Shown piece after piece: positions 1-64,000 of a stretch of 64,000 nucleotides of DNA. The first letter of the stretch is position 1, and every line of letters starts with the position of its first letter. Position numbers and translations under genes: made by a program. Source of the stretch: Nostocoides sp. F2B08 (GTDB lineage: Bacteria > Actinomycetota > Actinomycetes > Actinomycetales > Dermatophilaceae); contig NZ_WESE01000002.1 in the NCBI RefSeq assembly GCF_009184895.1, forward strand, positions 310,001 through 374,000, given 5' to 3'. Under the pieces are notes generated by a model. The model was given only the letters and a program-made list of their open reading frames with translations, made no database searches and had not been told where the DNA came from.

Positions 1-300
1 GCGACGGGCGTCCGAGGGGTCGTGCATCGTGAAGGCGATGAGGTTGCGGTCCCGCACCCAGGACTCGCGCACCTCCTCGTCGGCGAAATCCGACGCCGGC
101 ACCGGCAGACGGGGCCGGAGCCCGAGCCCGCCCAGGACCTCCAGCGCACGTTCGACGTTCTCGCGACGCAGGTCGAGCGCGATGTCCAGGTCGACGGTCG
201 TGCGAACGTGCCCGTGCAGGACCACCGCGACGCCACCCGCGACGACATACGCCACCCCGGCCTCCTCCAAGGCGGCGGCGACGTCTTGCAGGAGGGGCAC
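1..300 (-). CDS. MNT/AbiEii-type nucleotidyltransferase, C-terminus cut by window edge
   Basis: A minus-strand frame opens at a GTG (300-298) and runs off the left edge, giving about 100 residues. Residues 21-30 read AGGVAVVLHG and residues 37-39 read DLD. This is the GG...HG...D-x-D pattern of minimal nucleotidyltransferases (MNT, AbiEii and kanamycin nucleotidyltransferase-like folds), in which the two Asp residues bind the catalytic metal. In this family such proteins can be toxins or antitoxins, or stand-alone enzymes. No partner gene is visible because the 3' side lies outside the window. The start is not certain: there is no strong Shine-Dalgarno sequence upstream. It is divergent from the B3/4 gene, 38 bases away. 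Confidence 0.6.
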   Translation of the reverse strand, partial: MPLLQDVAAALEEAGVAYVVAGGVAVVLHGHVRTTVDLDIALDLRRENVERALEVLGGLGLRPRLPVPASDFADEEVRESWVRDRNLIAFTMHDPSDARR

Positions 301-338
301 GACACAAGCCTAGGCGGGCGTCCTGCTTGAATGCGGTG

Positions 339-1049
339 ATGACCGAGACCCCGAGCCATCACCTCGATTCGGCCACGGTCGACGACAGCGTCTTCGGCCT
401 GCGCCCCGACTACCGTGCCCTGCTCATCGCGGTGACCGGGATCGAGCCGGGGCCGGGGGACGAACACAGCGAGGCGCTCCTGCTCGAGGCCGAGCGGGCC
501 GCCCGCCAGACCCTCTCGTCCCGACCGCTCGAGCAGGTGCCGCACGTCGCGGCCTGGCGCGACGCATACCGGGCCTTCGGAGCCAAGCCGCAGCGGACCC
601 GCAACAGTCTCGAGGCGCTGCTGCGGCGAGCGCCCGATGGGCTGCCCCGGGTCAACAGGCTCACCGACATCTACAACGCGATCTCGGTCCTCCATCTCAT
701 CCCGCTCGGCGGCGAGGACCTCGACCGCTACGACGGTCCGCCGCGACTGACCCGCGCCACCGGTGAGGAGCCCTTCGACACGATGACCTCCGGCGAGACG
801 GTCGTCGAGCATCCCGAGCCGGGCGAGGTGGTGTGGTGCGACGATGCCGGGGTGACGTGCCGGCGGTGGAACTGGCGCCAGGCCCGGCGCACCCGGCTGC
901 ACGACGGCACGACGACCGCCCTGTTCATCCTCGACGCACTCGACCCGATGACCGACGCCGACCTCGAGGCCACCGCCGCGGACCTGATCGCACACCTGCG
1001 GCGGCTCGGGCCGACCGTGCGATCCGAGCAGCGACTGCTCCGCCGCTGA
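339..1049 (+). CDS. B3/B4 tRNA-binding domain protein
   Basis: This 236-residue protein matches the B3/4 domain found as the editing-like module of phenylalanyl-tRNA synthetase beta and also as free-standing proteins. The diagnostic stretches are the middle segment with W-RDAYRAFG-KPQRTR followed by EALLRR, and a late RRWNWRQ segment. Free-standing members are thought to act on mischarged tRNA or related substrates, but the reaction here is not shown by sequence. I chose the ATG at 339; a TTG at 327 would add four residues. It stands alone, with the next gene convergent. One copy of the CGCATAC word lies inside, at 563-569, encoding Ala-Tyr. Confidence 0.75.
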   Translation: MTETPSHHLDSATVDDSVFGLRPDYRALLIAVTGIEPGPGDEHSEALLLEAERAARQTLSSRPLEQVPHVAAWRDAYRAFGAKPQRTRNSLEALLRRAPDGLPRVNRLTDIYNAISVLHLIPLGGEDLDRYDGPPRLTRATGEEPFDTMTSGETVVEHPEPGEVVWCDDAGVTCRRWNWRQARRTRLHDGTTTALFILDALDPMTDADLEATAADLIAHLRRLGPTVRSEQRLLRR

Positions 1050-1063
1050 ACCGCCGAGGCTCG

Positions 1064-1558
1064 CTACTCGTCCTCGAACAGCTCCGGCGGGAACCCACCG
1101 GTCGCGATCGGACCCCATCGGGTGGGGCGCACGCGGATGAGCGACTTGCCCTGGTCGGCCATCGCCTGGCGATACTCGTCCCAGTCGGGATGTTCGCCGC
1201 TGATGGCGCGGAAGTACTCGACGAGGCCGTCCGCGGCCTCGGGCATGTCGACGACCTCGGCGTCGCCGTCGATCTGCACCCAGGCGCCGTCGAAACCGCT
1301 CATGACGAGGACCGAGACGTGCGGGTCGCGCCGGATGTTGCGGACCTTCGCCCGCTGTGGATAGGTCGAGACGAGCACCTCCCCGGCCGCGGTGACGACC
1401 CCGGTGACGAGGCTGAGCTGCGGCCGGCCGTCGCGCCGGGTCGTGGCCAGGACGAGCTGGTGCTTGCGCGCGCTGAACTCGACGAGGCCCTCGAGGTCGA
1501 CCGAGCGGTTCGTGGCGATGGACTGCGCGCGGCGGTCGCTGCGCGGGATCTTCTTCAC
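1064..1558 (-). CDS. PPOX-class F420-dependent oxidoreductase (split-barrel)
   Basis: This 164-residue protein has the flavin/F420-binding split-barrel fold of the pyridoxamine-phosphate-oxidase superfamily. The core shows LVLATTRRDGRPQLS, then a strand-turn with VLVSTYPQRAKVRNIRRDP, and ends with the characteristic VRPTRWGPIATGG. This arrangement is typical of the actinobacterial F420-dependent class rather than true PNPOx. The substrate is not predictable. The start is GTG at 1558, overlapping the upstream DUF1028 stop by four bases (GTGA), so the two genes are probably translated together. Confidence 0.8.
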   Translation of the reverse strand: MKKIPRSDRRAQSIATNRSVDLEGLVEFSARKHQLVLATTRRDGRPQLSLVTGVVTAAGEVLVSTYPQRAKVRNIRRDPHVSVLVMSGFDGAWVQIDGDAEVVDMPEAADGLVEYFRAISGEHPDWDEYRQAMADQGKSLIRVRPTRWGPIATGGFPPELFEDE

Positions 1559-2394
1559 CGGACCACACCTCCTTCCCGCCTGAGCTCCTCGAGCACGCGT
1601 GCGTCGATGCCCCCCGGCGAGAGCCGCGTCTCGAGGTTGACCTCGCCCATCCAGGCCTCGAGGTCGGCCTCGACCGTGTCCTCACCGGTGCGGCGGCCGA
1701 GCCGGTCGAGGAGCATCCGCACCTCGGCACGCAGCTCGCCGTCGAGCGACCGGACCCCTTCGGGTGCGCCGAAGTACAACGTGTGGAGCTCATGCACCCG
1801 CGCCAGCTCGGCCGGTGCGTCGGGATGGTCGTCGACGCGCAGGTCGGCGAGGATCCCCGACCGGTCGTAGCCGGCACCGGGAGCCCGGGCGAGGAGCGCC
1901 GCCGACTGCCGGCCGCGCGAGTCGCCACCGGCGGCGTCCCCGGCGAGCAGCGCATCGAGCAGCCGGTGGTCGAGGGGTCGCCCGGCGCTCGCGAGCCAGG
2001 CCCGCTCCATCTCGTCGACCACCTCGGGTCCGGTGAGGATGTTCCCCTGGATGGCGTATGCGGTGGTCCCGTCCCCGCCGGTCCGCCCGCCCGCCCAGGG
2101 CACGCACTCGGAACCGGTGTGCGTCGCCGCTCCGTCGACGCCCACGACGCCGAGCTGCCGGTGCTCCCGACCCTCGTCGGCGGCCAGGGCGGCTGCGAGC
2201 GCGGCGGGTGCCGGCGAGCCGGACGACAGCGCGTCGAGCACCTCGGCCCGGTAGGCGTACCGTCCCCACGCCTGGGTGGCGACAGCACCGGTCCCCGCCC
2301 GCACCTCGGGCACGATCGAGCCGACCGAGAGGAACTTGCTCGCGACGGCGACGCCCCAGGCGGCACCGTCGCGGGCGACGATCGAGAAGGTCAT
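1555..2394 (-). CDS. DUF1028 family protein (Ntn-hydrolase-like)
   Basis: This 279-residue protein opens with MTFSIVARDGAAWGVAVASK, the hallmark of DUF1028. The family is predicted to have the N-terminal-nucleophile hydrolase fold, and its biochemical role is unknown. The GTGAVATQAW and GVVGVDG-A-THTG segments are also family-typical, and the C-terminal part carries the usual peptidoglycan-binding-like or variable tail. It is cotranscribed with the downstream F420-type oxidoreductase (4-base overlap). A GTATGCG word at 2056-2062 encodes Ala-Tyr-Ala. Confidence 0.75.
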   Translation of the reverse strand: MTFSIVARDGAAWGVAVASKFLSVGSIVPEVRAGTGAVATQAWGRYAYRAEVLDALSSGSPAPAALAAALAADEGREHRQLGVVGVDGAATHTGSECVPWAGGRTGGDGTTAYAIQGNILTGPEVVDEMERAWLASAGRPLDHRLLDALLAGDAAGGDSRGRQSAALLARAPGAGYDRSGILADLRVDDHPDAPAELARVHELHTLYFGAPEGVRSLDGELRAEVRMLLDRLGRRTGEDTVEADLEAWMGEVNLETRLSPGGIDARVLEELRREGGVVR

Positions 2395-2476
2395 GGATCA
2401 CACACTAAGACTGTGAGCGGCGGCATTGACGGCGATTCGGGCCAGGTGTAGTCCGAAGGTGAGGAGGTGCGAAGAG

Positions 2477-2911
2477 ATGACAACCACCCACCACAACGGT
2501 CGCCACATCGCGACCCCCGCGACCTCCGTTCCGATGGATCCCCTACGCACCCTCACGGTCGTGCTGCTCGCGGCCGTGGCGGTCCTGTACGCCGTCGTGT
2601 TCGCGGTCCAGCTTCCGCACCTGAGTGAGCCGGACAACCCGGCCCCGATCTACGCCGTGCTGGCCCTGGGCTACCTCGCCCTCGCGGTCACCGCCGCACG
2701 GGTCGACACGCTTCGCCTGATCTGGGTTCTCATCGGCATCCAGGTGCTGGTCGTCGCGCTGTTCGGCTGGTCCGTAGGGATGCTCTACCGCGAAGGGGAC
2801 GAGGCGTTCATCCTCGACATGCAGTGGCTCGCGGTCGCGGTCACGCTGCTCCAGGTGATCCTCATCGGGGTCCTGGCCTACCGCGGCGTCAAGGCGCGAG
2901 CGGTCAGCTGA
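2477..2911 (+). CDS. small four-helix membrane protein, function unknown
   Basis: This 144-residue protein has four predicted membrane spans: LRTLTVVLL..FAVQL, IYAVLALGYLALAV, LIWVLIGIQVLVVALFGW and LAVAVTLLQVILIGVLAY. There are no catalytic motifs, and I do not recognise the family. The start at 2477 is favoured over an upstream in-frame ATG because GAGGAGGT (2461-2468) sits eight bases before it. The 3' end overlaps the convergent thioredoxin-rhodanese gene by eight bases. Confidence 0.65.
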   Translation: MTTTHHNGRHIATPATSVPMDPLRTLTVVLLAAVAVLYAVVFAVQLPHLSEPDNPAPIYAVLALGYLALAVTAARVDTLRLIWVLIGIQVLVVALFGWSVGMLYREGDEAFILDMQWLAVAVTLLQVILIGVLAYRGVKARAVS

Positions 2912-3614
2912 CGGCGGCGTCGGTGGCCGTCGGCAAGGGGCCGACGACGATCTCGTGGCCCTCGTCGGACCATTGCGAGGTCCCGCCCATGACGGAGTAG
3001 GCCTCCACGCCGGCCCGGCGGAGAAGCTGCGTCGAGGACTGGCTGCGGTTGCCCGTCGCGCAGATGACGTAGACCGGCTCGTCCGTCGGCAGCTCGGCGG
3101 CGCGCTCGGCCACCTGACGCATCGGCATCAGGACCGCACCCGGCACATGGCCGGCGCGGTACTCCATCGGCTCCCGGACGTCGACGACCGTGCGGCCCTC
3201 GGCGTGTGCGGCGACGAAGTCGGCCTGGGACACCTCGAGGGGCTTGTCCTGCAGCGCCCGCATGGCGTCGACCTTGGCGTGGATCTCGGGCATGTCCAGG
3301 GCCTTGACCTGCTCGATGACCTGTTCGAGCGAGGAGGCCGGCAGTGCGCCCGGCTGGTTGAAGACGAGCACACCCTCGCGGAAGACCATGAGGGTCGGGA
3401 TCGACGTGATGCCTGCGGCACCCGCGAGGCCCTGCTCGGCCTCGGTGTCGACCTTGCCGAACACGACGTCGGGGTGCTTCTCCGACGCCGCCTCGTAGAC
3501 CGGGGCGAACTGGCGGCACGGGCCGCACCACGCGGCCCAGAAGTCGACGAGGACGATGTCCTCCTCGGTGACGGTCTTCTCGAACTCGGCCTGGGTGAGG
3601 TCGCGGGTGGCCAC
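2904..3614 (-). CDS. thioredoxin-rhodanese fusion protein
   Basis: This 236-residue cytoplasmic protein has two domains. Residues 1 to about 107 are a thioredoxin with the redox motif WCGPC (Cys30, Cys33) and the cis-proline segment SIPT. Residues 125-225 are a rhodanese-like domain with DVREPMEY, GHVPGA and the active loop CATGNRS, whose Cys185 would carry the persulfide. Combining a dithiol reductant and a sulfurtransferase in one chain suggests persulfide handling, with thioredoxin able to release the sulfur. The start is GTG at 3614, with AAAGGA eight bases upstream. A palindrome of the CsoR/CstR operator type lies 29 bases upstream, so control by a copper or persulfide sensor is likely. 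No such regulator is encoded in the window. Confidence 0.85.
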   Translation of the reverse strand: MATRDLTQAEFEKTVTEEDIVLVDFWAAWCGPCRQFAPVYEAASEKHPDVVFGKVDTEAEQGLAGAAGITSIPTLMVFREGVLVFNQPGALPASSLEQVIEQVKALDMPEIHAKVDAMRALQDKPLEVSQADFVAAHAEGRTVVDVREPMEYRAGHVPGAVLMPMRQVAERAAELPTDEPVYVICATGNRSQSSTQLLRRAGVEAYSVMGGTSQWSDEGHEIVVGPLPTATDAAVS

Positions 3615-3642
3615 GGGGTGTCCTTTCGGCGTGCGGGTCTAT

Positions 3643-3658
3643 ATACCCCCTAGGGTAT
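3643..3658. promoter_or_regulatory. CsoR/CstR-like operator palindrome
   Basis: The sequence ATACCCCCTAGGGTAT forms an inverted repeat with arms ATACCC (3643-3648) and GGGTAT (3653-3658) around CCTA. This GC-centred, AT-edged pattern matches published CsoR-family operators. Its place directly upstream of a thioredoxin-rhodanese gene favours the persulfide-sensing CstR branch over copper-sensing CsoR, but the site alone cannot decide between them. Confidence 0.65.
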
Positions 3659-3677
3659 CAGAGCGCACGTCGGGCGG

Positions 3678-4727
3678 TCACGTCGAGATGTGCGCGAGCA
3701 GCGCCGCCCGGAACTCCTCCGGCCGCTCGAGGTGCGCGGAGTGGCCCGCGCCGTCGAGGGCGAGCTCGCGGTATGCGCCACCCGCCTGCGCGTACGCCTC
3801 GAGGACGTCACGGGTCTGGGTGACCATCGGCTGGGGCGGGGCGACCTCCTCGCCCGGCCAGCCGGGCACGACGCCGTGCTTGCCGAGGGTGTTCAGGTCG
3901 AAGAACGACTCGTCGCCGACGATCGCGTCCGCGGTGCCGTGCACCCACAGGACCGGCGGCTTCGGGTCGACGTCGACGATCCCGCTGACGTCGAAGTGCA
4001 CCGGACTCATCGTGTTGAGCACGCCGCGGTCGCCCGCCGCGAACCCGGGCCAGGAGTCCGACGCCCGCGCGTCGCCCGGGTAGTTGCCCTCGCCGGTCGC
4101 CGTCGTGAGCATCGAGGTGACCCACACGTCCTCGTGCTCGCTCGTGAAGCCCGGTGCCACGTACGTGCCGCGGTAGACCTGGACCGGGCAGGTCGGGGCC
4201 TCGTCCGAGCGGTCCCCGGCGGCCAGCCGTGCGACGAAGTCGGGGTTGGCTCCGCCGCCGCCGGTCCCGGCACCGTCGGCGGTGAGCAGCGAGCCGTCCC
4301 GACGCGTCCCGCCGAACCCGTAGGGCGAGACCGGCGAGACGAGGGTGAGCGATGCGACGAGCTCCGGCCGGTCGAGGAGCAGCTGCATCGCCACTCCGCC
4401 GCCCATCGACCATCCCACGACGTGGGCCCGGCCGATCCCCATGGCGTCGAGGACGGCGGCGACATCGTCGGAGAAGTCGCGCACCCCACGGGTCGCGTCG
4501 ACCGGCGCGGTCTCGCTCTCACCGAACCCGCGAAGGTCGATCGCGACCGACCGCACCGGCAGCTCGAGCATCGTCGGCTGCCAGAACAGCGACGAGGAGA
4601 CGTTGCCGTGGATGAAGACGACCGGGGTGTCGTCTCCGCCGTCCACGCGACCGTCGCGCTCGAGCACATGCGCGTCGTAGCGGTCAGTGCGGACACGGGT
4701 GCTGCTGATGCCGGGGAAGACGGTCAT
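3678..4727 (-). CDS. alpha/beta hydrolase
   Basis: This 349-residue alpha/beta-hydrolase has the oxyanion HGN segment (VVFIHGNVSS), DLRGFGES, the nucleophile elbow GWSMGG, and a C-terminal GAGHSAHLE supplying the catalytic His. Compared with compact hydrolases it carries a long lid insertion after the nucleophile (the GTGGGGANPD region). The start at 4727 is set by AGGAGG just upstream and by the four-base ATGA overlap with the preceding gene. It is the last gene of the long liv-acs operon, so its substrate may be an ester or lactone of the imported acid; this is inference. Confidence 0.8.
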   Translation of the reverse strand: MTVFPGISSTRVRTDRYDAHVLERDGRVDGGDDTPVVFIHGNVSSSLFWQPTMLELPVRSVAIDLRGFGESETAPVDATRGVRDFSDDVAAVLDAMGIGRAHVVGWSMGGGVAMQLLLDRPELVASLTLVSPVSPYGFGGTRRDGSLLTADGAGTGGGGANPDFVARLAAGDRSDEAPTCPVQVYRGTYVAPGFTSEHEDVWVTSMLTTATGEGNYPGDARASDSWPGFAAGDRGVLNTMSPVHFDVSGIVDVDPKPPVLWVHGTADAIVGDESFFDLNTLGKHGVVPGWPGEEVAPPQPMVTQTRDVLEAYAQAGGAYRELALDGAGHSAHLERPEEFRAALLAHIST

Positions 4728-5602
4728 GCGGGAACCTCCTGGAGGGACTGGATCGCGCGGGCGACGGCCTCGACGCCGGACCCGAGCAGGATCGTGTAGT
4801 GGTTGGTGTCGGGGACCTGCTCGACCTGCAGCCCGGGCAGCCGCCCGGTCCACACGGCCAGCCAGTGGGCGTCGTAGAGCGGCGCCGGCTCGTCGAACAG
4901 ACCCCGAGGGCTGGTCAGCAGCGCGCGCGGCAGGCCGCGCCGCTCGAGCTCGAGGACGGCCTCGGCGTATCCGTCCCGGCCGTCGAGCTCGACGAGGTTG
5001 GTCAGCACCGCGTCGGGGTGAGCGCTCGGCCGCAGCGCACCGTCGATCGGCTGCAGGTCGTAGTCGACGTAGTCCTGGACGACGTCGTTCCAGTACGGCC
5101 CGAAGGCCGGGTGCTCGCGCCAGAACTCCCGGTATGCGTCGGCCGAGTCGAACGTGCGGCGCAGCCGCTCGATGGCCGGGCCGAGCAGATCCTCCGGACG
5201 TGCGTCCGGCGGCGGCGGACGCAGCGGAAGGCCCCCGTCGACGAGCACCAGGGCGGCGACCCGGTCGGGGTGCCGCTCAGCCAGGCGCGTCGCGACGAAG
5301 GCGCCCATCGAGTGGCCCACCGCGAGCACTCTTTCGACCCCCAGCGCATCGAGCGCGCGGGCGGCGTCATCGGCGTGCTGGACGAGGTTGTAGGGCGGCG
5401 GCAGGTCGCGAGAGCGGCCCCGGCCGCGGGAGTCGAGCGCGATGAGGGGCACGTCGAGGCGGTCGGCGAGTCCCGCATACGAGCGGTGGTTGGCGGTGAT
5501 GCCGCTCAGGCCGAGGATGGGTCGCCCGGTCGCACCCTCGTGCCAGAGGGTGCCCGCGAGGGCGCCGCCCTCGACGGCGGCGGACAGCGGTCGCTCCGTC
5601 AT
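4724..5602 (-). CDS. alpha/beta hydrolase
   Basis: This 292-residue alpha/beta-hydrolase is unlike its downstream neighbour. It has ILGLSGITANHRSY at the oxyanion region, ALDSRGRGRS, the nucleophile elbow GHSMGA, and DTNHYTILLG with the catalytic His. This arrangement resembles short-chain C-C or ester hydrolases used in aromatic and fatty-acid catabolism. I chose the ATG at 5602 because it overlaps the stop of the upstream dehydrogenase (ATGA); another ATG lies at 5614. The overlaps on both sides place it firmly in the operon. Confidence 0.78.
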   Translation of the reverse strand: MTERPLSAAVEGGALAGTLWHEGATGRPILGLSGITANHRSYAGLADRLDVPLIALDSRGRGRSRDLPPPYNLVQHADDAARALDALGVERVLAVGHSMGAFVATRLAERHPDRVAALVLVDGGLPLRPPPPDARPEDLLGPAIERLRRTFDSADAYREFWREHPAFGPYWNDVVQDYVDYDLQPIDGALRPSAHPDAVLTNLVELDGRDGYAEAVLELERRGLPRALLTSPRGLFDEPAPLYDAHWLAVWTGRLPGLQVEQVPDTNHYTILLGSGVEAVARAIQSLQEVPA

Positions 5603-6345
5603 CGCGCGCTCCACCCGCCGTCCATCGTGTAGCTCGCGCCGGTGACCATGCCGGCGTCGTCGGAGGCGAGCCAGCAGGCCAGGGAGGCGACCTCGGCGGG
5701 CTCGATGAGCCGCTTGACCGCGGACTCGGTGAGCATGACGCGCTCGACGACCTCGGACTCCGGGATGCCGTGCACGACCGCCTGGTCGGTGATCTGCTTC
5801 TCCACCAGGGGGGTGCGCACATAGGCGGGGTTGATGCAGTTGCTCGTCACGCCCTGCGGCCCGCCTTCGAGTGCCGTGACCTTGGACAGGCCCTCCAGAC
5901 CGTGCTTCGCCGAGACGTAGGCCGACTTGAAGGCCGACGCCCGCAGGCCGTGCACGCTCGAGACGTTGATGATGCGGCCCCAGCCGCGCACGTACATCGA
6001 CGGCAGCACGGCGCGAACGAGGAGGAACGGCGCCTCGAGCATGATCCGGTGGATCCGGCGGAAAACCTCCGGGTCGTACTCGTGGATCGGGCGGACCTGC
6101 TGCAGGCCCGCGTTGTTGACGAGGATGTCGGCGTTCAGGGTCAGGTCGTCCAGGGACGCGGTGTCGTCGAGGTCGACGACCCAGGCCTCGCCGCCGATCG
6201 CGTCGGCCACGACGGAGGCGGCGACGGCGTCGCGGTCGGCGACCGTCACCCGCGCGCCGCGCTCGGCGAAGGCCTCGCAGATGGCCCGGCCGATGCCGCT
6301 CGCCCCGCCTGTCACGATCGCATGGCGGCCGTCCAGCGTGCTCAT
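5599..6345 (-). CDS. 3-hydroxybutyrate dehydrogenase-like SDR
   Basis: This 248-residue classical short-chain dehydrogenase has the NAD-binding TGGASGIG near residue 13, NNAG, catalytic Ser (NVSSVHG) and YVSAK. The stretch AGLQQVRPIHEY and the later NPAYVRTPLVEKQI with its long substrate loop closely resemble bacterial D-3-hydroxybutyrate dehydrogenases, which interconvert 3-hydroxybutyrate and acetoacetate. In this operon it would work on a short hydroxy acid after import or beta-oxidation. A related beta-hydroxy acid is also possible. Confidence 0.75.
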   Translation of the reverse strand: MSTLDGRHAIVTGGASGIGRAICEAFAERGARVTVADRDAVAASVVADAIGGEAWVVDLDDTASLDDLTLNADILVNNAGLQQVRPIHEYDPEVFRRIHRIMLEAPFLLVRAVLPSMYVRGWGRIINVSSVHGLRASAFKSAYVSAKHGLEGLSKVTALEGGPQGVTSNCINPAYVRTPLVEKQITDQAVVHGIPESEVVERVMLTESAVKRLIEPAEVASLACWLASDDAGMVTGASYTMDGGWSAR

Positions 6346-6974
6346 GAGTTCTCCTTGTCCGTGAGGGGATCGTCGCTCGCGCCGGTCCCGAGCCCGCGCT
6401 GGATGAAGCGCATCATCTCGTCGAGGACCTCGTCCGGCACCTCACCGGCCGATCCCTCCCAGAGGATCCACCGCATACCGATCAGCTCGCCGATGCCCAT
6501 GAGCGCCCACGCGGCCACCTGCGGGTCGACGCCGGCGTCGATGTCACCGGCCGCGCGCGCGGTCTCCAGTCCGGTCGCGTAGCCCTCGACGATGCGCGTG
6601 TAGTGCCGCCGCATCGCCTCGGGCGCGACGAACTCGGCCTCGCGGACGATCCGGTAGATCGCCGGGTGCGCGGCGGTGAAACGGAAGAACTCGCGGAAGC
6701 CCTCGCGCTCGGACTCGATGCGGTCGGCGCCGCGTTGGGCGCCGGTGCTCATCGCCTGACGGACCCGGCGGTTGAGGTCGTCGACGAGCTCGACGAAGAC
6801 CTCGTGCTTGGTCGGGTAGTACAAGTAGAAGGTGCCCTGTCCGACGCCCGCCCGGTCGGTGATCCGGGACACCGAGGCGCCCTGGTAGCCGTGCTCGAGG
6901 AACACCGCCTCGGCCGCCTCGAGGATGCGCCGCTTGGTCTCCTGGCCGCGGGCGGTCCGCGGCTCGGCGCTCAT
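6342..6974 (-). CDS. TetR-family transcriptional regulator
   Basis: This 210-residue protein has an N-terminal TetR helix-turn-helix: RILEAAEAVFLEHGYQGASVSRITDRAGVGQGTFYLYYPTK. The C-terminal ligand domain is of the acyl-CoA or fatty-acid responsive size. It is embedded between the acyl-CoA synthetase and dehydrogenase genes with four-base overlaps on both sides. It is therefore likely to sense an acyl-CoA or the free acid and to control this operon, possibly through the inverted repeat at 13158-13182. Confidence 0.85.
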   Translation of the reverse strand: MSAEPRTARGQETKRRILEAAEAVFLEHGYQGASVSRITDRAGVGQGTFYLYYPTKHEVFVELVDDLNRRVRQAMSTGAQRGADRIESEREGFREFFRFTAAHPAIYRIVREAEFVAPEAMRRHYTRIVEGYATGLETARAAGDIDAGVDPQVAAWALMGIGELIGMRWILWEGSAGEVPDEVLDEMMRFIQRGLGTGASDDPLTDKENS

Positions 6975-8509
6975 CGCCGCTCCCCTGCCGCGGACGTCAC
7001 GTAGGCCTCGGCCAGCTCACGACGGAGCGGCTTGTCGGAGGAGGACCTCGGGATGCGGTCGAGGACGACGATCTCGCGCGGGACCTTGAACCGGGCCAGC
7101 CGGTCCTCGGCATGGCGCTCGAGGTCGGCCACGTCCAGTCGGACTCCCGGGCGGAGGACGACCCAGGCGACGGCGCGTTCGCCCCACTGCTCGTCGGGAA
7201 CGCCCGCGACGACCGCCTCCGAGACGTCCGGGTGGGTCAGCAGGACGGCCTCGACCTCGACGGGCGCCACCATCTCACCGCCGGAGATGAACAGGTCCTT
7301 GATCCGGTCCACGATGCGCACCCGACCGTCGGAGTCGAGCTCCGCGAGGTCGCCGGTGCGCAGCCAGCCGTCGACGAAGGCGGCATCGGTCGCCGCCCGG
7401 TCGCGCAGGTAGCCGGCCATGACGTTCGGGCCGCGCACGAGCAGCTCTCCGGTGCCGGGGCCGGTCTCGACCCGGCCCGCATCGCTCAGGCGGGCGACCT
7501 CGACGAGCGGGTAGGGGAAGCCGACGCTGCCGGCGTGGGTGCGCGCCTCGGCCACGGGCAGGCAGGTGACGTTGGGCGCGGCCTCGCTCAGGCCGTAGCC
7601 CTGGGTCAGCGGAACACCGCGGTCGTGCCACAGGTGAAGCAGCGGCACGGGGGCGGGTCCCCCGCCGACGACCGCGACCCGCAGGCTGCTCAGGTCGGTG
7701 TGCAGGAACTCGGGGTGCTGGGCCATGAGGAGGTAGTTCGTCGGCACGCCCATCATCGACGTCACGCCGTGCTCCTCGATGAGCCGCAGCGCGCGTCCGG
7801 CCTCGAAGCGCCGCTCGAGCACGAGAGTCCCGCCGACCCGCAGGGTCAGCAGGGGCTGCACGTTCCAGCCGCCGACGTGGTACTGCGGCATCACGGCGAG
7901 GACGACGTCGGACTCCGAGAACGAGAGCACGCGACCGAGCGACTCGTTGGTCCAGTGGCAGTTCGCGTGGGTGAGGACGACGGCCTTGCTCCGGCCGGTC
8001 GTGCCGGAGGTGAGGACGAGCAGCAGCGGGTCGTCGTCGCGGACCGGTCCGCCGCTGGACCCCGGTCGGTCAGCGCTCGGGACGGCCGCCTCCACGCCGA
8101 CCTCCCCGAGCTCGCAGGACGGTATGCGGCGGTCCAGTCGGTCCAGAGCGCTCCGGGCCGACAGCGCATACGCCGGTTCGGCCACGAGCAGGTCCGGGTC
8201 GACCAGGTCGAGCTGCTCGGCGATCTCGCCGGCCGTCAGCCGCCAGGAGATCGGCGCGAGGACCAGTCCCGCCTTGGCGCAGGCGACGAACAGGACGATG
8301 TGGTCCACGCTGTTGCCGGAGAGCGTGGCGACGACGGCGCCGCGGCCGTAACCCGCCGTGACCAGACGGTCTGCCAGGGCCGCCGACCGCTCCTCGAGCT
8401 GGCGATAGGTCGTGCGCACGCCGCGGTCGATGATCGCCGTGCGAGCACCGTCGACGCGGGCCCGGTCGGTCGTCCAGCGGCCGAGGGTGAGCAGGCCGTC
8501 AGTGCGCAT
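6971..8509 (-). CDS. AMP-dependent acyl-CoA synthetase/ligase
   Basis: This 512-residue adenylate-forming enzyme activates a carboxylic acid with ATP and CoA. The phosphate-binding A3 motif LTSGTTGRSKAVVLTH, QGYGLSEAAP (A5), GWLRTGDLAELDSDG (A7), DRIKDLFISGGEMVAP (A8) and a C-terminal SSSDKPLRRE lysine region (A10) are all present. The substrate is not decided by sequence; short- or medium-chain fatty and aromatic acids are all possible. The start at 8509 has GGAGAA upstream, and an in-frame ATG at 8524 is the alternative. The gene overlaps livM by 11 bases, linking import and activation. Confidence 0.85.
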   Translation of the reverse strand: MRTDGLLTLGRWTTDRARVDGARTAIIDRGVRTTYRQLEERSAALADRLVTAGYGRGAVVATLSGNSVDHIVLFVACAKAGLVLAPISWRLTAGEIAEQLDLVDPDLLVAEPAYALSARSALDRLDRRIPSCELGEVGVEAAVPSADRPGSSGGPVRDDDPLLLVLTSGTTGRSKAVVLTHANCHWTNESLGRVLSFSESDVVLAVMPQYHVGGWNVQPLLTLRVGGTLVLERRFEAGRALRLIEEHGVTSMMGVPTNYLLMAQHPEFLHTDLSSLRVAVVGGGPAPVPLLHLWHDRGVPLTQGYGLSEAAPNVTCLPVAEARTHAGSVGFPYPLVEVARLSDAGRVETGPGTGELLVRGPNVMAGYLRDRAATDAAFVDGWLRTGDLAELDSDGRVRIVDRIKDLFISGGEMVAPVEVEAVLLTHPDVSEAVVAGVPDEQWGERAVAWVVLRPGVRLDVADLERHAEDRLARFKVPREIVVLDRIPRSSSDKPLRRELAEAYVTSAAGERR

Positions 8510-9575
8510 GGCTGGATTCTCCACCGCTGCGCACCCGGTGCGCGATGCCCGCGATGCCGCCGGGGAGGAACATCACGATGAGGACGAAGATCGAGCCGAG
8601 AATGAAGATCGGCTCCGAGAGGGGGATCCGGAGCACAGCGGGCAGGGAGGCGATGAGGTCCGAGGAGGCGAGGTCGCTCAGCCGCTTGTCGAGCAGGGTG
8701 TACACCAGGCCGCCCACGATGGCACCCCAGCGGTAGCCGACGCCGCCGAGGACGACGATGACGAGGAGCGTCAGGGTGAAGTCGGCGGAGGTCACCCGGG
8801 GGGTCGTGCCCGACTGGAGCAGGACCATCCCCATCCCCGCGACGGCGGCCAGCACGCCGGCGGCGGTGAAGACGAACAGCCGCACCGTGTAGGGGCGCAG
8901 GCCGAGCACCCGCACGCGGAGCTCGTTCTCGCGCGCGGCCGCGGCCACGTGGCCGACGCGGCTGCTCTCGATCCACACCGTCGCGAGGTAGACGAGGACG
9001 AGGATCGCGAGGGCGATCCAGTACAGGTTCGCCGAGTTGCGCACCCCGATGAGGACGTCGGGCACCATCGCCGAGGTCACCGACACGCCCTCCTCGCCAC
9101 CGGTCTGCCCGCCGGTGTTGCGCCGGACGAGGACGTTCATGGCCTGCGCGAAGGCGAGGGTGACCATGGCGAAGCTGATGCCGGTGACCCGCAGCGCGAG
9201 TGCTCCCACCGCCGAGGCGATGACGAAGGCGACGACGAGCGTCACGAGGACGGCGATGAGGAGCGCAACGCCGGCCGGAAGCTCTGCGGGGAGGAGTCGG
9301 CGCAGCACGATCGCCAGGCCGTAGGCCCCGGCTCCGAAGAACAGCGCGTGGCCGAAGGACAGCATCCCGGCCAGGCCGAAGATCAGGTGGTAGCTCAGCG
9401 CGAGCGCGGCGATGAGGAAGCCGTAGGCGAGGATCTGAAGCGTGCCGGGGGTGTAGGTCGCCCCGGGCAGCACCCCCGGCACCGAGAGGTCGAGCCGAGG
9501 TAGCAGCGCGGCGAACACGACGAGCAGGACCCCCAGAACGGGGACGACGAACCGGTTGCCGGTGAGGCGGGACAT
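8499..9575 (-). CDS. livM: branched-chain/organic-acid ABC permease LivM
   Basis: This 358-residue membrane protein of the LivM family has about ten hydrophobic spans, the conserved ALSYHLIFGLAGMLSFGHALFFGAGAYG segment early on, and the ATP-ase coupling region ENELRVRVLGLRPYTVRLFVF. It forms the heterodimeric channel with LivH in the cytoplasmic membrane. The start ATG (9575) shares one base with the livH stop (TGATG). The cargo of such systems ranges from leucine to benzoate-type acids and urea. The acyl-CoA synthetase next door argues for a carboxylic acid rather than an amino acid. Confidence 0.85.
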   Translation of the reverse strand: MSRLTGNRFVVPVLGVLLVVFAALLPRLDLSVPGVLPGATYTPGTLQILAYGFLIAALALSYHLIFGLAGMLSFGHALFFGAGAYGLAIVLRRLLPAELPAGVALLIAVLVTLVVAFVIASAVGALALRVTGISFAMVTLAFAQAMNVLVRRNTGGQTGGEEGVSVTSAMVPDVLIGVRNSANLYWIALAILVLVYLATVWIESSRVGHVAAAARENELRVRVLGLRPYTVRLFVFTAAGVLAAVAGMGMVLLQSGTTPRVTSADFTLTLLVIVVLGGVGYRWGAIVGGLVYTLLDKRLSDLASSDLIASLPAVLRIPLSEPIFILGSIFVLIVMFLPGGIAGIAHRVRSGGESSHAH

Positions 9576-10450
9576 CAGGCTGCCCTCCCGAGGAGTCCGC
9601 TGGGCCGCACGAGGAGCACGGCCGCGAGCGCCAGGACGATGATGAGGTCCCCGGTGCCGCCGAGGTAGAAGTTCGCGAGCTGTTGGAGCACCGCGATGAG
9701 GACCGAGGCGATGGCCGCTCCGGTGAGCGAGCCGAGGCCGCCGATCACGGTGACGATGAAGGCGTAGATCAGCAGGGACGTCCCCTGGTGGGCCGAGACA
9801 TTGCCGTAGTAGACGCTCGCGAGCACGCCGCCGAGGCCGGCGGCCGCACCGCCGATCGCGAAGACGATGGTGAAGGCGGTCCGGACGTCGATGCCGAGGG
9901 CGGTGACCATCGTCCGGTTCTCGACGCCGGCGCGGATGACGAGGCCGAAGCGGGTGAAACGGAGGAACAGGACGATCGCGAGGAGGACCACGACAGCGAC
10001 ACCGATGAGCAGCCAGATGTGGTTCGGCACCCGGGCACCGACGACCTCGGTGGTCTGCCGCAGCCACGGGACCTTCGTCGTGATGATCGGGTCACTGCCC
10101 CAGATGCCCTCGAAGAGTGCGACGGCGGCCAGCCCGATACCGACGGTCACGAGGACCTGTTCGATGTGGCGGTTGTAGAGCCGTCGGATGAAGACGAGCT
10201 CGGTGACGATCGCGAACAGCGCCCCCACGAGCATCCCGACGAGCATCGAGACGAGCAGGCCACCCCAGGTGCCGTCGCCGACCCGGCGCCCGACCTCCCA
10301 GCCGAGCAGACCGCCGAGGGAGAGAAAGGCGCCGTGCGCGAAGTTGAGCACGTGCATCAGGCCGTAGATGAGCGAGAGCCCGCTGGCGACCAGGAAGTAC
10401 AGGGCGCCGAGGCCGACGCCGGTGATGAGCAGGAGGACGAGCGTGCTCAT
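9575..10450 (-). CDS. livH: branched-chain/organic-acid ABC permease LivH
   Basis: This 291-residue LivH-type permease has ASGLSLIYGLMHVLNFAHGAFLSLGG at the N-terminus, family-typical RRLYNRHIEQVLVTVGIGLA, and the coupling stretch RAGVENRTMVTALGIDVR. About eight membrane spans are visible. It overlaps livF by four bases (ATGA) upstream and livM by one base downstream. Confidence 0.87.
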   Translation of the reverse strand: MSTLVLLLITGVGLGALYFLVASGLSLIYGLMHVLNFAHGAFLSLGGLLGWEVGRRVGDGTWGGLLVSMLVGMLVGALFAIVTELVFIRRLYNRHIEQVLVTVGIGLAAVALFEGIWGSDPIITTKVPWLRQTTEVVGARVPNHIWLLIGVAVVVLLAIVLFLRFTRFGLVIRAGVENRTMVTALGIDVRTAFTIVFAIGGAAAGLGGVLASVYYGNVSAHQGTSLLIYAFIVTVIGGLGSLTGAAIASVLIAVLQQLANFYLGGTGDLIIVLALAAVLLVRPSGLLGRAA

Positions 10451-11142
10451 GCCGCCACCCCCAGGTGCCGGTGGACCAGGTCCTGGTCGTCGAGGAACTC
10501 GAGCGCCGCGCCGCGGTGGACCACTCGACCACCGGAGAGGACGACCACGTCCTGGGCGATCTCGCGGACGACCTGGAGGTTCTGCTCGACGAGGAGCATC
10601 GGGGTCTGTTCGGCCGCGGTGCGCAGCACGCGCGTCACCTCTCCGACGAGTCGTGGGGACAGTCCCTTGGTCGGCTCGTCGACGAGGAGCAGCCGGTTGT
10701 CGTTCAGCAGCGCCCGCGCCAGGGAGACCATCTGCTGCTGACCACCGGAGAGGGTGCCCGCCCGCTGGCGGGCGCGCTCGCGAAGCTCGGGGAACAGCTC
10801 GTCGACGAGCCCGCGATTCGGCGCGGCCTGGCGGGTTGCCAGAGTGAGGTTCTCCTCGACGGTGAGCGAGGCGAACACCTCGCGGTCCTCGGGCACGTAG
10901 GCGACGCCCTGTCGCACGATCCGGTCGGTGCGCAGCCGGTCGATCGGGCGACCGTCGAACTCGACGGTCCCGTCGCGCTCGATGATCCCGAGGATCGCCT
11001 TGATCGTCGACGACTTGCCGACGCCGTTGCGGCCGAGGAGGGCGGTCACCCCGGTGTCGGCGACGTCCAGCGAGACGTCCTCGACGACCTGCTGGCCGCC
11101 GACCCGGGCGCGCAGGCCCTCGACGTGGAGGAGGGCGCTCAC
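10447..11142 (-). CDS. livF: ABC transporter ATP-binding protein LivF
   Basis: This 231-residue ABC ATPase of the LivF type has Walker A GRNGVGKSS, signature LSGGQQQMVSLARAL, Walker B LLLVDEPTKGLSP and the LivF-specific AYVPEDREVF. It pairs with LivG to power the importer. The four-base overlap with livG and livH shows translational coupling. Confidence 0.88.
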   Translation of the reverse strand: MSALLHVEGLRARVGGQQVVEDVSLDVADTGVTALLGRNGVGKSSTIKAILGIIERDGTVEFDGRPIDRLRTDRIVRQGVAYVPEDREVFASLTVEENLTLATRQAAPNRGLVDELFPELRERARQRAGTLSGGQQQMVSLARALLNDNRLLLVDEPTKGLSPRLVGEVTRVLRTAAEQTPMLLVEQNLQVVREIAQDVVVLSGGRVVHRGAALEFLDDQDLVHRHLGVAA

Positions 11143-11894
11143 ACCGCCTCCCCGAGATAGGCGCTCTGGACCGTCGGGTCCGCCATGACCGCCTCTGGGG
11201 TGTCGGCGGCGATGAGCTCGCCGTGGTGGAGGACGGCCACCCGGTCGACGAGACCGAGCAGGACCTCCATGTGGTGCTCGACCATGAGCACGGTGCGGCC
11301 TCCCTGGTGCAGTCGGCGGATGACCTCGACCAGCCCGGGCACGTCGCCCGAGCCCACGCCGGCCATCGGCTCGTCGAGGAGGATGACTCGCGGCTCGGTC
11401 GCGAGGAGCATGGCGATCTCGAGCTTGCGCTTGTCGCCGTGGCTGAGCACCCCGGCGGTCGTGTGCGCATGGTGGTCGAGACCGACCTCGACCAGCCGCT
11501 CGTGCGCGACGCCGGTCGCCTCGTCACCCGGGCGGGGGAAGCGGAACGGGCTCGTCGCGGAGCCGATCCTGGCCTGAGCGGCCAGCCGGACGTTCTCGAG
11601 CGCGGTGAGCGCCGCGAAGACGCTCGAGGTCTGGAAGGTGCGGCCGAGGCCGAACCCCGCCCGCCCGTGGATGGAGGCCCTCGTCACGTCCACGCCCTCG
11701 AGCAGCACGCGGCCGCTCGTCGGCGCCATGACACCGGAGACGATGTTGAACAGCGTCGTCTTGCCGGCCCCGTTGGGGCCGATGACGCCGAGCATCTCGG
11801 ACTCGGGGACGGTCAGGTCGATGTCGCGCAGGATGGTCGCGCCACCGATCTGCAGTCCGATGCCCTCCAGGGCGAGCGCGGGTCGGTCGGTCAC
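11139..11894 (-). CDS. livG: ABC transporter ATP-binding protein LivG
   Basis: This 251-residue ABC ATPase of the LivG type has Walker A GPNGAGKTTLFN, the Q-loop region RTFQTSSVF, and Walker B VILLDEPMAGVGSGD. Its signature is the variant LSHGDKRKLEIAMLLA, which is usual for LivG. The start lies five bases after the livK stop. Confidence 0.88.
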   Translation of the reverse strand: MTDRPALALEGIGLQIGGATILRDIDLTVPESEMLGVIGPNGAGKTTLFNIVSGVMAPTSGRVLLEGVDVTRASIHGRAGFGLGRTFQTSSVFAALTALENVRLAAQARIGSATSPFRFPRPGDEATGVAHERLVEVGLDHHAHTTAGVLSHGDKRKLEIAMLLATEPRVILLDEPMAGVGSGDVPGLVEVIRRLHQGGRTVLMVEHHMEVLLGLVDRVAVLHHGELIAADTPEAVMADPTVQSAYLGEAV

Positions 11895-11899
11895 GTCGG

Positions 11900-13126
11900 T
11901 CAGCCGGCTGCCGGCGGGGCGACGGTCTCGGCGTCGACGCTCGTGACCAGCTCCGGGGTGTAGGAGCCGTCGTCACCGGCGACCAGACGGGCCTGGAACA
12001 TCGGCTGGATGACCGCGTGGTCCTCGGCGCGGATCTCGACCTCGCCCTTGACCGAGTCGAAGGTCGCTCCCTCGAGCGCCGCGATCATCGAGTCGACCTC
12101 GGTGCCGCCGCCCTCGGTGAGGGCGTGCGCGACCATCTGCGCGGCCAGGAACCCGTCCGGCGAGAACAGGTCGGCCTGCGCGCCGTTCTCCTCGAGGTGC
12201 TCGATCATCGCCGTCTCCGCCTCGGTGCCGCCTGCACCGCCGAAGTAGTGGTTGAGGAAGTTGAGCTGCTCACTCGCCTCGCCGTACGCCTGGTAGGAGG
12301 CGACGTCGCCGAGACCGGTGACGACCGTCGTCGCGTCGAAGACGCCCTGCTGGCCGAGGGCCTCCCACATCGCACCGGTGGTGGCACCGGCCCAGGCGAC
12401 GAAGACCAGGTCCGGGGCGGCGTCGACGATCTGGGTCGCGAACGGCGTGAACTCGGTCGCATCCTCGGCGACGAGGACGGAGGACACCTCGGCGCCCGCT
12501 CCGCCGAGCACGGCTTCGACACCGGCGACGTTGCCCTGCCCGAACGCGTTGTCCTGGGCGAAGACGAGCACGGACTGACCCTCGATGTCGTCGAGGAAGG
12601 TGCCGGCGGTCGCTACGTCCTGGTAGGTCTGACGACCCGAGCGGAACGTGTACTCGTTGACGCCGGTGATCGCGTCGGTCGCGGCCGGGCCCGAGATGTA
12701 GAGCACCTGGTTCTGCGCGGCCTGCTCGGCGAGCTGGGCGGCGATCCCCGAGGACGCCGAGCCGGCGACGATGTCGACCTCACGACCGACGAGGTCCCGG
12801 AACTGGCTCACCGCGGTGTCGGGGTTGCCCTGGTCGTCGACCCACTCGAAGGTCACGTCGAAGCCGTCGAGCTCGCCGTCACCCTCGGTCACGTAGTCCC
12901 ACCCGGCCTCGAAGCCGGCCTGGTAGGCCTCGCCGTAGGCGCCGAGCGAGCCGGTGAGGGAGGTGAGCATGCCCACCGTGACCTCGGTCGCCTCGGCCCC
13001 CTCGGTGGCCGTCGTGTCGGTGCCGGTCTCCCCGTCGGAGGAGTCGGTCGGGCTTGGTGCACACGCCGAGAGCGTCAGGGCCGAGGCGGCCAGGATCGCT
13101 GCGGCGAGCTTCGAGTGTGTCCGCAT
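11900..13126 (-). CDS. livK: branched-chain/organic-acid substrate-binding lipoprotein LivK-like
   Basis: This 408-residue periplasmic-binding-protein family protein is anchored as a lipoprotein: residues 1-22 are a signal peptide ending in the lipobox LSAC with Cys22, followed by an Asp/Thr/Glu-rich linker to about residue 45. The mature part has the type I fold signatures VGMLTSLTGSLGAYG, SSGIAAQLAEQAAQ and QDVATAGTF. The start at 13126 has an AAAGG sequence upstream; a longer frame to 13165 has no signal peptide and is rejected. It is the first gene of the operon, as expected for the most abundant component. Confidence 0.85.
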   Translation of the reverse strand: MRTHSKLAAAILAASALTLSACAPSPTDSSDGETGTDTTATEGAEATEVTVGMLTSLTGSLGAYGEAYQAGFEAGWDYVTEGDGELDGFDVTFEWVDDQGNPDTAVSQFRDLVGREVDIVAGSASSGIAAQLAEQAAQNQVLYISGPAATDAITGVNEYTFRSGRQTYQDVATAGTFLDDIEGQSVLVFAQDNAFGQGNVAGVEAVLGGAGAEVSSVLVAEDATEFTPFATQIVDAAPDLVFVAWAGATTGAMWEALGQQGVFDATTVVTGLGDVASYQAYGEASEQLNFLNHYFGGAGGTEAETAMIEHLEENGAQADLFSPDGFLAAQMVAHALTEGGGTEVDSMIAALEGATFDSVKGEVEIRAEDHAVIQPMFQARLVAGDDGSYTPELVTSVDAETVAPPAAG

Positions 13127-13157
13127 GTCGTGCCTTTCAGAACCGGGAAGCGATGAA

Positions 13158-13212
13158 CCTGACATGTGATTCAGGTGTCAGGAACGTATGCCGCGATGCC
13201 CGCCCCCGTCAA
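13158..13212 (-). promoter_or_regulatory. promoter and inverted-repeat operator of the liv operon
   Basis: On the minus strand, TTGACG (13212-13207) and ATACGT (13189-13184) are separated by 17 bases and look like -35 and -10 boxes. Transcription would begin near 13177, inside a perfect inverted repeat with arms CCTGACA (13158-13164) and TGTCAGG (13176-13182). The repeat is well placed to be the target of the operon's own TetR regulator. Both elements were read by eye. Confidence 0.5.
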
Positions 13213-13236
13213 GTGACACCGCTCATGTCGCCCCGG

Positions 13237-14427
13237 TCAGGGCATCGGCTCGCCCTTCATCAGGTGCGACTTGTAGACCGACGAGACGACGACGCCGTCG
13301 AACCACCGCGTCAGTCGGGCAGCCTCGGCCTCCAACGCGGCCACGGCGTCCGGGCCGGGATCGGACCGGAGAATCACGCGCACCGCCCCGTCCTCGTCCT
13401 GGACCCACCCGCCGACGACGCGACCGCACCACCACGCGGTCGTCCCGATGTTGCCGTTGGTGTCGACCAGGTAGGGCACGTCGGCGGGGTCGAGGTAGAA
13501 GTCCCGCTCCTTCCATCCCATCGCCGTCGGGTCGAGGACCGGGAGCAGGGCGGCCCAGGGGCCGGGATCCGGCACGTCGCCGACGTCCTCCGATGCCACC
13601 CACGCGGGCCGGCCGTCCTCCAGCCGCACCGCCCCCGCGCCGGAGTCCGCCAGCGCCCGCCGCACGGCCGACCGGGTCGAGCCGAGCCACCACACGAGGT
13701 CGTTCTCCGTCCCCGGACCGAAGGTGCGCAACCAACGGGCGACGAGCACCGCATACCCTTCGGGCTCGGAGAGCGGCTCGGGTGAGCCGCCGAACCAGGC
13801 CTCCGTCGCGATCCAGCGCGGGCGCGAGGTCCGCCAGTGGCCCGCGTTGTCGGCGCGCATGATCCGGCCCTCGGCGCCTAGGACCGTCAGGACCCGCGGT
13901 GCGATGTTGATCGTGCCGCCATAGGTCGTGCCGTTGCCGAAGCTCAGCTGCCCCGCCAGCTCGGGGAGCTGTTCGCGCAGCTCGGTCGCCGACAGCGCTG
14001 CACCGTCCGCCAAGCGGTCGAGCACCGCGGAGCACGCGGCCGCGAGCCAGCGCGGACCGTCGGCGGCGATGCCGGCCCGCTCGGCCTCCTTGGCGATGAG
14101 CCGACGCTGCTGCTCGGCCACCCGCGCGCTCGCGCTGCCGAGCGCGGCGGGCAGCAGGTCGCGAGTGAAGCCGAAGAGGGTTCGCCGCATCGCGAGCTGC
14201 TTGACGACGCTGCGGTCGGTGTAGAGCGCCCGGTCGACGTCCTCGACCGAGCACTCGCCCCGCACCGCCGCCGACAGGTAGACGGTCGCCGGCTCCGTGG
14301 CGTGCAGGGCGACCATCGCCTCGGTCACGTCCTCGACCGAGGCGGCCCGGTGCGGCCGCACCAGCCGGTGGCGGACCGCGATCCGGGCCCGGCGCTGGTC
14401 GTCGGTGACAAGCGGAGGCGCGCTCAC
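13237..14427 (-). CDS. winged-helix DNA-binding protein, AlkZ/YcaQ-like (HTH_42)
   Basis: This 396-residue protein belongs to the HTH_42 family, which includes AlkZ/YcaQ DNA glycosylases that unhook crosslinked or bulky alkylated bases. Family features seen are RLVRPHRAASVEDVTEAMVALHATEPATVYLS at the start, MRRTLFGFTRDLLP, and the late WKERDFYLDP and DTNGNIGTTAWWCGRVVGGW. I did not identify the catalytic Gln residues with certainty, so the glycosylase activity is inference. GTG at 14427 is favoured by the four-base overlap with the Nudix stop. It forms an operon with a Nudix hydrolase and a CoA-transferase. Confidence 0.75.
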   Translation of the reverse strand: MSAPPLVTDDQRRARIAVRHRLVRPHRAASVEDVTEAMVALHATEPATVYLSAAVRGECSVEDVDRALYTDRSVVKQLAMRRTLFGFTRDLLPAALGSASARVAEQQRRLIAKEAERAGIAADGPRWLAAACSAVLDRLADGAALSATELREQLPELAGQLSFGNGTTYGGTINIAPRVLTVLGAEGRIMRADNAGHWRTSRPRWIATEAWFGGSPEPLSEPEGYAVLVARWLRTFGPGTENDLVWWLGSTRSAVRRALADSGAGAVRLEDGRPAWVASEDVGDVPDPGPWAALLPVLDPTAMGWKERDFYLDPADVPYLVDTNGNIGTTAWWCGRVVGGWVQDEDGAVRVILRSDPGPDAVAALEAEAARLTRWFDGVVVSSVYKSHLMKGEPMP

Positions 14428-14906
14428 GTCAGGAGTTCCTCGAGCCGGTCGAGGAAGGCGACCTGTGACTTCACGATCGCCCGGCGCGCGCGGTCGAGCG
14501 AGAGCCACTCTGCCCGGTCCACCTCGGGGAACTCCGCCACTCGCCCCGAGCGCGGTGGCCACTCGAGCGTGAACGTCGAGCTCGTGACGTAGGCGAGCGA
14601 CCGGTCGGCGGCCACCGCCCAGGCGAGGATCCGCTTGCCGGACGAGCGCGTCTCGCCCAGCGGGATCGCCTCCGGCACCGGGAGATCCACGCCGGTCTCC
14701 TCCTCGAACTCGCGGTGCGCGGCGGCGAGAGGCTCCTCCGACGCGGGGTCGTACTCACCCTTGACGACCGACCACGCGCCGTCGTCCTTGCGCGCCCAGA
14801 ACGGACCGCCCATGTGCCCGAGGAACACCTCGATGTCCCGCGATCCGCCGCCGTCGGTCAGCGCGTACGGCAGCAGGCCGGCGCTGTGCCGGGCCGCCGG
14901 ACTCAC
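14424..14906 (-). CDS. Nudix hydrolase
   Basis: This 160-residue Nudix hydrolase has a complete Nudix box (G-x5-E-x7-REFEEETG) in the segment after WSVVKGEYDPASEEPL. The preceding ARKDDGAWSVVKGE and the TDGGGSRDIEVFLGHMGGP opening resemble the MutT-like subgroup often annotated as NTP pyrophosphohydrolase for DNA repair. GTG at 14906 overlaps the upstream CoA-transferase stop (GTGA), so I prefer it to an ATG at 14945. The substrate is a nucleoside diphosphate derivative of unknown identity. Confidence 0.8.
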   Translation of the reverse strand: MSPAARHSAGLLPYALTDGGGSRDIEVFLGHMGGPFWARKDDGAWSVVKGEYDPASEEPLAAAHREFEEETGVDLPVPEAIPLGETRSSGKRILAWAVAADRSLAYVTSSTFTLEWPPRSGRVAEFPEVDRAEWLSLDRARRAIVKSQVAFLDRLEELLT

Positions 14907-16261
14907 CGGATGTCGTCCTCCCAGCGCGGCTCGTCCGCGCCCCACAGTCCGCCCATGTGCGCGAACGCGTCGCGGTCGTCGATCGTGAACGGCGGGCGGC
15001 TCGCGAGGATCAGCCCGGCGTCACCGCGGACGACCGTCTGGTACGTCTCCGGAGCCGGGACGTAGTGACCCTGCTCCAGGTCGGGCTCGGCGTCGAGCAA
15101 CCAGTGTGCGGTGCGCGCGAGGTTGGCCGAGACCCGCCAGATCCCGCCGCTCATCGACCGCGCCCGCAGCGCCGCGAAGACACCGGCCGCGAGGAGGTAG
15201 CCGGTGGAGTGGTCGAGCACCTGGGCCGGCAGGACGCCCGGCTGGACGCCGTCGGGGGACTCCGCCATCGCGACGCCCGTCGCGGCCTGCACGATCGAGT
15301 CGAACCCGCGTCGGTCGCCCCAGGGTCCGGTGCCCCAGGCGTTCAGCGTGGCGTGCACGACGTGCGGGTGGTTCTCGGCGAGCGCCTCGGAAGACAGGCC
15401 GTACGCGTCGAGGGCGCCGGGGCGGTAGCCGGTGACGACGACGTCGGCCTGGGCGAGCAGCTCCTCGAAGGTCGCCCGGTCGGCGCGGTCGTCGAGGTCG
15501 AGGAGAGTGGAGCGCTTCTCGGCCCCGACGAGGGCGTACTGGTCGGCGGGCTCGAGGAGGTGCGGACTGTCGACCCTCAGCACGTCGGCGCCGACATAGC
15601 CGAGGGTCTGGGTCGCGATCGGCCCGGCGATGACCCGGGTGAGGTCGAGGACCTTGGGGCGGTACGGCGCCTCGACCGGTTCGTGCTCGCCCACGAGGTC
15701 ACGGGCGAGGAGCGGCATCTCCTGCACGGCCTGACCCTGCGGGCTCTCCCGCCACTCCTGCGCGCTGCGGACCCGGGCGGCCACGCCGTCTGCGGCGAAG
15801 ATCGCGTCCTCGACCTCCTGGGCGCTCATTCCCGCGATCACGGCGGCGGCTGCGTCCCGGTCGGCGTCGTCGCCGAGCCCGAGGGCGGTGAGCATGCGCT
15901 CGCGGTGATGCGGGTAGTTCGCGTGTGTGCGCACCCACCCGTCGGAGGCCTCGAAGAATCCGGAGAGCGGCGCGAAGGCCGCGAACGGTCGCCCGTCGAG
16001 GCTCTGCAGCTGGTCGCCCCGGAACGACACCGAGACCTGGCGGGGGTCGACGACGACATGGGAGCCGCCGTGCAGGGCGAGCCCGCTCAGGGCGGCCGCG
16101 GCGACCGAGCCGCACGCCAGGGCGTTGACGGCGAGCGGCGACGGGAGTCCGTTGCCCGGCTGGACGAGCAGGTGGGCGCTCGCATACCGGTCATCGAGGC
16201 CGAGAGCCGGCAGGACATCGCCGAGGAGCGCGTCGACCTGGGTCGGTGGGGTGACTGTCAC
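14903..16261 (-). CDS. CoA-transferase family III (CaiB/BaiF-like)
   Basis: This protein of about 452 residues has a family III CoA-transferase C-terminal half: KVLDLTRVIAGPIATQTLGYVGADVLRVDSP, then a region with EKRSTLLDLDDRADRATFEELLAQADVVVTGYRPGAL and HVVHATLNAWGTGPWGDRRGFDSIVQAATGVA. The N-terminal half is a weaker, partial copy of the same fold. This layout is known in larger, uncharacterised actinobacterial members that move CoA between acids. The start is uncertain: GTG at 16261 gives the conserved N-terminus, while the frame stays open to 16369. A GTATGCG word (16272-16278) lies just upstream of that GTG. Confidence 0.75.
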   Translation of the reverse strand: MTVTPPTQVDALLGDVLPALGLDDRYASAHLLVQPGNGLPSPLAVNALACGSVAAAALSGLALHGGSHVVVDPRQVSVSFRGDQLQSLDGRPFAAFAPLSGFFEASDGWVRTHANYPHHRERMLTALGLGDDADRDAAAAVIAGMSAQEVEDAIFAADGVAARVRSAQEWRESPQGQAVQEMPLLARDLVGEHEPVEAPYRPKVLDLTRVIAGPIATQTLGYVGADVLRVDSPHLLEPADQYALVGAEKRSTLLDLDDRADRATFEELLAQADVVVTGYRPGALDAYGLSSEALAENHPHVVHATLNAWGTGPWGDRRGFDSIVQAATGVAMAESPDGVQPGVLPAQVLDHSTGYLLAAGVFAALRARSMSGGIWRVSANLARTAHWLLDAEPDLEQGHYVPAPETYQTVVRGDAGLILASRPPFTIDDRDAFAHMGGLWGADEPRWEDDIR

Positions 16262-16319
16262 CTGTTCAACTGTATGCGGCGCGGCCTCTCCCCGCAGGTC
16301 CCTGAGGATGCGACCCCGC

Positions 16320-16816
16320 TCACGCCCCCGGAACGGTGGGTCCGAGAGCCGCCCGGGCGACCTCGTCACTGACCTGCTCCCCGCCCTTCTTCGCGAAGTA
16401 CTCCCGGGCGAAGGTCATCCGGGACACGGTCACCAGCACCAGTCCGGCGACGAAGATGAGGATGGCCATCGCCAGGGGGGCGCCCATACCGAGGATCGCC
16501 GTCTCGGTGTACGACGCCGCCGGGTCCGCACCATCGCGCGAGTCCCCCACGAGAAGGTCGTCCCGCAGTCCGGGTCGGCGCGGTTCATGTAGTGGAAGGC
16601 GCCCGCGATGAAGAGCATCGGGATGAAGCTGATGATCAGCACCGCCGGCGCCTTCGTGCCGGCGATGACCGCGATCGAGCCGAGGACCGCCGCGATCGTG
16701 TGGGCAGGCGCCATCTAGTCGACGCCGATGGACACGCCGTCCCAGAACCCGACCGCCCCGGACTTCAGTCCCTTGCTCGGGTGGGCCACGCCCTGGTCCG
16801 TGACTCCCTCGGTCAC
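16320..16816 (-). pseudogene. remnant of an APC-family amino-acid permease, internally deleted
   Basis: The two ends of a permease survive without the middle. From GTG at 16816 the frame reads VTEGVTDQGVAHPSKGLKSG..GFWDGVSIGVD, then a TAG stop (next to 16714), then MAPAHTIAAVLG and on to HYMNRADPDCGTTFSWGT. This is the usual N-terminus and first two spans of APC permeases. The frame is then lost, and from about 16550 a second frame resumes with TETAILGMGAPLAMAILIFVAGLVL and a charged tail ending at 16320, the typical last span. About 350 residues are missing. The start region also carries a short duplication of CTTTCGAGTGA (copies near 16814-16845). Intact relatives are around 500 residues long. 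Confidence 0.75.
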
Positions 16817-16887
16817 TCGAAAGCCTCGGTCATCACTCGAAAGACTCCGTCATGCAGCACACTATGGCGGACCGACAGTCGTCGGCG

Positions 16888-17526
16888 CTACGACGTCGTC
16901 CTCGCGGCCGCCACGGCCGCCGTGCCGTTGAGGGCCCAGTGGCCGGCGATGCCGGGCAGGACCGATCCGCTCCGCCGGCGCAGGGCCGTGAAGCCGAGTC
17001 CGGCGACCGTGGTGGCGGCGACCGTCACGGCAGCGCCGAGGAGACGACCGCGGCCGCCGGGGCCGACCGGAGTGGCGCCGAGGACGTGCCAGGCGCCGAA
17101 GGCGAGCGCACCGGCGAGGTCGGCCGCTCCGGGGGACAGGTGCCGGCGCAGCGAGGCGTCGAGGACCCCGCGGAACGCGATCTCCTCCGGAACAGCGACC
17201 GACAGCGGGATGGTCCCGAGGGCCGCCCGACGGGCGAGGGCGGGCGTCGCATAACGGGCGAGGTCCCCGACGTCCGGTGTCCACGGGTGCATCGCGACCG
17301 CGCCGACCCCGGCGGCCGTGACCGTCGCCGCGGTGGCCGCGGCGGGCAGGTCGACGCGCAGGGCCTCACGACCCAGGCCCATCTCCTCCCAGCCGAGCCC
17401 CCCGGCACGTGCCATGACGACGAGGGCGGCGACGCCGGCCGGGACGACGAGCCCGGCCGGGTGCCGCGTGCGCTGGGCGGCGATGTTGGTCGCAGCGAGC
17501 GCCGCCAGGACGCCCGCCGACCGCAC
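16888..17526 (-). CDS. CPBP-family intramembrane metalloprotease
   Basis: This protein of about 212 residues has several hydrophobic spans and the CPBP (Abi/Rce1-like) motifs: VPEEIAFRGVL (the EE-x3-R motif around residues 114-119), FGAWHV (F-x3-H, His147) and AGHWALNG near the C-terminus. Members cleave prenylated or other membrane proteins, or take part in bacteriocin self-immunity. The target here is unknown. The start is uncertain: GTG at 17526 is the first in-frame start after the upstream gene's stop, and no strong ribosome site is visible. Downstream lies the permease remnant. Confidence 0.7.
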   Translation of the reverse strand: MRSAGVLAALAATNIAAQRTRHPAGLVVPAGVAALVVMARAGGLGWEEMGLGREALRVDLPAAATAATVTAAGVGAVAMHPWTPDVGDLARYATPALARRAALGTIPLSVAVPEEIAFRGVLDASLRRHLSPGAADLAGALAFGAWHVLGATPVGPGGRGRLLGAAVTVAATTVAGLGFTALRRRSGSVLPGIAGHWALNGTAAVAAARTTS

Positions 17527-17543
17527 GGCCGCACGGGAAGCGC

Positions 17544-17990
17544 TCAGGATGACGCGCCTTCGAGGATGGCGCGGATCCGGGCGAGGTCGGCCCGGTTCGC
17601 GCGGCGCATGGCCATCGACATGGCGGGTGCGGCGATCGCTCCGAAGCCGCTCGGCTCGCCGTGGTTGCGCAGGGTCATCCGCGTCCTCGCCGCGTCGACC
17701 GCGTCGAAGGAGTAGGTCGTCGTCATCGGGAACGGACCCTCGCTCGTGCTCATCGTCAGCCGCCTGCCGGGTTCGAGCTCGTGGACCTCGTAGGTGTAGG
17801 TCAGCGTCCGACCGAGGAAGCGGGCGGAGAACAGCATCCGGCTGCCCACCTCCAGCCGACCGGGAGTGACCAGCTCCACCCGGTCGATGTTCGCGTACCA
17901 CTGCGGGGCCGTGGTGGGGTCGGAGGCGTAGGCCCACACGTCCGCGATGGGACGGGCGATGACGATCTCGGTGGTGACGTCGACGGGCAT
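17544..17990 (-). CDS. SRPBCC (START-like) family protein
   Basis: This protein of about 148 residues has the helix-grip fold pattern of polyketide-cyclase/SRPBCC proteins: VTTEIVIARPIADVWAYASDP..APQWYANIDRVELVTPGRLEVGSR, ending in a long C-terminal helix (MRRANRADLARIRAILEG). These proteins hold hydrophobic ligands in a cavity, and the function is otherwise unknown. ATG 17990 or 17999 could serve as start. It is divergent from the flavin-binding protein at 18020, with fewer than 30 bases between them. Confidence 0.7.
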   Translation of the reverse strand: MPVDVTTEIVIARPIADVWAYASDPTTAPQWYANIDRVELVTPGRLEVGSRMLFSARFLGRTLTYTYEVHELEPGRRLTMSTSEGPFPMTTTYSFDAVDAARTRMTLRNHGEPSGFGAIAAPAMSMAMRRANRADLARIRAILEGASS

Positions 17991-18019
17991 GGCCACCATC
18001 GTCGCGCATGATGTGTCCT

Positions 18020-18667
18020 ATGCCCCGCACGACCGCCACCCGGCTGCCCGAGAAGATGTCCGGTGACCGGGCCGAGCTCGAGCGCCTGCTCGCCGAGGTC
18101 GTCGTCGGTCATGTCGGCCTCGTCGACGAGGACGGGCACCCCGTCGTCATCCCGACCGCCGTCGTGCTCGACAGCGACCGTCTCCTCCTGCACGGCTCCT
18201 CCGGATCCCGGTGGATGCGCAGGCTGGCGACGGGGGCGCCGGTCAGTGTCACGGTGACGGCGATCGACGGCGTCGTCGTGGCGCGGACGGCGTTCGAGTC
18301 CTCCCTGTCATACCGCAGCGCGGTCTTCTTCGGGTCGTGCCGGCCGGTCTCCGCGGAGGGTCAGGTGGAGGCGCTGGCGGTGATCACCGAACGGCTGGTC
18401 CCGGGTCGGGTGGCCGAGGTGCGCGGCTCGACCCGGCGGGAGCTCGCCGCGACCCTCGTGCTCGAACTGCCCTTGACCGACTGGTCGCTCCGGGTCTCGG
18501 CAGGCCCCCCGACGGATGAGCCGGAGGACGTCGCGGGCCCCGCCTGGGCGGGCAATCTCGCGATCCAGCGGAGGTATGCGTCGCCCACCCCCTCCCCGGA
18601 CCTGCGCCCGGGCATCCCGGTCCCCGAGTCGGTCCGGGTGATGGCGGCTCGAACCCCCCGCGTTTAG
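18020..18667 (+). CDS. pyridoxamine 5'-phosphate oxidase-family flavin-binding protein (NimA-like)
   Basis: This protein of about 215 residues has the FMN split barrel. It reads LLAEVVVGHVGLVDEDGHPVVIPTAVVLDSDRLLLHGSSGSRWMRRL, followed by SVTVTAIDGVVVARTAFESSLSYRSAVFFGSCRPV. This order is typical of the NimA-like branch of the PNPOx superfamily, many members of which bind FMN or haem. ATG at 18020 or 18008 may be used; neither has a good ribosome site, so a leaderless transcript is possible. Confidence 0.75.
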   Translation: MPRTTATRLPEKMSGDRAELERLLAEVVVGHVGLVDEDGHPVVIPTAVVLDSDRLLLHGSSGSRWMRRLATGAPVSVTVTAIDGVVVARTAFESSLSYRSAVFFGSCRPVSAEGQVEALAVITERLVPGRVAEVRGSTRRELAATLVLELPLTDWSLRVSAGPPTDEPEDVAGPAWAGNLAIQRRYASPTPSPDLRPGIPVPESVRVMAARTPRV

Positions 18668-18699
18668 CCGCTGCGGAGGCCGAGGAGTAGAAAAGAGGG

Positions 18700-19695
18700 A
18701 TGGTCCCCCTCTCCATCCTCGACCTCGCCGTGGTGCGTCGCGGCCGACCCGTCGCCGAGGCGCTCGCCGAGAGCGTGACGCTGGCGCAGGACGCCGATCG
18801 GCTCGGCTTCACCCGGCTCTGGTTCGCCGAGCACCACAACATGCCGGGCATCGCCTCGGCCGCCACGTCGGTGCTCATCGCCCACATCGCCACGCACACC
18901 GAGCGGATCCGGGTGGGCTCGGGCGGCATCATGCTGCCGAACCACTCCCCGCTCGTGATCGCCGAGCAGTTCGGGACGCTCGCCGAGCTGCACCCGGACC
19001 GGATCGACCTCGGGCTGGGCCGGGCACCCGGCACCGACCCACGCACCCTGCTCGCGCTGCGCCGGGACGCCCGGGCCTCGGACCGCTTCCCGGACGACAT
19101 CCGCGAGCTCCAGGGGTATCTCGGCGACGAGACGATGATCAAGGGCATCAACGCCTACCCGGGCAAGGGCACCAAGGTCCCGCTCTACATCCTCGGCTCC
19201 TCGCTGTTCGGCGCCCAGCTCGCTGCAGCGTTCGGTCTGCCCTACGCCTTCGCCAGCCACTTCGCCCCGGACGCTCTCGAGCACGCGGTCGCCGTGTACC
19301 ACGAGCGTTTCCAGCCCTCGGCGCAGCTCGACCGGCCGCACGTCATCGCGGCGGTCAACGTCGTCGCGGCGGACGGCACGGAGGAGGCGCGCATCGCATA
19401 CGACTCGGTCCTGCGCTCCAGGGTCCGGGCCCTGGCGACCCGCGTTACCGGGGAGCGCCCCATCGACGACGACGAGCTGAGCGTGCTCATGGACTCACCG
19501 GTCGGGGACCAGGCGAGGCACATGCTCACGTACACGGCCGTCGGGGACGCGGCGGCCGTCGCGGCCTACCTCGAGAGTTTCGCGCTCCGGGCCCAGGCCG
19601 ACGAGCTCATGGTGACCAACGCCAGTCCCGACCTCGAGGGCCGCCGGCGGGCTCTCGAGATCCTCGCCGGGCTGACGGTGGGCTCCCCCGTCTGA
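18700..19695 (+). CDS. LLM-class flavin-dependent oxidoreductase
   Basis: This 331-residue luciferase-like monooxygenase family protein has [14 protein letters not shown] at the N-terminus, [50 protein letters not shown], and [10 protein letters not shown]. It matches the MsnO8-type subfamily common in actinobacteria and firmicutes, which uses FMN or F420. The substrate is unknown. An AAAGAGGG ribosome site lies just before the ATG at 18700. It is probably cotranscribed with the flavin-binding protein upstream (32-base gap). Confidence 0.82.
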
Positions 19696-19710
19696 CCGAC
19701 CGAACCCGGG

Positions 19711-20499
19711 CTATGAGCACGCCGCGTCGCGCAGGTGTGCTAGGCCGGCACGGTCACCCGGCCCGAGCTCGGTCCGGCCGTTCCCGGTGGCACGCATGAG
19801 CTCGCCGGGGGCGTCGGTGTGCCCGAGTCCGAGCACGTGGATCAGCTCGTGGACGAGGACCGCCTCGGCGTACTCGAACGGCACGTCGTCGTTCACGACG
19901 TCGGTGTCGAGCGCGACCACACCCCCGACCGCGGTGACCCGGCCGGGGCCGGCGGGCAGCGCATACACCGACCCGCCGATTCCGGCCACGTCGCCGGCGA
20001 GCTCGGCCACCTCGCCCTCGTCGGCGAACCCGAGGAGGACCGGGCCCTGTGAGCGGTCGAGGAAGTCGCGCTCCGTGGTCTCGCCGACGACCTCGAAGCG
20101 GAAGCCGCTCGCGGCGTTGACCCGGGTGACGGCGGCGTCGATCAGCTCGTCGTAGTCGGCCGGGGCGCCCTCCGGGTTGACGACGATCGGGATGCTCTCG
20201 TCGCAGCGCCAGGTCACCGGAGACTCCCCGTCGCTCTGGACCCGGGCGAAGGTGTAGCCCGGTCCGCCGGATCCCTCGGCGCCGTCGAGGCCGTCGTCGT
20301 AGGTCAGCCCCGGCGACCCTCCGGACAGGGAGCCGGCAGCCCGGACCAGGCGATCGACGAGCGACTGCGAGCCCGACCCGGGGTCGGCGACGAGGAGGAA
20401 GCCGACCGCGGCCGTCACGACGAGCGCCACGAGCGTGGGCAGCGCGCTTCCCTTCCGCCGACGAGGGCGGGACCACTCGTCATCGTCGTACCAGGCCAT
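19711..20499 (-). CDS. membrane-anchored matrixin-like zinc metalloprotease
   Basis: This 262-residue protein has a basic, Asp-rich N-terminus (WYDDDEWSRPRRRK), one membrane span at about residues 20-38, and an extracellular domain. Residues 217-227 are HELIHVLGLGH, the metzincin zinc motif HExxHxxGxxH, and Met235 in the following GELMRATG supplies the Met-turn. The WRCDESIPIVVNPEGAP segment and AAVTRVNAASGFRFEVVG are typical of bacterial matrixins. It would act on the outer face of the membrane. No dedicated inhibitor or substrate gene is adjacent. Confidence 0.8.
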   Translation of the reverse strand: MAWYDDDEWSRPRRRKGSALPTLVALVVTAAVGFLLVADPGSGSQSLVDRLVRAAGSLSGGSPGLTYDDGLDGAEGSGGPGYTFARVQSDGESPVTWRCDESIPIVVNPEGAPADYDELIDAAVTRVNAASGFRFEVVGETTERDFLDRSQGPVLLGFADEGEVAELAGDVAGIGGSVYALPAGPGRVTAVGGVVALDTDVVNDDVPFEYAEAVLVHELIHVLGLGHTDAPGELMRATGNGRTELGPGDRAGLAHLRDAACS

Positions 20500-20525
20500 T
20501 CGTCCATGGTCTCAGGCGGTGCGGG

Positions 20526-21017
20526 TCATCCTCCGGCGCCGACCATCGCATGACCCGTCTCCAGAAGGGTCTTCATGCTCGCGAGAACCCATGGCCACCC
20601 GCCGCCGCCCTGGTCCGCGCCGCCGCTGCCGATGACCTCGGCGGCGGTGTTCGGCGCACCCGTGCAGTCGTGGGTGAGGGTGACGCCGGTGAGCGGCCCG
20701 GCATACTCCGTCAGCTCCCACGTGAGAGTCGTGTCCTCGTCGTGCCAGGCCGGGCGCCAGGTCTGGATGAGCCGCTTCGGCGGGTCGACCTCGAGGACGC
20801 GGCCGCTGATGGCGACGTCGCCGAGACCCATCTCACGCATCTGCGGGGTCGTGAGGTTGCGGTAGTCGCCGCCCGGCGTGAGATCGACCTCGACCGGGCC
20901 GCCATAGCCGTACTTCGTCGTGAAGTCCGAGCTGGTGATCGCCTCCCAGACCCGCTCGATGGGTGCCTCGATGTAGATCCTGAAGACCTGGATGTCCTGT
21001 GGCGTGGTGCTGCTCAT
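20526..21017 (-). CDS. SRPBCC/AHSA1-like protein
   Basis: This 163-residue protein has the AHSA1/SRPBCC pattern: VFRIYIEAPIERVWEAITSSDFTTKYGYGGPVEVDLTPGGDYR, then PKRLIQTWRPAWHDEDTTLTWELTE and LTHDC. Such proteins commonly sit beside an ArsR-type regulator as a two-gene unit, as here, where ATG at 21017 overlaps the regulator stop (ATGA). The ligand is unknown. Confidence 0.78.
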   Translation of the reverse strand: MSSTTPQDIQVFRIYIEAPIERVWEAITSSDFTTKYGYGGPVEVDLTPGGDYRNLTTPQMREMGLGDVAISGRVLEVDPPKRLIQTWRPAWHDEDTTLTWELTEYAGPLTGVTLTHDCTGAPNTAAEVIGSGGADQGGGGWPWVLASMKTLLETGHAMVGAGG

Positions 21018-21343
21018 GGTGTGTCCTCCAGCTGTCGCTTGAGATCGGTGAGCGCCACGGTGTGGTGCTCGGTGAACTTGTCGATCCACCGGTCGTGGAT
21101 CGACCTGATGGGCACGGGGTTGAGGTGGTGCAGCTTCTCCCGGCCCTGCTTGCGGGTGACGACGAGCCCGGCCTGCTCGAGCAGGCGCAGGTGCTTGGAC
21201 ACCCCGAACCTCGTCATCTCGGTGTACTCGGTGACGACCGCTTCCAGCTCGCTCAGGGTGCGGCCGCCGCGGACGAACAGGGCGTCGAGGAGCAACCGCC
21301 GCGTCGGGTCGGCCAGCGCCTTGAACACGAGGTCGTCGTCCAC
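21014..21343 (-). CDS. ArsR-family winged-helix regulator
   Basis: This 109-residue protein contains VFKALADPTRRLLLDALFVRGGRTLSELEAVV, then GVSKHLRLLEQAGLVVTRKQGREKLHHLNPVPI, the ArsR winged helix. It belongs to the subgroup that pairs with SRPBCC proteins and lacks metal-binding Cys clusters. An upstream TTG at 21379 is also in frame, but that stretch holds the promoter and operator. I therefore place the start at GTG 21343, which coincides with the expected transcription start (leaderless message). Confidence 0.8.
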   Translation of the reverse strand: MDDDLVFKALADPTRRLLLDALFVRGGRTLSELEAVVTEYTEMTRFGVSKHLRLLEQAGLVVTRKQGREKLHHLNPVPIRSIHDRWIDKFTEHHTVALTDLKRQLEDTP

Positions 21344-21379
21344 CTCTCGAACATAGGTGACCTTTTGGTCACCTGTCAA
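21344..21379 (-). promoter_or_regulatory. arsR-type promoter with perfect operator between -35 and -10
   Basis: Reading the minus strand, TTGACA (21379-21374) and TATGTT (21355-21350) are 18 bases apart. The spacer is filled by a perfect inverted repeat whose arms are AGGTGACC (21355-21362) and GGTCACCT (21367-21374) around TTTT. Six bases separate the -10 from the GTG start at 21343. A bound repressor would block polymerase directly, the classical autoregulated design. Confidence 0.75.
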
Positions 21380-21438
21380 TGGGGAAGGCCGAGTCGGAAC
21401 CGTCCCCGCACGTCGGCGGCACGTGGGACAGTGAGGTC

Positions 21439-21828
21439 ATGAGCATCGTCGTGGACCTCCAGCGGCTGGGCGAGACGCTCGCCGACTACCCCTTCGGATA
21501 CCTGCTGACCACATCACGGGGCGCGGTCAAGGCGGTGACCGTCTCGGCGCGGGTCGTCGACGGGCAGGTCGACATCCCCGTCGGCAGCGGTGGCAGCGCC
21601 CGCAACCTCGCCGACAACCCGACCGCCACCCTGCTCTTCCCCCCGACCGAGCCGCGCGGTTACTCGCTCATCGTCGACGGCACCGCGTCGGCGACCGACC
21701 ACGGCTTCCGGCTGAGCCCGGCCACGGCCGTCCTCCACCGGCCCGCCGACCACGCGGAGGCCGCCGACGGCAGCCAACCCGCGCATACCCACGACAGCAG
21801 TTGCGGGCACGACTGCCGGCCGGTCTAG
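21439..21828 (+). CDS. pyridoxamine 5'-phosphate oxidase-family protein
   Basis: This 129-residue split-barrel flavin-binding family protein reads LADYPFGYLLTTSRGAVKAVTVSARVVDGQVDIPVGSGGSARNLADNPTATLLFPP. The C-terminal HAEAADGSQPAHTHDSSCGHDC is rich in His and Cys, which might bind metal. The start at 21439 removes an implausible N-terminal extension. It is divergent from the arsR-like gene and only 60 bases from its promoter. Confidence 0.7.
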   Translation: MSIVVDLQRLGETLADYPFGYLLTTSRGAVKAVTVSARVVDGQVDIPVGSGGSARNLADNPTATLLFPPTEPRGYSLIVDGTASATDHGFRLSPATAVLHRPADHAEAADGSQPAHTHDSSCGHDCRPV

Positions 21829-21846
21829 GAACGACGGGAGCGCGCG

Positions 21847-22314
21847 ATGACCGACACCGACCCCCACGTGGTCACCCTCGAACCCGTCACGGCGGCCGTC
21901 ATCCGCGAGACCGTGCCGATGGGTGAGCTGACGGCGTACTTCGACCGGACGTTCCGCCTCGTCATGGAGGTCGCAGCGGCTCAGCAGGTCGCCGTCACCG
22001 GGCCGCCCTTCGCCGCCTACCACGGAATGCCCGGCCAGTCCGTCGACGTCTCCGGCGGCTTCCCCACGGCTGGGCCGATCGGACCGTCCGACGGGGTGAC
22101 GGCGATGACGCTGCCCGGCGGGCGTGCCGTGCAGCTCGTGCACGCGGGGTCGTACGACACCCTCGAGGAGTCCTACGGCCGGCTGATGACGTGGATGGAG
22201 CACCGCGGGCTCGAGCGCGCCCCGCTGATGTGGGAGACGTACCTGACCGAACCGACCCCCGACGGCGATCCCGCGGACAACCGCACCCTCATCACCTGGC
22301 CCATCGTCGACTGA
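21847..22314 (+). CDS. GyrI-like (SOUL/effector-binding) domain protein
   Basis: This 155-residue stand-alone GyrI-like domain protein reads VVTLEPVTAAVIRETVPMGELTAYFDRTFRLVMEVAAAQ, then GPPFAAYHGMPG..VDVSGGFP and PGGRAVQLVHAGSYDTLEESYGRLMTWMEHRGL. These proteins bind small hydrophobic or cationic molecules, and some hydrolyse cyclopropanoid drugs. The function here is unknown. GGGAG lies six bases before the ATG. It follows the flavin-binding gene by 18 bases. Confidence 0.75.
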   Translation: MTDTDPHVVTLEPVTAAVIRETVPMGELTAYFDRTFRLVMEVAAAQQVAVTGPPFAAYHGMPGQSVDVSGGFPTAGPIGPSDGVTAMTLPGGRAVQLVHAGSYDTLEESYGRLMTWMEHRGLERAPLMWETYLTEPTPDGDPADNRTLITWPIVD

Positions 22315-22324
22315 GCTCGGACCC

Positions 22325-22861
22325 TCAGCACCACTTCTCGGTGATCGTCCGCAGCACGGTGATGGTACGCGCGGTGCCCTCGCCGAGGGCGGCGTACTCC
22401 TTGGCGGCCAGCAGGCGGGAGGTGTGGATGTCGCCGTCGATCAGTGTGTATGCGGCGCGCCCCTCGACGACGACCCGCTCGCCCTCGACGTCGATCGCCA
22501 GGAGATTCGCGATGGCTGCCGGGTCCGGCGGGGCGTGGAAGAGGGTGACGTAGTGGCGAGCACCCGGTCCGCTCCCGTCCCGCAGCTCCAGACCGCGCTC
22601 GGTGAGCTCGCGCACCTCCCGCGGGGTGAAGACCAGGGTCGGCACCTCGAAGCCGCGGTCGGCGAGGTAGGCCTGCTCGAGCGCATCCCGCACCCTCGCG
22701 GGTGAGCGCAGCGACGTCGTCAGCCGGACGTTGCCGGTGTTGATGTAGGTCTCGACGTCGCGGCCGCCGGCCGCCTCGGTCGCGGCGGCGATGTCGGCCT
22801 TGGGGAACTTGCGGGTCGCGCCGAGGTTGATGGCCCGCAGGAAGGCGATGTAGTCGGGCAT
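22325..22861 (-). CDS. DUF1697 family protein
   Basis: This 178-residue protein starts YIAFLRAINLGATRKFPKADIAAATEAAGGRDVETYINTGNVRL, the exact signature of DUF1697, a family of unknown function. The later TPREVRELTERG and GARHYVTLFHAPP segments also fit. It follows the GH13 gene by 15 bases and is likely cotranscribed with it, without obvious functional link. Confidence 0.8.
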   Translation of the reverse strand: MPDYIAFLRAINLGATRKFPKADIAAATEAAGGRDVETYINTGNVRLTTSLRSPARVRDALEQAYLADRGFEVPTLVFTPREVRELTERGLELRDGSGPGARHYVTLFHAPPDPAAIANLLAIDVEGERVVVEGRAAYTLIDGDIHTSRLLAAKEYAALGEGTARTITVLRTITEKWC

Positions 22862-22876
22862 GGCTGTGGCGACGAA

Positions 22877-24478
22877 TCAGCGGGCGAAGATCCCGTAGCC
22901 GAACCCGTCGAGCTCGACGCCGACTTCGGTGAGGCGAGCGCCCGATCCGAAGATCGGCTGCATGGCGGCGCTTTCGTCGGTCACAAGAACGGCCGGCTCA
23001 CGGCGTGGGTTGACGACGACGAGGTGATCGTCGCCCCTCAGCCAGGCGAACGGATAGCCCTCGGTGAGCACCCTGGTCGGCTCGTGACCCTGGAGGGCGG
23101 GCGTGCGCTTGCGCAGCGCGATGAGCTCTCGGACGAGCTCGAGCGTCGAGCCGGCGACACCGTCCTGCGCGGCGACGGTCGGCCGGTCCGGGTCGGGGTC
23201 GATCGGCAGGTAGAGATCCGCCGGGTCGGCGCTCGAGAAGCCGGCGTTCGGGCCGTCGTCCCACTGCATCGGGGTCCGACACCCGGCGCGGTTGTACCCC
23301 GGGTTGCAGATCGCGCCCTCGACATCCGGCATGCCGGGTAGGTAGCGCATCCCGATCTCGTCACCGTAGTAGAGGCTCGGGATCGAGCCCCACGTGAAGA
23401 TGAAGGTCAGGGCGGCGCCGAGCTGCTCGGGGGTGCGGCCGCCGCAGCGCAGCCGGTTGAAGTCGTGGTCGGCGGTCGCGAGGATGACCGGTCGCTGCGG
23501 GTCCTCGGCCCGCCAGAGCGCCCACAGGTCGAGGAAGGTCTTCGTCGACCCCTCGCCCTCGGCCGCGAAGAAGGGCGGCCGGGGCTCCTGCCACGGCAGG
23601 ATGCCCGCCGAGTGGTCGTCGAACAGGCTCGCGTGGGCGGCCATGATGACGAGCGCGAAGTCGGCGTCGAACGCGAACGGGCCGCCGGTGCGCGGCTCGG
23701 CCCCCTCGGGGATGAGCACGGCGTCGGGGTGGGCCTGGTCCATCCAGTCGCGGATCTCCCGCCAGATGCGGGCCGAGGCCTTCTCTCCCTCGGTCAGGCC
23801 TTCGTCCTTGACGAGGGAGAACGCCATGTCGACGCGGAAGCCGGACACCCCTTTGCTGAACCAGAAGTCGAGGATGTCGCGCAGCGCCTGCTTGTTCCGC
23901 TGCGGCCCCGGGGCATCCATGGCGTCCCGCCACGGGTGGGCCGGGTCGGTGTGCACCCAGCCGAAGTTCAGAGCGGGCTGCTCGTCGTAGAAGTTCTTGA
24001 GGTACCAGCCGGGGCGAGGCCCGGGAGAGGGCACCCACGCCGGGATGCCGGGCAGGTCGACGTCCCAGCCCTTCTCCGGCTCGTCGGTGCGCCAGATGTA
24101 GCGGTCGCCCTCCGGACTCGGCCCGTCCGCCGCCAGCTCCGCCTGGAACCACGGGTGCTCGATCGACGTGTGCCCGACGACGAGGTCGAGGATGACCCGG
24201 ATGCCGCGCTCGCGTGCCTTCTCGACGAGCTCGACCATGTCGTCGTTGGTGCCGTAGCGGGGCGCGATCCGCAGGTAGTCGGAGACGTCGTAGCCGGCGT
24301 CGACGAAGGGCGACTCGAAGCACGGGTTGAACCAGATCGCGTCGACCCCGAGCGAGGCGATGTGGTCGAGCCGGTCGATGACACCGCGCAGGTCGCCGAT
24401 CCCGTCGCCGTCGCTGTCGGCGAAGGACTGCGGGTAGATCTCGTAGATGACGGCGTCACGCAACCAGGTCCCGGGCAT
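22877..24478 (-). CDS. GH13 alpha-glucosidase/trehalose-synthase-like enzyme
   Basis: This 533-residue cytoplasmic GH13 enzyme reads AVIYEIYPQSFADSDGDGIGDLRGVIDRLDHI at the N-terminus, DLVVGHTS (region I), GFRVDMAF with nucleophile Asp217, LIPEGAEP with acid/base Glu258, and TADHD with transition-state stabiliser Asp339. The catalytic machinery is therefore complete. The usual Asn of region I (DLV-N-H) is replaced by Gly (DLVVGH), which is uncommon. Alpha-glucosidase, oligo-1,6-glucosidase and trehalose-converting activities are all compatible. There is no signal peptide. Confidence 0.8.
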   Translation of the reverse strand: MPGTWLRDAVIYEIYPQSFADSDGDGIGDLRGVIDRLDHIASLGVDAIWFNPCFESPFVDAGYDVSDYLRIAPRYGTNDDMVELVEKARERGIRVILDLVVGHTSIEHPWFQAELAADGPSPEGDRYIWRTDEPEKGWDVDLPGIPAWVPSPGPRPGWYLKNFYDEQPALNFGWVHTDPAHPWRDAMDAPGPQRNKQALRDILDFWFSKGVSGFRVDMAFSLVKDEGLTEGEKASARIWREIRDWMDQAHPDAVLIPEGAEPRTGGPFAFDADFALVIMAAHASLFDDHSAGILPWQEPRPPFFAAEGEGSTKTFLDLWALWRAEDPQRPVILATADHDFNRLRCGGRTPEQLGAALTFIFTWGSIPSLYYGDEIGMRYLPGMPDVEGAICNPGYNRAGCRTPMQWDDGPNAGFSSADPADLYLPIDPDPDRPTVAAQDGVAGSTLELVRELIALRKRTPALQGHEPTRVLTEGYPFAWLRGDDHLVVVNPRREPAVLVTDESAAMQPIFGSGARLTEVGVELDGFGYGIFAR

Positions 24479-24504
24479 GACGGCAAGCCTGCCAGAGGTA
24501 TGCG

Positions 24505-24858
24505 TCAGCCGGGTGAGACCAGTGCGGCCAGGGCCGCGAGGGCCCGGGGTCGGACCCGGTAGTAGACGTAGGTGCCGCGCCGCTCGCTCTCGACGAGTCC
24601 GGCGTCACGCAGAGTCTTGAGGTGGTGCGAGATCGTCGCGGACGAGAGGTCGAACGCCGGGGTGAGCTCGCACACGCACACCTCGGGGGCCGACGCGATC
24701 AACGAGGCGAGCCGGAGCCGGACGGGGTCGCCGAGGGCCTTGAACATCGGCGCCAGCCGGTCGGCGTCCTGCTCGGTGACCGGCGAGGTGGCCAGGCCGC
24801 AGCAGGCCACCGTGTCCGCCCACTCTCCGGCGCTGGTGATCGTCACGTCGGTCGCCAT
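24505..24858 (-). CDS. arsR: arsenic-type ArsR repressor
   Basis: This 117-residue ArsR/SmtB regulator has the winged helix LAPMFKALGDPVRLRLASLIAS and ATISHHLKTLRDAGLVESERRGTYVYYRV. Four Cys residues are positioned for As(III): Cys19-Cys20 near the N-terminus and Cys61/Cys63 in EVCVCEL on the recognition-proximal helix. The start at 24858 leaves an 80-base divergent promoter region to arsM. The pairing indicates arsenite-responsive control of the methyltransferase. Confidence 0.85.
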   Translation of the reverse strand: MATDVTITSAGEWADTVACCGLATSPVTEQDADRLAPMFKALGDPVRLRLASLIASAPEVCVCELTPAFDLSSATISHHLKTLRDAGLVESERRGTYVYYRVRPRALAALAALVSPG

Positions 24859-24859
24859 A

Positions 24860-24889
24860 TCCCTATCTTGACAGAAATCGAAATAGGGA
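24860..24889. promoter_or_regulatory. ArsR operator region between arsR and arsM
   Basis: A perfect inverted repeat has arms TCCCTAT (24860-24866) and ATAGGGA (24883-24889), 16 bases apart. A plus-strand TTGACA (24868-24873) lies between the arms and could be the -35 of arsM. The left arm abuts the arsR start codon, so one site could repress both genes. No convincing -10 could be assigned. Confidence 0.55.
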
Positions 24890-24938
24890 GCACAGTCAGA
24901 GGTGTTGATTCGATAACCATCGAGACAGGAGCGAGACC

Positions 24939-25817
24939 ATGACGACCACCCACTTCTCCGACGACGAGGTCCGCGAGGCGGTCCGATCGCGCTATGCCGA
25001 GGCGGCCTCACTGTCTCTCGCGGGGTCGCCGTCGAGCTGCTGCGGCTCGGGCGAGAGTGGAGCCGGCGGCTGCTGCGGTGAGGGGTCCAAGCTCCAGGGC
25101 GTCGATCCGATCACCTCTGGCCTCTACGAGGACGCCGACGTGCCGTTCGACGCGGCCCTGGCCGCCTCCCTCGGCTGCGGCAACCCGACCGCGCTGGCCG
25201 AGCTGCGGCCGGGCGAGGACGTCCTCGACCTCGGCTCCGGCGGGGGACTGGACGTGCTGCTCTCGGCGCGGCGGATCGCTCCGGGGGGCACCGCATACGG
25301 ACTGGACATGACCGCCGAGATGCTCGAGCTGGCCGAGAAGCACCGCGCAGAGGCCGGGGTCGAGAACGCCAGGTTCATGCTCGGCTCCATCGAGGACGTG
25401 CCGTTGCCCGACGCGTCGGTCGACGTCGTGATCTCCAACTGCGTCATCAACCTCAGCCCCGACAAGGACGCGGTGCTGCGCGAGTCGTTCCGCGTGCTGC
25501 GTCCCGGCGGCCGGTTCGCGGTCTCCGACATCGTCCTGACCCGCGATATCGACGAGTCACTGCGCGGGGTCGTCGCCCTGTGGACGGGGTGCATCTCCGG
25601 CGCCCTGCGCGACGACGACTACGTCGCCCGGCTGGGTGCTATCGGCTTCGAGGACGCCTCCGTGGAGGTCACCCGCCGCTACGACCGGGAGGCCCTCGAG
25701 GGGATGGCCGGCCAGCTCGACCCGTCGCACCTGCCCGAGGGGATGACTCTCGCCGAGACGGTCGACGCGCTCGACGGGTCGTTCGCGAGCGCCTTCATCA
25801 GGGCCCGGAAACCGTAG
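24939..25817 (+). CDS. arsM: arsenite S-adenosylmethionine methyltransferase
   Basis: This 292-residue class I methyltransferase converts As(III) to methylated species. It has SAM-binding motif I DVLDLGSGGGLD, then YGLDMTAEMLELA, and the ArsM-specific LGCGNPT, ISNCVINL and WTGCISGAL, whose Cys residues bind arsenic. The N-terminal region has two Cys pairs (SCCGSG and GGCCGEG), common in ArsM proteins. AGGAG lies before the ATG. It is divergent from arsR; no arsenite efflux or arsenate reductase gene is present nearby. The 3' end overlaps the convergent PhyH gene by 20 bases. Confidence 0.88.
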   Translation: MTTTHFSDDEVREAVRSRYAEAASLSLAGSPSSCCGSGESGAGGCCGEGSKLQGVDPITSGLYEDADVPFDAALAASLGCGNPTALAELRPGEDVLDLGSGGGLDVLLSARRIAPGGTAYGLDMTAEMLELAEKHRAEAGVENARFMLGSIEDVPLPDASVDVVISNCVINLSPDKDAVLRESFRVLRPGGRFAVSDIVLTRDIDESLRGVVALWTGCISGALRDDDYVARLGAIGFEDASVEVTRRYDREALEGMAGQLDPSHLPEGMTLAETVDALDGSFASAFIRARKP

Positions 25818-26628
25818 GAAAGAGGGGGTCGTCCATCGGCGCTCCGCGCGGGATGACGCCGACGAGCTCGTCGAACGGCGGTGAGGTGATCCAGTCCCTC
25901 GGGGCGTGGGTGGCGTCGCCGGCGAGGTAACGCAGCGACAGCACCCGGCGACGACCCTGGAACGGGAAGCCCGGTGCGCCGTGGATGGTGAGGAAGTCGA
26001 AGAAGATCGCGTCACCTGGTTCCAGGTCCGCCGCCCGGATGTCGTATGCGTCGGGCGCCTCGTCGATGTCCGGCAGCTCCTCGAGGGTGCCCTCCGGGAA
26101 CCACTTGGCCTTGCCGTCGAGGAAGGTCCGCGGCATCTTCCACGGTCCGTCGTGGCTGCCGGCGACGAGCTCCAGGCAGCCCGCGACCGGAACCGGGTCG
26201 ACCGGGATCCACGCGCTCGTGCCGTGCCCGTCGACGTTGTAGTACGGCTGGTCCTGGTGCCAGGGGGTGCGCTGCTTGGTCCCACCCTCCTTGACGAGGA
26301 CGTGGTCGTGGTAGAACCGCACCGGCTGCCCCTCCGGGGTCCAGCGGGCGAGCAGCTCGGTGGCATAGCGGGGCACGTCGGAGTGCAGCGCGAGCCGTTC
26401 GATCTGGGGAATCTGCTGCCATCGGCGGAAGTCCTCGACGAATCGGCCGGGGTCGTCGATTCCGCTCGCGACCTGGGTGAGCATGCCGCTCTCGCGCAGC
26501 ACCGCCTCGATCCCCTCGCGGGCGAGCTCGACCTCCTCCGGCGTGAGAACGCCCCGGAGGACGAGAAGTCCGTCGCGGTGGTAGGCCTCGACCTGCTCGT
26601 CGGTGAGAAGCGACTCCATGGCGGTCAT
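25798..26628 (-). CDS. phytanoyl-CoA dioxygenase-family protein
   Basis: This protein of about 276 residues belongs to the Fe(II)/2-oxoglutarate-dependent PhyH family. It reads DEQVEAYHRDGLLVLRGVLTPEEV at the N-terminus, the iron ligands in TPWHQDQPYY (H-x-D), GCLELVAGSHDGPW, and a distal His in FLTIHGAPG with GRRRVLSLRY supplying the 2-oxoglutarate-binding Arg. The substrate is unknown; such enzymes hydroxylate acyl-CoAs, ectoine, antibiotics and other small molecules. Two ATGs (26628 and 26619) are possible starts. Confidence 0.8.
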   Translation of the reverse strand: MTAMESLLTDEQVEAYHRDGLLVLRGVLTPEEVELAREGIEAVLRESGMLTQVASGIDDPGRFVEDFRRWQQIPQIERLALHSDVPRYATELLARWTPEGQPVRFYHDHVLVKEGGTKQRTPWHQDQPYYNVDGHGTSAWIPVDPVPVAGCLELVAGSHDGPWKMPRTFLDGKAKWFPEGTLEELPDIDEAPDAYDIRAADLEPGDAIFFDFLTIHGAPGFPFQGRRRVLSLRYLAGDATHAPRDWITSPPFDELVGVIPRGAPMDDPLFPTVSGP

Positions 26629-26694
26629 CGTAGGGGTCCGGCTCCAGATGAAAAGGGGTGGCCCGGCGCAACCGTCGAGGGCCACCATGGACGG

Positions 26695-27657
26695 ATGACC
26701 GTCGACACCGCACTGCGTTGGAGCCACCTCACGACCGACGATGTCGGAGCCTGGCACGAGCTGATGAACCATCTCGCCGAGGTCGACGACACCGGCGAGA
26801 CCTTCACCCCCGAGGTCCTCACCGAGGAGCTCGGCGAGCCCGGCTTCAGCCCGGAGACCGACAGCTGGACCGTCTGGGACGGCGACCGGCTCGTCGCCTA
26901 CGGAGTCGTGTCGGTCAGCATGACTCCGGACCACGAGGGCCGGGTCCGCTGCCACGTCGGCATGGGCGGGGTGCACCAGGACTGGCGGGGCCGCGGGATC
27001 GGGCGCGAGCTGATCGGCCGCATGGAGGAGCGTGCCGTCGCCATGGCGAGGGAGCGGCACCCCGGGACCCCCGCATACCTGCGGGCGTCCGGCGGTGTCG
27101 AGGGGGCGCACGTGCGCCGCATGCTGACCCACCGCGGGTATGCGATCGTCCGGTACTTCAACGACCTCACCCGACCGCTGCCGGGGGATCCGCTGCCGGA
27201 CATCGCTGTCGACGGCTTCACCATCGTCAGCGAGACCGACGACCTCGAGGAGGAGGCGCGGCTCGCGCACAACGCGGCGTTCGCCGACCACTGGGGAGCG
27301 ACGGACATCACGGCGGAGCAGTGGGCGCACTACTGGAAGTCCTCGAGCGGACGTCCGGAGCTCTCGAGCCTGGTCGTCGACGATGACGGCCGGGTCCTCG
27401 CGTATGTGTTCGCCAGCCACTTCGTGCCCCACGAGCTCTACGTCACAATCGTCGGGACCCGACCGGAGGCCCGCGGGCGCGGACTGGCCGCAGCCTGTCT
27501 CGCGCGCACACTCCGGCTCGGCATGGCGACGGGTGAGTTCGACACCGCGCGGCTGGACGTGGACTCGGCCAGCCCGACCGGCGCGACCCGGCTCTATGAG
27601 CGGCTCGGGTTCCGGACCGTCCGCACCTTCGCCTCGATGCAGCGGGACGTGGACTGA
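26695..27657 (+). CDS. tandem GNAT acetyltransferase
   Basis: This 320-residue protein has two GNAT domains. The N-terminal copy has motif A VHQDWRGRGIGRELIG; the C-terminal copy has IVGTRPEARGRGLAAACL followed by the motif B region VDSASPTGATRLYERLGFRTVRTF. The layout recalls mycothiol synthase (MshD), but this is also common in unrelated actinobacterial acetyltransferases, so I give no gene name. Two CGCATAC words lie only 60 bases apart in it (27072 and 27138). Confidence 0.8.
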   Translation: MTVDTALRWSHLTTDDVGAWHELMNHLAEVDDTGETFTPEVLTEELGEPGFSPETDSWTVWDGDRLVAYGVVSVSMTPDHEGRVRCHVGMGGVHQDWRGRGIGRELIGRMEERAVAMARERHPGTPAYLRASGGVEGAHVRRMLTHRGYAIVRYFNDLTRPLPGDPLPDIAVDGFTIVSETDDLEEEARLAHNAAFADHWGATDITAEQWAHYWKSSSGRPELSSLVVDDDGRVLAYVFASHFVPHELYVTIVGTRPEARGRGLAAACLARTLRLGMATGEFDTARLDVDSASPTGATRLYERLGFRTVRTFASMQRDVD

Positions 27658-27658
27658 C

Positions 27659-27694
27659 GCCAAGCCTGTCGCGGGGAGCGGACATCTGCTTGGC
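27659..27694. other. inverted repeat GCCAAGC/GCTTGGC after the GNAT gene
   Basis: Perfect seven-base arms (27659-27665 and 27688-27694) flank 22 bases in the short gap before the esterase gene. This could be an operator for the esterase or a weak hairpin; no T-run follows, so a rho-independent terminator is unlikely. Confidence 0.3.
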
Positions 27695-27735
27695 TGGCAC
27701 CACCCGTGCAACGACGCCGAGTGAATGGAGTCCCC

Positions 27736-28713
27736 ATGTCGTCGAGTGACACCTCGTCCACCGTCTCCCGCCGCGACCTGATCGACCCGCCCTGTCGGGA
27801 GCCGCTCGACCAGCTGCTCGAGGCGCTGCCCGGAGGCTTCAACGCCATCCCGGACATCGTCGCGCGAAGGGCCACGGTCGACCAGATGCTCGCGATGATG
27901 CCGGCGCCGGAGAACCCGGGCGTCGGCATTGAGGACCGCATGGTGCCCGGGCCGGAAGGGGCGCCGGAGGTCAGGGTGCGGATCTACCGTCCCGAGGGTG
28001 CCGGCGATGCACTCCCCGGCGTGTACTACATCCACGGCGGCGGCATGATCCTCGGCACCGTCGAGGGCGAGGAAGGCAGCGCGATGCGGATCTGCCACGA
28101 GGTCGGCGCGGTCGTCGTCTCCGTCGACTACCGCCTCGCGCCGGAGAACCCGCACCCCGCTCCGGTCGAGGACTGTTACGCCGGACTCGTGTGGACGGTC
28201 GAGCACGCGGACGAGCTCGGGATCGACGCCGGCCGGATGGCGATTTACGGCGGAAGTGCCGGTGGTGGGCTGGCGCTCGGCACCGTTCTGCTCGCCCGGG
28301 ACCGCGGTGGGCCACAGCTGTCGTTCATGATGCCGATCTATCCGATGATCGACGACACGAACACCTTGCCGTCGACGCACGAGATCACGGACATCGGGAT
28401 CTGGGACCGGTCCGGAAACCTCGAGGCGTGGGAGTGGTACCTCGGCGGCAAGGAGGCCGACCAGTACGCGGCGCCCGCCCGCGCCGAGGACCTCAGCGGC
28501 CTGCCACCCGCGTTCATCGACGTCGGCACGGTCGACATGTTCCGCGACGAGGACATCGCCTTTGCGCAGCGACTCATGCAGGCGGGCGTGCCGTGCGAGC
28601 TGCACATCCATCCCGGCAGCTACCACGCGAGTGAGACCTTCGCGCCCGATGCCGCGCTGTCGCAGCGCATCTGGGCTGGGCGGATCGACGCGCTCAGGCG
28701 GGCACTGCACTAG
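27736..28713 (+). CDS. HSL-type alpha/beta hydrolase (esterase)
   Basis: This 325-residue esterase of the hormone-sensitive-lipase family has the oxyanion motif YYIHGGGM, VDYRLAPENPHPAPVEDCY, nucleophile elbow YGGSAGGG, acid in VGTVDMFRDED and His in PGSYHASE. The elbow has GGSAGG rather than the usual GDSAGG. The start at 27736 is preceded by GGAG; an upstream ATG at 27706 is less likely. It probably hydrolyses short-chain esters in the cytoplasm. Its 3' end overlaps the convergent HNH gene by 20 bases. Confidence 0.82.
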   Translation: MSSSDTSSTVSRRDLIDPPCREPLDQLLEALPGGFNAIPDIVARRATVDQMLAMMPAPENPGVGIEDRMVPGPEGAPEVRVRIYRPEGAGDALPGVYYIHGGGMILGTVEGEEGSAMRICHEVGAVVVSVDYRLAPENPHPAPVEDCYAGLVWTVEHADELGIDAGRMAIYGGSAGGGLALGTVLLARDRGGPQLSFMMPIYPMIDDTNTLPSTHEITDIGIWDRSGNLEAWEWYLGGKEADQYAAPARAEDLSGLPPAFIDVGTVDMFRDEDIAFAQRLMQAGVPCELHIHPGSYHASETFAPDAALSQRIWAGRIDALRRALH

Positions 28714-30190
28714 CCGCTCCGTCCGTGGCCCCGTCCGATCCTGCCGTCGAGGGTGCCCCCGCTCTCGGTCGCGCGGGTGGTGGGTGGCTGGTGTAGGTGT
28801 GTCCGGTGGGGGTGGTCAGGGTGACGGCCCGCTCCTTCGGTTCGGTACCGGTGTCCTCGGTGTGGGTGGTGTCGGTGACGGTGGCGGCCCAGCCGGGTGC
28901 TTCTTTGGCGTGGTTGCACGCCGCGCACACCCCGCGGCCGTTGACGTAGCTCGTCGGGCCACCGGACCGGTGCGGGATGGTGTGGTCGACGTGCCTGATC
29001 GGCGCCCCGCAGTACGGGGTCGCGCAGATCCGGTCGCGGTACTCGATGAGCCTTCGCAGCAGCCGCGGGAACGAGCGGCGTTTGGAGTCCAGCGCCACCA
29101 GGTGCCGCCCGTCCGCAGAGGTGTACAGCCGGCGCAACCACACCCGACCCTGCTCGAACCGCGCCCGCCGCACCGCCGGATCGTCGGGGTCCGACGTCCC
29201 GCCGCGGTCATCGCGGCTGCCGTGGTCGTCGGGGTCGTCGTGGTCGTCGGCCTCGAGGAGGGAGAGGATCCAACGTCGGGCGGTCTCGGCGGGGATCGGG
29301 CCGTACCCGGGCACCTGCGCCGGCTCGTCGCCGCCGCCGAGCAGGGCGGTGTCGGTGATGATCAGCTGCAGCTCGACCGGATGCTCGGCGCTGCTCACGC
29401 CGGTGACCCGCTCGACGAGGGTGTCGGCCATGACCTGTCCGCGGGAGCGGCCGTCGCCGGACGCTGCGGCGGCCTTGGCCGCGGCGTCCAACGCCGCATA
29501 GACGGCGACCCCGTCGGCGACGGGGAGCAGCCCGGTCAGGTACGTCATCGTCTCCGGCGCGGGACGGCAGGTGACCCGCCGGTCCGCGCGCGCCCTCGCC
29601 GCCTTCTTGACCACGGCGTGCGGGTCGAGGCGGTACACCCACTCCTTGGTCTCGGCCTCCACCCGGCGGTCGCCGAGCTCGGGCAGCCGCTCGGCGAGGG
29701 CGGCGTCGACGTCGCGGCGCAGGTCGGGGTCGAGGATCGCGGTCTCCTTGGCGATGATGCCCGCCCGGTGCTCGCTGGTCTGCCCCCGGGCCAGCGCCGC
29801 GAGCGTCATCGGCAGGTCGGCGAGCAGGGCTCTGGCGGTGGCCAGCATCCGCCCACCCCGGTACGGGGACTGGCGGCAGGCGAGGCCGACCTGGGCGCCG
29901 ATCCCGGAACCCCGGTCACGGGCCGTGACACCGCGGGCGGCCTGGTCGGCGACCTGGGAGTCGGCGAAGGCGACCAAGTCATGCGCCTGCGCCGCCGCCG
30001 CAGCCGCCTTCAACGCCTCCAGCACCCCGATCCGCTCCACCCGCGCCGGGTCGTCGTGAGCCGGCGACTCGGCACCGAGCCGCCCGATGAACGCGGCGAT
30101 GTCGGCCGTGGTCAACGCGGCGGCCGCAAGCAGGGGCGCGGTGGTCTCGGTGATCTCGGTGGTGCGCTCTTTGCTGGTGGTGGGGTTCAT
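28694..30190 (-). CDS. DUF222/HNH endonuclease (13E12-repeat family)
   Basis: This 498-residue protein is typical of the multicopy actinobacterial DUF222-HNH family. The N-terminal DUF222 region includes RGVTARDRGSGIGAQVGLACRQSP and ALARGQTSEHRAGIIAKET. A very acidic linker rich in Asp, His and Gly sits around residue 350. The HNH domain near the C-terminus reads CATPYCGAPIRHVDHTIPHRSGG..NGRGVCAACNHAKEAPGW, with two Cys pairs for zinc. These genes behave like dispersed repeats, and their biological role is unknown. The start at 30190 is the ATG of MNPTTSK. Confidence 0.85.
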   Translation of the reverse strand: MNPTTSKERTTEITETTAPLLAAAALTTADIAAFIGRLGAESPAHDDPARVERIGVLEALKAAAAAAQAHDLVAFADSQVADQAARGVTARDRGSGIGAQVGLACRQSPYRGGRMLATARALLADLPMTLAALARGQTSEHRAGIIAKETAILDPDLRRDVDAALAERLPELGDRRVEAETKEWVYRLDPHAVVKKAARARADRRVTCRPAPETMTYLTGLLPVADGVAVYAALDAAAKAAAASGDGRSRGQVMADTLVERVTGVSSAEHPVELQLIITDTALLGGGDEPAQVPGYGPIPAETARRWILSLLEADDHDDPDDHGSRDDRGGTSDPDDPAVRRARFEQGRVWLRRLYTSADGRHLVALDSKRRSFPRLLRRLIEYRDRICATPYCGAPIRHVDHTIPHRSGGPTSYVNGRGVCAACNHAKEAPGWAATVTDTTHTEDTGTEPKERAVTLTTPTGHTYTSHPPPARPRAGAPSTAGSDGATDGAASAVPA

Positions 30191-30481
30191 GTCGACAACG
30201 CTAGAGGGCGCCACTGACAGTGCTTCCCGAGTGAATCGGGTTATCCACAAAAGGGATTCACCACGGCCGGCACCCGACCGTGACACGCCCGACACCCCAC
30301 CCGGATGTGGACAACCGAGCTGCCCCGGCTCGGCGCGCCACGGACGGCGCAGCGGTGGCCACCACCGCGGATAGCCACCGCCGAACCATCCCTCGCGGCG
30401 CAGGAAGGGCGCACGCAGCAGGGAGGGCTCGCGGTCGATGCGCGACAGGCGAGACGAGGGATACGGACCCTCCCCGACGCG
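30191..30481. other. non-coding gap with two DnaA-box-like sites
   Basis: These 291 bases hold no gene I can support. TTATCCACA (30241-30249) matches the classic DnaA box exactly. TGTGGACAA (30306-30314) is the reverse complement of TTGTCCACA, the form usual in GC-rich actinobacteria. Further right, GCGGTGG/CCACCGC (30352-30368, three-base loop) forms a small hairpin. The HNH promoter must lie at the left of this gap. Confidence 0.5.
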
Positions 30482-31804
30482 TCAGGTCACTGCCGCCCGA
30501 GCGCGCTGGGGACCCGGCTGCTCCCGCAGCCGCCGACCGAGGTCGTCGAGCCGAGCCGCCACTTCGTCCGGCAGAGCCAGGAGCCGACCCGCCGCCGCAC
30601 GCAGCTCCTCCGGGGAGGCGGCATTCGGGTCCAGCGCCTCACCGAGACCGGTGCGCTCGAGCGCCGCCGCACCGGCGAACTGGTCCGTCGACAGCGGCAG
30701 TACGAGCAACGGCACCCCGGCCGTGAGCGCCTCCGTGACGCTGTTGTTTCCGCCGTGGGTGACGCCGAGCGACGCATGCCGCAGCAGCGTCACCTGCGGC
30801 AGGACAGCGCGCACGAGCCACTCCGACGGGATGGGGCCCAGGTCCGCCGGTGACGTGGACCCGCTCGCCAGCGCGACCCGCACCGGCGTCCCTCCAACCA
30901 CTCCTCCCACCCTGAGACCCCGAAGCGCCTCGGCCACCCGTCGCAGGACATCCGACCGAACCGACAGGAAGCTGCCCAGGCTCACATAGACCACCGGCGC
31001 ATGGGACTCCACCAGCCAGGCCTCGACCTCGGCGTCGACCGGCTCCTCCCGCACGGCCGACCCGAGGAACGCGTGCTCGCCCAGGAGTGCGGTGCGCTCG
31101 GGTTCGTGCAGCTCGTCGGGGTAGTTGAGGAGCAGCACGTCCCCGGTTTCGGCGAATGCGTCGCGGCTGGGCTCGGCCCTGCCGTCCAACGCGGCCAGGG
31201 CGGTGTTCCACTCCGCCGTGAAGCGGTCACGCACCCCCTCGCACACCGTCCGCAGTCGCGCGAGGTCCACCTCCGGCGGCTGCAGCCGCGTCGGCCACGC
31301 AGGAGGCAGACCATAGACCTCGTCGCCCACGACGAGCGCCGACGGATGCCCGAGCACGACGTCGGCGTGGCGCACGTGGGCCGCGCGCAGCGCCAGTCGG
31401 GCACTGAAGGCCAGGTGGTCGACGATGACCTGGTCGGGGCGCACCTCGTCGACGATCTCCTGCACCCGGCGCGCGACGGTGATCGGGTCCCACAACAGAT
31501 CGGAGCGCCGCGCCCGCGCCTGGAACGTCAACGTCGCGACCGCTCCATCCCGCGTCGCCGCGAAGAAGCCCCGCAGCGCATCGTCCTCACCCTCGGGCTG
31601 CTCCTCGGCTCGGATGACCCCGGGGTTGGAGCCGCGCCCCAGTCGCAGGTCGACCCGCTCCAGGCCGAATCCGCGCACGAGTCCGTCGGTGGCCGGCCCG
31701 GTCGCGACGACGACCCGCTCCCCCGCGTCACGCCACGCGGTAGCCAGCGTGGCCAATGGGAACAGGTGCGAGGCGTAGTCGGGCGAGATGACGAGCAGGG
31801 TCAC
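30482..31804 (-). CDS. GT1-family (MGT-like) glycosyltransferase
   Basis: This 440-residue GT-B glycosyltransferase of the UDP-glycosyltransferase/MGT superfamily reads VISPDYASHLFPLATLATAWRDAGERVVVATG at the N-terminus and the donor-binding C-terminal segment HASLGVTHGGNNSVTEALTAGVPLLVLPLSTDQFAGA. It would transfer a sugar to a small hydrophobic acceptor. It has a four-base overlap with the upstream GT4 fusion, so both act in one pathway. No other biosynthetic gene is adjacent to indicate the product. Confidence 0.8.
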   Translation of the reverse strand: MTLLVISPDYASHLFPLATLATAWRDAGERVVVATGPATDGLVRGFGLERVDLRLGRGSNPGVIRAEEQPEGEDDALRGFFAATRDGAVATLTFQARARRSDLLWDPITVARRVQEIVDEVRPDQVIVDHLAFSARLALRAAHVRHADVVLGHPSALVVGDEVYGLPPAWPTRLQPPEVDLARLRTVCEGVRDRFTAEWNTALAALDGRAEPSRDAFAETGDVLLLNYPDELHEPERTALLGEHAFLGSAVREEPVDAEVEAWLVESHAPVVYVSLGSFLSVRSDVLRRVAEALRGLRVGGVVGGTPVRVALASGSTSPADLGPIPSEWLVRAVLPQVTLLRHASLGVTHGGNNSVTEALTAGVPLLVLPLSTDQFAGAAALERTGLGEALDPNAASPEELRAAAGRLLALPDEVAARLDDLGRRLREQPGPQRARAAVT

Positions 31805-33711
31805 CCGGCGACCTTCTCACGCGGAACCCGCTCGTGAGCGACGTTCGCGTACACCGGCGCCAGCGCCTGAGCCATCGTCGTGATGCTGAAGCGGTCGAGC
31901 ACGACCTGCCGCGCATGGTCGGCCCGTTCCTCGGTGTCCGGCGCCGCCGCCAGCTCGAGCGCAGCCGAGACGGCCGCACCGAGCGCTGCCGTGTCCGAGG
32001 TGTCGACGAGCACTCCGGTGACGCCGTCCTCGATGTATGTCGGCGGCCCACCCTCGTGCGGTGCGACGACGACGAGACCCGACCCGAGGGCCTCGCACAG
32101 CGCGATGCCGAACTCCTCTTTGAGACTGGCGCACGCATACACCCCATTCTGTGCGCTCAGGCCGGGGCGGCCCCGACGCACGGCCGACAGCCAGGCCGCC
32201 ACGGTCGGATTCGTGCGATGGCCCGCGAGGAGCAGGCCGCAGTCAGGTCCGGTGTCGCACGGGACGATCTCGTCGAGCAGGTCCAGCTGGGCGGCCTCGT
32301 CGCTGGTCGGTCGCCTCAGATCGCCGCCGACGATGACGAGGTTGCAGCGGCTCGACAGCTCCGGGCTCTCGACCCAGGCCCGCGCGAGGGTGGCCATCCC
32401 CTTGACGGGGTGCAGACGTCCGACGCTGAGCACGAGCGGCAGCCCGCGGCGGTGCGGTGGGAGGGTCCCCAGGAGCGCGTCGAGGTCGGCGAGGGCCTTC
32501 TCGACGGTATGCGACGGTTGCCCGCCCTCGAGCGCTGCGGCCACCTGCCGGTCGGCTTCGTCGAGGGCCTCGACGTCGATGCCCTCGGGCACGACGTGGA
32601 CGTCCTCGTCGGGGTCGAGGTGGAGCAGTCGGCGCAGGTCGCGCTCCAGCTGCGGGCGGGGGAAGGTGACCAGTGCCGCCGCCTGCTCGCGCAGGTCGCG
32701 CAGGAGGCGGATGCGGAAGACGAGGTGCTCGGCGAGGTCGGCCTCGACGAAAGTCTCCCGCGTGAGCGTGCCGGCCGCCTCGCGGGCGGCGAGGAGCGCG
32801 TGCGGGTCAGGGGCGAGGGTGAGCACGACGGGGATCCCCAGCTCCCGGGCGACCTGGGCACCGGCCCACGAGCCCACGTCGGCCATCCGCAGATGCAGGA
32901 CGTCGACCCGTCCGGCAGCGCCGAGCTGGCGCCGCAGCCCTTCGAGCGCTGCTCCGCGCAACGTCCAGCTGCGGCTGGCCGGCGGCGCGGGGCGCGGGAC
33001 GCGGATGCCGAGGTAGTGATGACCGTGCCCCGAGGCGGTGTCTCCGAGGACGGCCTCGTCGGAGCCGGTCTGCGGCGAGTCGTCAGCCTGGGACTCGCGA
33101 GAGAGGGTGAGGACGCGGTCCACGCCGGGCTCCTTGAGCAGCGCATCGCCGAGGCGCACCAACAAGGTGGCGATGCCGCCGGTGTCCCCCCGTCCGGCGT
33201 TGCTCAGCGACCCGTCGATCTCACCGTGCAGATAGAGCTGGGCGACCGTCAGCCCGCCACTCGACGATCCTGCGAGCAGTTCGGGCTCGAGAGGGGCGGG
33301 GCCGGGGCGCTCCGGCTCGTCGAACCATCGCTCGAGCGTCGCCTCGGCCAGTGTGCCCGCGAAGCCACCCTCGTCGACCATGGCGCGCAGCGGAGCCACG
33401 GCCGACCGGACCGGCGCGCTGGACGCGAGCGCCCAGGCGGCGTGCTCCCGGAGATGAGCCCGTTCGTCGCTGAGGAGCGGGACGAGAACGGCCTCGGCCA
33501 CCGTCTCCCCGGCGAACGGGGCGGCGTGCACGGCGGCGAGCGCCACGAGCGGGTCGCCGTCGTCGATCGCGGCGCCGAGCTCCGTGCTCATCGCACCGCC
33601 CAGCCGGCACGCCTCGGCGGCGACCCCGTCGAAGGCGTCGACGGCGTCGAGGATCGTCGGAGCATCACGCACCCGCTCGAGCGCGGAACGCGCGGGTGCC
33701 AGGACGTTCAT
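31801..33711 (-). CDS. HEAT-like domain fused to GT4 glycosyltransferase
   Basis: This 636-residue two-part protein has an N-terminus (to about residue 130) of short helical repeats: DPLVALAAVHAAPFAGETVAEAVLVPLLSDERAHLREHAAWALASS and following, like HEAT/PBS lyase repeats. From about residue 154 (LTVAQLYLHGEIDGSLSNAGRGDTGGIATLL) it is a GT4 enzyme resembling sucrose-phosphate-synthase-type transferases, with VVPEGID, LSVGRLHPVKG and the acidic EEFGIALCEALGSG motif. A minus-strand TTGACA (33744-33739) and TAGCGT (33723-33718, 15-base gap) lie six bases before the ATG, suggesting a leaderless message. The helical part may recruit a protein partner or acceptor. Confidence 0.75.
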   Translation of the reverse strand: MNVLAPARSALERVRDAPTILDAVDAFDGVAAEACRLGGAMSTELGAAIDDGDPLVALAAVHAAPFAGETVAEAVLVPLLSDERAHLREHAAWALASSAPVRSAVAPLRAMVDEGGFAGTLAEATLERWFDEPERPGPAPLEPELLAGSSSGGLTVAQLYLHGEIDGSLSNAGRGDTGGIATLLVRLGDALLKEPGVDRVLTLSRESQADDSPQTGSDEAVLGDTASGHGHHYLGIRVPRPAPPASRSWTLRGAALEGLRRQLGAAGRVDVLHLRMADVGSWAGAQVARELGIPVVLTLAPDPHALLAAREAAGTLTRETFVEADLAEHLVFRIRLLRDLREQAAALVTFPRPQLERDLRRLLHLDPDEDVHVVPEGIDVEALDEADRQVAAALEGGQPSHTVEKALADLDALLGTLPPHRRGLPLVLSVGRLHPVKGMATLARAWVESPELSSRCNLVIVGGDLRRPTSDEAAQLDLLDEIVPCDTGPDCGLLLAGHRTNPTVAAWLSAVRRGRPGLSAQNGVYACASLKEEFGIALCEALGSGLVVVAPHEGGPPTYIEDGVTGVLVDTSDTAALGAAVSAALELAAAPDTEERADHARQVVLDRFSITTMAQALAPVYANVAHERVPREKVAG

Positions 33712-33763
33712 GATTCGACGCTACCCGCGTGTGCTACCTGTCAAGCGACGATCTCCGGTCGTC

Positions 33764-34273
33764 TCACCCGGAGTTCAGGTCGGCCAGGATCGCCTTCATC
33801 TCCGCGATCTCGCGCTCCTGCGCCTCGATGATCTCGTCGGCCAGCTGCTGGGCGCGCGGGTCCTCGAGGTTCGCGCGCTCGCTGGTCAGGATCGCGATCG
33901 AGTGGTGCGGGATCATCGCCCGCATCCAGGCGGAGTCGCCGATCGTCGCCTGGGAGCGGACCAGCCAGAGCCCGAGGGCGAACACGACGACGGCACCACC
34001 GACGATGGCGGCGTTGGCGGCTCGGCTGCGGTACATCCCGCGCATGAAGGCGAGCATGATGACGGCCATCGTCGCGGTCGACATCATCGTCATGAAGAAT
34101 CGGGTCCAGCTCCAGTACACGTGGTCGACCTCGTAGGTGTTGAGGTACATCACGACGTACATCACGGCGCCGGCACTGAGAATCATGCCGAGAAAGCGCA
34201 GATAGGCGCGCATGTCCGGCCCCTCCGACTCCTGCGTCCCGTGGATGTTCGTCTCGCTCCGATGGTCGTTCAC
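33764..34273 (-). CDS. DUF305-domain membrane protein
   Basis: This 169-residue protein has three membrane spans (FLGMILSAGAVMYVVMYL, FFMTMMSTATMAVIMLAFM, AIVGGAVVVFALGLWLV). A short extracellular or cytoplasmic C-terminal DUF305 segment follows: MRAMIPHHSIAILTSERANLEDPRAQQLADEIIEAQEREIAEMKAIL. The paired His residues and the Glu-rich helix resemble ferritin-like DUF305 proteins linked with metal homeostasis. It starts at GTG 34273, with GAAGGAGG upstream. Confidence 0.8.
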   Translation of the reverse strand: MNDHRSETNIHGTQESEGPDMRAYLRFLGMILSAGAVMYVVMYLNTYEVDHVYWSWTRFFMTMMSTATMAVIMLAFMRGMYRSRAANAAIVGGAVVVFALGLWLVRSQATIGDSAWMRAMIPHHSIAILTSERANLEDPRAQQLADEIIEAQEREIAEMKAILADLNSG

Positions 34274-34295
34274 CGGTCCTCCTTCGGGTCGATGT

Positions 34296-34958
34296 CTACC
34301 CCTTCGTTCTACCCCATCCCGTCCCGTTCTCCCGCTCGGTCAGCACGAAGGTCGCTCGCTCCTGCGGGCGGCATTCGCGCAGGTAGATCCGCTGCCCCTC
34401 GACGTAGCGCCGCATCGCCGGATGCTCCGGATCGCCCGGGCTCCCGTCCCGCGCGGCGAGCCGGGCGGCGCTCACCTCGAACGGCACATCGAGGAACACC
34501 GACACGTCCCAGCTCTCCCGCAGCTCGGGCCGGTGGAGGAACAGCCCCTCGACGACGACCACCGCGTCCCGCCCCACCGTGACCGGCTCGGCCCGCACCG
34601 GCCGGTCGGCGACGTGGTCGAAGACCCGCGGCACGATCACATGCTCACGCCCGGTCCCCAACGGTGCGAGGACGGCCGCACGAACCGCTGCGAGATCGTA
34701 GCTGTCGCGCACGAACCCCTCCGGCGAGGACCGGCCGACCCGGTGGCGGACCGCCCGCGGATTGAGGAAGTCGTCGAGGTGGACCACGTGGACCTCGCGT
34801 CCGCTCCGTCGGTATGCGGTGGCCAGCTCGCCCGCGAACGTCGTCTTCCCGCTGCCGTCGACGCCGTCGACCCCGACCTTGGCGGGCCGGCCGGGGACGG
34901 GGGTCGCGGCGACGACCGCCTCGACCGGTGAGATGTTCGGATCAGGTGCGCGGCGCAT
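34296..34958 (-). CDS. uridine-kinase-like P-loop kinase
   Basis: This 220-residue P-loop kinase reads [19 protein letters not shown] (Walker A) near residue 30, [61 protein letters not shown] and a lid with RLAARDG. It resembles actinobacterial uridine-kinase/phosphoribulokinase-like proteins of unassigned substrate. Its ATG (34958-34956) lies inside a CGCATAC word (34954-34960). It overlaps the upstream YnfA gene by 17 bases. Confidence 0.75.
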
Positions 34959-35274
34959 ACATGATCACCGCGACGCCGACCAGGCAGATGAGCGCACCGG
35001 CGATATCCCAGCGGTCCGGCTCGAACCCGTCCACCACGACTCCCCAGGGGAGCGACCCGGCGACGAACACCCCGCCGTAGGCGGCGAGGATGCGGCCGAA
35101 GTTCGCGTCCGGCTGCAACGTCGCGACGAAGCCGTAGAGCCCGAGCGCGACGACTCCCGCGCCGGCCCAGACCAGCCCCCGGTTCTCGCGGACGCCCTGC
35201 CAGACCAGCCAGGCGCCGCCGATCTCGGCGAATGCCGCGAGGACGAAGAGGGAGATGGAGCGGGCGACGATCAT
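34942..35274 (-). CDS. YnfA/UPF0060 small membrane protein
   Basis: This 110-residue four-span membrane protein reads [24 protein letters not shown] and [61 protein letters not shown], a full-length match to YnfA. The family resembles small multidrug resistance transporters, but its cargo is unproven. It is the first gene of a two-gene unit with the kinase. Confidence 0.85.
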
Positions 35275-35378
35275 GGACCGATCCTGCCAGGGCCCTCGAA
35301 GATCCGTGTCAGCACGGATACCGCACCGATACCGCCATCCCTATCGTGAGAGGACCACCACCGACCAGAGGAGTCGTC

Positions 35379-35921
35379 ATGACCCGCACGTCCCGCCTCG
35401 CCGCTCCCATCCTCGCCGCCGGACTCCTGTGCGCGGCGGCCGCGCCCGCGACCGCCGCACCGCCCGAGCGGTTCTCCCTCGACTTCGCCGACTCGGGCAC
35501 CACGGGGGACTTCTGCGAGGCGGGGTTGGCGACGCAGCCGACGTTCACGTACGACCAGACCGGGACCGGCTCGGTGCGCTTGCGCGGCGGTATCCCCTAC
35601 TTCCAGGGACACACCCGCATCGTCCAGACCTTCACGTACGAGGGCAGCACGGTCACGGTCCTCTCGCCCCATCTGCTCGAGAAGGACATCTCCGTCACCG
35701 ACAACGGCGACGGGACGGCGACCCTCATCGTCCTGTTCACCGGGCCCGAGCGCACCCTGGACGAGAACGGCCGGATCCTCGCGAAGAACGACGGTCAGCT
35801 GCGCGAGCGGTGGCTGGTCGACCTCGAGGCGGACGAGATCGTCAGCCGCGAGGTGATCCTCGGCTCGACCGGCACGAACGACGACTTCTGCGCCGCGGTC
35901 CTCGAGCACTGGGGACTGTGA
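35379..35921 (+). CDS. secreted protein of unknown function
   Basis: This 180-residue protein has a Sec signal peptide (residues 1 to about 26, with basic TRTSR, a hydrophobic Ala/Leu core and a cleavage site after ATA before APPERF). The mature part is beta-rich and contains two Cys (DFCEAGL and DDFCAAVL) that could form a disulphide. I do not recognise the family. The ATG at 35379 has GAGGAG upstream, and longer frames lack a signal peptide. Confidence 0.65.
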   Translation: MTRTSRLAAPILAAGLLCAAAAPATAAPPERFSLDFADSGTTGDFCEAGLATQPTFTYDQTGTGSVRLRGGIPYFQGHTRIVQTFTYEGSTVTVLSPHLLEKDISVTDNGDGTATLIVLFTGPERTLDENGRILAKNDGQLRERWLVDLEADEIVSREVILGSTGTNDDFCAAVLEHWGL

Positions 35922-35940
35922 GTGCATATCCTCGGGACCC

Positions 35941-36456
35941 ATGACCATTCCCGAGACGATCGACCGGACTCTCCTGCAGACGTACCTCTCCGACCATCTG
36001 ACGGGCGCCACAGGCGTGCGCGCCCGCGCCCTGAAGATGGCGCAGTGGTACGCCAGCAGCGACATCGGCCCGGACCTCGCGAGAACGGCCGCCCAGCTCG
36101 ACGCGGAGCAGGAGCACCTCAAGGACCTCATCGACCGGCTCGGTCTGAGCCAGCCGCTGCCCAAGCAGCTGCTCGCGCGCGTCGGTGAGCTCGCCGGACG
36201 CCTCAAGGCCAACGGCCGGGTCCTCACCGGCTCGCCCATGACTCCGCTCCTCGAGCTCGAGCTGCTCCGAGCGGCTGTCAACGGCAAGCAGGGTCTGTGG
36301 GAGACCCTCGTCGTCTATGCGCCCGAGCTCGGCCTGGACCCGCAGCGCTACCGGGACCTCGCCGACCAGGCGCGCGCGCAGGAACGCACCCTCGAGGAGC
36401 TGCACAGCCGGGTGCGCGGGGACGCCCTGCGTCCGGGCTCCGGTCCGCGCGGCTGA
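35941..36456 (+). CDS. helical protein of unknown function
   Basis: This 171-residue soluble, mostly helical protein includes LKMAQWYASSDIGPDLARTAAQLDAEQEHLKDLIDRLGLSQ and VYAPELGLDPQRYRDLADQARAQERTLEELH. The pattern resembles ferritin-like or DUF-type bundles, but I cannot name the family. It has no signal peptide. It starts 19 bases after the secreted protein and may share its transcript. Confidence 0.6.
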   Translation: MTIPETIDRTLLQTYLSDHLTGATGVRARALKMAQWYASSDIGPDLARTAAQLDAEQEHLKDLIDRLGLSQPLPKQLLARVGELAGRLKANGRVLTGSPMTPLLELELLRAAVNGKQGLWETLVVYAPELGLDPQRYRDLADQARAQERTLEELHSRVRGDALRPGSGPRG

Positions 36457-36481
36457 CCGCACGCTCGGGGACGATGGAGGT

Positions 36482-36874
36482 ATGCGGCACGCACTGACCG
36501 TCGACGGTCCCGCGCCCCTCGGGCTGGCCTGGGAGCGCTACGCCGACCCGGGGCTGTGGGCGTCCTGGGCCCCGCAGATCCGCGACGTCGAGTGGGAGGG
36601 TTCGCAGCGGCTCGCGCCGGGCATGACCGGGACGGTCCACGCGATCGCGGGGTTCCCCGTCCGGTTCGAGATCACCGACGTCGACGAGGCGGCCCACGAC
36701 TGGGCGTGGACGGTGCATCCCCCAAAGGTGACCATGCATCTGCGGCACACACTCGCCGAGGCCGGCCGCGGCACTCGGGCCGGACTCGTCATCGACGGCC
36801 CCCTCCCCGTCGTGATCGCCTACACCCCTCTCGCCCACATCGCCCTCGGCCGGCTGCTCGCAGTGGACTCCTGA
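36482..36874 (+). CDS. SRPBCC family protein
   Basis: This 130-residue helix-grip protein reads RHALTVDGPAPLGLAWERYADPGLWASWAPQIRDVEWEG, then VHAIAGFPVRFEITDVDEAAHDWAWTVHPPKVTMHLRHTLAE. It is typical of short polyketide-cyclase-like SRPBCC proteins, with unknown ligand. The ATG at 36482 lies inside a GTATGCG word (36480-36486). Confidence 0.7.
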   Translation: MRHALTVDGPAPLGLAWERYADPGLWASWAPQIRDVEWEGSQRLAPGMTGTVHAIAGFPVRFEITDVDEAAHDWAWTVHPPKVTMHLRHTLAEAGRGTRAGLVIDGPLPVVIAYTPLAHIALGRLLAVDS

Positions 36875-36917
36875 GCGGTTCGACCCGGGCCTTGGACAGC
36901 GGACATAGTCGCAGGTC

Positions 36918-37988
36918 ATGAAGATTCTCGTCACCGGTGCGACCGGATACGTCGGCAGCCGTCTCGTCCCCAGACTCCTCGAGGAGGGGCACGAGATGCG
37001 TACGACGACCACGGACGCCTCACGCGAGGGCCCCTGGTGGTCGGACTCCGTCGAGACCGTCGAGATGGACATCGGCGACGATGCGCAGGTGTCATCCGCC
37101 GTCGAAGGCATGGACGCCGTCTACTACCTCATCCACGGGATGGGCGGCGAGGACTTCGTCGATAAGGACCGGCAGGCCGCCGAGCGGATGGCGGGAGCCG
37201 TCGACGAACACGGCGTCTCGCGCGTCGTCTACCTGTCCGGCATCGTCCCGCCGGGGGACCCCGTGTCGCTGTCCGACCACATCACGTCGCGGCACGAGGT
37301 CGAGCAGATCCTCAGTCGCTCGTCCGCGACCGCGCTCACGCTCCGTGCCGCGGTTCTCGTCGGCAGCGGCTCGACCTCGTTCGAGATCGTGCGCCAGGTC
37401 AGCGAGCGGATGCCGGTGCAGACCGTCCCGTCGTGGATGGACTCCCGGGTCCAGCCCATCGCCGTCGTCGACGCCGTAGAGGCGCTCGTCGGTGCGCTGA
37501 CCGCCGAGGTGGAGACCCGCAGCTACGACATCGGCGGCCCCGAGCCGCTGCACTACGCCGAGCTGCTCGACCGCTACGCGAAGGTCGCCGGACTCGAGCG
37601 GCCGCAGGTCGAGGTGCCGCTCGTCCCGACCGACCTGGTCGGCTCGCTCGTGGGCGTCATCACGGACGTGCCGGCCCCCACCGTCGAGGCGCTCGTCGAG
37701 AGCCTGCACCACGACATGGTCTGCGCCGAAGATGACTTCCTCGCCGAACTGCTCCCGGAGGGGTATGCGCTGGTCGGCCTCGACGAGTCCCTCCGGCGGT
37801 CGCTGGTCGAGCCGAGCGACGAGATCTCGGCCGACCCTGCCGCAGCCGACCCGATGGGTCCGCTGCCGCAGGACCCGTCGTGGGCCAACGGCGGGGACGG
37901 CGGGTCGCTCGCCGGCCGGGCCGCGGGCGCGGTGCGCGCCATCGTCGACGGCGTGGGCGGGGCCGCGGGACGCGCGGCGGCGGGCTAG
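36918..37988 (+). CDS. NAD(P)-binding atypical SDR (NmrA/complex-I-assembly-like)
   Basis: This 356-residue atypical short-chain dehydrogenase opens MKILVTGATGYVGSRLVPRLLEEGHEMR and has VYYLIHGMGGEDFVDKDRQAAERMAGAVDEHGVSRVVYLSGIVP, a combination typical of actinobacterial NAD(P)H-binding proteins with a C-terminal extension. The extension ends in a Gly/Ala-rich tail. The usual YxxxK catalytic pair is not evident, so it may be a sensor rather than an enzyme. A GTATGCG word lies at 37763-37769. Confidence 0.75.
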   Translation: MKILVTGATGYVGSRLVPRLLEEGHEMRTTTTDASREGPWWSDSVETVEMDIGDDAQVSSAVEGMDAVYYLIHGMGGEDFVDKDRQAAERMAGAVDEHGVSRVVYLSGIVPPGDPVSLSDHITSRHEVEQILSRSSATALTLRAAVLVGSGSTSFEIVRQVSERMPVQTVPSWMDSRVQPIAVVDAVEALVGALTAEVETRSYDIGGPEPLHYAELLDRYAKVAGLERPQVEVPLVPTDLVGSLVGVITDVPAPTVEALVESLHHDMVCAEDDFLAELLPEGYALVGLDESLRRSLVEPSDEISADPAAADPMGPLPQDPSWANGGDGGSLAGRAAGAVRAIVDGVGGAAGRAAAG

Positions 37989-37994
37989 ACCTCG

Positions 37995-38387
37995 CTACTG
38001 GACGGCGGCGGTGAGCCGCTCGCGGACGAGGGCATCGAACGCCTCGACCGACGCGTCGAGTCCTCGCAGCTCCTCGCGGCCGACGAACTCGACGGCCGAT
38101 CCGTCGGTGCGCACCGCATACACAGCGGGCAGCCGATCCGCGGAGACGACGCCCACGATCTCGGGCGGCAGCTCGTTGCGGTGGACCGTCACCATCGGGA
38201 CCGGCAGGCTCGCGACGAGGGCGTCCCAGGAGCGCTTCCTCCGCACGGGAGAGTGGGTGATGTCGCACAGGGCGCACTCGACGCGGCCCAGCAGGTGGCC
38301 GACGACGTAGGCGAGCTCACCGCGCAGTCCACCGTCGGCGTCGTAGACCCCGACGAGTCGGACGATGCCCGTCGAGTCGTGCGTCAC
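37995..38387 (-). CDS. CALCDITH-motif protein of unknown function
   Basis: This 130-residue protein starts at GTG 38387, overlapping the upstream DUF427 stop by four bases. The N-terminus IVRLVGVYDADGGLRGELAYVVGHLLGRVECALCDITHSPVRRK contains Cys38, Cys41 and His45 in CALCDITH, a plausible metal or redox site. I have seen similar unnamed actinobacterial proteins but know no function. The operon partners are DUF427 and DUF302 proteins. Confidence 0.65.
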   Translation of the reverse strand: MTHDSTGIVRLVGVYDADGGLRGELAYVVGHLLGRVECALCDITHSPVRRKRSWDALVASLPVPMVTVHRNELPPEIVGVVSADRLPAVYAVRTDGSAVEFVGREELRGLDASVEAFDALVRERLTAAVQ

Positions 38388-38665
38388 TCGACCGTGACAC
38401 CCCTCCAGAACGCCACCCGTCCGGCGATCTGGCGGGCGGCGTCCTTGGGCTCGGGGTAGTACCAGGCCGCGTCGACGTTCTCGGCGCCGTCGACGACGAG
38501 GGTGTAGTACGACGCCGTGCCCTTCCACGGACAGACCGTGTGGGTGTCGCTCTCGCGGAGCAGGCTGCGGTCGACACTGTCGGCCGGGAAGTAGTGGTTG
38601 CCCTCGACGATGACGGTGTCGTCGCTCTCGGCGATGGTGGTGCCGTTCCAGGTTGCGCGTGTCAT
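38384..38665 (-). CDS. DUF427 family protein
   Basis: This 93-residue protein reads ATWNGTTIAESDDTVIVEGNHYFPADSVDRSLLRESDTHTVCPWKGTASYYTLVVDG, an exact DUF427 pattern with the conserved CPWKG. The family has a small beta-fold and no assigned activity. It overlaps its neighbours by four bases on each side. Confidence 0.85.
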   Translation of the reverse strand: MTRATWNGTTIAESDDTVIVEGNHYFPADSVDRSLLRESDTHTVCPWKGTASYYTLVVDGAENVDAAWYYPEPKDAARQIAGRVAFWRGVTVE

Positions 38666-39051
38666 GCCTTGAGGGTACGCAGTGCGCGCGTCAGCCGTTC
38701 GGCAGCGTCGGCCGTCACCTCGGCCAGAGCGTCCCCGTCGCTGAGCTGCGCCATGATCTTGGGATCGAGGGCCTCGACGACGACATGGTCGCCGTCGACC
38801 CGGACGACGACGTTGCACGGCAGCAGGGTCCCGACGGAGGGGTCGGCCGCGACCGCCTGCTGGGCGAGCGGGGGCCGGCAGGCGCCGAGGATGAGGTAGG
38901 GGTCGAGGTCGGCGCCGATCTTCTGCTTGAGCGTCTCGGCGAGGTCGATCTCGGTGAGGATGCCGAAACCCTCCGCGCTCAGTGCTTCACGGGTCGCGGC
39001 CACCGTGGTGTCGAAGTCTCTGTCGGACGTCACTGCGATGGAGTAGGCCAT
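38662..39051 (-). CDS. DUF302 family protein
   Basis: This 129-residue protein matches DUF302: SIAVTSDRDFDTTVAATREALSAEGFGILTEIDLAETLKQKIGADLDPYLILGACRPPLAQQAVAADPSVGTLLPCNVVVR. The conserved Cys residues in GACRPP and LLPCNV are retained. It is first gene of a three-gene unit (DUF302-DUF427-CALCDITH). DUF302 proteins often occur near thiol or metal stress genes. Confidence 0.85.
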   Translation of the reverse strand: MAYSIAVTSDRDFDTTVAATREALSAEGFGILTEIDLAETLKQKIGADLDPYLILGACRPPLAQQAVAADPSVGTLLPCNVVVRVDGDHVVVEALDPKIMAQLSDGDALAEVTADAAERLTRALRTLKA

Positions 39052-39185
39052 GTCCCCACTCTCTCACCGACAAGGTCGCGCGGCAGGGCGGTTCGCGGAT
39101 CCGCACCCGGATCGGCCGGACCGTTGCGGTGCCGTCCCGGTGGTCCTACATTGGCGGGTGCGGGCCAGGACCGAAGGAGAATCCC

Positions 39186-39587
39186 ATGGCACAGCAGCTC
39201 AATCCCTACATCACCTTCGACGGCACCTGCGCGGAAGCGATGGACTTCTACGCCGGCGCGCTCGGCGGGACCGTCGAGTCGACGATGTTCCGGGAGTCCG
39301 GCATGGACGTGGACGGGGTCATGCACGCCTCGCTCGACACCCCCGCCGGGTTCCACATCTTCGCCAGCGACACCGTGCCGGGTATGGAGTTCAGCCGCGG
39401 CACCAACGTCCAGGTCAGCATCTCCGGTGACGAGGCCGAGCAGATGCGTGGGTACTGGGACGCCCTGGCCGACGGCGGACACGTCATCATGCCGCTGGAG
39501 CGGCAGATGTGGGGTGACGACTACGGTCTCCTCGCGGACCGGTACGGCGTCCTCTGGCACGTCAACATCGCCGGATCGTCGGCCTGA
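39186..39587 (+). CDS. PhnB-like VOC-family protein
   Basis: This 133-residue vicinal-oxygen-chelate protein reads LNPYITFDGTCAEAMDFYAGALGGTVESTMFRESG, then MHASLDTPAGFHIFASDTVPGMEF and MPLERQMWGDDYGLLADRYGVLWHVNI, the PhnB/glyoxalase-like layout. Members include metalloenzymes and binding proteins, and the substrate is unknown. The ATG at 39186 has AAGGAG upstream. Confidence 0.82.
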   Translation: MAQQLNPYITFDGTCAEAMDFYAGALGGTVESTMFRESGMDVDGVMHASLDTPAGFHIFASDTVPGMEFSRGTNVQVSISGDEAEQMRGYWDALADGGHVIMPLERQMWGDDYGLLADRYGVLWHVNIAGSSA

Positions 39588-39620
39588 CCCGCTCCCGACC
39601 GACTGAGCGCCGACCGACCT

Positions 39621-41072
39621 GTGACCGACCGTCCCGCGATCGCGATCGTCGGCGCCGGCTTCGGCGGCCTCGCGGCCGCCATCGAGCTCAAGCGCGCCGG
39701 TCACGACGGCATCGTCATCCTGGAGCGCGGCGACGACGTCGGCGGGGTGTGGCGCGACAACACCTACCCCGGTGCGGCATGCGACGTCCCCTCGCCGTTC
39801 TACTGCTACTCGTTCGCACCCAACCCGGCGTGGCCCCGTCGGTTCTCCCAGCAACCGGCGATCCTCGACTACATCCGCGACGTCGTCGACGGCCATGACC
39901 TGCGCCGCCATCTACGGCTGTCGACCGAGGTGGTGAGCGCCGCATACGACGAGGGGACCCATCGCTGGACGGTGGGTCTGAAGGACGCCGACCCGCTCGT
40001 CGTCGACGTCGTCGTCTTCGCCGTCGGCCAGCTCAGCCATCCCGTCGTCCCGGACCTTCCGGGGCGGGAGACCTTCGCCGGCCCGCAGTTCCACACGGCG
40101 GCCTGGGACCACTCGGTGGACCTGACGGACAAGCGGGTGGCCGTCGTCGGCACCGGGGCCAGCGCCGTGCAGGTGGTGCCCGCAATCGCGCCGGACGTCG
40201 CGCAGCTCACGGTCTTCCAGCGCTCGGCGCCGTACCTGCTGCCGCGGCCGGACTGCGAGTTCGGCGACCGGCGCCAGCGCGTCTTCCGGTCGGTCCCCGC
40301 GTCCCAGCTGCTCGAGCGCGTCACGTGGTACTCGCTCGTCGAGACGCTCAGCGTCGCGTGGGTGCACGCCCCGGCGCTCTCGTCGATGATCCGGTCGGTG
40401 AGCCACGAACACATGCGCCGCGGGTCGCGCGGCCGGCCGGGTCTGTTCGAGAAGGTGTGGCCGGACTACCCGATCGGGTGCAAGCGGATCCTCTTCTCCA
40501 GCGACTACCTGCCCACCCTGAGCCGGCCGAACGTCGACCTCGTGACCGAGCGGATCGAACGGATCGTCGAAGGCGGGATCGTGACGGACGACGGACGCGA
40601 GCACCCCGCGGACGTGATCGTCTGGGGCACCGGGTTCGCGGCCGCGGACTTCCTCACGACGATTCCGGTCACCGGCCTCGGCGGAGTCCCCCTCACCGAC
40701 CGCTGGGCCGACGGCGCCCGCGCATACTTCGGGCTGACCGTGCCGGACTTCCCCAACCTGCTCATCATGTACGGCCCCAACACGAACACCGGCGGCGGGT
40801 CGATCATCTACTTCCTCGAGACCCAGGCACGCTACGTGCGCGACTTCGTCGACCACCTCACCGAGGTGGGTGGTGCGATGGCGGTCCGCAGCGAGGTCGC
40901 CGACCACTTCGACGAGCGCATCCAGACCCTCCTCTCGGGCAGCGTGTGGACCCAGTGCTCGTCCTGGTACCGCGACGCCAGCGGAAGGGTGACGACGAAC
41001 TGGCCGCTGCTCGGCATCGACTACCGTCGGCAGGCACGCTTCTCCCCCGACGACTACGAGGTGATCGCATGA
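39621..41072 (+). CDS. flavin-dependent monooxygenase (Baeyer-Villiger/FMO-like)
   Basis: This 483-residue FAD/NADPH monooxygenase has the first dinucleotide fold [19 protein letters not shown], then [25 protein letters not shown] typical of Baeyer-Villiger enzymes, and a second fold [20 protein letters not shown]. The [18 protein letters not shown] segment also fits the FMO/BVMO group. It would oxygenate a ketone or hydrophobic substrate. The start is GTG at 39621. It is coupled to the DUF4334 gene by ATGA, so the two are likely one functional unit. Confidence 0.83.
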
Positions 41073-41596
41073 GCAACCGACTCGCGGAGCTCGAGGCGGG
41101 AGCCGGCCTCGCGGCCGGCCTGGCGTTCTTCGACGGTCTGCCGCCGGTGTCGGTCGAGACGATGCTCGGGTCGTGGCGCGGCTCCGGCGTCCCCACCGGC
41201 AGCCCGCTCGACGGCCTGCTCGAAACCTACGGCTGGCACGGCAAGCGCTTCGACGGCCCCGACGACGCCCACCCGCTCGTCTTCGCCGACGACCGAGGCC
41301 GGTTCGCCGTGAACCCCGCCGGACTCCCCCTCGGTGCGTTGCTCCGGCTCGGCCCGAGGGTGCGCGGCGAGCGGGCCGGAGCAGCCCTTCGTCCCCTGTT
41401 GCGGGCCCGACGGACGAGGCGACCGGCCGCGCGGCTGCGCATGGTCGAGTACCGCGGCGTCTCGACCGGGACGATGATCTACGACGCCCTCCCGATCAAC
41501 GACCACTTCCGCGCCGTCGACGACGACACGCTGCTCGGGGCGATGGACCTGCGCGGGCTCAGCGACCCCTTCCTCTTCGTGCTCCGACGGGAGTGA
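41069..41596 (+). CDS. DUF4334 (GXWXG) family protein
   Basis: This 175-residue protein reads [54 protein letters not shown], the GXWXG/DUF4334 signature, with [36 protein letters not shown] at the C-terminus. The family is lipocalin-like and often accompanies monooxygenases. It overlaps the upstream monooxygenase stop by four bases, which supports a joint role in the same oxidation pathway. Confidence 0.8.
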
Positions 41597-41629
41597 GTCC
41601 GCCGCCTGCCGGGCGTGGGATCGGTCCGG

Positions 41630-43090
41630 TCAGTGCCACATCTTCCTCGGCTTCTCGCGCATGATCTGCTCGACGGCGCCGGACAGGGACTTGCCACGCA
41701 GCCCGCCCAGTTTGGCCTCGACCTCTTCGAGGTCCAGGCGGACCTCGGCATCCTCGGTCCGTTCACTCAGAGTCCGCGCCAGACGCACTGCACGGCCGAT
41801 GTCCTTCTCGGTCAGCCTCTTACGCTGGTTCCCGCCGAGCTCGGCGGCACGCCCGATCAGGCCGGCGGCGTCCGTCATCAACTCCTCGTCACCCATCAGG
41901 GTCGTGAGCACCGGCCCCTGCACACGCTCGAAGAGGGCGATCCACCGACGGCCGGCCTCGGTCGTGGCGAGGAGCTCGTCACGCACCGCCCGCAGCTGGT
42001 CGACCTCTGCGTCGGTGTCGAAGAAGCGCGCCCCGATGAGCTCGATGGCGCAGACGCACTGCTGCATCAGCGCGATCATGCCCGACTTGGCGTCCCGTTT
42101 GACCAGAGTGGGGTCGGCCGGCTGGAACGAGTCCTGGGCGCTCCCAGTGGACGGTCCGGTCTCGAACGTGAAGCCATAGGTCTTGCGCAGTGCGGGATCG
42201 GCGATGTGCCGGCTGTAGACGTAGTCGCTCTGGGTGCCGGTCGTGGCATAGAGCCCGATGCCCGGCTCGCTGACGTAGACCCGGCCCCGCACCGCCGCGA
42301 TCGCGTCACGGATCCGGAGTCCGACCGTCTCGAACCGCTGCCGGTCGCGTGCCGCGATGTACTCCTGGTAGCCGGCCTGGGGGATCGGCGCGCAGGTCCC
42401 GTCCGCGAGGGTCGTGAAGCGCTTCGACGGGTCGGTCGTCTGGCTCGGCGCGTGCCCCCACGGCCAGAGGATCAGCTCGGAGAACGAGTGCACGTCGGCG
42501 AAGCAGTCGATGCGACGGGTGTCGAGGAGGTGCTTGATGTTGCGCGTCTCGGGCTCGCTGAAGGCCGACGGGCCGGCAAAGACGTCACTACACGGCGAGC
42601 ACGACGTCTGGCCCTGCGTCACGCCCCAGAGGACAGCGAAGTTGCGGTTCAGGTCGACGCCGTCGCACGTCGTCCTCGGGTTGTCGCGTCGGTTCTTGCG
42701 CCACATGGCGTCGGTGGTCATGCAGTGGTTCCGGCCGTCCGGGTTCATGCACGGCACGAGCCAGAGGTCGAGGGACTCGAGGATCAGCCGGATGTCGGAT
42801 GCCGCCCAGCGCTTCCCGCCGTAGACGATGTCCGTGCCGTTCGCGTGGCTGACGAAGAGGTCGACGGCGAGCTCGATGATCGCGTCGGGGTTCATCAGCT
42901 CGCGGGCGTGGGTGCCGCCCACGAGCAGGACGCCGCGCCGTTCGTCGCCCCCACCCGCGCGCAGGCGCAGGGCGTAGACCGTGCGCCCCTCGACCGACTG
43001 CTCCGGCAGTGCGATCCGGGTGAAGTAGGACGGGAACCAGGTGGCCAGGAGGTTCCCCAGCGAGTCGAGCTGAGCCACGGTGCGGTACAT
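41630..43090 (-). CDS. M14 zinc carboxypeptidase without signal peptide
   Basis: This 486-residue M14 peptidase has zinc ligands His61 and Glu64 (GTHARELMNP) and His201 (DVHSFSELILWPWG), the Arg/Asn segment CDGVDLNRNF, and catalytic Glu310 (FTFETGP). Unlike secreted relatives it has no signal peptide or prosegment. It also carries a C-terminal helical extension of about 140 residues (MREKPRKMWH end) with no match I know. Its ATG shares one base with the stop of a small upstream gene that may supply the missing N-terminal part. The export route, or a cytoplasmic role, is open. Confidence 0.8.
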   Translation of the reverse strand: MYRTVAQLDSLGNLLATWFPSYFTRIALPEQSVEGRTVYALRLRAGGGDERRGVLLVGGTHARELMNPDAIIELAVDLFVSHANGTDIVYGGKRWAASDIRLILESLDLWLVPCMNPDGRNHCMTTDAMWRKNRRDNPRTTCDGVDLNRNFAVLWGVTQGQTSCSPCSDVFAGPSAFSEPETRNIKHLLDTRRIDCFADVHSFSELILWPWGHAPSQTTDPSKRFTTLADGTCAPIPQAGYQEYIAARDRQRFETVGLRIRDAIAAVRGRVYVSEPGIGLYATTGTQSDYVYSRHIADPALRKTYGFTFETGPSTGSAQDSFQPADPTLVKRDAKSGMIALMQQCVCAIELIGARFFDTDAEVDQLRAVRDELLATTEAGRRWIALFERVQGPVLTTLMGDEELMTDAAGLIGRAAELGGNQRKRLTEKDIGRAVRLARTLSERTEDAEVRLDLEEVEAKLGGLRGKSLSGAVEQIMREKPRKMWH

Positions 43091-43425
43091 CAGGACCCCT
43101 CCTCGCGCGGAATCCCCTCGACCATCTCCTCGAGCCACCGCACCGCCTCGTCGTCGTCGAGGACGAGGCCGGGGTCGAGCGGCGCCTGCCGCAGCGCGCC
43201 GTGGACGTGCACCTCGTACCCGTCGTCGAGAAGCCGCGCCAGCTCGTCGGCGCTCACGAGGACCCGGACGTCGCCGCGCGGGTCCGGGACCCGGTCCAGG
43301 TCGAGATCCGCGACTCTGGCGAGAGCTCGCGCTCTCGGTCCGGCGTGCACCGTCGCCTCGAACCGCAGTGGGTGGTCGTCCGTCCCTGCGGGGGCCTTCC
43401 TCGATGTCCTGGCCATTCTCATCGC
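43090..43425 (-). CDS. small protein coupled to M14 peptidase, prosegment-like
   Basis: This 111-residue protein starts at ATG 43425 after GGGAGG. The sequence LRFEATVHAGPRARALARVADLDLDRVPDPRGDVRVLVSADELARLLDDGYEVHVHGALRQ resembles the N-terminal prosegment/linker found before the catalytic domain of many secreted M14 carboxypeptidases, where a similar ADELARLLDDGYEV stretch occurs. Here it is a separate gene, coupled to the peptidase by a one-base TGATG overlap. A chaperone-like or inhibitory role is inference. Confidence 0.55.
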   Translation of the reverse strand, partial: AMRMARTSRKAPAGTDDHPLRFEATVHAGPRARALARVADLDLDRVPDPRGDVRVLVSADELARLLDDGYEVHVHGALRQAPLDPGLVLDDDEAVRWLEEMVEGIPREEGS

Positions 43426-43521
43426 CTCCCGCCCTCCGACGATCCTCCGGCCGGGATGGGGTGTCAACCGGAACGGCTCGTCGGGGTGCCATCGGCCGGC
43501 CGTCGGGGCGATACTTCGTTG

Positions 43522-43902
43522 ATGACCCGCGTCCCGAACGTGCCGGAGGCCTTCGACGTCTACACCGTCGTCGTCCTCAGACGTCCGGACGACGCCCCGG
43601 AGCTGCCGGACGACGAGCTCGAGGACCTGCAGACGCAGCATCTCGCCTATCGCGCCGAGCTCACGCGGCAGGGCGCGCTCGTGGCCAACGGCCCGTTCGG
43701 GGACCAGAGCGACCCGACGTACCGAGGCATGTCGGTCTTCGCGTGCGGCCCCGACGAGGCGGCCCGGCTGTCCGAGGCCGACCCGTCGGTACAGGCGGGG
43801 CGGCTCAGCTTCGACGTGATGGAGTGGTGGGTCGCCGAGGGCTCCCTCGCCTTCCCGCGGGTCGCAGGAGCCGTGGGGTCACGGCGGACCATGCCCGACT
43901 GA
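43522..43902 (+). CDS. YCII-related domain protein
   Basis: This 126-residue protein reads FDVYTVVVLRRPDDAPELPDDELEDLQTQHLAYRAELTRQGALVANGPFGDQSDPTYRGMSVFACGPDEAARLSEADPSVQAGRLSFDVMEWWV, a typical YciI-like ferredoxin-fold protein. The family has been proposed to have hydrolase or dehydrochlorinase activity. It is convergent with the alcohol dehydrogenase gene, only six bases away. Confidence 0.78.
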   Translation: MTRVPNVPEAFDVYTVVVLRRPDDAPELPDDELEDLQTQHLAYRAELTRQGALVANGPFGDQSDPTYRGMSVFACGPDEAARLSEADPSVQAGRLSFDVMEWWVAEGSLAFPRVAGAVGSRRTMPD

Positions 43903-43908
43903 GCGTCC

Positions 43909-44949
43909 TCAGCGTGTGGGGTCGACCATCGTCATCCCGGAGCCGGCGAGCCGGTCGTACCGCGGCAGGAGCGCGGCCGCGTCCGCCAGCCCCACCGTGC
44001 GCTCGACGAGCCGCTGCGGGTCGAGGCGGCCGGTCTCGATGAGCGCCAGCATCCGGGGGTAGTCGGCGGCCGCCATACCGTGACTCCCGAGGACGTCGAG
44101 CTCCCAGCCGATGACGCGGTCCATGGGGACCCGCGGATGGCCGTCGACCGGCGGCAGGAGGCCGATCTGGACGTGGCGTCCGCGGCGACGGAGGCTGAGG
44201 ATGGCATCGGCGCACGTGCGCTCGGCGCCAACGGCGTCGACGGTGATGTGGCTGCCGCCCTCCGTGAGGTCGGCCACGGCCGCGGGCACGTCGGTGGCGT
44301 CTCCCGCGAGAAGGGTGTGATCGGCGCCGAGCGCCGACGCCGCGGAGAGTGCGCGCTCGCTGCGGTCCACCGCGATCACCCGCGCGCCGTGGGCGCGCGC
44401 GATCATCACCGAGCTCAACCCGACGCCGCCGGCACCGATGACGGTGACCCACTCGCCCTCCCGGACCTGCGCCCGGTCGATCAGCGCCCGGAACGCGGTG
44501 GCGAAGCGGCAGCCGAGGGCCGCCGCGGCCGTGAGGTCGACACCGTCGGGAACGGCGACGAGGTTGGTGTCCGCGGCGTGCAGCGCGACCAGCTCGGCGA
44601 AGGAACCCCAGTGGGTGAAGCCCGGCTGCTCCTGGTGCGGGCAGACCTGAGCGTTCCCCGAGAGGCACCACTCGCACGTGCCGCACCCGCAGACGAACGG
44701 GACGGTCACCGTGTCACCGACCCGCCAGCGACGGACCTCCGGCCCCACCTCGGCGACGACCCCGGCCAGCTCGTGACCGGGCACGTGCGGGAAGGCGATG
44801 TCGTCGTGGCCCGCCCAGGCGTGCCAGTCGCTGTGGCAGATCCCGGTCGCCACGACACGCACGACGACGCCGTCGGGTGGGGACGCGGGGTCGGCGACCT
44901 TCCGGACCAGCGGCTGGGACCGGACCTCGTCGACGACGACGGCTCGCAC
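43909..44949 (-). CDS. zinc-dependent alcohol dehydrogenase
   Basis: This 346-residue medium-chain dehydrogenase has catalytic zinc ligands in TGICHSDWH and PHVPGHELAG, four structural-zinc Cys in the FVCGCGTCEWCLSGNAQVC stretch, and the NAD fold VTVIGAGGVGLSSVMIARAHGARVIAVD. The Asp after the fold favours NAD(H). It sits one base after the SDR stop at the end of the WS/DGAT operon, so interconversion of a long-chain alcohol and aldehyde is a reasonable role. Confidence 0.85.
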   Translation of the reverse strand: MRAVVVDEVRSQPLVRKVADPASPPDGVVVRVVATGICHSDWHAWAGHDDIAFPHVPGHELAGVVAEVGPEVRRWRVGDTVTVPFVCGCGTCEWCLSGNAQVCPHQEQPGFTHWGSFAELVALHAADTNLVAVPDGVDLTAAAALGCRFATAFRALIDRAQVREGEWVTVIGAGGVGLSSVMIARAHGARVIAVDRSERALSAASALGADHTLLAGDATDVPAAVADLTEGGSHITVDAVGAERTCADAILSLRRRGRHVQIGLLPPVDGHPRVPMDRVIGWELDVLGSHGMAAADYPRMLALIETGRLDPQRLVERTVGLADAAALLPRYDRLAGSGMTMVDPTR

Positions 44950-44950
44950 G

Positions 44951-45787
44951 TCAGCTGCGGGTCGGAGCCCGACCGGTGAAGTCCTCCATGGTGTGGTAGA
45001 CGCCGATGATGTGGTCGGCGATGAAGTCCCGCACGCCGATCGGGATCACTCCCTTGAGCATCTCCGAGAGCATCACGGTCTTCGGGAGCACGACGAAGGG
45101 ACTGCCCGCGAGCATCGCGCTCCAGGCCTCCTCGACGACCTCGGCGGGGTCGAGGATCGGCAGCAGCGGCGCCGACTTCGCGCCCTCGAACATCCCGGTG
45201 CGCACGTAGTACGGGCACACCGTGGTGACCTTGACGTGCTCGACGCCGGCCTGCTTCAGCTCGAGGCGAACCGAGTCGGACCAGCCGATGACGGCCCACT
45301 TGGAGGCCGCGTACGCCGCCATCCTCGGGTTCGGGGTGAAGCCGGCGGCGGAGGCGAGGTTGAGCAGTCGCGTCTGGCCGGGGGCGCTGACCATATCGGG
45401 GAGGAACTCGTGGGCGACATACATCGGCGCGAGCGTGTTGACGTCGATCGTGGCGCGGGTGTCCCGGACCGGGTCGGTCTCCCAGAAGTAGGCGTTGCCC
45501 CGGACGATGCCGGCGTTGTTCAAGAGGATCTCGATCGTGCCGACGTCCTCACGCACCGCGGTGGCGGTGGCCGCGATCGCGTCGGGGTCGGCCAGGTCGA
45601 CGACATAGCCCGTCACCGGTGCCGGTCCGTCCGCCAGGTCGTCGAGCGTGCGGTTGAGGGCGTCCTCGTCGACGTCCCAGATGACGACGGCGGAAGCACC
45701 CTCGGCGACGGCGCGCTCAGCGAACAACCGTCCCATCCCCATGGCTCCACCGGTGATGAGGACGGCCTTGCCCTTGACGGATTTCAC
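44951..45787 (-). CDS. short-chain dehydrogenase (fatty aldehyde/alcohol reductase candidate)
   Basis: This 278-residue classical SDR has VLITGGAMGMGRLFAE, NNAGIVRGN, catalytic Ser in NLASAAG and YAASK. The C-terminal part is longer than a standard SDR and has hydrophobic segments (FVVLPKTVMLSEMLKGVIPIGVRDFIADHI), like the membrane-associated SDRs that act on lipid substrates. GTG at 45787 overlaps the acyl-reductase-like stop (GTGA). In context it could reduce the aldehyde produced by that protein; this is inference. Confidence 0.8.
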   Translation of the reverse strand: MKSVKGKAVLITGGAMGMGRLFAERAVAEGASAVVIWDVDEDALNRTLDDLADGPAPVTGYVVDLADPDAIAATATAVREDVGTIEILLNNAGIVRGNAYFWETDPVRDTRATIDVNTLAPMYVAHEFLPDMVSAPGQTRLLNLASAAGFTPNPRMAAYAASKWAVIGWSDSVRLELKQAGVEHVKVTTVCPYYVRTGMFEGAKSAPLLPILDPAEVVEEAWSAMLAGSPFVVLPKTVMLSEMLKGVIPIGVRDFIADHIIGVYHTMEDFTGRAPTRS

Positions 45788-47916
45788 GACGTCTCCTTCA
45801 GCTCGAGCTCTTCGGTTGCATTGTTCTCGGTCGCGCTGTCGACGGGCCGACCGTCCACGCCGGCCCGCGCGGCGAGCGCCGCCGTCCGCACCCGGTCGAA
45901 GTCCTCCTCGGTGTACGGACCGTTGACTCCCGAGATGGTGGCCAACCGCATGCCGTGCTTGAGGCCGAGCGAGTAGATCTCCTTGACCTTCTCCCACTCG
46001 ATGTTGCGGCCGACCGTGAAGTTCTCGTACCGCCCCTCGAGGGCGAGCACGATGGTCTCGGCGAGACACGCATACACGACTCCGTCCGGCAGGCCGATGT
46101 TGCGCATCCGCACGTCGCCGGGAAGCTCGACCTCGCCGGACTCGATGACGAGGACGTCGGGGCGCCTGGCGACGTCCTCGGCCGAGAGATCCAGCGGCCG
46201 CGCGACGTCGGTGATGACGCATCCCGGCTTGACCTTCATGATGTCGAGGACCTTGTGCCCCGCGGCCGAGGTGGCGGTCACGATGACGTCCATGTCGGAC
46301 AGCGCCACCGAGGGGTCGGTCGCGACGTGGATCGTCGCCCGCGGGCTCTCGCGCTCGATGTCCTCCTTGAGCTGGAGGAGCTTGGCGGTCTCCGGGGAGA
46401 CGAGCCAGACCTCGTCCGAGGCGAGGGCGAGGAGGCGGGCGCAGACCGACCCGATCGCCCCGGAGGCGCCGACGACCATGGCCTTGCCGTGGATGATGCC
46501 GTTCGCGTCGGTCTCGGCGATGCCGAGCCGGCGGACCGCCTCGTGCGCGGCCCACAGGGCACCGGATGCGCTGTAGCTGTTGCCCGTCGTCACCGGCAAC
46601 GGCGCTTGGCGGGCGACCGTCACCCCCGCGTCGCCGACCACCTTGGTAAAGGCACCGAGCCCCATGATCTGGGCACCCAGCCGGCGGGAGAGCTCGGCCG
46701 CACCGAGGAGGCGCGAGTACGTGAACTCGGGCGGATGGGCGAGCATCTCCTTCGGGGTCCCGCCGACCGTGATGAGCCAGCCCTCGACCTCGTCCCCGGT
46801 CGAGGAGACGACCCCGGTGACGTGGCTGTAGACGAAGGGCGGCGCATACGCCATGGTCTTCTCGACCACCTGTCCCATACCGGGGAGGTTCGTGATCAGC
46901 CCCAAGGGCTCGACCTGCTTGAAGTACTCGGTCGAGAGGGGATGGATGACGAACGCGAAGCGACTCTTGCGGCGCGGTCCGTTCGGCCACAGCAGCCGCG
47001 GCTCGAGCTCGGCCCGCTGGATGAACTCAGCGAGGTCCGCGGTGGTGACCTCCTGCCCCTTGGGGAGGGTCGCGGCCACCATCGCCTCGAAGACCGCCGG
47101 CACCACGACGACGTCGAAGGGCTGCGGGGTCACGTCGACGACGAGGTCGGCGCCGAGGTCGGCCAGCGTCGCGAGACGGTCCTCGGAGACCGCGCTCGTG
47201 ATGACGGCCTTGCCCTTGAGGTTCGGCAGGCCGAACCGCATCAGCTCGGAGAAGGAGCCGATGATGACGTCCGCGTCGTGCGCCGCGTGGTGCGCGATCC
47301 GCTCGCTCACCCAGCCCGCCGGTCCGGAGATCTGGTGCTTGACGATGCCGGGCGTGAGCCGCCAGGCGAGCTCCCCGAGCTCGGAGGCGGTCGCCGTGAC
47401 CGGGTTGGTCTTGAAGGTGCCGGGCAGCTCGATGTCGTCGCGCGCCTCGTCGAAAAGGATGTTGTCGGTGAACTCGCGCAGGACCGAGATCGTCCGCTGC
47501 CGCGTCGTCCCGCCGACGATGACGACCCGGGCGTTGGTGAAGTACCCCGGAAGCTGTGCCTGGATGCGCCGGATCGCCCACTCCTGGAACACGTCGGCGA
47601 AGAGCGAGTCGTCGCGCACGGGCACCCGGGTGGTCGTGCCCTTGACCTTGCGGAACACGTCGATGTCGCCCGTGAAGTGGCCGGCGGCGCGCGCCTCGCG
47701 GATACCGCTGACGGCGATCGCATCGGCGCTGAGCGACCAGCGCCACACGTGCTTCTCCGCCGCCTCGGCGTCACCGCTCGTCCCGACCCGGACCAGGCGG
47801 AAGTCGTGGCCGGCGAGCGAGACGACCTCGTCGTAGTCCCACTCCTCCCCCTGGAAGGTGACGTTGACGACGAGCTTGGGCTCGGACGCTGAGGTCTTCT
47901 TCTTGCGCGGTGACAT
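45784..47916 (-). CDS. acyl-ACP-reductase-like enzyme with novel N-terminal domain
   Basis: This protein has 710 residues. From about residue 319 (RFAFVIHPLSTEYF) it parallels cyanobacterial acyl-ACP reductase (AAR) block by block: PVTTGNSYSA (AAR: TTGNTHTA), the NADPH fold VVGASGAIGS (483-490), and YACLAETIVLALEGRYENFTVGRN, in which Cys617 aligns with the AAR active-site Cys. Cyanobacterial AAR is about 340 residues and makes fatty aldehyde from acyl-ACP. The first 318 residues are additional; they contain a Rossmann-like VVIVGGTTRQRTISVL and are unknown to me. Eleven bases separate it from the WS/DGAT gene and it overlaps the SDR, so a wax-ester pathway is the natural reading. Substrate (CoA or ACP thioester) is unproven. 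Confidence 0.75.
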   Translation of the reverse strand: MSPRKKKTSASEPKLVVNVTFQGEEWDYDEVVSLAGHDFRLVRVGTSGDAEAAEKHVWRWSLSADAIAVSGIREARAAGHFTGDIDVFRKVKGTTTRVPVRDDSLFADVFQEWAIRRIQAQLPGYFTNARVVIVGGTTRQRTISVLREFTDNILFDEARDDIELPGTFKTNPVTATASELGELAWRLTPGIVKHQISGPAGWVSERIAHHAAHDADVIIGSFSELMRFGLPNLKGKAVITSAVSEDRLATLADLGADLVVDVTPQPFDVVVVPAVFEAMVAATLPKGQEVTTADLAEFIQRAELEPRLLWPNGPRRKSRFAFVIHPLSTEYFKQVEPLGLITNLPGMGQVVEKTMAYAPPFVYSHVTGVVSSTGDEVEGWLITVGGTPKEMLAHPPEFTYSRLLGAAELSRRLGAQIMGLGAFTKVVGDAGVTVARQAPLPVTTGNSYSASGALWAAHEAVRRLGIAETDANGIIHGKAMVVGASGAIGSVCARLLALASDEVWLVSPETAKLLQLKEDIERESPRATIHVATDPSVALSDMDVIVTATSAAGHKVLDIMKVKPGCVITDVARPLDLSAEDVARRPDVLVIESGEVELPGDVRMRNIGLPDGVVYACLAETIVLALEGRYENFTVGRNIEWEKVKEIYSLGLKHGMRLATISGVNGPYTEEDFDRVRTAALAARAGVDGRPVDSATENNATEELELKETS

Positions 47917-47927
47917 CGGGGGCTTCC

Positions 47928-49409
47928 TCACGAGGTGACGGTGTGGGCGGCGAGCGCGGTGAGGTGGCCCTCGACGAGCTCGGCCAGGTGGAGCGAGTCC
48001 GGGATCATCCGGGCATCGGAGGCGACCCCGATGTTGACGGTTCCGTTGTAGCTGAACAGACAGATGCCCAGCGGCTGGTCGCCGGAGGTCGGCACCCACC
48101 CGAGGACCGACCGGACCGGGGCGCCGGCCATGCTGAGGCCGACCCGCGGACCGGGGACGTTGCTGAGCAGCCCGATGGTCTTGTTGGCGAAGTAGTCCGT
48201 CACCCGTCGGGCCACGGCGGAGGGCGACTCGGCGATGAGGCGCTGGAACCCGAACGCCGCAAGCGGCTCGGCGGAGTTCTTCAGCCGGGCGGTCCGCTCG
48301 TGGATCTCGTCCAACAGGGCCTGCGGGTCGCGGATGCCGAGGGGCATCGAGAGCATGACGACGACGAAGTGGTTCCCCAGACTGTCGGGCAGCTTGGCGT
48401 CGACCGGCTGGAGCGAGACCGGCATCATCCAGGACAGGTCATTCACGTCGGTCGCCCCGTGTTCGGCGAGGTAGTCGGTCAGAGCGAGCGAGACGGCCCC
48501 GACGAGGATGTCGTTGAGCGTGCAGCCGTATGCGGTGGCCGCCCCCCGCAGACCGTCGAGCGGGAAGCCCTCGATCCAGGCGACGGACTTCTCCATCCCC
48601 GGGGTTCCGCTCCACGCCTCGGCCTCGTGGCCGTCGGAGAAGAGCATCCTGGCGATCTCGCGCCACGAGTTGCTCAGCTCGTTGTCGAGCGAGGCGATTC
48701 CGGTGACGGCGTCGACGAGCCGGATCGGGTGGCGGGCCAGCTCGAGGGTCTCGCCGACGTGGTGGGCCAGACCCATGGGGTTCGTCGTCGCCATGATCGT
48801 GCGACCGGCGCGCAGCACCGCGCCGGCGGCGCTCTCGGCGTAGTCCATGGTGTCCGCCACAGTGTGTTCGACGACATGGAGGACCCGCTCGAGAGGGTGG
48901 TGGTGCTCGCCGTCCTTGTTGCGGCCGACGACCGGCGGCGTCGCACCCTCGACCGGGTCACACGTGCCCATGAGCATCTGGACGAGCCGGATGCCGTCGC
49001 CGAGACCGTGGTGGAATCGGCTGTAGACGTATCCGCCCGGGCCCTGCTCCTCCGGGCCGGAGAGCAGCTGCATCTCCCACAGCGGATGGGTGCGGTCGAA
49101 CGGTCGGGAGAACTCGTCGGAGACGTACTGGCGGACGGCCTCGGGGCCGCCGTCCGGCAGGGTCACCCGACGCACGTGCCGCTCGATGGCGAAGTCGAGG
49201 TCGTCCTCCCAGAACCACTCGCCGCCGCGCTCGACCGGGATCTGGGAGAGGCGGCGGTACTTGCGCACCATCCGCTCCATGACGAGGTCGGTGTAGGTCT
49301 GGAAGTCCGGCAGCTCGTCGAAGCCGATGAGGCCGTTGACGTGCATGAGGTTGTAGGGCCGGTCCATGAGCAGCCACGTGAGGTCCCCGGGTGCGATCCG
49401 CCGTGCCAT
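47928..49409 (-). CDS. wax ester synthase/diacylglycerol acyltransferase (WS/DGAT)
   Basis: This 493-residue WS/DGAT family acyltransferase has active-site HHGLGDG (residues 133-139, HHxxxDG). The opening MARRIAPGDLTWLLMDRPYNLMHVNGLIGF and the C-terminal ANKTIGLLSNVPGPRVGLSMAGAPV are typical. It joins an acyl-CoA to a fatty alcohol (wax ester) or diacylglycerol (triacylglycerol). AGGAGAG precedes the ATG at 49409; an upstream extension to 49574 is not credible. Being the first gene of an operon with reductase and dehydrogenases, it is likely used as a wax synthase. Confidence 0.87.
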   Translation of the reverse strand: MARRIAPGDLTWLLMDRPYNLMHVNGLIGFDELPDFQTYTDLVMERMVRKYRRLSQIPVERGGEWFWEDDLDFAIERHVRRVTLPDGGPEAVRQYVSDEFSRPFDRTHPLWEMQLLSGPEEQGPGGYVYSRFHHGLGDGIRLVQMLMGTCDPVEGATPPVVGRNKDGEHHHPLERVLHVVEHTVADTMDYAESAAGAVLRAGRTIMATTNPMGLAHHVGETLELARHPIRLVDAVTGIASLDNELSNSWREIARMLFSDGHEAEAWSGTPGMEKSVAWIEGFPLDGLRGAATAYGCTLNDILVGAVSLALTDYLAEHGATDVNDLSWMMPVSLQPVDAKLPDSLGNHFVVVMLSMPLGIRDPQALLDEIHERTARLKNSAEPLAAFGFQRLIAESPSAVARRVTDYFANKTIGLLSNVPGPRVGLSMAGAPVRSVLGWVPTSGDQPLGICLFSYNGTVNIGVASDARMIPDSLHLAELVEGHLTALAAHTVTS

Positions 49410-49475
49410 CCGTCTCTCCTGGTGTGACTCCCGAGTCGCCGCGGGATTCGCTGTCGGTAGCCACGACGACCATCT

Positions 49476-49490
49476 ACTACTCAGTGTAGT
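49476..49490 (-). promoter_or_regulatory. inverted repeat upstream of the WS/DGAT operon
   Basis: ACTAC (49476-49480) and GTAGT (49486-49490) are separated by five bases, 67 bases before the WS/DGAT start. A TACACT within it could be a minus-strand -10, but I find no matching -35. It may be a small operator for a lipid-responsive regulator. Confidence 0.3.
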
Positions 49491-49549
49491 GGCAAGTGGA
49501 GCGTCCGCCGACCGGTCGTGGGTCACACCGTAGACCCCCGGGGCCTTGC

Positions 49550-49690
49550 TGACGAGGCGCGGGATCGCGGTCACGGTCCTCGAACGTGGCCCCCGCCCCG
49601 CCGCCGCGTGGGCGGCCCGCTACGACGGAGTGCGCTTCAACACGAGTATCCGGCGGGTCAACCCCGTGTCGGGGTCGACGAGCAGAGAGG
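49550..49690 (+). pseudogene. fragment of a flavin monooxygenase, both ends missing
   Basis: About 45 codons read ALLTRRGIAVTVLERGPRPAAAWAARYDGVRFNTSIRRVNPVSG. This matches the region just after the first FAD-binding glycine motif of FMO-type monooxygenases (...LERG..P..W..RYD..R.NT.RR). Upstream of it there is an in-frame stop and no GxGxxG motif; downstream the frame continues into the ROK-kinase antisense strand without further homology. It sits exactly between the wax-ester operon and the amino-sugar cluster, so it may mark an old insertion or deletion joint. Confidence 0.55.
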
Positions 49691-49733
49691 CGGGCCACCG
49701 ACTCGACGAGTCGGTCCTGCTCGGCCCGATCCC

Positions 49734-50735
49734 TCACCCCACCTGGTGGGGGACAGCGCGGTCGTCCGGGTCCCCCGCCATCGGGTCATCGTGGTCGACC
49801 GAGGCACGGATGTCGACGAATCGGCGCTGGTCGACGGCCTGCCCGGCCGCGAGTGCGGCTCCCAGTGCGGCGAGCGGAACCGTCGACTCCCGCAGCGTGA
49901 ACCGTTCGTGCAGCCGCAACGACGACAGGAGCGGGGTGGCAGCGGCACTGCGCTGGAGAGCTCCGCTGATGCCGTCCCGTAGGGGGTCGCCGAGCGCCGT
50001 CAGCCCGCCGCCGATGACGACGTCCGTCGCGCCTCCGGCGAGGACGAGGATCTGGATCGCCCGCGCGGTCCCCGCGCAGAGTGAGTCGACGGCCTCCTGA
50101 GCGAGTGCGTCGCCGTCGAGTGCCGCAGCGAACGGGCAGCCTGCTTCCGGACCGGACCGGCCCCAGATCCGGTGCAGGGCCGTTCCGGAGGCGAGGGCCT
50201 CGAGGCAGCCGACCTGCCCGCAGCGACACGGGGGGCTGTCGGCCACCGGGATGTGGCCGATCTCGCCGGCTGCACCGCGCAGCCCTCCGACCACACCGTC
50301 GGGCCCGATGAGTGCCGCTGCGAGCCCGGTGCCGAGGTTGAGGTAGGCGAGGCGGGTTCCGGGGATGGCCGGAGTGGTGCGGTGCACCCACAGAGCGGCC
50401 GCCTTGACGTCCCCGGTGACCGTGACGTCGAGGCCGAGGGCCCGCTGCATGGCCCCCCCGAGCTCCAGCTCCTCGACGCCCAGGTTGACCGCCTGTCGAA
50501 CGATGCCGGTGGAAGGATCGACCAGCCCGGGAACGCACACTCCGACACGCTCGACGACCGGGCTGCCGGCCGGGTGAGGGACGCTCGCGAGGACGCGGCG
50601 GCCGAGGTCCGCGGCCACGGCGACCACCGCCTCCGGACCACGACCGGAGGGCGCCTCGTCGGAGGCGACGACGACGTCGCCGTCCACGACGACGGCGTGG
50701 GTCTTCGTGCCGCCGATGTCGATGCCGAGCCTCAT
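49734..50735 (-). CDS. ROK-family sugar kinase (N-acetylglucosamine kinase-like)
   Basis: This 333-residue ROK kinase opens MRLGIDIGGTKTHAVVVDG (ATP-binding phosphate-1 motif). It has GEIGHIPVADSPPCRCGQVGCLEALASG, the ROK zinc-binding CxCGxxGC signature, and a conserved VIGGGLTALGD. It probably phosphorylates N-acetylglucosamine or a related amino sugar released by the GH3 enzyme upstream. The start at 50735 overlaps the GH3 stop by four bases. Unlike the regulator at 55507 it has no DNA-binding domain. Confidence 0.82.
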   Translation of the reverse strand: MRLGIDIGGTKTHAVVVDGDVVVASDEAPSGRGPEAVVAVAADLGRRVLASVPHPAGSPVVERVGVCVPGLVDPSTGIVRQAVNLGVEELELGGAMQRALGLDVTVTGDVKAAALWVHRTTPAIPGTRLAYLNLGTGLAAALIGPDGVVGGLRGAAGEIGHIPVADSPPCRCGQVGCLEALASGTALHRIWGRSGPEAGCPFAAALDGDALAQEAVDSLCAGTARAIQILVLAGGATDVVIGGGLTALGDPLRDGISGALQRSAAATPLLSSLRLHERFTLRESTVPLAALGAALAAGQAVDQRRFVDIRASVDHDDPMAGDPDDRAVPHQVG

Positions 50736-52162
50736 CCGCTGCGTCCCGTCAGGAGGGCGACCAGAGCGGCGGCGACGACCGGCGACGAGCCGAAGGACGT
50801 GATGTCGGCGGTTCCGCGGGGCCAGCCGCACTCGACGACGACGACCTCTCGGTCGTTCGCACGTAGCCGTGCGGCGAGGTCGAGAGCCGGGTGTCGACCG
50901 TCGATCGCGCGGCCGATGACGGCTACCTTGCAGGGTCCCGCGCCGAGGGGATCGGCACTGGCCTTTCCGTCGGGGTGAACCACCACCACCGATGGCTCGA
51001 TGTTGGCGGGGCCCCAGCCGACCCGGCCCACGGCCTCGTTCGCCGCCGACTCGACCTGGACGAGGAGAGCGGGCCCGGGAAGATCGAGCCACGCGCGGCC
51101 GGAGGCGGTGAGCTCGAACGCCTCTGTGACGTCCCCGACGGGTCCGACCGGTTCGGGACCCGGCTCGGATGTCAGAGACGAGAGACGCCCGATCCGGTCC
51201 AGGGCCTGCTCGAGCCGTCCGGCGCTGAGGCGGCCCGAGGTCACCGCGTCGACGATCGCGTCGACGACGGCGTCGTACTGCTCCTCGTCGGTCCGGGACC
51301 CCAGGCACAGCAGGTCGCACCCGGCGGCCAGGGCCCGGACGGCCGCCGCGGGGATCCCGATCCCGTCGCTGGCCCCGACCATGTCGAGCGCGTCCGTGAC
51401 GACCGTCCCGGTGAACCCGAGCCCGCCCCGCAGCTGCTCCTCGATGACCCGCGACGAGAACGTCACGACCGTGTCCGGGTCGAGAGCCGGCACGAGGAGG
51501 TGTGACGACATCACCGCAGGGACGCCCGCCGTGATGGCGGCTCGGAACGGGACGAGCTCACGTCGTTCGAGGACGGCCCGCTCGGCCGTGACGACGGGCA
51601 CGGTGAGGTGGGAGTCGGTGTGTGTCGCCCCGTGGCCCGGAAAGTGCTTGGCGCAAGAGGCCACACCGGTGGACTGCACGCCCCGGATCCAGGCGGTGCC
51701 GTGACGTGCGACGAGCTCGGGGTCGGCGCCGAAGCTGCGCACGCCGATCACCGGGTTGTCGGCGGCGGAGTTGACGTCGAGGACCGGGCCGAGGACGAGG
51801 GAGATCCCCAGACTTGCCGCCGCGGTCCCGATCCGGCGAGCTGAGTCATATGTGCGGGCAGGGTCGTCGAGTCGGCCGAGGACGGCGTTGCCCGGCTCGG
51901 GCGAGCCGTGCGGGTAGTGCACTCGCGTGACGTCACCGCCCTCCTCGTCCGTCGCCAGCAACAGCGGGCCGAGCTCGCGGAGCCGACCCAGCACGGGTGC
52001 CAGGCCGCCCGGGTCGGTGACGTTCGAGCCGTAGAGCGCGAGAGAGCCCACTCCCTCGTCACGGGCGCGACGGACCCAGTCGGGCACCGTCGTACCGGCG
52101 AACCCGGGCATGAGAGTCCCGGCGGCGAGGCGTCGCACCTCGGGTGAGCCACGCATACTCAT
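50732..52162 (-). CDS. GH3 beta-N-acetylhexosaminidase (NagZ-like)
   Basis: This 476-residue GH3 enzyme carries the NagZ signature KHFPGHGATHTDSH and the nucleophile segment VVTDALDMVGAS. The body starts at about residue 10 with LAAGTLMPGFAGTTVPDWVRRARDEGVGSLALYG and LLLATDEEGGDVTRV. It lacks a signal peptide, so it acts on intracellular GlcNAc-containing oligosaccharides brought in by the adjacent permease. The C-terminal part after residue 350 is an additional domain found in longer GH3 members. The start ATG AGT ATG CGT contains the only GTATGCG word of the cluster, at 52152-52158. Confidence 0.85.
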   Translation of the reverse strand: MSMRGSPEVRRLAAGTLMPGFAGTTVPDWVRRARDEGVGSLALYGSNVTDPGGLAPVLGRLRELGPLLLATDEEGGDVTRVHYPHGSPEPGNAVLGRLDDPARTYDSARRIGTAAASLGISLVLGPVLDVNSAADNPVIGVRSFGADPELVARHGTAWIRGVQSTGVASCAKHFPGHGATHTDSHLTVPVVTAERAVLERRELVPFRAAITAGVPAVMSSHLLVPALDPDTVVTFSSRVIEEQLRGGLGFTGTVVTDALDMVGASDGIGIPAAAVRALAAGCDLLCLGSRTDEEQYDAVVDAIVDAVTSGRLSAGRLEQALDRIGRLSSLTSEPGPEPVGPVGDVTEAFELTASGRAWLDLPGPALLVQVESAANEAVGRVGWGPANIEPSVVVVHPDGKASADPLGAGPCKVAVIGRAIDGRHPALDLAARLRANDREVVVVECGWPRGTADITSFGSSPVVAAALVALLTGRSG

Positions 52163-52998
52163 CCCTTGACCGCGCCGCTGACCAGGCCGCTGCTCAGACG
52201 GGACTGCACGATGAGGAAGAAGATGATGACCGGCACCGCGACCAGAGTCGAGGCGGCCATCACCTGGCCCCAGTCGATCTCGCGGTTCGCGCTGGCCTGG
52301 ATGAACCCTCGGAGCCACAGGGGCAGCGTGCGGTACTGCTCGTCCGTCATCGTCACGAGGGCGACGGTGAACTCGTTCCAGCACTGGAGGAAGGCGTAGA
52401 CGCCTGACGCGACCAGGCCGGGGGCGAGCAGGGGGAACGTGATGCGCAGGAACGCCTTGGTCCGTGAGAGGCCGTCGACCATCGCCGCCTCCTCGAGGTC
52501 GGCCGGCACACCGGCCACGAAGCCCCGCAGCATCCAGATCGTGAAGGGCACGACCGCCGCGGTGTAGAGGAAGGCCAGCCCGAGGATGTTGTTGAGCAGG
52601 TCGAGCGAGCTCATCATCTTGTACTGCGCGATGAACAGGCCCTCGGCGGGCAGCATCTGGATGAGCAGGAGCGCCAGGACGAAGGACCACCGTCCGCGGA
52701 ACCGGAACCGGCTGATCGCCAGCGCACCGAGGAAGGCGACTGCGAGACAGACGGCCACCGTGATCAGGGTGACCGCAAGTGACACCGTGAGCGCACGCAG
52801 GAAGCGAGGGTCCTCGACCACGGCGAGGAAGTTGTCGACCGAGCCGCCGAACGGCAGGAAGGTCGGCTGGGTGGCGGACAGAGTGATGTTGTCCAGGAAG
52901 GCCGAGTTGAGCATCCAGTAGACCGGGAAGACCCAGATGAAGGCGAGCACGACGGCGAGGACGCCGCGCGCGCGGCGGAGCACATGGGGGGCGGTCAT
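52159..52998 (-). CDS. carbohydrate ABC permease (MalG/NgcG-like)
   Basis: This 279-residue inner-membrane permease has six spans, the EAA loop EEAAMVDGLSRTKAFLRITFPLLAPGLVASGVYAF, and an early VLAFIWVFPVYWMLNSAF. It is the second permease of a carbohydrate uptake 1 family importer. The start at 52998 overlaps the first permease by four bases. Confidence 0.85.
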   Translation of the reverse strand: MTAPHVLRRARGVLAVVLAFIWVFPVYWMLNSAFLDNITLSATQPTFLPFGGSVDNFLAVVEDPRFLRALTVSLAVTLITVAVCLAVAFLGALAISRFRFRGRWSFVLALLLIQMLPAEGLFIAQYKMMSSLDLLNNILGLAFLYTAAVVPFTIWMLRGFVAGVPADLEEAAMVDGLSRTKAFLRITFPLLAPGLVASGVYAFLQCWNEFTVALVTMTDEQYRTLPLWLRGFIQASANREIDWGQVMAASTLVAVPVIIFFLIVQSRLSSGLVSGAVKG

Positions 52999-53948
52999 GC
53001 GGAGTCCTTGAGCAGGGAGCGGACGTAGGGCCACGCGACGAGAACGGTGAGGACGAGCATGATCACCGAGATCGCGCTGGCCGTGCCGAAGTCACCTGTG
53101 CCGGTGCCGAGACGGTAGACGTAGGTGCCGAGGACGTCGGTCTGGGCCGCGAACCCACCGGCGTCCTGGAGGAACTTGATCTGGGTGAAGACGCGCAGGT
53201 CCCAGACGATCTGGAGCAGCAGCACGATGGAGAGCACCGGCGCGACGAGCGGCATGACGATGTAACGCACCCGCTGCATCGACGAGGCGCCGTCCAGGGC
53301 GGCTGCCTCCATGACCTCACCGGAGATCTGGGTGAGGGCGGCGCTCAGGGAGAGCGCGACGAACGGCACGCTCATCCAGATGACGATGACGGCGGCGACG
53401 GCGAAGAACGAGAGGGGCTCGACGAGCCAGTTGTGCCCGGAGGCCGGGATGCCGATCTGCTCGAGCGTCCAGTTGAGCAGACCACGACGCCAGTCGACGA
53501 TCCAGATCCACACCGTCATGGTGGCGACGACGGGCATGGCCCAGGCCAGCAGCAGAGCCAGCTGCAGGATGGTCCGCGGGACCCGGCCGACACTGTTGAG
53601 CAGCAGCGCGATCAGGCCGCCGATGAGGACCGTCGCGAAGGCGCAGACGAGGCAGAAGGCGATCGAACGCAGCAGGACCGGCCAGAACGCGCCGTCGCTG
53701 AAGACGTCGACGAAGTTGCCGAGACCGACCCACTCCGCGGGCTGCCCGAACTGCTGGGCCAGGCCGTACTCGTGCAGGCTCGCCCACAGCTGCCAGCCGA
53801 GCGGGTAGCCGAGGGCACCGAGGAGGACGAGCACGCTCGGGACCAGGAGCAGGAGCGGCAGTCGTCCACCCCTACGGCGGGACGGCCGGGCCGGACCGGC
53901 CGCAGGGGCCTCCACCACCGGTGGCGCCGTGGTCGCGGTCGTGGACAT
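52995..53948 (-). CDS. carbohydrate ABC permease (MalF/NgcF-like)
   Basis: This 317-residue permease has a Pro/Ala-rich cytoplasmic N-terminus, six main spans, WVGLGNFVDVFSDGAFWPVLLRSIAF and the EAA loop MEAAALDGASSMQRVRYIVMPLVAPVLSIVLLL. It pairs with the gene at 52159. GGAGGAG lies before the ATG at 53948. A strong stem-loop (54008-54040) separates it from the binding-protein gene. Confidence 0.85.
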   Translation of the reverse strand: MSTTATTAPPVVEAPAAGPARPSRRRGGRLPLLLLVPSVLVLLGALGYPLGWQLWASLHEYGLAQQFGQPAEWVGLGNFVDVFSDGAFWPVLLRSIAFCLVCAFATVLIGGLIALLLNSVGRVPRTILQLALLLAWAMPVVATMTVWIWIVDWRRGLLNWTLEQIGIPASGHNWLVEPLSFFAVAAVIVIWMSVPFVALSLSAALTQISGEVMEAAALDGASSMQRVRYIVMPLVAPVLSIVLLLQIVWDLRVFTQIKFLQDAGGFAAQTDVLGTYVYRLGTGTGDFGTASAISVIMLVLTVLVAWPYVRSLLKDSA

Positions 53949-54007
53949 GCTCTCCTCCGTTCGGGTGGGGGTGGGGGTGGGTTCGGATCGAGGGTTTCGG
54001 GTGGGGT

Positions 54008-54040
54008 GCGGGTGCCGGGCCGGGGGGACCCGGCACCCGC
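54008..54040 (-). terminator. intercistronic stem-loop after the binding-protein gene
   Basis: A perfect 12-base stem (GCGGGTGCCGGG at 54008-54019, CCCGGCACCCGC at 54029-54040) with a nine-base loop lies between the binding-protein stop (54082) and the permease start (53948). No T-run follows. Such hairpins in ABC operons usually stabilise the upstream message and reduce read-through rather than terminate fully. Confidence 0.65.
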
Positions 54041-54081
54041 ACTGTGTCACTCAGGTGACTGTCACAGTGAGGCGGGCGGCG

Positions 54082-55443
54082 TCACTGGGCGTTGAGGACC
54101 GGCGTGATGCGCGCGTCGTACTCCGCCGCGAGCGCGGCGAGGTCTTCGGCGTCACGGATCTTGCCGAAGAACTCCTCCATGAGGCCCTGGGCCTCGACCG
54201 CGGCCCAGCCCGGGGCGGCCGGGGTCAGCTTGGAGTTGCTCGCCGAGTCGATCGTCGCCTGGGCGAACTGGTCCGTGCCGAGCGCCGAGACGTAGTCGCT
54301 GTTCGCGGGACCGAGACCGTTCTCGCCGAGCATGGTCTGGTACTCCTCGCTATAGATGATCCGCAGCAGGTCCTTGGCCAGGTCGGGGTTCTGCGAGGCC
54401 GCCGAGATGGCGAGGTTCGAGCCGCCCGCGAAGACGGGGGCCGGCTCACCGTCGTTGCCGGGCAGCGGGAAGACCCCGAAGGTCTCGTCGTTCCACTCGC
54501 GCACCTTGGCGCCCTCGTCGTTGGTCGTCAGGTCACCGATGGACCAGCGCGCCCAACCCGGCGCCATGATGGTCGCCGCCGACAGGCCGGTCGTGCCGGT
54601 CACCTCGCCGGACTCGTCGACGATCTCGTCGCTGTCGTTGATGTACAGCCACGGGGCTGCGTCCTTGGCGTCGGCCGGGGCGTTCGACGCCGCGCGGTAG
54701 ATCTCCTGGAGCTGGGCCAGTCCCTCGAGGGTGTTCGGGTCGGACAGCGTCGAGGTCCACTCCCCGTCGGACTCGGTCGCGAGCTCGCCGCCGTTGGCGA
54801 AGATCCACGAGATCCCGTTGCGCCAGTCCTGGCCCCCGAGGAACAGCCCGCTGAAGTCCTCGATCGCGCGGGGGTTCTCCTCGGCGATCTGGGTGACGGC
54901 GGAGTTGAACTCCTCGAGCGTCGTGGGCATCGGGACGCCCGCCTCCTGCCAGAGGTCCTTGCGGTAGAACATGTAGCGCGACCCGAAGTAGTAGGGCAGG
55001 GCGTACTGCTTGCCGTCGACGCTGCCGACGTCGACGAACGACTGGAGCAGCTTCTCACCCCCGAGCTCGGGGTAGATGTCGGAGATGTCGAGGAAGGCCC
55101 CGACGTTGGTGAAGGTCGGCGACTGGGTGTTGCCGAGCTCGGTGACGTCCGGGGTGTTGTTCGGGTCGGGCAGCGACGTCGTCAGCTTGGTGACGATGTC
55201 GCCCCACGACTGCTCCTCGATGTTCAGCGTGGCGCCGGTCTCCTCGGCGAACGTGTCCTTGAGATAGGTGCGCAGCTCCTCCGGGGTGTCCCCCCCGACC
55301 ACCCACATGGTGATCGTCGTGTCGGAGTTGTCGGCAGGCGCGCTGGAGGTCGGGTCGGCGGCCGTGTCACCGGTGCTGCCGCCGCAGGCGGTCAGCAGCA
55401 ACGACGCGGCCACTCCCGCGGCCAGGACGAGACGAGACTTCAT
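54082..55443 (-). CDS. extracellular solute-binding lipoprotein (amino-sugar importer)
   Basis: This 453-residue family 1 solute-binding protein has a lipoprotein signal, residues 1-20, ending in LLTAC with Cys20, followed by a Gly/Ser/Thr/Ala linker to about 42. The mature fold includes TITMWVVGGDTPEELRTYLKDTFAEETGATLNIEEQSWGDIVTKL and GKQYALPYYFGSRYMFYRKDLWQEAGV. The neighbouring hexosaminidase and ROK kinase suggest N-acetylglucosamine oligomers as cargo. GGAGAAAG precedes the ATG. The gene follows the ROK regulator by 63 bases. Confidence 0.85.
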   Translation of the reverse strand: MKSRLVLAAGVAASLLLTACGGSTGDTAADPTSSAPADNSDTTITMWVVGGDTPEELRTYLKDTFAEETGATLNIEEQSWGDIVTKLTTSLPDPNNTPDVTELGNTQSPTFTNVGAFLDISDIYPELGGEKLLQSFVDVGSVDGKQYALPYYFGSRYMFYRKDLWQEAGVPMPTTLEEFNSAVTQIAEENPRAIEDFSGLFLGGQDWRNGISWIFANGGELATESDGEWTSTLSDPNTLEGLAQLQEIYRAASNAPADAKDAAPWLYINDSDEIVDESGEVTGTTGLSAATIMAPGWARWSIGDLTTNDEGAKVREWNDETFGVFPLPGNDGEPAPVFAGGSNLAISAASQNPDLAKDLLRIIYSEEYQTMLGENGLGPANSDYVSALGTDQFAQATIDSASNSKLTPAAPGWAAVEAQGLMEEFFGKIRDAEDLAALAAEYDARITPVLNAQ

Positions 55444-55506
55444 TGTTCTTTCTCCTTCGATATGGCGACGCGTCGCGCGTCAGTGGTGACCGGGGGCGGT
55501 CCGGAC

Positions 55507-56646
55507 TCAGACGAGTCCAAGCTGGGATCCGAGGACGAGCGCGGCGGCGCCGCGCAGGACGATGTCGCCCGGCTGGACCGAACGACGGACGGTGAGGTCG
55601 AGCGGGAGGCGCGACAGGATGCGGTCGTGCACCGCACGCTCGGTGGCCAGGAGCAGCTCGTCGATGACGAGGTGCTCGGGGCCGTCGATGACGACCTCCC
55701 CGAGGTCGAGTGCCGCGACGATGGGGGCGAGCGCGATGCCGAGCCGCTCGCCCGCCTCGGTGACCGCTGCTTCGCGGCCACCCTCGGTGGGATTCGCGAG
55801 CGCGGTCTCCAGGCTCGGCGCCGAGACCCAGGTCTCGAGGCACCCGCGACGGCCGCACCGGCACAGTCGGCCTCCGTCGGTCCCGACCGTCACGTGCCCG
55901 ATCTCACCGGCCGCGCCGTGGGCGCCGCGGACCGGTTGTCCGCCGACGACGAGCCCGGCACCGAGGCCGCGGCCGATGCGGATGAGGAGGAGGTCGTCCG
56001 CCCCGGCCCCGAGGGCGTACTCGGCACGGACGGCGGCGTCGGCGTCGTTGCAGACCTCGACCGGAAGTCCGGTCGCGAGGGCGAGCTCCGCACCGAGGTG
56101 GACCTCCGTCCACCCGAGGTTGGGCGCCATCGTGATGACGCCGGCGCTGGTGACGATGCCGGGGCTGCCGACACCGACGCCCAGAACCGGCGCAGGCGAG
56201 GCCGCGACCGCCTCGAGCGCCAGGTCGACGACGACCTGCGGGTCGACTCCGGCCTCGCTCTGCTCAAGGGGACGGTCCAGGCGAACGACGACGGTCCCGT
56301 CGAGGTCCAGGACAGCGGCCCGAAGAGACTCGTAGGCGGTCAGGTCGAGCGCGACGACCGCACGTCCGGACCGGTTGACGTCGACCAGGACGCCGGGCTT
56401 GCCCGGACGGTTCTGCTCCTCCATCCCGGTCTCGACGAGGTGACCGCGGTCGATGAGCTCGGCGACGAGGTCGGACACGGCGGGTCGGGTCAGTCCAGTT
56501 CCACGAGCTATCGTGGCCCGGCTCGTCGGCCCGCCGGCGTGGACCAGCCGCAGGACGAGGGCCAGGTTGTGCTCACGGGTCTGTGCGGACCGGACCGCCG
56601 TTCGGCTCGAGCGCTGGGCGGCGCGAGGCTGGGTCGTCGCTGACAT
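55507..56646 (-). CDS. ROK-family transcriptional regulator (NagC/XylR-like)
   Basis: This 379-residue protein has an N-terminal winged helix (REHNLALVLRLVHAGGPTSRATIARGTGLTRPAVSDLVAELIDRGHLVETG) and a ROK sugar-binding domain with VALDLTA, GEIGHVTVG and the zinc motif LCRCGRRGCLETW. It likely represses the following transporter and hexosaminidase genes until an amino sugar or its phosphate binds. Its start codon is two bases from a near-perfect palindrome, consistent with autoregulation. Confidence 0.87.
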   Translation of the reverse strand: MSATTQPRAAQRSSRTAVRSAQTREHNLALVLRLVHAGGPTSRATIARGTGLTRPAVSDLVAELIDRGHLVETGMEEQNRPGKPGVLVDVNRSGRAVVALDLTAYESLRAAVLDLDGTVVVRLDRPLEQSEAGVDPQVVVDLALEAVAASPAPVLGVGVGSPGIVTSAGVITMAPNLGWTEVHLGAELALATGLPVEVCNDADAAVRAEYALGAGADDLLLIRIGRGLGAGLVVGGQPVRGAHGAAGEIGHVTVGTDGGRLCRCGRRGCLETWVSAPSLETALANPTEGGREAAVTEAGERLGIALAPIVAALDLGEVVIDGPEHLVIDELLLATERAVHDRILSRLPLDLTVRRSVQPGDIVLRGAAALVLGSQLGLV

Positions 56647-56647
56647 G

Positions 56648-56672
56648 TTTGTTAGTAAACACTACTAACAAA
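56648..56672. promoter_or_regulatory. ROK regulator operator (10-base inverted repeat)
   Basis: Arms TTTGTTAGTA (56648-56657) and TACTAACAAA (56663-56672) are perfect inverse complements around AACAC. The AT-rich palindrome in GC-rich DNA, touching the regulator start at 56646, is very likely its own operator. No second copy is seen upstream of the binding-protein gene. Confidence 0.75.
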
Positions 56673-56699
56673 CCCGAAGCAAGCCCGATCCCGGTGAGC

Positions 56700-57167
56700 T
56701 CACTCGTGGACGTGCGACTCCTCGTCCGGCGGACCGTCGATGGTCCACGGGCCCGCGCCCTCGACGACATCGACGACCATGGCCGAGAAGCGCGGGCAGG
56801 CGGCGATGTCGTGGGCCTCGCAACGCAGCGCATGCTCGGTCATCATCCGGGACCTCTCGAGCTCCCGCTCACGCTCGTCGAGCGCCCGCAGATGCTCCTC
56901 GAGCACCGCGCGCCGTCCGGGGCGGTCGGCGTCGAGCAGCGCGCCGATCTGCTCCAGTGTCATGCCCGCCACCTGGTTGCGCAGGATCACCGCGATGCGG
57001 ACGATCTCGTCGGCCCCGTAGCGCCGGTAACCCGAGGCGTCCCGGCGGGGCGTGAGCAGACCCTCGTCCTCCCAGTAGCGCAGCACGTGGGTCGCCAGGT
57101 CGAAGCGGGCTGCGACCTCACCGATGGACAGGTTCCGCGGACCGTCGGAGTTCCCTCTTGCCTTCAT
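56700..57167 (-). CDS. MerR-family regulator
   Basis: This 155-residue protein has the MerR DNA-binding head LSIGEVAARFDLATHVLRYWEDEGLLTPRRDASGYRRYGADEIVRIAVI and a coiled-coil dimerisation helix (LDERERELERSRMMTEHAL). The C-terminal CEAHDIAACPRFSAMV...SHVHE holds two Cys and several His that could sense a metal or thiol-reactive agent. It is divergent from a thioredoxin-reductase-like gene, which is the probable target. The start ATG overlaps the shared palindrome. Confidence 0.82.
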   Translation of the reverse strand: MKARGNSDGPRNLSIGEVAARFDLATHVLRYWEDEGLLTPRRDASGYRRYGADEIVRIAVILRNQVAGMTLEQIGALLDADRPGRRAVLEEHLRALDERERELERSRMMTEHALRCEAHDIAACPRFSAMVVDVVEGAGPWTIDGPPDEESHVHE

Positions 57168-57186
57168 GTCAACCTGAAGGTACAGC
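57158..57186 (+). promoter_or_regulatory. MerR-type operator/promoter for the reductase gene
   Basis: Arms CCTTCA (57161-57166) and TGAAGG (57175-57180) with an eight-base centre lie between a plus-strand TTGCCT (57158-57163) and TACAGC (57181-57186). The palindrome thus occupies the promoter spacer, as in MerR-regulated promoters. The measured -35 to -10 spacing by eye is 17 bases, not the stretched 19-20 of classical MerR promoters, so the -10 assignment is tentative. Confidence 0.45.
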
Positions 57187-57194
57187 ATCCCTCT

Positions 57195-58076
57195 ATGGCG
57201 ACAGACATCACGACAGACATCCTCATCGTCGGCGGTGGCCCGGCCGGGCTGCAGGCGGCGCTGAGCATCGGCCGGGTTCACCGCAACGCGGTCGTGCTCG
57301 ACGACGGCCACTACCGCAACGCGACCGTCGCGCACATGCACAACCTCATCGGCGCCGACGGGACCCCACCCGAGGACTTCCGCAGCAGGGCGCGGGACGA
57401 GATCCGCGCATACGAGACGATCCGGCTGGTGAACGCCCGGGCGAGCGGATCGGTGACCGCCGAGGGTGGCTTCGTGACCACGCTCGACGGCGGCGGAGTC
57501 GTCCGCAGCCGCGCGGTGGTCCTGGCGAGCGGTGTGCGCGACGAGCTGCCGACCGTGCCGGGGCTCGATGAGGTGTGGGGAGGACGAGTGGCGCACTGCC
57601 CCTTCTGCCACGCCCACGAGTTCGCGGGCGGGCGGTTCGGCATCCTCGGAACGGCGGCGGCGGGGCATCTGTCGACCATGCTCGCGCCGATCGCCGGGTC
57701 GGTCATGGTGCTCCCGCTGGCGGGTGACGAGGTCGACGGCCAGGGGGTCGATCGGCCACCGGTCGTCGGTATGCGCGACACCGGGGCCGCACTCGAGGTC
57801 ACCCTCGCCGACGGCTCGGTCGAGTCGGTCGACGTGGCCTTCATCGTGCCAACGCTGCGGCAGCGTTCCGACCTGCCGGCACTGCTCGGGCTCGAGCTCA
57901 ACCCGTCCGGCTGCGTGCGCGTCGACGAGTTCCAGCGGACCAGCGTGCCCGGCGTTCTTGCGGCGGGCGACATGGCGCACCTGCCGGCGTACCCGATGCC
58001 GATGGCCTCGGTCGCCTCCGCGACGGCCGCCGGGCAGCTCGCCGCGTCGGCGGCGATCATGTTTCTGATGTCCTAA
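57195..58076 (+). CDS. thioredoxin-reductase-like flavoprotein
   Basis: This 293-residue FAD/NAD(P)-dependent disulphide oxidoreductase has FAD motif LIVGGGPAGLQAALSIGR, the redox pair Cys135/Cys138 in AHCPFCHAHEF, and C-terminal VPGVLAAGDMAHLPAYPMPMASVASATAAGQLAA. True thioredoxin reductases have CATC, and CPFC with the adjacent His is the variant seen in uncharacterised actinobacterial relatives. It is probably switched on through the MerR regulator. The start is very close to the promoter, implying a short or absent leader. Confidence 0.83.
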   Translation: MATDITTDILIVGGGPAGLQAALSIGRVHRNAVVLDDGHYRNATVAHMHNLIGADGTPPEDFRSRARDEIRAYETIRLVNARASGSVTAEGGFVTTLDGGGVVRSRAVVLASGVRDELPTVPGLDEVWGGRVAHCPFCHAHEFAGGRFGILGTAAAGHLSTMLAPIAGSVMVLPLAGDEVDGQGVDRPPVVGMRDTGAALEVTLADGSVESVDVAFIVPTLRQRSDLPALLGLELNPSGCVRVDEFQRTSVPGVLAAGDMAHLPAYPMPMASVASATAAGQLAASAAIMFLMS

Positions 58077-58142
58077 CCCGCCGGGGCGGAGCGAGGCGGT
58101 CGATGTGCATCGGCCGAGGCGTGTCGTTACCGTGGAGAGGGT

Positions 58143-58185
58143 GCAGCGATGACGGGGCCGTCGTCGCTGCCTTTCTCTTTCTCCC
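58143..58185 (+). terminator. hairpin with T-rich tail upstream of sulP
   Basis: GCAGCGATGACG (58143-58154) pairs with CGTCGTCGCTGC (58159-58170) through 11 Watson-Crick pairs and one G-T wobble around a four-base loop. The run CTTTCTCTTTCTC follows at 58171. It could end the reductase transcript or act as an attenuator in the sulP leader. Confidence 0.6.
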
Positions 58186-58225
58186 CTGCCTCGCAGCTCC
58201 CCCCATCGACCTTCCAGGACTTCCT

Positions 58226-59782
58226 GTGCCCTCGAGCGTGCCCACCCTGCCCCAGCCACCGCATACCTCCGTCGTGCCGGAGGCCGGCGCCCGCGAGACA
58301 TCCACACTGGCGGCCCTGCGCGACCCGAAGCGGTTGCGGACCGAGGTGCTCGCCGGTCTCGTCGTCGCGCTCGCGTTGATCCCCGAGGCGATCTCGTTCT
58401 CGATCATCGCCGGGGTCGACCCACGGGTCGGGCTGTTCTCGAGCTTCGTCATGGCGGTGACCATCGCCGTCGTCGGCGGCCGGCCGGCGATGATCTCGGC
58501 CGCCACCGGTGCGGTCGCGCTCGTCATCGCACCGGTCGCGCGGGAGCACGGCCTCGACTACTTCCTGGCGACGGTCATCCTCGCGGGCCTGCTCCAGATC
58601 GTGCTCTCCGTGCTCGGCGTCGCGAAGCTGATGCGGTTCATCCCCCGGATGGTCATGGTCGGCTTCGTCAACGCGCTCGCGATCCTCATCTTCATGGCGC
58701 AGATCCCGCACCTCGTCGGGGTGCCCTGGCTGGTCTACCCCATGGTCGGCCTGGGCATCGCGATCATGGTCGCCCTCCCCCGCGTGACGACCGCCGTCCC
58801 GGCTCCGCTCGTCGCGATCGTCGCGATCACCACGCTGGTGCTCGCGAACGGCTGGAGCCTGCCGGACGTCGCCGACCAGGGCGAGCTGCCGCGCTCGCTT
58901 CCGGAGCTCCTCATCCCGAACGTGCCGCCGACCCTCGAGACGCTCCGGATCATCGCTCCGTATGCGGTGGCCATGGCTCTCGTCGGCCTCCTCGAGTCGC
59001 TGATGACGGCCAAGCTCGTCGACGGCATCACCGACACGCACTCCGACAAGACCCGCGAGGGCTGGGGGCAGGGTGTCGCCAATGCCCTGTCCGGGCTGTT
59101 CGGCGGCATGGGCGGGTGCGCGATGATCGGCCAGACCATGATCAACGTCAAGGTCTCTGGGGCCCGGACGCGGATCTCGACCTTCGTCGCCGGAGTCTTC
59201 CTGCTCGCGCTCGTCGTCGGCGCAGGCGACGCCGTGGGCATGATCCCGATGGCCGCGCTCGTCGCCGTCATGATCATGGTGTCCGTCGCGACGCTCGACT
59301 GGCACAGCATCTCGCCCTCGACGCTGCGCCGGATGCCGCACAGCGAGAACCTCGTCATGCTCATCACCGTCGTCGTGACGGTGGCGACGCACAACCTCGC
59401 CTACGGCGTCATCGCGGGAGTCAACGCGGCGATCATCGTCTTCGCCCGGCGAGTGGCGCACTTCGCGTCCGTCGAGCGCGTGGGCGATGCGGACGTCGAC
59501 GGCGACGGGACCGTCGACGAGCGGGTCTACAAGGTGACCGGTGAGCTCTTCTTCGCGACGAGCAACGACCTCGTCTACCAGTTCGACTACTCCGGCGACC
59601 CGCAGCGCGTCGTCATCGACGTCAGTGACAGCCACATCTGGGACGCTTCGACCGTCGCAGCGCTGGACGCGGTGCAGGCGAAGTACGAGCGGCTCGGCAA
59701 GAGCGTCGAGATCGTCGGGCTCAACCGCTCCTCGGCGCACCGACACCGGCAGCTCAGCGGCCACCTCGGCGAGTCGCACTAG
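58226..59782 (+). CDS. SulP-family anion transporter with STAS domain
   Basis: This protein of about 518 residues belongs to the SulP family. It reads GLVVALALIPEAISFSIIAGVDPRVGLFSSFVMAV, ISAATGAVALVIAPV, about ten more spans, QTMINVKVSGARTRISTFVAGVF, and a C-terminal STAS domain (RVVIDVSDSHIWDASTVAALDAVQ). The linker before STAS contains DADVDGDGTVDE, a canonical EF-hand-like calcium loop. Cargo may be sulphate, bicarbonate or a dicarboxylate. GTG at 58226 is preceded by AGGA; a longer frame from 58103 runs through the terminator-like hairpin and is rejected. Confidence 0.8.
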   Translation: MPSSVPTLPQPPHTSVVPEAGARETSTLAALRDPKRLRTEVLAGLVVALALIPEAISFSIIAGVDPRVGLFSSFVMAVTIAVVGGRPAMISAATGAVALVIAPVAREHGLDYFLATVILAGLLQIVLSVLGVAKLMRFIPRMVMVGFVNALAILIFMAQIPHLVGVPWLVYPMVGLGIAIMVALPRVTTAVPAPLVAIVAITTLVLANGWSLPDVADQGELPRSLPELLIPNVPPTLETLRIIAPYAVAMALVGLLESLMTAKLVDGITDTHSDKTREGWGQGVANALSGLFGGMGGCAMIGQTMINVKVSGARTRISTFVAGVFLLALVVGAGDAVGMIPMAALVAVMIMVSVATLDWHSISPSTLRRMPHSENLVMLITVVVTVATHNLAYGVIAGVNAAIIVFARRVAHFASVERVGDADVDGDGTVDERVYKVTGELFFATSNDLVYQFDYSGDPQRVVIDVSDSHIWDASTVAALDAVQAKYERLGKSVEIVGLNRSSAHRHRQLSGHLGESH

Positions 59783-60336
59783 TCCGGGCGGGAGTCCTTC
59801 GCAGACCGTCGGCGGACATCGGGATCGTCGTCCCTCTCGTCCTCGGGGAGCTCGTTCGGCGGATTGTGCGAGCGGCGCTCGATGATCGGGGGCGCCACGA
59901 ACCACAGGCCGAGAAGGAGGACGAGACTCGCCACGAGTGCCACCAGCCCGGCGGTGCGGCCGAGGACGATCTCGAGGCTGAGGTAGAGCACCCCGGAGAC
60001 GGTCAGCGCCAGCATGAACAGGCCCGCCCGGGCCAGCCTCGCGCCCTGCTCGACGAGCAGCAGGCGACGCCGATGCCGGAACATCGCGCGGTGGAAGGCC
60101 ACCGGAGCCACCACCAGGCCGGTGGTGACGACCGAGCCGCCCAGGACCACCGCATACACCCACCGCTGTGCGGACGTGAGGTCCTCGAAGCGGGCGGAGA
60201 ACGGCACGGTGAGCAGGAAGCCGGTGAGGATCTGCACGCCGGTCTGGGTGACCCTGATCTCCTGGAGCAGCTCGTTCCAGTTGCGGGCGAGGGTGTCGGG
60301 CGAGGGGGTATCGCTCGGCTCACGGGTGGGTGGCAT
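59779..60336 (-). CDS. DUF6328 membrane protein
   Basis: This 185-residue protein has a family-typical opening WNELLQEIRVTQTGVQILTGFLLTVPFSARFEDL, then VYAVVLGGSVVTTGLVVAPVAFHRAMFRH and two further spans, ending in an acidic/basic tail (EDERDDDPDVRRRSAKD). DUF6328 is of unknown function. AGGAGG just before ATG 60336 fixes the start. It is convergent with sulP, overlapping by four bases. Confidence 0.78.
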   Translation of the reverse strand: MPPTREPSDTPSPDTLARNWNELLQEIRVTQTGVQILTGFLLTVPFSARFEDLTSAQRWVYAVVLGGSVVTTGLVVAPVAFHRAMFRHRRRLLLVEQGARLARAGLFMLALTVSGVLYLSLEIVLGRTAGLVALVASLVLLLGLWFVAPPIIERRSHNPPNELPEDERDDDPDVRRRSAKDSRPD

Positions 60337-60378
60337 CTCGACCTCCTGGTCCGATGCCACCCACCCTAGAGCGCTCTG

Positions 60379-63300
60379 TCAGCGGCGCACGGTGAGCGTC
60401 CCGGTGACCGTCTGGCCGGTCTCGGGCACGGTGATGGTCACTGTGTACTCGCCCGGCCCGTCGAGGTCACGGGTGCGCAGCTGGTACTGCCACTCGTCAT
60501 CGGTGAACCGCATGGTGTCGGTGAGGACATCCTCGCCATCGAGGCTCACCGTGATCGTCGGGTCGAGGTCGCTCGGCGCCGAGCCGTCGCAGTCACGGAA
60601 CTCCACCTTGACCGGCACGGTCGAACCGTCCTTCGCAGTGCGCTCGCCGTTCCTGAACGGTGCCGTGATGCCGTCGGTGTCGTATGCGACGGTCGCGTCC
60701 GCGGTCGTCTCGCCCAAGAGGCCGAGGCTGTCCATCACTGTCACGGTGGCCGTGTAGGTGCCTGCGGCCCCGTAGGTGTGGGTCAGCACGACGGTCCGCT
60801 CGTCGGTGCCGACGATCGTCGGCTCGGTGCCGTCGCCCCAGTCGACCGTGACGGTATGGGTGTCGTCGGCGTTCGGATAGGTGATGTCGACCGTGAGCGT
60901 CGCGTTGTCCGCACCGCACTGGAGGAAGCCCTCGCCGAAGTCCGCCTCCACCGTCGGCGCGACGTTGAGGTTCAGGCCGACCAGCACCGGGTCGTGGTCC
61001 GAGGACCGGAACTGATTGGGGCTGAAGGAGTTCTCCGGCTTCCCGAACCGCAGAAGGTAGTCCAGGACATCCGGCTCGTCGGCGTTGATGTGCCACTCCG
61101 ACGCCCCGGTCACCTGGGGCGTGAGCGACTGGTTGGACAGTGCGTGGTCGAGGTAGCCGACCTTGCCGTCGAAGACGTAGCCGTAGGCGAGCTCGCCGCC
61201 GAACAGCTTGATCAGATCGGTGTACCCCGCGCCGACGAGTGCCTCGATCGGGTCCTCCATGTCATAGGAGTTGAGGTCTCCGATGACGAGGTGGTCCGGG
61301 TCCCCGCTGTCGGTCGGGTCCTCCGCGAGGAAGTCGGCGATCGCCTCAGCGGCCGCGAGTCGCGTGAGGTTGCAGTTGCCCTGACCGTCGCCAGTGTCCG
61401 GGTCACCCGCACACGCCGAACCCTTGGACTTGAGGTGGTTGACCGACACCGTGACGCGGCCGCCGGTCGCGACCTCGTCGAAGGTCTGGGTGAGCATCGG
61501 TCGGTTGAGGTCGTCGATGAACCGCGAGTCGACCGAGCTGTCGAGGATCGCGTAGTCGCCGACCGGAGTGACGTTCGCCGGCTTGTAGATGAACCCGAGC
61601 CGGATCGCGTCGGTGCCGATGACGCCGGTGTCGATGTAGTCGTAGGTGCCTGCGCCCATGCGCTCGTTCAGACCCTCGACCAGGTCCGCTGCCGGCTCGA
61701 CGCCAGGGGTGTTCTCCATCTCGATGAGTCCGACCACGTCGGCGTCCAGACCTTCGAGCGCCTCGAGGATCTTGACCCGCTGACGCTCGAACTCGGCCTC
61801 GCTCTGTGCGCCGCGGCACTCCAGAGTGAACTCCGGCCCGCAGAGGTTGCCGGGCTGGTCGAGGGTGAGGAAGTAGTTGAGGACGTTGAAGCTCGCGACC
61901 TGGATGCTGCCGCCAACGTTCGGGGCGTCGGTCGGCCGCGGGTTGACGGCCTCGTACTCGCCGTACGCGGTGGGCTGGATGCGGTAGAGACCGAAGGTGT
62001 GGTCGATGACGCCGACCACTCCGGTGACCGTGTCGCCGCCGCGGAAAGAATTGTCGATGCTGAAGGGCTCCCCGTTGCCCGGGTGCGGGATCACCGCCGG
62101 GTTCTGGCTGCTGTTGTAGTCGTCCAGGGTGATGATGCGCAGCGCCTGCTCCGCGGCCAGCGCTTGAGCGGCCGCACCCGGTTCGACGACCGCCGTTGGC
62201 GTGTGCAGCCGGTCCTGGCCCTCCAGCGGCTTGGCGAGGACGACCTCGCCGAAGCGGTCGTAGTTGAAGTACTCGCTAATGACGAGCTCGTCGACGAGTT
62301 GGACGCGCATCGCCTCATACCACTCCAGCTCAGTCGTCGACACGAGCGGGAAGTCGACCTGCGTGACCGTCGGGAGTTCGACCAGCGACGCCAGTTCGTC
62401 GACGGTCACGTTGTTGGTCAGCTGGGTCTGGGAGCTGGCACCGCCGCCGCTCACGAACTCACCCACCGTGCCGGTCACCCGCACCTGATCACCCACCTCG
62501 ACCTGACCCACTGTCGCGTCGCTGAAGACGAAGACGGCTTCGGACGTCATCGGGTCGGCGTCAGCGTCGACGTCCTCCTCCTGCAGGTAGTAGCCCCTTA
62601 GCCCAGGCTTGACCGCCGTGACGACCGCTTCGACGGTTGCGGTCTGGCCGACCAGGGGCGAGATGAGCCCGGACCCCTGGATCTCGTGGATCTTGAGGAC
62701 GGCAGGCGGCGGGGGCTCGACCTCGACCGCGACGTTAGGTGCACCAGGGGTGTTCAGCGCCTCGCCCTCGACGGGGGTCCCGGTGAACCCGGGGATGCCG
62801 TCGAGGTCGAAGTCGTTGCGGACCCAGTCGGAGGCGGCGTCGGTGTCCGTGCCGTCGGGAATGCGCGAGGCGCCGCCGACCGTGAACGTCCCGCCGTCGA
62901 AAGACGCTGCGAGAACGGGGACGCCGTACGTCCAGTCACTGGCGCCTCCGTCCGAGACCGCCACGGAATCGGTGACGGCCGCCCATGGGGTGACGTCGAG
63001 CGTGCCGTCGTCGTTCGTGTCGAGATCGTCGCCCACCGCGCCCGCGAAGTCCTCGACGAGGAGGAGGGTGATCGTGCCGTTCTCGAGGACGCTGTTCAGG
63101 AAGCCCGTCGTCCAATGGCCTGTCGCGTTCGTCGTACCGACCGGGTGAACCGAGTCGATCACGCCTGGCGCGGTGCCGCTGAAGTCGCCCTCGATCTGGA
63201 GGATGCTGTAGCCGCTGTAGTCGGTCGACGGCGAGCCCTTGATCTCGACGTACTCGTTGGTGTCGGTCCCGATGTGGTTCGCGACGAACTCGTTGATCAC

Positions 63301-63984
63301 CGGGCCGTCGGGGGCAACGACCCCGCAGACGTTCACCGGCGAGGCCGTGTTGCGCGGCGTGGGCGCCGCCGCGCTGAAGTCGGCGGCGTTGTCGTCGGTG
63401 TCCGTGCACCCACCGGAGGCGCGGAAGGCGGCGGTCGTCGCCGAGAGCGTCGGCGCAGCTCCAGAGCCCTCGAAAAAGTTGGCAGTGCCATAGCCGACGA
63501 GGTCGGTGATCAGGGCGAGTTGAGCCGACGAACACGGCGTACTTCCCCCATTGCAGGCCAGTGCCGTCGTGCCGTCGACGAGCGCAACCTTCCCCGCCCC
63601 CGCTGCCATTGAGATCGATCCAGAGCCGTCAGCTGTCGGCAAGGCTGAGCCGTTCGAGCCGGCCGACATGCCGACGAGGTGATACTGGCCAGGCTGGAGC
63701 GTGCCACTCAGAGCCACTACCTGGCCGAAGTTCCCGGTGCCAGTCGCACTCGCGTACTGAATAGACATGCCGGTGAGCGACACGGCCTCCGGGCCGCGGT
63801 TGAAGAGCTCGACGAAGTCGGCGTTGTAGATTGCGCCGGAATTGCCCCCAGCTCCATAGACCTGACTGATGACGACGTCGTCCGAGATGGCGTAGGCGGG
63901 AGCGGCCAGGACGGCCGGTGTTGCGAGTGCGAGTGCTGCGACGGTGGTCCGCGCGAGTGCGCGCCGAATCCGGCGACCTGCCAT
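60379..63984 (-). CDS. large secreted ExeM/NucH-family endonuclease
   Basis: This 1201-residue exported protein has a signal peptide (residues 1 to about 33, ending AYA-ISDD) and two lamin-tail domains (VVISQVYGAGGNSGAIYNADFVELFNRG and PVINEFVANHIGTDTNEYVEIKG). An OB-fold region with IHEIQGSG follows (around residues 430-600). The exonuclease-endonuclease-phosphatase domain reads ASFNVLNYF, GLIEMENT, NHLKSKGS, GDLNSYDMEDP and SSDHDPVLVGL. A PKD-like repeat (VDWGDGTEPTIV) and a C-terminal FRNGERTAKDGSTVPVKVEF module complete it. It degrades extracellular DNA, for nutrient recovery or biofilm remodelling. There is no sorting signal. GGAGG before ATG 63984 sets the start. Confidence 0.87.
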   Translation of the reverse strand: MAGRRIRRALARTTVAALALATPAVLAAPAYAISDDVVISQVYGAGGNSGAIYNADFVELFNRGPEAVSLTGMSIQYASATGTGNFGQVVALSGTLQPGQYHLVGMSAGSNGSALPTADGSGSISMAAGAGKVALVDGTTALACNGGSTPCSSAQLALITDLVGYGTANFFEGSGAAPTLSATTAAFRASGGCTDTDDNAADFSAAAPTPRNTASPVNVCGVVAPDGPVINEFVANHIGTDTNEYVEIKGSPSTDYSGYSILQIEGDFSGTAPGVIDSVHPVGTTNATGHWTTGFLNSVLENGTITLLLVEDFAGAVGDDLDTNDDGTLDVTPWAAVTDSVAVSDGGASDWTYGVPVLAASFDGGTFTVGGASRIPDGTDTDAASDWVRNDFDLDGIPGFTGTPVEGEALNTPGAPNVAVEVEPPPPAVLKIHEIQGSGLISPLVGQTATVEAVVTAVKPGLRGYYLQEEDVDADADPMTSEAVFVFSDATVGQVEVGDQVRVTGTVGEFVSGGGASSQTQLTNNVTVDELASLVELPTVTQVDFPLVSTTELEWYEAMRVQLVDELVISEYFNYDRFGEVVLAKPLEGQDRLHTPTAVVEPGAAAQALAAEQALRIITLDDYNSSQNPAVIPHPGNGEPFSIDNSFRGGDTVTGVVGVIDHTFGLYRIQPTAYGEYEAVNPRPTDAPNVGGSIQVASFNVLNYFLTLDQPGNLCGPEFTLECRGAQSEAEFERQRVKILEALEGLDADVVGLIEMENTPGVEPAADLVEGLNERMGAGTYDYIDTGVIGTDAIRLGFIYKPANVTPVGDYAILDSSVDSRFIDDLNRPMLTQTFDEVATGGRVTVSVNHLKSKGSACAGDPDTGDGQGNCNLTRLAAAEAIADFLAEDPTDSGDPDHLVIGDLNSYDMEDPIEALVGAGYTDLIKLFGGELAYGYVFDGKVGYLDHALSNQSLTPQVTGASEWHINADEPDVLDYLLRFGKPENSFSPNQFRSSDHDPVLVGLNLNVAPTVEADFGEGFLQCGADNATLTVDITYPNADDTHTVTVDWGDGTEPTIVGTDERTVVLTHTYGAAGTYTATVTVMDSLGLLGETTADATVAYDTDGITAPFRNGERTAKDGSTVPVKVEFRDCDGSAPSDLDPTITVSLDGEDVLTDTMRFTDDEWQYQLRTRDLDGPGEYTVTITVPETGQTVTGTLTVRR

Positions 63985-64000
63985 GGAGTCCTCCATTGGA

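Follow-up and report, generated by a model that had tools for sequence, protein, structure and literature searches.

An M14 carboxypeptidase and its probable prosegment encoded by two overlapping genes in Nostocoides sp. F2B08

Prosegments are cis-acting parts of secreted carboxypeptidases, and in the pancreatic procarboxypeptidases they are mainly inhibitory. Free-standing propeptide inhibitors of the I9 type inhibit their cognate protease; protealysin is a peptidase of family M4. SUB1-ProM of Plasmodium is, according to the available part of its report, a stand-alone propeptide-like inhibitor of its cognate protease whose gene lies adjacent to protease genes (PMC6993865). The protealysin-emfourin operon of Serratia, as far as the accessible text describes it, encodes an intracellular metallopeptidase together with a small inhibitor that binds to the active-site region and represents a novel inhibitor family, emfourin (PMC9505478). 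These two systems may be regarded as the closest functional parallels of the locus described here; neither belongs to the same family.

The window, i.e. the whole stretch of 64,000 nucleotides analysed here (contig NZ_WESE01000002.1 of Nostocoides sp. F2B08, positions 310,001 to 374,000), carries on its minus strand a gene for an M14 zinc carboxypeptidase of 486 amino acids without evident signal peptide (41630..43090, identified by open reading frame and Pfam match) and, upstream of it, a small gene (43090..43422, minus) for a protein which sequence, homology and fold prediction characterize as an M14 prosegment-like protein encoded in trans. We consider it probable that this pair is a procarboxypeptidase broken into two genes, with the small protein as an M14 prosegment provided in trans. 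The pancreatic-type procarboxypeptidases (M14A; PDB entries 1pca, 1nsa, 4p10) share with the pair the catalytic domain and, judging from the model of a fused homologue, a β-α-β-β-α-β prosegment in the zymogen position. Unlike these zymogens, in which both parts form one polypeptide, the prosegment of the window would have its own gene, and the window family has neither an evident signal peptide nor a Pfam prosegment match. With SUB1-ProM the small protein shares its stand-alone, propeptide-like character and the neighbourhood of a protease gene; the Plasmodium enzyme, however, is, as far as described, a eukaryotic subtilase that keeps its own propeptide, whereas the free domain of the window would replace it. 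Similarly, protealysin-emfourin resembles the pair as an intracellular metallopeptidase co-encoded with a small protein, yet the partner in the window would be the prodomain of the enzyme family itself. No description of a separately encoded M14 prosegment was found in the open-access literature, searched by titles and the beginnings of abstracts, with subscription journals mostly outside this scope. From this locus it appears that actinobacteria, proteobacteria and other lineages possess an intracellular carboxypeptidase system which has apparently not been described.

The preliminary description of this DNA had listed a separate small gene of 111 residues that ends one base before the peptidase gene. 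The separate gene stands, but its start at 43425 does not, as there is no start codon at this position; the protein has 110 residues if translation begins at the ATG at 43422 and 108 if it begins at the ATG at 43416. The latter is better spaced from a Shine-Dalgarno-like GGGAGG (43425..43430, minus), which lies 8 nt before it. Nor is there a gap between the genes: the stop codon TGA of the small gene (43092-43090) shares one base with the ATG of the M14 gene in the sequence TGATG (43088..43092, minus). Translational coupling of both genes is expected from such a stop-start overlap, and the small protein would then be made just before the peptidase. Promoter-like or terminator-like matches were not found at the window locus. 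Five neighbouring genes in the window, encoding according to Pfam an FMO-like oxidoreductase, a GXWXG/DUF4334 protein, a YCII-like protein, an alcohol dehydrogenase and a DUF302 protein, have no evident link to the pair.

The peptidase matched Pfam Peptidase_M14 (PF00246) at E=1.3e-51 with 176 bits, far above the cut-off of 21.6 bits, and carboxypeptidases B, A4 and T are its nearest solved relatives by sequence. The catalytic residues are intact, as had been noted before: H61, E64 and H201 (zinc ligands), R120, N148, R149, Y281 and E310 (general base) are all present, and these eight positions are identical in 81-84 of the 84 aligned family rows. The roles given here to the zinc site HxxE...H, the Arg/Asn carboxylate pocket, the Tyr and the Glu base are those that we assume for M14 residues in general. 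Sequence and family alignment place H61 and E64 in the HARE motif (42899..42910, minus), the third zinc ligand H201 at 42488..42490 (minus), N148-R149, presumably the residues that bind the substrate carboxylate, at 42644..42649 (minus) and the general base E310 at 42161..42163 (minus). The floor of the S1' pocket is S288 (42227..42229, minus, by alignment), which we take to be position 255 in carboxypeptidase A numbering. Asp at this floor is a trait of carboxypeptidase B and was found in 61 of 84 rows; Ser was found in 16 of 84, including the window and 14 of the 16 close loci L050-L065. Because Ser occupies this position in the window and most close loci and Asp in most of the family, the substrate preference may have shifted.

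Likewise, no export signal was evident in the peptidase, in agreement with the preliminary description. Alignment with mature mammalian carboxypeptidase A pairs residue 2 of the peptidase with residue 12 of that enzyme, and inspection of both N-termini of the window pair revealed no evident signal peptide. For the relatives, the most hydrophobic 11-residue stretch near the N-terminus was determined with a simple scale. This peak reached at most 1.77 in the 72 split M14 proteins, their small partners and the nine fused members, compared with 2.02-2.81 in six M14 controls with signal-like N-termini; the controls were hand-picked, the scan was untrained, and the start codons of split genes, here as in the alignment with fused proteins, were guessed from the start of the match. 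The scan suggests that split and fused members alike lack signal peptides. As it has no evident export signal, the window peptidase is probably cytosolic, and its substrates may then be the C-termini of cytosolic peptides or proteins, which it would trim.

Across 97 genomes including that of the window, only one (G015) contained another full-length orthologue of the peptidase (55% identity). It is preceded by a small gene whose product is 45.6% identical over 90 residues to the window small protein and which shows the same overlap. Blast-type searches with the small protein in these 97 genomes were noisy, 73 genomes being listed at E<=1; matches below 1e-4 came only from the window genome and G015, together with a short match at 9e-5 in G059. 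Plasmids provided 25 records with a related peptidase, seven of which were opened. A small ORF overlaps or abuts the peptidase start on the plasmids of Caballeronia and Streptomyces BHT-5-2, three Paraburkholderia plasmids have the equivalent domain within the peptidase polypeptide, and the remaining two records contain other M14 types.

For a broader census, a scan of species genomes confirmed 212 relatives, of which the best 80 were kept; together with L006, L043 and L046 they make up 83 loci (about 81 independent ones, as L006 equals L062 in sequence and L119 and L121 look near-identical), and their upstream regions were scored with three small-domain profiles. The small domain was present at the peptidase in 81 of the 83 loci, as a small ORF just upstream in 72 and fused in frame in nine, proportions that describe the close subfamily only, since the 80 loci are the best of 212 relatives. 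The two loci without it are truncated, with a match starting only at peptidase residue 152 (L066), or begin at a contig edge (L129). As 33 of the 83 loci had served as profile seeds, and wrong-frame ORFs had been removed by eye from the seeds of one profile, the 50 non-seed loci were counted separately: 48 have the small domain, one of the 50 (L006) being a copy of a seed. One split assignment is weak (L081, E=0.02). Other ORFs of the same 83 loci gave a best E of 0.27, except for one further prodomain ORF in L129. This stand-alone ORF of a Blastocatellia MAG (L129 1902-2153) lies just after the family M14 gene and suggests a tandem arrangement.

All 17 intact close loci (L006, L050-L065) possess the one-base stop-start overlap. 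The same split, with conserved protein and overlap, in several genera and two phyla, and further splits elsewhere in the tree contradict the reading that the split is a frameshift or a sequencing error or that the small ORF is non-functional. The GC-rich sequence with its many spurious ORFs and one visibly decayed Streptomyces pair are what this reading has in its favour, and we regard its probability as practically negligible.

The 295 Streptomyces genomes searched gave a similar picture; here, as in the other whole-genome searches, only part of the first-look candidates was scored (five peptidase candidates and 16 or 17 small-domain candidates in each genome). The window peptidase matched 16 loci in 15 genomes at E<=1e-40, the Streptomyces-type small profile matched 15 genomes, and the window-type profile added one. 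At all 16 strong M14 loci the small domain is directly upstream, split in 15 and fused in frame in one (G417). At the genome level, co-occurrence of small domain and M14 peptidase gave a Fisher p of ~3e-24, a value that ignores relatedness. A single small match lacked a strong M14 counterpart, and it belongs to a decayed pair in G530. In this copy (L140 about 3170-4030, minus) both genes are broken, with pieces in different frames or interrupted matches, which is consistent with joint loss of the small gene and the peptidase gene. Thus the small gene and the M14 gene are paired far beyond chance, and the co-occurrence of both genes across genomes, named earlier as a way to examine their connection, was borne out by the 81 of 83 census loci and the 16 of 16 strong Streptomyces matches.

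A wider conserved operon did not emerge: crude neighbour clustering was swamped by spurious antisense ORFs, and Pfam, applied to ten proteins in or close to six loci, identified unrelated neighbours. A viral or phage origin was considered and rejected, as a scan of viral contigs confirmed no relative and a phage collection gave no match.

Kinship between the small protein and M14 proteins, which the preliminary description had proposed from a resemblance to the N-terminal part of secreted M14 enzymes, was supported by profile comparison. With hhalign, the window-type small profile scored 33.2 (probability 78) against the fused N-terminal domains, and the Streptomyces-type profile 88 (probability 98.6); the maxima of 100 column shuffles were 14.3 and 14.2, respectively. 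The two split groups compared directly scored 28.8 (probability 57; shuffle maximum 16.5), whereas an earlier comparison with smaller alignments had given a probability of 3, which was not significant. Thus, the fused group links the two split groups. Five positions are nearly invariant in Streptomyces-type small proteins (V78, G79, R83, P91, G93), all located in the C-terminal tail and none in the globular domain; the window-type group lacks this motif.

When 296 actinobacterial genomes were searched with the Streptomyces-type profile, there were three matches at E<=0.001, which further supports the kinship: one was a small gene, and the other two fell in the N-terminal regions of large proteins with an M14 domain of their own. 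One of these large proteins, of 840 residues, is encoded in the window genome itself (G000:C2). It has a signal-like N-terminus and may be compared with exported bacterial M14 enzymes: the N-terminal domain is homologous, but there it resides in cis behind a signal-peptide-like N-terminus. In both exported-looking proteins the matched domain does not adjoin the M14 domain but precedes it by ~270 residues. Of the two outcomes that the preliminary description had named as refuting its reading, a small protein unrelated to M14 proteins and homologues in which the genes never co-occur, neither was observed.

Databases of known families contributed little to the assignment. Pfam Propep_M14, which we take to be PF02244, was absent among matches at E<=1 in the 25, 11 and 16 members scanned. 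Pfam and NCBIfam searches with the small protein returned sub-threshold, unrelated names only, no Pfam family covering the small domain above its cut-off, and a PDB sequence search with the small-domain profiles retrieved no procarboxypeptidase and nothing else relevant. The prosegment assignment would thus make sense of a small protein that lies outside the reach of the Pfam models.

As a proxy for a complex of the two proteins, an AlphaFold2 model was computed for a natural fused homologue of 459 amino acids from a Desulfomonile MAG (L117), using a 27-row alignment. The model (mean pLDDT 81.6, pTM 0.85) has an N-terminal β-α-β-β-α-β domain. Foldseek ranks 1-15 (13 PDB entries) were zymogen-length chains of carboxypeptidases A, B and U, the top chains having 392-404 residues and being aligned over 466-475 columns, and the best VIA row was procarboxypeptidase U (Z 33.3, rmsd 3.7, 372 residues, model 2..458). 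Thus, the N-terminal domain is predicted to sit roughly in the zymogen position. This placement is approximate, since chains with the catalytic domain only reached nearly equal VIA scores (Z up to 31.9) at lower rmsd (~2.5, compared with 3.4-4.1 for full zymogens), and AlphaFold2 may have reproduced a placement learned from known zymogens. Aligned with L117, split M14 proteins start opposite its residue 99-100, some 10-15 residues into the mature part of the enzyme, whose beginning VIA sets at about model residue 84.

The window small protein was modelled with a pLDDT of 82.6 and a pTM of 0.58, again as β-α-β-β-α-β, followed by a C-terminal helix. The predicted ferredoxin-like core comprises residues 17-76 of 108 (43189..43368, minus) and the helix residues 88-100 (43117..43155, minus); the helix may correspond to the connecting segment of procarboxypeptidases. 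The protein's own fold match to prosegments is weak: Foldseek found none at E<=0.001, its best match being to an unrelated protein (E=0.042), and procarboxypeptidases occupy the top two VIA rows (Z 5.1 and 5.0) but score no better than unrelated ferredoxin-like folds, 10 of 50 rows being carboxypeptidase zymogen entries.

Homology, pairing, the split/fused changes and the intact active site were observed computationally; we infer that the split partner packs on the peptidase as the prodomain does in the fused homologue. The small protein would fold as a ferredoxin-like domain with C-terminal helix, cover the active-site funnel of the carboxypeptidase and keep the enzyme latent, and it would probably also aid its folding, acting as an inhibitor and/or a folding chaperone. 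As no peptide bond connects prosegment and enzyme, activation would proceed without zymogen cleavage, possibly when the small protein is released, outcompeted or degraded. Potato and leech carboxypeptidase inhibitors insert their tails into the active-site funnel. A split prosegment has a free C-terminus, which may insert in the same way; such a reversible zymogen without cleavage could pass through repeated rounds of activation and inactivation within the cell and allow bacteria and archaea to trim protein C-termini in a regulated way, an extension that we regard as doubtful.

That the small protein is a chaperone only, needed for folding and then leaving without being a standing inhibitor, appears unlikely, as the fused model, with its prodomain lying on the catalytic domain much as in a zymogen, suggests occlusion and pancreatic prosegments are, as stated above, mainly inhibitory. 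The stop-start overlap, on the other side, would suit co-translational folding. Moreover, prodomains can be folding helpers in subtilases, as stated in the available parts of PMC6993865 and PMC10580911.

An M14 tree was calculated from 64 family members and five outgroup rows (69 in total, rows of >=88% identity dropped) by a quick search with SH-aLRT support only; long branches were flagged, and the outgroup did not form one side of a branch. The split/fused state requires five changes on this tree, at least three of them being forced by well-supported branches. The window clade comprises 12 rows, all of them split (support 100), and its sister group consists of fused proteins of Nocardia and Amycolatopsis (support 93). 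Domain and enzyme have thus remained associated even though the peptide bond between them has not been kept, and the changes may be seen as natural experiments on the need for a covalent prosegment link. What recurs here is a prosegment module with an overlapping gene of its own, next to an enzyme that has no evident export signal.

One outgroup row, from the Sinorhizobium meliloti plasmid psymA (L049 about 2770-3909), was labelled 'secreted' although it has no signal-like N-terminus, and it was not used for rooting. This more distant M14 protein seems to contain an extra N-terminal domain of ~80 residues, which resembles the fused prodomain by eye.

The peptidase of Sphingomonas cavernae (L065) is 66% identical to that of the window and falls inside the window clade, which is mostly actinobacterial; this makes transfer between phyla probable. 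This near relative in another phylum and the patchy distribution in Streptomyces (15 of 295 genomes) would also fit an effector-immunity pair, in which rival cells would receive the peptidase and the small protein would shield the producer. Such a role was proposed for protealysin and emfourin, according to the available part of the report, and the window pair would follow the same logic, with a metallopeptidase inside the cell and a partner encoded alongside it (PMC9505478). We nevertheless judge it improbable: in several lineages the partner and the peptidase form one polypeptide, an unusual arrangement for an immunity protein, and no shared secretion or delivery neighbours appeared in the crude clustering and the Pfam spot checks, a thin test.

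The C-terminal extension of about 140 residues, described as unusual before, is real and common to the close orthologues. It covers about residues 345-486 (41633..42058, minus) and can be seen faintly in the fused Nocardia and Amycolatopsis proteins (20% identity). Part of it is CFI-box-CTERM-like (NF041770), the window extension scoring 21.2 bits, below the cut-off of 40; this family was listed at E<=1 for nine of 13 extensions, with a best E of 1.7e-5.

Other members of the family have further added domains. M14 peptidases of Caballeronia (L043 2995-5883) and Paraburkholderia (L075 6001-8892) end in a von Willebrand factor A domain, and a member from a Deltaproteobacteria MAG has a HYDIN-like Ig domain as its C-terminal part. 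Arthrobacter humicola combines the M14 domain with an S8 subtilase in one ORF of 1093 amino acids (L060 6001-9279), with a split prodomain gene upstream.

C-terminal add-ons of the von Willebrand factor A, subtilase and CFI-box-like kinds suggest recruitment to particular sites, and the small protein might accordingly be imagined as a targeting adaptor, which takes the peptidase to a non-classical export route or a cellular site and does not control its activity. This seems very improbable to us, given that neither protein has a hydrophobic, export-like N-terminus and that prosegment homology accounts for the partner more simply.

Directly upstream of the fused prodomain-M14 gene on a plasmid of Paraburkholderia largidicola (L047 2225-3538), a trypsin-like protein with PDZ domains is encoded. 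In Streptomyces G417 the ORF with the fused domains (L141 1-3333) is very long; its N-terminal part is extended, and WHG-type segments are repeated at its C-terminus.
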